Assembly (NCBI GenBank): GCA_030591195.1
Contig: JAUVBO010000066.1
Location: forward strand, 1 to 8,624
Direction of reading: 5' to 3'
Source of the DNA: Pseudomonadota bacterium
Lineage (GTDB): Bacteria; Myxococcota; Polyangia; GCA-2747355; JACKDQ01
Length of the DNA: 8,624 bases
The notes beneath the pieces were generated by a model, which searched no databases, was not told the DNA's origin, and saw only the letters and a list, made by a program, of their open reading frames with translations. Positions 1 through 8,624 of this stretch are shown here, piece by piece. How positions within the stretch are numbered: position 1 is the stretch's first letter; each line of letters starts with the position of its first letter. A program made the translations under genes and the position numbers.

Positions 1-85
1 GGCCGCGACGGATCAGCGTCAGGTCGGTGCCGTCCGGCGTCTGCGCCTGACCGAGGAGCTGCCAGAGATCCGTCTGCGGTCCCAT
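1..85 (-). CDS. 5' end of an unidentified protein, possibly spermidine-synthase-like (partial)
   Basis: An open minus-strand frame starts at ATG 83-85 and runs off the window after 28 codons. It reads MGPQTDLWQLLGQ followed by QTPDGTDLTLIRRG, which looks like real protein rather than a shadow frame. A W-x-x-(8)-TPDG-x-x-LTL-x-RRG opening resembles, from memory, the start of spermidine/spermine-synthase-like proteins annotated in myxobacteria. The resemblance is short and the product is only a suggestion. A weak AAGG lies 8 nt before the ATG. The frame stays open upstream of the ATG, so an upstream ORF with a signal peptide (102-248), one nucleotide out of phase, may be its true beginning. In that case the protein is exported and the gene carries an indel. 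Confidence 0.5.
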   Translation of the reverse strand, partial: MGPQTDLWQLLGQAQTPDGTDLTLIRRG

Positions 86-101
86 CGCGGGCACCTTGGC
101 C

Positions 102-248
102 TCAGGGCCCAGGGGCCGACGCGGCGCCCCTTCGGCCCTCGACGGCGATGGCCTTGGCGGCGGAGGAGGAGGAGGGGACTGCCGCCCAGGCGGGCGCTGC
201 TAGCAATGAGCTCGCGAACGAGAGCAGGCTACGTCGAGCGGCGTTCAT
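102..248 (-). CDS. short ORF encoding a signal peptide, frame lost at a TGA
   Basis: ATG 246-248 is preceded by an AGGA at 8 nt spacing and opens a 48-codon frame. The product begins MNAARRSLLSFASSLLAAPAWA, a convincing Sec signal peptide: a double Arg, a hydrophobic core, and an AxA-type end (AWA) near residue 22. An Ala/Ser/Pro-rich stretch follows, and the frame stops at the TGA at 102-104. One nucleotide away, the next frame continues as EAKVPAMGPQTD into the partial gene at 1-85. It is either the broken or frameshifted start of that gene, or a chance ORF. The signal peptide favours the first. Confidence 0.45.
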   Translation of the reverse strand: MNAARRSLLSFASSLLAAPAWAAVPSSSSAAKAIAVEGRRGAASAPGP

Positions 249-362
249 GTCGGCGATCCTGACATTCACCCGGGAGACTGCCAGCTGATGGTTGGTCCTG
301 GCGAGGTATTTGGTTCGGGACGTGCGTCCAGGCGGGCGTAGAGCTCGATGCGCGCACTTGCC

Positions 363-396
363 GAGGAGGCGAGGAGAGTGAGGAGGCGAGGAGAGT
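363..396. repeat. 17-bp tandem repeat, two perfect copies
   Basis: The 17-nt unit gaggaggcgaggagagt occurs at 363-379 and again at 380-396 without mismatch. The next four bases (gagg) begin a third copy. The purine-only strand bias is strong. It lies in non-coding sequence upstream of the minus-strand gene at the window start. Confidence 0.9.
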
Positions 397-501
397 GAGG
401 CAGGCCCGCCCTGCGGGCGTCGGCACCGATGCCCCAGGGCGATCGAGTTCTGGCGCTTGGGTCCTCCGGCGGTCGCGACGCACTCACCCCAAGGAGCCAA
501 G

Positions 502-635
502 GACATGGGGGGGGGCTTGGCCGTCGACGTGGCATCTGCGAGCCACTACGCGGCAGGTGACCCATCACCCTCGACGAAGTGGCTCGCTGGCCGCGCATCT
601 GCGAGCCACCTCGCGGCAGATGCCCCCCCCATGTC
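502..635. repeat. 134-bp segment bounded by inverted G/C-tract repeats
   Basis: The left end is GACAT followed by nine G (502-515). The right end is eight C followed by ATGTC (623-635). The arms give 13 perfectly complementary bases, with one further C-G pair (516/622) across a single bulged G. Between them lie two 28-bp direct repeats and further inverted repeats. Terminal inverted repeats around a short non-coding core recall a MITE or a dispersed structured element, but no target-site duplication is visible, so the class is open. Confidence 0.6.
532..622. repeat. 28-bp direct repeat, two copies 63 bp apart
   Basis: The copies are at 532-559 and 595-622. Both begin with gcatctgcgagccac and continue cgcggcag, differing at three positions. 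The second copy is also an inverted repeat: GCATCTGC at 595-602 pairs with GCAGATGC at 616-623. GTGGCTCGC at 579-587 is complementary to the GCGAGCCAC present in both copies (538-546 and 601-609), so two mutually exclusive 9-bp hairpins are possible. Confidence 0.8.
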
Positions 636-706
636 TGAGTGGTGAGGGAGGCGCGGCCCCTCTGGTCCACGGCCACCATTTCGGCGCGGGCGTAAGGAGG
701 CAGCAG

Positions 707-721
707 CTCGCCGAAGGCGAG
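707..721. repeat. small hairpin, 6-bp stem
   Basis: CTCGCC (707-712), a GAA triloop and GGCGAG (716-721) form a compact stem-loop. An AAGGAGG lies just upstream at 694-700 and an ATG at 722-724, but the frame beginning there gives no credible protein. Confidence 0.55.
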
Positions 722-740
722 ATGTCGCCGACGACCGCAG

Positions 741-797
741 CGCAGCACGTGCCGCGCTTGCTCGCTCCGCTCGGCGAGCGGAGGGGCACGTGCTGCG
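741..797. repeat. large hairpin with 13-bp perfect outer arms
   Basis: CGCAGCACGTGCC (741-753) is exactly complementary to GGCACGTGCTGCG (785-797). Inside it, CTCCGCTC (765-772) pairs with GAGCGGAG (776-783) around a GGC loop. The two stems are separated by 11 nt on the left and 1 nt on the right. Each outer arm contains the palindrome CACGTG. CGCTTGC at 755-761 could also pair with GCAAGCG at 801-807. There is no T-tract, so it is not an obvious intrinsic terminator. The role is unknown. Confidence 0.75.
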
Positions 798-1002
798 AAA
801 GCAAGCGGCCCGTCGAAAGGGTGGCCTGGCTACCTGGACGCGTCGGTGTCACTCAAGCGGCCTGCTCGACCGTCGAGGCCACGAGGAACCTGCCTCACGA
901 CCACCTTCGCGCCCCACCGGAGAACTCGATGGCCCTGAAGGCCTCGTCACCCTCCGCTGCTATTGCCTTGTGGGATCGGCGCCACCCTCGCATCATCAAT
1001 GG

Positions 1003-2991
1003 GTGCACGGCTCGCGCTCCACGGTTGTCGCCAGCGGGATCGCGCTGGTGGCGGTGGTGCTCGCCACGCAGCCTGCTGCCGCCGAGGGCCAGGTGGTCAG
1101 CAGCGCGAAGCTGACCGACGGCGAGCTTCGCGTGCGCGTCACGCGCGCGCGGGGGCGAGTCGACCTGACGCTCTTCTTTCGCTCGGCGCTCGACGGGACG
1201 CCAGGTCAGCACCAGCGGCCCGTCCGCGGCTGGGGCCTGCGCCTCGACGGCGATCGGGCCTACTTCGTCAAGATCGGGCGCGACGGCGCGCTTCGCCGTC
1301 ACGGCGGGATCTCCTACCTGCGCGGCGCTCGGCGCTTCCGCACGCTCGAGCTGGTGGTCTGGCTCCACGGCCGGCAGATCGTTGCCGGGATCTTCGATCG
1401 GCGCCTGCGGCGACGCTTCGCCGTGCTCGCGTTGCGTGCGGACGCGCCGGTGGAGGGCCAGCGGCTCGGGCTGATCACCGGTCGACGAGCCGGGCCGACG
1501 AGGATCGTGCGGCTGACCACCCGGCCGCTCTGCCAGCGCGACCCGGGAGCGCGCCGCCGCGCCAGAGGGAGCGCCTGGCCCCCGCGGATCTACGCCACGG
1601 TCAAGCGGTACGCCGGAGGCGCTCGTGCGGTGGTCGAGCGAACCAGGGCCGGCGCACTGGTGTTGCGTACCGACCTGACCCGGCTCGAGACCATGGTCTG
1701 TGGCGGCGCGAGGCTGCTGGCGGTCAGTCCTCACCGACCGTGGAAGTACGTCGGCGCGGGCGTCGAGTACCTTGCCCGGCGTGACAGGCCGCCGGCCACC
1801 GGCCCAGGGGGCGTGCCGATCATTGGCCGCAGCTACAAGAACCCGGCGATGGTCGAGGCCCTGCTGCGGGCCTGGCACCGTCGGTACCCGCGACGCACCC
1901 GCCTGGTGACCCTCGGTCGCTCTGATGGCGGCCGCCCGCTGCAGGCGCTGTTCATCGGCGATGGCGTGCGGGCCGCGGACCCGAGGCCGACGGTGCTGCT
2001 CAACGGCGGTCACCACGGCACCGAGCCGCTGTCGGTGGAGCTGGTGCTCGACGCGATCCAGGTCCTGCTCGGCGAGACCGCCCTGGCGCGGCGTCTGCGG
2101 CGCGAGGTGGTGGTCTGCGCCGTGCCGGTGGTCAACCCGGACGGCCTGCACCACTACCTCGAGGTCTCACTGCAAATGGGCCGCAAGAACGGCCGCGACC
2201 TCAACCGCGACGGCATCGTCGGCGTCTACGAGGGGGTCGACCTCAACCGCAACTACCCCTTCGGCTGGCGCGTGACGGTGGAGGGCCGCGGCACGCGACG
2301 CCCTGACTGGCACTACTACCGCGGTCCTGCGCCCGCCTCCGAGCCGGAGGTCAAGGCGATGATCGCCCTCGCCGAGCGCGAGCGCTTTGTCGCCTCGGTC
2401 TCCTACCACAGCGGCGCGATCGCGCTTCACCTGCCGTACACCGTCTCCGGCGCGGCGAGCCCCGTGCCCGACGAGGCCGGCGTGGTAGCCCGCGAGATCG
2501 CGCGGGGCCTCGGCACCCATCCCCAGGGCCGTCGCTTCGCGATCCGCCGGCGCATCGCCTCGGTCAGCGGCACGGACCAGGACTACTACCGGCACGCCCA
2601 CGGGACAGTCGCGCTGCTGGTCGAGGCTGCTCGCCGCACCCCGCGCCCGGGTCGCGAGCGCGACAAGGTCGTGGCGGCGCTGCGCCCCTCGTGGCGGCTG
2701 TTGCTGCAGCGCTATCTCGACGGCCCGACGATCTGGGGCCACGTGCGCGACGCTGCGGGCCGGCCGGTGGAGGCCGAGGTGCGGCTGCGGGAGGTCAAGC
2801 TGCGGGCGAAGGAGCGGTGGACCTCCCGGCCCCGCGACGGACGCTTCGACCGGATCCTCGCCCGGCCGGGCCGCTACGGGCTCCAGGTCCTCGCGGCCGG
2901 CTACCGCCCGGTGGAGCGGACGGTGGAGGTCGGTCGCCGGCAGCGCCGCCGGGTCGAGATCCGCCTGCCGTCGAGGAGGTCTAGCCGCTGA
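1003..2991 (+). CDS. secreted M14-family zinc carboxypeptidase with C-terminal regulatory-like domain
   Basis: A 662-residue exported metallopeptidase predicted to remove C-terminal residues from peptides outside the cytoplasm. GTG 1003 is chosen because it opens a signal peptide (hydrophobic core at residues 8-22, cleavage near AAA|EG at 27/28). The open frame upstream runs into the 741-797 hairpin and is not protein-like. Residues 30-160 form a beta-rich domain I cannot name; it may be lectin-like. The M14 domain spans about 277-570: zinc ligands H338-x-x-E341 and H469 (SYHS), NPDG at 378-381, RKN at 394-396, DLNRNY at 413-418 including the substrate-binding N-R pair, and catalytic Glu E541 (LLVEAA). 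All key residues are present. An EF-hand-like loop (399-410) is inserted before DLNRN. Residues 577-655 resemble the transthyretin-like carboxypeptidase regulatory domain. Its 3' end overlaps the convergent PilZ-Hsp70 gene. Confidence 0.9.
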   Translation: MHGSRSTVVASGIALVAVVLATQPAAAEGQVVSSAKLTDGELRVRVTRARGRVDLTLFFRSALDGTPGQHQRPVRGWGLRLDGDRAYFVKIGRDGALRRHGGISYLRGARRFRTLELVVWLHGRQIVAGIFDRRLRRRFAVLALRADAPVEGQRLGLITGRRAGPTRIVRLTTRPLCQRDPGARRRARGSAWPPRIYATVKRYAGGARAVVERTRAGALVLRTDLTRLETMVCGGARLLAVSPHRPWKYVGAGVEYLARRDRPPATGPGGVPIIGRSYKNPAMVEALLRAWHRRYPRRTRLVTLGRSDGGRPLQALFIGDGVRAADPRPTVLLNGGHHGTEPLSVELVLDAIQVLLGETALARRLRREVVVCAVPVVNPDGLHHYLEVSLQMGRKNGRDLNRDGIVGVYEGVDLNRNYPFGWRVTVEGRGTRRPDWHYYRGPAPASEPEVKAMIALAERERFVASVSYHSGAIALHLPYTVSGAASPVPDEAGVVAREIARGLGTHPQGRRFAIRRRIASVSGTDQDYYRHAHGTVALLVEAARRTPRPGRERDKVVAALRPSWRLLLQRYLDGPTIWGHVRDAAGRPVEAEVRLREVKLRAKERWTSRPRDGRFDRILARPGRYGLQVLAAGYRPVERTVEVGRRQRRRVEIRLPSRRSSR

Positions 2992-4945
2992 GCTCCGGGC
3001 GGCGGCCGGCGCCGAGGTGGTTGGCGTAGATCGCGTCGCCGATCACCACCGCGTGCTCCGGGTTGACCGGCAGCCCGATCTCCCGCTCGAAGTAGTCCTG
3101 CACCCGCTCGCGGACCAGCGGCATCCGGGTCACGCCGCCCGTCAGCACCACCTGGTCGATCATCGAAGCGGAGAACGAGGCCTCCCGGAGGCAACGCTCG
3201 ACCACCTCGAGCGACCGGTCGACCAGCGGGCCGCAGATCTCGTCCAGCGTGTCGCGGTCGAAGGGCATCCGGAGGTCCACCGGCCCACTGGCCGACAGCA
3301 CGATCCCGGGCGCCAGCAGCTCGACCAGGCGCGCGCTGCTCAGCCGGCGCTTGCCCTCCTCGCAGATCATCAGCAGCTGCTGCCACTCCACCTGGCGCTT
3401 GTGCAGGTCGACCTCGGTCTCGCGCCAGAAGCGGTTGGCGACGTGCTCGGCGATGGCGTTGTCGAAGTCATCGCCGCCGAGCCAGCCGTCGCCGGCGCGA
3501 GCCATGACCCGGAAGCGCCGGTCAGCGATCTCTAGCAGGGTGAAGTCGAAGGTGCCGCCGCCGAAGTCGTAGACGGCGACGATCTCGGTCTGCCGTCCCC
3601 GGCCGAAGGCCACCGCAGCGGCCACTGGCTCGTCGACGATCTTCAGCACCCGCAGGCCGGCGAGCTCGGCAGCGCGCCGGAGCGCGATCAGCTGGGGCTC
3701 GCCGAAGGTCACCGGTGCCGAGAGCACCACGTCCTGCACCCGGGCTCCGGTGGCCCGCTCGCCGATCCGGGCCAGCTCGCGAAAGACCTCGGCGCAGACC
3801 TGCGGGATCGCCACCTGCTCGCCGTGGATCTCGGCCACCACCTGCCCGTTGGGCCCGGCGCTGGTCTCCACCGCGGAGGAGCCGAGGTAGGGCGCGATCG
3901 CCCGGTCGTCGTGGTTGCGGCCGAGCAGCCGCTTGGGCGAGCTGAGAGTCGTCGTCGGGTGCATCGGCGCGGCCCCGCGGGCAGGCCAGCCCACCAGCGG
4001 GCTGTCACCCTCGCGGTAGCAGACCACCGTGGGGATCATCGTCTGATCGTGGTCGTCAGACAGCAGGCGGATGCGGTCGTCGTGCAGCAGCGCAATGCTG
4101 GTGTAGGAGGTGCCAAAGTCGATGCCGAAGAAGGCGGGGCCCTCGACCTTGCCGAGCGGCACCGCCGGGGCCTCGAGGGTGCCAATGCTGACCTCGAAGT
4201 CGCCCGAGTCCGAGGGCTGCAGCTCTGCCAGATCGCTCACTGGCGCGGGTTGCCCGCTGTCGCCGGCAGGATCGCCAGACAGATCGAGGGGCTCGCTGCC
4301 CAGATCGTCGAGCAGCTCACCACCCGGGATCTCGTCTTCGAGGGCGAGCGCCGCGGCGAGCGCGCTCGGCGGCTCACTGCCTCGCGCGCCGCTGGCCGCG
4401 ACCGGGTCGTCTGCGGCTGCTGGTGGCGGCGCCGCGTCACGCTCCGCGGCGACGGCTTGCTCCGAGGTCAGATCGCCGAGCTCGATCAGCTGGTAGGCCG
4501 CGGTGGTCTCGATCGTCTCTCGGTCCCGCTGGCGCCGGAGCACCGTCGGCATGATGATGTAGGTGTCCGACATGCTGTAGCAGTGTCGGCCGCCGGTGTG
4601 GCTCGCGGCCATGGCCTCGAGCAGACTCAGGTCGAGGGCGTGCTTGTCGTCGAAGCGCAGGCCAAAGCCGGGCTTCTTTCCCGTCTCGACGGCCTGCTCG
4701 GGCGACACGGTGTGTGCCACCTCGCCTTCGACGTTGAACTTCTCGCCGTCGGGCAGTCTGAGGGTGACCTTCAGCCGGGCACCGACCTTCACCGGATGCA
4801 TCGAGCGCACGAACAGGCCGCCGCGGCTGATGTTCTGGGTCGAGAGCTCGAGCACCCCTTCCCAGTCGCCCGCGGTGATCTCGACGTCGAACGAGACCTC
4901 GTAGCGCCGATGTTGGCGTGCCTTGTCGTCGGGTCCTTCGCTCAT
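2981..4945 (-). CDS. PilZ domain fused to an Hsp70-type ATPase domain, no substrate-binding domain
   Basis: A 654-residue cytoplasmic fusion. Residues 10-115 form a PilZ domain with both cyclic-di-GMP motifs: RxxxR at 10-14 (RQHRR) and NxSxxG at 38-43 (NISRGG). Residues 130-270 are an acidic, Ala/Pro/Ser-rich, probably disordered linker. From about residue 272 (FFGIDFGTSYTS) to the end lies an Hsp70/actin-fold nucleotide-binding domain with PKRLLGR, DEPVAAAVAFG, the phosphate loop DFGGGTFD (460-467) and LTGGVTR (601-607). The protein ends at the point where DnaK would enter its interdomain linker, so no peptide-binding domain exists. It is unlikely to be a classical chaperone; an ATP- and perhaps c-di-GMP-controlled scaffold or regulator is an inference. 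ATG 4945 is preferred over TTG 4981 because PilZ proteins usually start shortly before the RxxxR motif. The ribosome-binding site is weak. Confidence 0.92.
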   Translation of the reverse strand: MSEGPDDKARQHRRYEVSFDVEITAGDWEGVLELSTQNISRGGLFVRSMHPVKVGARLKVTLRLPDGEKFNVEGEVAHTVSPEQAVETGKKPGFGLRFDDKHALDLSLLEAMAASHTGGRHCYSMSDTYIIMPTVLRRQRDRETIETTAAYQLIELGDLTSEQAVAAERDAAPPPAAADDPVAASGARGSEPPSALAAALALEDEIPGGELLDDLGSEPLDLSGDPAGDSGQPAPVSDLAELQPSDSGDFEVSIGTLEAPAVPLGKVEGPAFFGIDFGTSYTSIALLHDDRIRLLSDDHDQTMIPTVVCYREGDSPLVGWPARGAAPMHPTTTLSSPKRLLGRNHDDRAIAPYLGSSAVETSAGPNGQVVAEIHGEQVAIPQVCAEVFRELARIGERATGARVQDVVLSAPVTFGEPQLIALRRAAELAGLRVLKIVDEPVAAAVAFGRGRQTEIVAVYDFGGGTFDFTLLEIADRRFRVMARAGDGWLGGDDFDNAIAEHVANRFWRETEVDLHKRQVEWQQLLMICEEGKRRLSSARLVELLAPGIVLSASGPVDLRMPFDRDTLDEICGPLVDRSLEVVERCLREASFSASMIDQVVLTGGVTRMPLVRERVQDYFEREIGLPVNPEHAVVIGDAIYANHLGAGRRPELSG

Positions 4946-5054
4946 CGAGCTGCCATGATTCCACAAACCGGCGGCCAACAAAAGGAGTTGCGGGATCTGC
5001 CGCGAGCCTGGGCTCAGACAGGGACGAGGGGGGCGAAGCAGCCCGTGCCGGGAG

Positions 5055-6212
5055 CTACTGCAGCAGCCCCTTGATCGCCGTCTCCAGCGTCGCGAGGTTG
5101 TTGGCGGTCTTCTGCAGCACCTGATGGATCTTGCCGTCGCGCTTGATCAGGAACGAGCAGTTGGGACAGGTGCCGTAGGTGCACCAGACCGGGTTGTCGA
5201 GCGGCTCGGGGGTCAGCGAGTCCACCAGCAGCCGCTGGTTCCCCTGCAGCAGCTGCTCCATGTCCTTGGCGTTGGCTACCCGGCCAGGGTAGGTCTTGGA
5301 GTTTGGCTTGCTGCTGTAGGCCGCCTCCCAGACCTTGCCGCTGTAGGGGCTCGGGTCGGGAGCCTTGGGGTGCGCCTCGACGGTGTAGACGTGGACGAAG
5401 TGGACCAGGTCGGCGTAGGTCCCGCCGCCGAAGGTCTTTTGCGCCAGCTGATTGAGGGCAGGCACGCTGCCCTGGTAGGGCGGTCAGGTGAACGAGCCGA
5501 GCTGCAACCACACTGGCTTGGTCCCCAGCAGGTCGGACAGGGTGTGGCTGGTGCCGGCCGTGTCCTTGAGGGTGAAGTCGATCGCGAGTTGCCCGGCCGA
5601 CACCGAGACGATCCAGCCGGTGCTGTTGCTCGGCGAGAACTCGGTGCCCGGCCAGCCGAGACAGCCCGACTTGAGCCCGCCGGCGAGCTGCGGCGGAATG
5701 CCACCACCGTCGGGCGGGACCAGGGCGCCGTCGGCCGGTCCCCCGTCCGGCACCACCACCGGCGGCGGACAGTCGACCGTCGCAGCGGCGGCGAAGTGAC
5801 AGGAGACGCAGTCGCCGGGCGGGTTCATGATCTCGTGCATCCTGTCGTGGCAGCTGCCGCAGTCGTTGTCCTTGGCGTGCTCCTGGCGGCCGCTGTTCGG
5901 CCCGTTGGGGTTGCAGGCCCCGTTGGCGCCGTGGCACCGGGCACACTGGGCCGGGTGGGTCGCGAGGTGACCCTTTTCCGGCAGGTTGTGGCAGCTGTCG
6001 CAGCGCGGATCGGACCAGCCGGCGTGGGTCTCGTCACGGACCGAGGGCGTCCCCTGGGGGCCCAGGGATCCGCCGGCGGCGTCGGGGCCAGGCGGTGGCG
6101 CGCCGTCTCCCGTGTGGGCCTGCGGTGTTTCCGTGCAACCGCCGGCGCAGATCGCCGCAGCGATCGCCGCCGTGGCGAAGGCTCGCCACATCCCACCCTG
6201 GCTGTTCTTCAT
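5055..6212 (-). CDS. deiodinase-like selenoprotein lipoprotein with four CxxCH heme motifs (UGA = Sec243)
   Basis: Read through the TGA at 5484-5486, this is one 385-residue protein. Residues 1-26 are a lipoprotein signal ending AGGC with lipid Cys26. Four CxxCH motifs (71-75, 90-94, 118-122, 135-139), with extra His at 63, 82, 86, 112 and 126, suggest a tetraheme c-type region. A Pro/Gly linker follows. From about 180 lies a thioredoxin-fold domain: LGSFT-U243-PPY matches the deiodinase active site (GS-x-T-U-PPF), VEAHP at 278-282 matches the deiodinase EEAHP, and the C-terminus carries VDSL, YGTCPNC and FLIKRDGKI. Both halves share one frame, and a SECIS-like stem follows the TGA. AGAGAGGG 6 nt before ATG 6212 fixes the start. 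Catalysis is unknown: reductive dehalogenation or thiol/peroxide redox chemistry fed by heme electrons is an inference. The alternative is a nonsense mutation. Confidence 0.85.
5455..5473 (-). promoter_or_regulatory. candidate bacterial SECIS element
   Basis: On the coding strand AGGGCAG pairs perfectly with CTGCCCT around the loop CGTGC. The stem begins 10 nt after the UGA and the loop starts at nucleotide 18. In bacterial SECIS elements the apical loop lies roughly 16-37 nt after the UGA, with a G among its first two bases; here G is second, followed by U. The E. coli fdhF element has its loop at nearly the same distance. The stem lies within the coding sequence, as expected for bacteria. 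Confidence 0.75.
5484..5486 (-). other. in-frame UGA, predicted selenocysteine codon (Sec243)
   Basis: The codon is TGA followed by C on the coding strand. It lies between LGSFT and PPYQG, exactly at the selenocysteine position of iodothyronine deiodinases. No other stop occurs in this frame between 6212 and 5058. Confidence 0.85.
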
Positions 6213-6218
6213 CGATTG

Positions 6219-6226
6219 CCCTCTCT
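6219..6226 (-). promoter_or_regulatory. ribosome-binding site of the selenoprotein gene
   Basis: AGAGAGGG lies 6 nt before ATG 6212 on the minus strand. It decides between this ATG and the in-frame ATG at 6239, which would add nine residues before the signal peptide and would place the site inside the coding sequence. Confidence 0.65.
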
Positions 6227-6283
6227 TGTAGCTAGCCATCGACGGGGCATCGAGTCAACGTGGGCCCTACGCGCACCAGTGGG

Positions 6284-7477
6284 TCAGACCACCCAGTGGC
6301 CGTCCTTGGAGTGGATCTCGACCTGGTCGTCGAGCAGCACCCGTCGGCCGCAGCCACCCGGGCGGAAGTCGGCGACGATGTCGACGTGCTGGGCCGAGCG
6401 GTTGAGGATCCCCGCCTCCTCGAGCTGCTGGAGCTTCGCCTTGCCCTCCTCGCTGCTCGGGTCGTCGACGTAGCAGTCCTCGTAGCTCATGCCGATGGCG
6501 ATGTGCAGCGTGCCGCCGACCTTCTCGACGAACAGCGGGTGCTTGAGCACCTTGTCCAGGCCGGGGTTCATGCCGAGGGCGACCTCGCCGAGGCGGTGGG
6601 AGCCCTCGTCGGTCTCGATGATCGCCGCCAGGTGCTCGTGGCCCTCGTCGGCCTGGTAGTCGACGATCTTGCCGCCCTCGAGCTTGAGGTAGATCCCCTT
6701 GATGTCGTGGCCGCCGTAGTGCACCGGCAGGTCGACGAAGATCTCGCCCTCGCTGGCGTTGGCGTCGGGGCTGGTGAAGACCTCACCATCGGGGAAGTTA
6801 CGCAGCCCGTACGAGAGCACCGGCTGGCTGTGGGTCAGGTCGAGGCTCAGCGACAGATCGCGCTTGTCGTGCGGGTGCTGGGTCTCGATCGTGATCTTCT
6901 TCGCCTTCTTCCAGTGGGGAGCGATCGCCTGCTCGGCCACCTCGAGCGGGCGCGGGTCGGTGGTCGAGGCCTTGACGATGAACGCGGTGTACTCGTCGAA
7001 GTCCATCCCCTCCATCTCGGCGAAGCCCGAGGTCGGGAAGAGGGTCAGCACCCACGGCTTGGCCAGGCGGATGTTGGCGAAGGGGCGGTCGACCATCGCC
7101 AGCGCCTGGACCTGCTCGGTGGCGAGGCCGCTGTAGAGCGACGGGTCGTGGGCGCCGAGCACCTCGATGTATTTGGTCATCTGCTCGTAGCGCTGGCGGT
7201 GCCAGGCCGGCGTCTTCTCCAGCTGCTCGGGCTTGGCCGCGCGGCCCATGGCCGCTGACCAGACCCGGCCGCGGTCGTTGTTCGGCGGCACCAGGTAGAC
7301 GTCGGGTATGCCGCCAGCCTCGATCACCCGCCGCTCGAGCTCGGCGATCAGCGGCCAGCAGATCGTCTCGCCCTTGATCATCACCAGGTCGTCGGTGGTG
7401 ACCCCACCGAGGGAGTGGTCGATCAAGAAGGCGGCCCAGGTCTCGAGGTCTTTCTGTTCGATGCTTGGCGCTGACAC
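6284..7477 (-). CDS. M29-family metallo-aminopeptidase (AmpS/AmpT type)
   Basis: A 397-residue cytoplasmic aminopeptidase predicted to release N-terminal residues from peptides using a two-metal centre. Length and domain content fit the M29 (thermophilic metalloprotease) family. Family signatures include NFPDGEVFTSP, LGEVALGMNPG, GTLHIAIG and QHVDIVAD. Candidate metal ligands are E232, E298, H325, H364 and D366; the spacing E232-E298 equals that of the two Glu ligands I recall in characterised members. GTG 7477 is chosen because GAGGA (7483-7487) lies 5 nt upstream and the protein begins shortly before the first conserved helix; the frame stays open far upstream only as GC-rich shadow sequence. 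There is no signal peptide. It is divergent from the SUMF1 gene (117-bp gap) and 71 bp upstream of the selenoprotein gene on the same strand. Confidence 0.93.
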   Translation of the reverse strand: MSAPSIEQKDLETWAAFLIDHSLGGVTTDDLVMIKGETICWPLIAELERRVIEAGGIPDVYLVPPNNDRGRVWSAAMGRAAKPEQLEKTPAWHRQRYEQMTKYIEVLGAHDPSLYSGLATEQVQALAMVDRPFANIRLAKPWVLTLFPTSGFAEMEGMDFDEYTAFIVKASTTDPRPLEVAEQAIAPHWKKAKKITIETQHPHDKRDLSLSLDLTHSQPVLSYGLRNFPDGEVFTSPDANASEGEIFVDLPVHYGGHDIKGIYLKLEGGKIVDYQADEGHEHLAAIIETDEGSHRLGEVALGMNPGLDKVLKHPLFVEKVGGTLHIAIGMSYEDCYVDDPSSEEGKAKLQQLEEAGILNRSAQHVDIVADFRPGGCGRRVLLDDQVEIHSKDGHWVV

Positions 7478-7482
7478 GGCTG

Positions 7483-7487
7483 TCCTC
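7483..7487 (-). promoter_or_regulatory. ribosome-binding site of the M29 aminopeptidase gene
   Basis: GAGGA on the minus strand, 5 nt before GTG 7477, supports this non-ATG start. Confidence 0.6.
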
Positions 7488-7560
7488 GTTGTTGTCGGTT
7501 TGCTGGCTCCGCCCGCGTTGATCGCACAGATCCGCAGCCGAGACCAGGGCAGGCCGTGCT

Positions 7561-7590
7561 TTGACCCTGCTGGGCGGGGGATGCTACGGT
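7561..7590 (+). promoter_or_regulatory. candidate promoter with extended -10, likely giving a leaderless mRNA
   Basis: TTGACC (7561-7566) matches five of six -35 consensus bases. After 18 nt comes TACGGT (7585-7590), preceded by TG at 7582-7583 as in extended -10 promoters. Transcription would begin near 7597, at the ATGATG of the SUMF1 gene. No Shine-Dalgarno sequence lies in front of that start, which is consistent with a leaderless transcript. Confidence 0.45.
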
Positions 7591-7594
7591 TTGG

Positions 7595-8491
7595 ATGATG
7601 CTCAATAGACTGTTTGTTATCGCGATCTTCGCCGGGGGAACCTGGGCCCTGGCGACCCCGTCGGCCCGGGCCGACGACAAGCTGCCCGATGGCTCGGCCG
7701 TCGCTCCCTGCGCGAAGAAGCCGCCCACCGAGAGGGGTTGCGTCCCGGGTGGGTCTTTCCTGCGGGGCGCTGACAAGGGCCCGAAGAACGCTCGCCCTCA
7801 GGCGACGATCCACCTGCAGACCTTCTACATCGACCGCTACGAGGTGACGGTGGCGGACTACGAGGCCTGCGTCAAGGCGGGCAAGTGCAAGCCGGCCCGC
7901 ACGCGGTATCGCGACTACAACCGGCCCAAGCAGCCGAAGGTCGGCGTCAGCTGGTACGACGCGGTGGCCTACTGCAAGGCGATGGGCAAGCACCTGCCAA
8001 CCGAGGCCGAGTGGGAGAAGGCCGCCCGCGGCACCGACGGGCGGCGCTACCCATGGGGCAACCAGCGCGCGACCTGCAAGCGGGCGGTGATCAAGGACCA
8101 CCGCGGCCGCTCCTGCGGGGTGAAGAAGGCCAAGGGCGGCGGTCCGGACAAGGGGCGGACCTTCGTCGTCGGCACCCGGCCGCCGACCCTCTTTGGGCTG
8201 TACGACATGGCCGGCAACTCATGGGAGTGGGTCCACGACTGGTACGCGCCGAGCTACGCTGCCTGCGGCGCGGCCTGCACCGGTGTCGATCCGCGTGGCC
8301 CGTGCGGCGGAGCCGAGCCGTGCAAGGGCCACCGCCGCAAGATCGTCCGCGGCGGCTCGTGGTACTGGCCCGCGGCCCACGCGACGACGGTCTTTCGTCG
8401 GCCCCACGTGCCCTCCAACAACCCGTACCACCACTTCGGCTTTCGCTGCGCCGCCTCGGTAGGCGAGGTCTCGGCCCTCGCCGGACGGTGA
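7595..8491 (+). CDS. exported SUMF1 (formylglycine-generating-enzyme fold) protein lacking the catalytic cysteines
   Basis: A 298-residue protein with a signal peptide (cleavage after SARA, residue 26) and one SUMF1 domain from about residue 48. Family signatures: FYIDRYEVT (77-85), GVSWYDAVAYC (117-127), LPTEAEWEKAARG (134-146), YPWGN (152-156), LYDMAGNSWEW (202-212), RGGSW (252-256) and GFRCA (282-286). In true formylglycine-generating enzyme, two Cys follow the GGS motif; here those positions are W258 and A263, so sulfatase-activating chemistry is not expected. The protein has about a dozen Cys, including a cluster at 224-243, suggesting disulfides outside the cytoplasm. The role is unknown; other SUMF1 domains serve as enzymes of different chemistry or as binding modules. 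The start could be ATG 7595 or ATG 7598. Confidence 0.92.
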   Translation: MMLNRLFVIAIFAGGTWALATPSARADDKLPDGSAVAPCAKKPPTERGCVPGGSFLRGADKGPKNARPQATIHLQTFYIDRYEVTVADYEACVKAGKCKPARTRYRDYNRPKQPKVGVSWYDAVAYCKAMGKHLPTEAEWEKAARGTDGRRYPWGNQRATCKRAVIKDHRGRSCGVKKAKGGGPDKGRTFVVGTRPPTLFGLYDMAGNSWEWVHDWYAPSYAACGAACTGVDPRGPCGGAEPCKGHRRKIVRGGSWYWPAAHATTVFRRPHVPSNNPYHHFGFRCAASVGEVSALAGR

Positions 8492-8492
8492 C

Positions 8493-8517
8493 CGCTCGGC
8501 CGCGACGACGCCGAGCG
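8493..8517. terminator. candidate bidirectional terminator hairpin
   Basis: CGCTCGGC (8493-8500) pairs perfectly with GCCGAGCG (8510-8517) around a 9-nt loop. It fills the 26-bp gap between the convergent stop codons of the SUMF1 gene and the gene entering from the right. No T-tract follows on either strand, so intrinsic termination is suggested by position rather than by a full motif. Confidence 0.5.
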
Positions 8518-8624
8518 TCAGTGCACCACGCAGACCGGCGGTTGGTCGGTTCCATCGCCGGCGCAACGATCGGGTGCCGCCTGGCGGGCATGTTGGGCCT
8601 TGATCGATGCCTCGCTGAAGACCC
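8518..8624 (-). CDS. C-terminal end of an unidentified protein (partial)
   Basis: The last 34 codons and the TGA stop (8518-8520) of a minus-strand gene entering from the right edge. The peptide contains VFSEASIKAQHARQ and ends DGTDQPPVCVVH, with two Cys (20th and 31st visible residues) that could form a disulfide near the C-terminus. The hairpin at 8493-8517 begins directly after its stop, which supports this frame over the others. No family is recognised from so short a piece. Confidence 0.6.
   Translation of the reverse strand, partial: VFSEASIKAQHARQAAPDRCAGDGTDQPPVCVVH

Follow-up and report, generated by a model that had tools for sequence, protein, structure and literature searches.

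A putative tetraheme lipoprotein with a deiodinase-like domain and a predicted selenocysteine at an in-frame TGA

INTRODUCTION

The locus described here raises the question of whether a TGA codon between two open reading frames ends the gene of a short tetraheme lipoprotein or is read as selenocysteine (Sec) within one longer protein, and what such a protein might do. It lies in a stretch of 8,624 nucleotides, the whole of which was analyzed and is called the window. A sequence-only reading had described two same-frame open reading frames parted by TGA 5484-5486 only, and its coordinates are correct: the frame opening at ATG 6212 has this TGA (codon 243) as its single interruption and reads through to 385 residues. 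The locus as a whole is best explained as encoding one Sec-containing, secreted tetraheme lipoprotein with a deiodinase-like domain that acts as a heme-fed reductase, an interpretation that we consider likely. A 2005 study described bacterial deiodinase-like selenoproteins from sequence and suggested only a general redox role for them (Sargasso Sea study, PMC1088965, as excerpted); such proteins are also listed in the excerpted parts of PMC9312934 and PMC13188914.

RESULTS AND DISCUSSION

Gene organization and predicted architecture

The selenoprotein gene is encoded on the minus strand (Table 1), a detail absent from the sequence-only reading. A purine-rich GAGAGG is located ~8 nt 5' of ATG 6212. 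An alternative upstream start, ATG 6239, is possible and would give a 394-residue translation with Sec numbered 252; residues are counted here from ATG 6212, and numbers in the longer translation are higher by 9. The translation contains all of the motifs recognized earlier: GSFT before the TGA, PPY after it, VEAHP with its Glu 36 residues past residue 243, a Cys of the lipoprotein type and four CxxCH motifs. Cys26 is the putative lipid-attachment Cys of a secreted lipoprotein, as judged from its lipoprotein-type signal. A low-complexity linker connects the tetraheme module and the deiodinase-like domain, and linker residues 163 to 171 (numbering of the 394-residue model) have low predicted confidence. 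The four neighboring genes in the window include no selenium genes, and the 8,624 nt contain no tRNA.

Table 1. Features of the predicted selenoprotein gene and its neighbors in the window
Feature	Position	Strand	Basis or details
Whole selenoprotein gene	5055..6212	-	ATG 6212 to TAG 5055-5057; 385 residues, predicted Sec at 243
Lipoprotein-type signal, residues 1-26 with Cys26	6135..6212	-	Cys invariant in 7 truncated heme-fused proteins
Tetraheme module, four CxxCH and four further conserved His	5796..6026	-	Sequence motifs, alignment of relatives
CxxCH motifs	5988-6002, 5931-5945, 5847-5861, 5796-5810	-	
Deiodinase-like thioredoxin-fold domain	5058..5606	-	
In-frame TGA, predicted to be read as Sec, residue 243	5484..5486	-	Proteins and DNA rows of relatives
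Candidate bSECIS hairpin AGGGCAG[CGUGC]CUGCCCU	5455..5473	-	Loop start nt 18 after UGA, -10.8 kcal/mol
VEAHP, counterpart of deiodinase proton-relay Glu/His	5367..5381	-	Aligned with Dio2 and Dio3
WCTYGTCPNC around expected cis-Pro loop	5157..5186	-	Holds Cys344, Cys349 and Cys352
PilZ-HSP70 protein (PilZ fused to HSP70/DnaK-like ATPase domain)	about 2981-4951	-	Directly downstream of the selenoprotein gene
M29 aminopeptidase	6284 to ~7561	-	
FGE-domain protein	7595-8491	+	
M14 carboxypeptidase	ending at 2991	+	

The Sec column in protein relatives

Three database searches gave 56 protein relatives, the truncated entry of the window itself being left out. Exactly one residue before the TGA codon, at G-[SAG]-[FY]-T, 33 of the 56 come to an end, a share biased upward by a second search that was seeded with truncated proteins. 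The other 23 carry Cys (20) or Ser (P0024) at the Sec column or consist of the heme part alone (P0055 and P0057). All database entries of the stop-type relatives break off partway through the catalytic domain and are mostly unnamed or “hypothetical,” one being called “cytochrome c3 family protein.” A heme region is present in 32 of the 33 stop-ended relatives, with four strict CxxCH motifs in 29 of these; P0026 and P0036 have CxxCK at one motif, and P0049 has longer spacing at one motif.

The first search, with the full read-through protein as the query, retrieved 26 relatives: 6 heme-fused truncated proteins, 8 heme-fused Cys proteins and 12 proteins lacking hemes (11 with Cys and 1 with Ser). 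Cys thus occupies the Sec column in 19/20 full-length relatives from this search. The part following the TGA aligns over its full length with these uninterrupted Cys homologues, and with 26 relatives found the read-through frame is not a chance feature.

The Sec column in the DNA of relatives

A scan of genome contigs yielded four loci, a heme fusion with Cys in a Planctomycetota metagenome-assembled genome (MAG), a Cys form in a Proteobacteria MAG, and two Anaerolineae MAG loci with no hemes and a stop at the exact Sec column. Phylum-wide searches covered the phyla of genomes G004 (282 and 377 genomes, overlapping), G002 (251 genomes) and G001 (246 and 392 genomes, overlapping). Many matches hold exactly one internal TGA, as do most of the matches listed in G001's phylum; most weak matches in the first search of G004's phylum have none. 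Weak matches (~1e-5 and weaker) in one of these searches include ordinary thioredoxin-like proteins. The weak match that contains a TAG and spans the active-site region, in G282, was rejected as an ordinary thioredoxin-like gene (WCGPC) preceded by the TAG.

Codons were counted in the best matches of each search after removal of duplicates and of rows short of the column. The 76 distinct DNA rows, including the window, have TGA (56), TGC (13), TGT (3), AGT (2), GCG (1) or GGT (1) at the Sec column, and TAA or TAG occurs in none of them. With the window left out, 55 distinct rows from other genomes have TGA, 16 have Cys and 4 have another residue. The sequence-only reading had proposed looking for homologues with Cys or Sec (TGA) at position 243, and these counts and the proteins show such homologues; the unrelated residue that it had named as contrary evidence is an exception, found in 1 of the 56 proteins (Ser) and 4 of the 76 DNA rows (Ser, Gly or Ala). 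The deiodinase-like domain may serve another use in loci L076, L077, L078 and L080 of G002's phylum, where Ser, Gly or Ala takes the Sec position.

Nonfused deiodinase-like genes with one internal TGA are common in the phyla of G001, G002 and G004, and deiodinase-like matches number up to four per genome (G688; three in G815 and G242). Heme-bearing loci among the best matches in these phyla comprise only the Cys fusion (L001/L081/L107) and heme modules that are stand-alone or fused to flavin adenine dinucleotide (FAD) enzymes. None of 23 stretches fitting a pattern in viral contigs was confirmed as a relative, and plasmids gave no match.

SECIS element and selenocysteine machinery

Criteria for a bacterial SECIS (bSECIS) element, as excerpted from PMC13188914, are a loop of 3 to 9 nt, a stem of 4 to 16 bp, G in loop position 1 or 2, a spacing of 16 to 37 nt and ≤-7.5 kcal/mol. 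The constrained hairpin 11 to 29 nt downstream of the TGA lies within these limits at -10.8 kcal/mol, a result that 3/100 synonymous shuffles reach. Strict agreement is seen in 32/56 TGA rows versus 5.2 expected from synonymous-codon shuffles (the other 24 fail) and in 3/20 non-TGA rows versus 1.9 expected (TGA versus non-TGA, Fisher P = 0.0015). In two Anaerolineae relatives the loop and its register are those of the window, and 7/7 pairs persist, 2 of them through changes of both bases; the shared loop partly mirrors a shared Ser-Val-Pro. Furthermore, among ten relatives whose loop is GGUC at +22, 4/6 pairs show double changes. Without constraints, the 50-nt fold of the window favors a different first hairpin and is unremarkable (z = -1.18); the whole fold was dropped as weak evidence, and the constrained hairpin and synonymous shuffles were used instead. 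At a relaxed threshold, Rfam gave seven matches in the window, all below gathering (best E value, 0.15) and none SECIS-like.

The tRNA-Sec threshold (55 bits) was set after a gap in the scores had been seen, and the genomes may be incomplete; on this basis tRNA-Sec was found in 36/40 genomes with the TGA form, 12/19 with Cys or another residue and 10/20 with no match at the cut-offs (TGA form versus others, 36/40 versus 22/39; Fisher P = 0.0009). An 80th genome, G821, has the heme module only, yet tRNA-Sec is present. Four TGA genomes have no clear tRNA-Sec (G247, G501, G597 and G691), and selB exceeds its cut-off in G247 and G501 but not in G597 and G691. selA exceeds its cut-off in all four genomes of L001 to L004. 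The genome of the Planctomycetota MAG fusion (L001/P0015), a heme-fused Cys protein with a long extra N-terminal region, has selA and selB and no tRNA-Sec above 55 bits.

Together, the exchange of TGA and Cys, a SECIS with compensatory changes and the large number of relatives truncated at this one codon strongly support the earlier proposal of one 385-residue selenoprotein, and UGA 243 is very probably decoded as selenocysteine. If the TGA were instead a true stop, the product would be a shorter tetraheme lipoprotein and the remainder a pseudogene or a separate open reading frame. Gene callers do end the gene here (P0003), and stand-alone lipoprotein-like tetraheme genes exist (L053, L065, L083 and L111), to which P0055 and P0057 add heme-only proteins known from protein entries alone. 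The stand-alone genes, however, end directly behind the last heme motif or a short way past it and not midway through a thioredoxin fold, whereas 33 relatives share one end point within it; the part following the TGA is conserved, in frame and similar in GC3 (0.937 versus 0.897 before the TGA), and the SECIS covaries. Termination at this codon is therefore very improbable. A changed genetic code in which UGA specifies another amino acid, such as Trp, would account for the open frame, for which nothing else was found in its favor. It is scarcely credible, as three other genes in the window (M14, M29 and FGE) end in TGA and homologues show Cys rather than Trp at this position.

The deiodinase-like domain

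Selenocysteine at residue 243 would be the nucleophile of a C-terminal domain that, from sequence profiles and the predicted fold, is very probably deiodinase-like. The kinship proposed earlier holds at both levels: a profile search of PDB sequences found Dio3 and Dio2, with peroxiredoxin 5epf ranked between them, and the two best VIA rows for the predicted fold are mouse deiodinases 2 and 3, with ResA within one Z unit. Foldseek's own ranking places ResA/Etrx-type thioredoxins first, DsbE and similar proteins among them, and its top 50 rows contain no deiodinase. The window scores below the gathering cut-off for PF00837 (21.2 versus 27 bits), a family listed for relatives P0010, P0017, P0019 and P0020. 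It is also below the curated full-length score of NF038285 (62.4 versus 250 bits), of which the C-terminal part alone is matched.

The excerpted text of PMC11592359 gives Dio2 relay residues 127, 129, 157, 160 and 162 (Ser, Thr, Tyr, Glu and the first His) and a second His, 182. Alignment with the deiodinases, which the sequence-only reading had proposed as a check, matched all of the first five (Ser240, Thr242, Tyr276, Glu279 and His281) in addition to Sec. Two other elements are missing: no Trp, as in the deiodinase loop, follows EAHP, and the Dio3 equivalent of the second His, taking the Dio2 and Dio3 positions to correspond, aligns with Pro in the profile and Ser in the window. Thyroid-type deiodination is therefore not implied.

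Cys184 and Cys344 are both present in 16 and both absent in 5 of 21 full-length sequences, one never occurring alone, and because of this co-occurrence they probably form a structural disulfide. A CPxC pair, Cys349 and Cys352, is placed around the expected cis-Pro; it is shared with seven Cys fusions (P0004 to P0010) and with P0012, P0016 and P0020 and is missing from L002, L003 and fusion P0015. Judging from sequence, this pair could act as a relay to Sec.

Multiheme proteins can work in either electron direction. A periplasmic thiol oxidase, in which the Sec/Cys domain would oxidize thiols, selenols or sulfide species and pass the electrons to the hemes and thence to an electron-transfer chain, would suit the lead of ResA and DsbE-like oxidoreductases in Foldseek, the closeness of ResA to the deiodinases and the CPxC pair that the window shares with its seven related Cys fusions. 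Nevertheless, VIA ranks two reductive deiodinases highest, the Ser, Thr, Tyr, Glu and His of the relay are kept, and a selenol would be costly for a plain thiol oxidase. This direction of flow is unlikely, and a reductase is preferred.

The tetraheme module

The four heme-binding motifs and four further His residues are kept in 28 aligned members, the motifs with variants (CxxxxCH, CxxxCH and CxxCK) and the further His without change. From this pattern we infer four bis-His hemes, with one further His per heme. Cytochrome_C7 (PF14522) matches the window below gathering (E value, 9e-5; 22.7 versus 24.8 bits), and relative P0011 passes with 25.9. A heme-free model of a stand-alone relative had no Foldseek match, but the model is weak (pLDDT, 64.9).

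In L038, L061 and L063, all from G004's phylum, the module is N-terminal to an FAD oxidoreductase (PF01593, 9e-16 to 1e-24), and L110 from the same phylum has, by eye, the same Rossmann start after the module. P0011 and L038 align across the tetraheme module at 9e-12. The FAD partner is of the amine-oxidase/desaturase type, another apparently heme-wired enzyme. Because it has been shuffled among redox enzymes, which is the best evidence for this reading, the tetraheme module looks like an electron plug-in that gives or takes electrons.

The module might instead be only a lipid-anchored docking or partner-binding unit, with other proteins of the thioredoxin-like type returning Sec to its reduced state. 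Comparable Sec and Cys domains do occur with no heme part (L002, L003, P0012 to P0014 and P0016 to P0020), and the low predicted confidence of the linker is compatible with such a role. However, the fusion is kept over 41 divergent members, and the same module on FAD oxidoreductases fits electron transfer better than docking, so that a role in docking alone is rather improbable.

Distribution and history of the fusion

The heme-fused family comprises 41 members, 33 of the stop type (including the window) and 8 with Cys, and on the sequences compared the fusion of hemes to a deiodinase-like domain is a family trait and not a one-off. In a midpoint-rooted tree of the 41 proteins, seven Cys rows form one clade within the stop-type rows, near the group of the window (P0003, P0011 and P0035). 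Two state changes are needed, and P0015 is a long branch whose place is unsure. If the stop-type rows are TGA, a codon read directly in DNA within this branch for the window only, the tree fits an older Sec that gave way to Cys one or more times.

Comparison with known systems

The protein resembles known bacterial deiodinase-like selenoproteins (PF00837 type) in having Sec or Cys at the same place, a thioredoxin-type fold and a bacterial SECIS after UGA, and it differs in the tetraheme lipoprotein module and in Cys184, Cys344, Cys349 and Cys352; no heme is mentioned for the known proteins in the excerpted sources. Unlike the vertebrate iodothyronine deiodinases (Dio2, 9h48; Dio3, 4tr3), it lacks the SDGW loop and the second relay His, and it would be a secreted lipoprotein with hemes and a bacterial SECIS. 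The NCBIfam “deiodinase family protein” NF038285 matches the window over 140-odd C-terminal profile positions (5e-17), but a member over its cut-off, P0028 (399.7 bits), has EF-hand domains in front, where the window has hemes. The CxxC of the ResA/TlpA/CcmG thiol-disulfide oxidoreductases corresponds to UxxY in the window, which in addition has the deiodinase relay residues.

ExtKL (NF040886), judged by its table name in the excerpted PMC13188914 and compared by description only, also places Sec in a multiheme cytochrome but is not named deiodinase-like. Bacterial deiodinase-like selenoproteins and ExtKL are separate rows in that table, and the heme protein is a “cytochrome c family protein” in the excerpt of PMC9312934. 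A 2008 survey of selenoprotein fusions (PMC2398784, as excerpted) described Prx-PP2C and SelD fusions and listed deiodinase-like proteins with no fusion. The earlier suggestion that a lipoprotein signal and four CxxCH motifs are not a described deiodinase architecture agrees with searches of open-licence literature, among whose listed papers no description of a tetraheme and deiodinase-like selenoprotein fusion was recognized.

Proposed mechanism and implications

In the proposed mechanism, reading of UGA as Sec would give a protein with a signal peptide, a lipid-anchored Cys, a tetraheme c-type module, a linker and a thioredoxin-fold domain with Sec243 as the nucleophile. After presumed export and heme loading, this protein would act as an extracytoplasmic reductase. 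Its Sec selenolate, aided by Ser240, Thr242, Tyr276, Glu279 and His281, would attack an oxidized substrate, candidates being a peroxide, a halogenated compound or an oxidized selenium or sulfur compound. The four hemes, drawing electrons from the periplasmic cytochrome pool, would then supply the two electrons that reduce the resulting Se-X or selenenylsulfide again, possibly via Cys349 and Cys352 beside the cis-Pro loop.

Electron flow from heme to Sec has, in our estimate, an even chance of being correct, and it is helped by the fusion of the same heme module to FAD oxidoreductases. The more specific proposal, that a tetraheme plug-in was joined to a selenoenzyme in one large bacterial family and that its one-electron hemes, in place of thiol cofactors, directly restore a two-electron selenium center outside the cytoplasm, is tentative, at slightly less than an even chance.

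The fusion to an electron carrier offers a testable clue to the electron source of bacterial deiodinase-like selenoproteins. If the wiring is true, it would be a rare case, to our knowledge, of heme-driven turnover of a selenium center. Direct re-reduction by the plug-in, if true, would represent an as yet undescribed way to power a selenoenzyme, and possibly a reductase that serves respiration with halogenated or peroxidic compounds.
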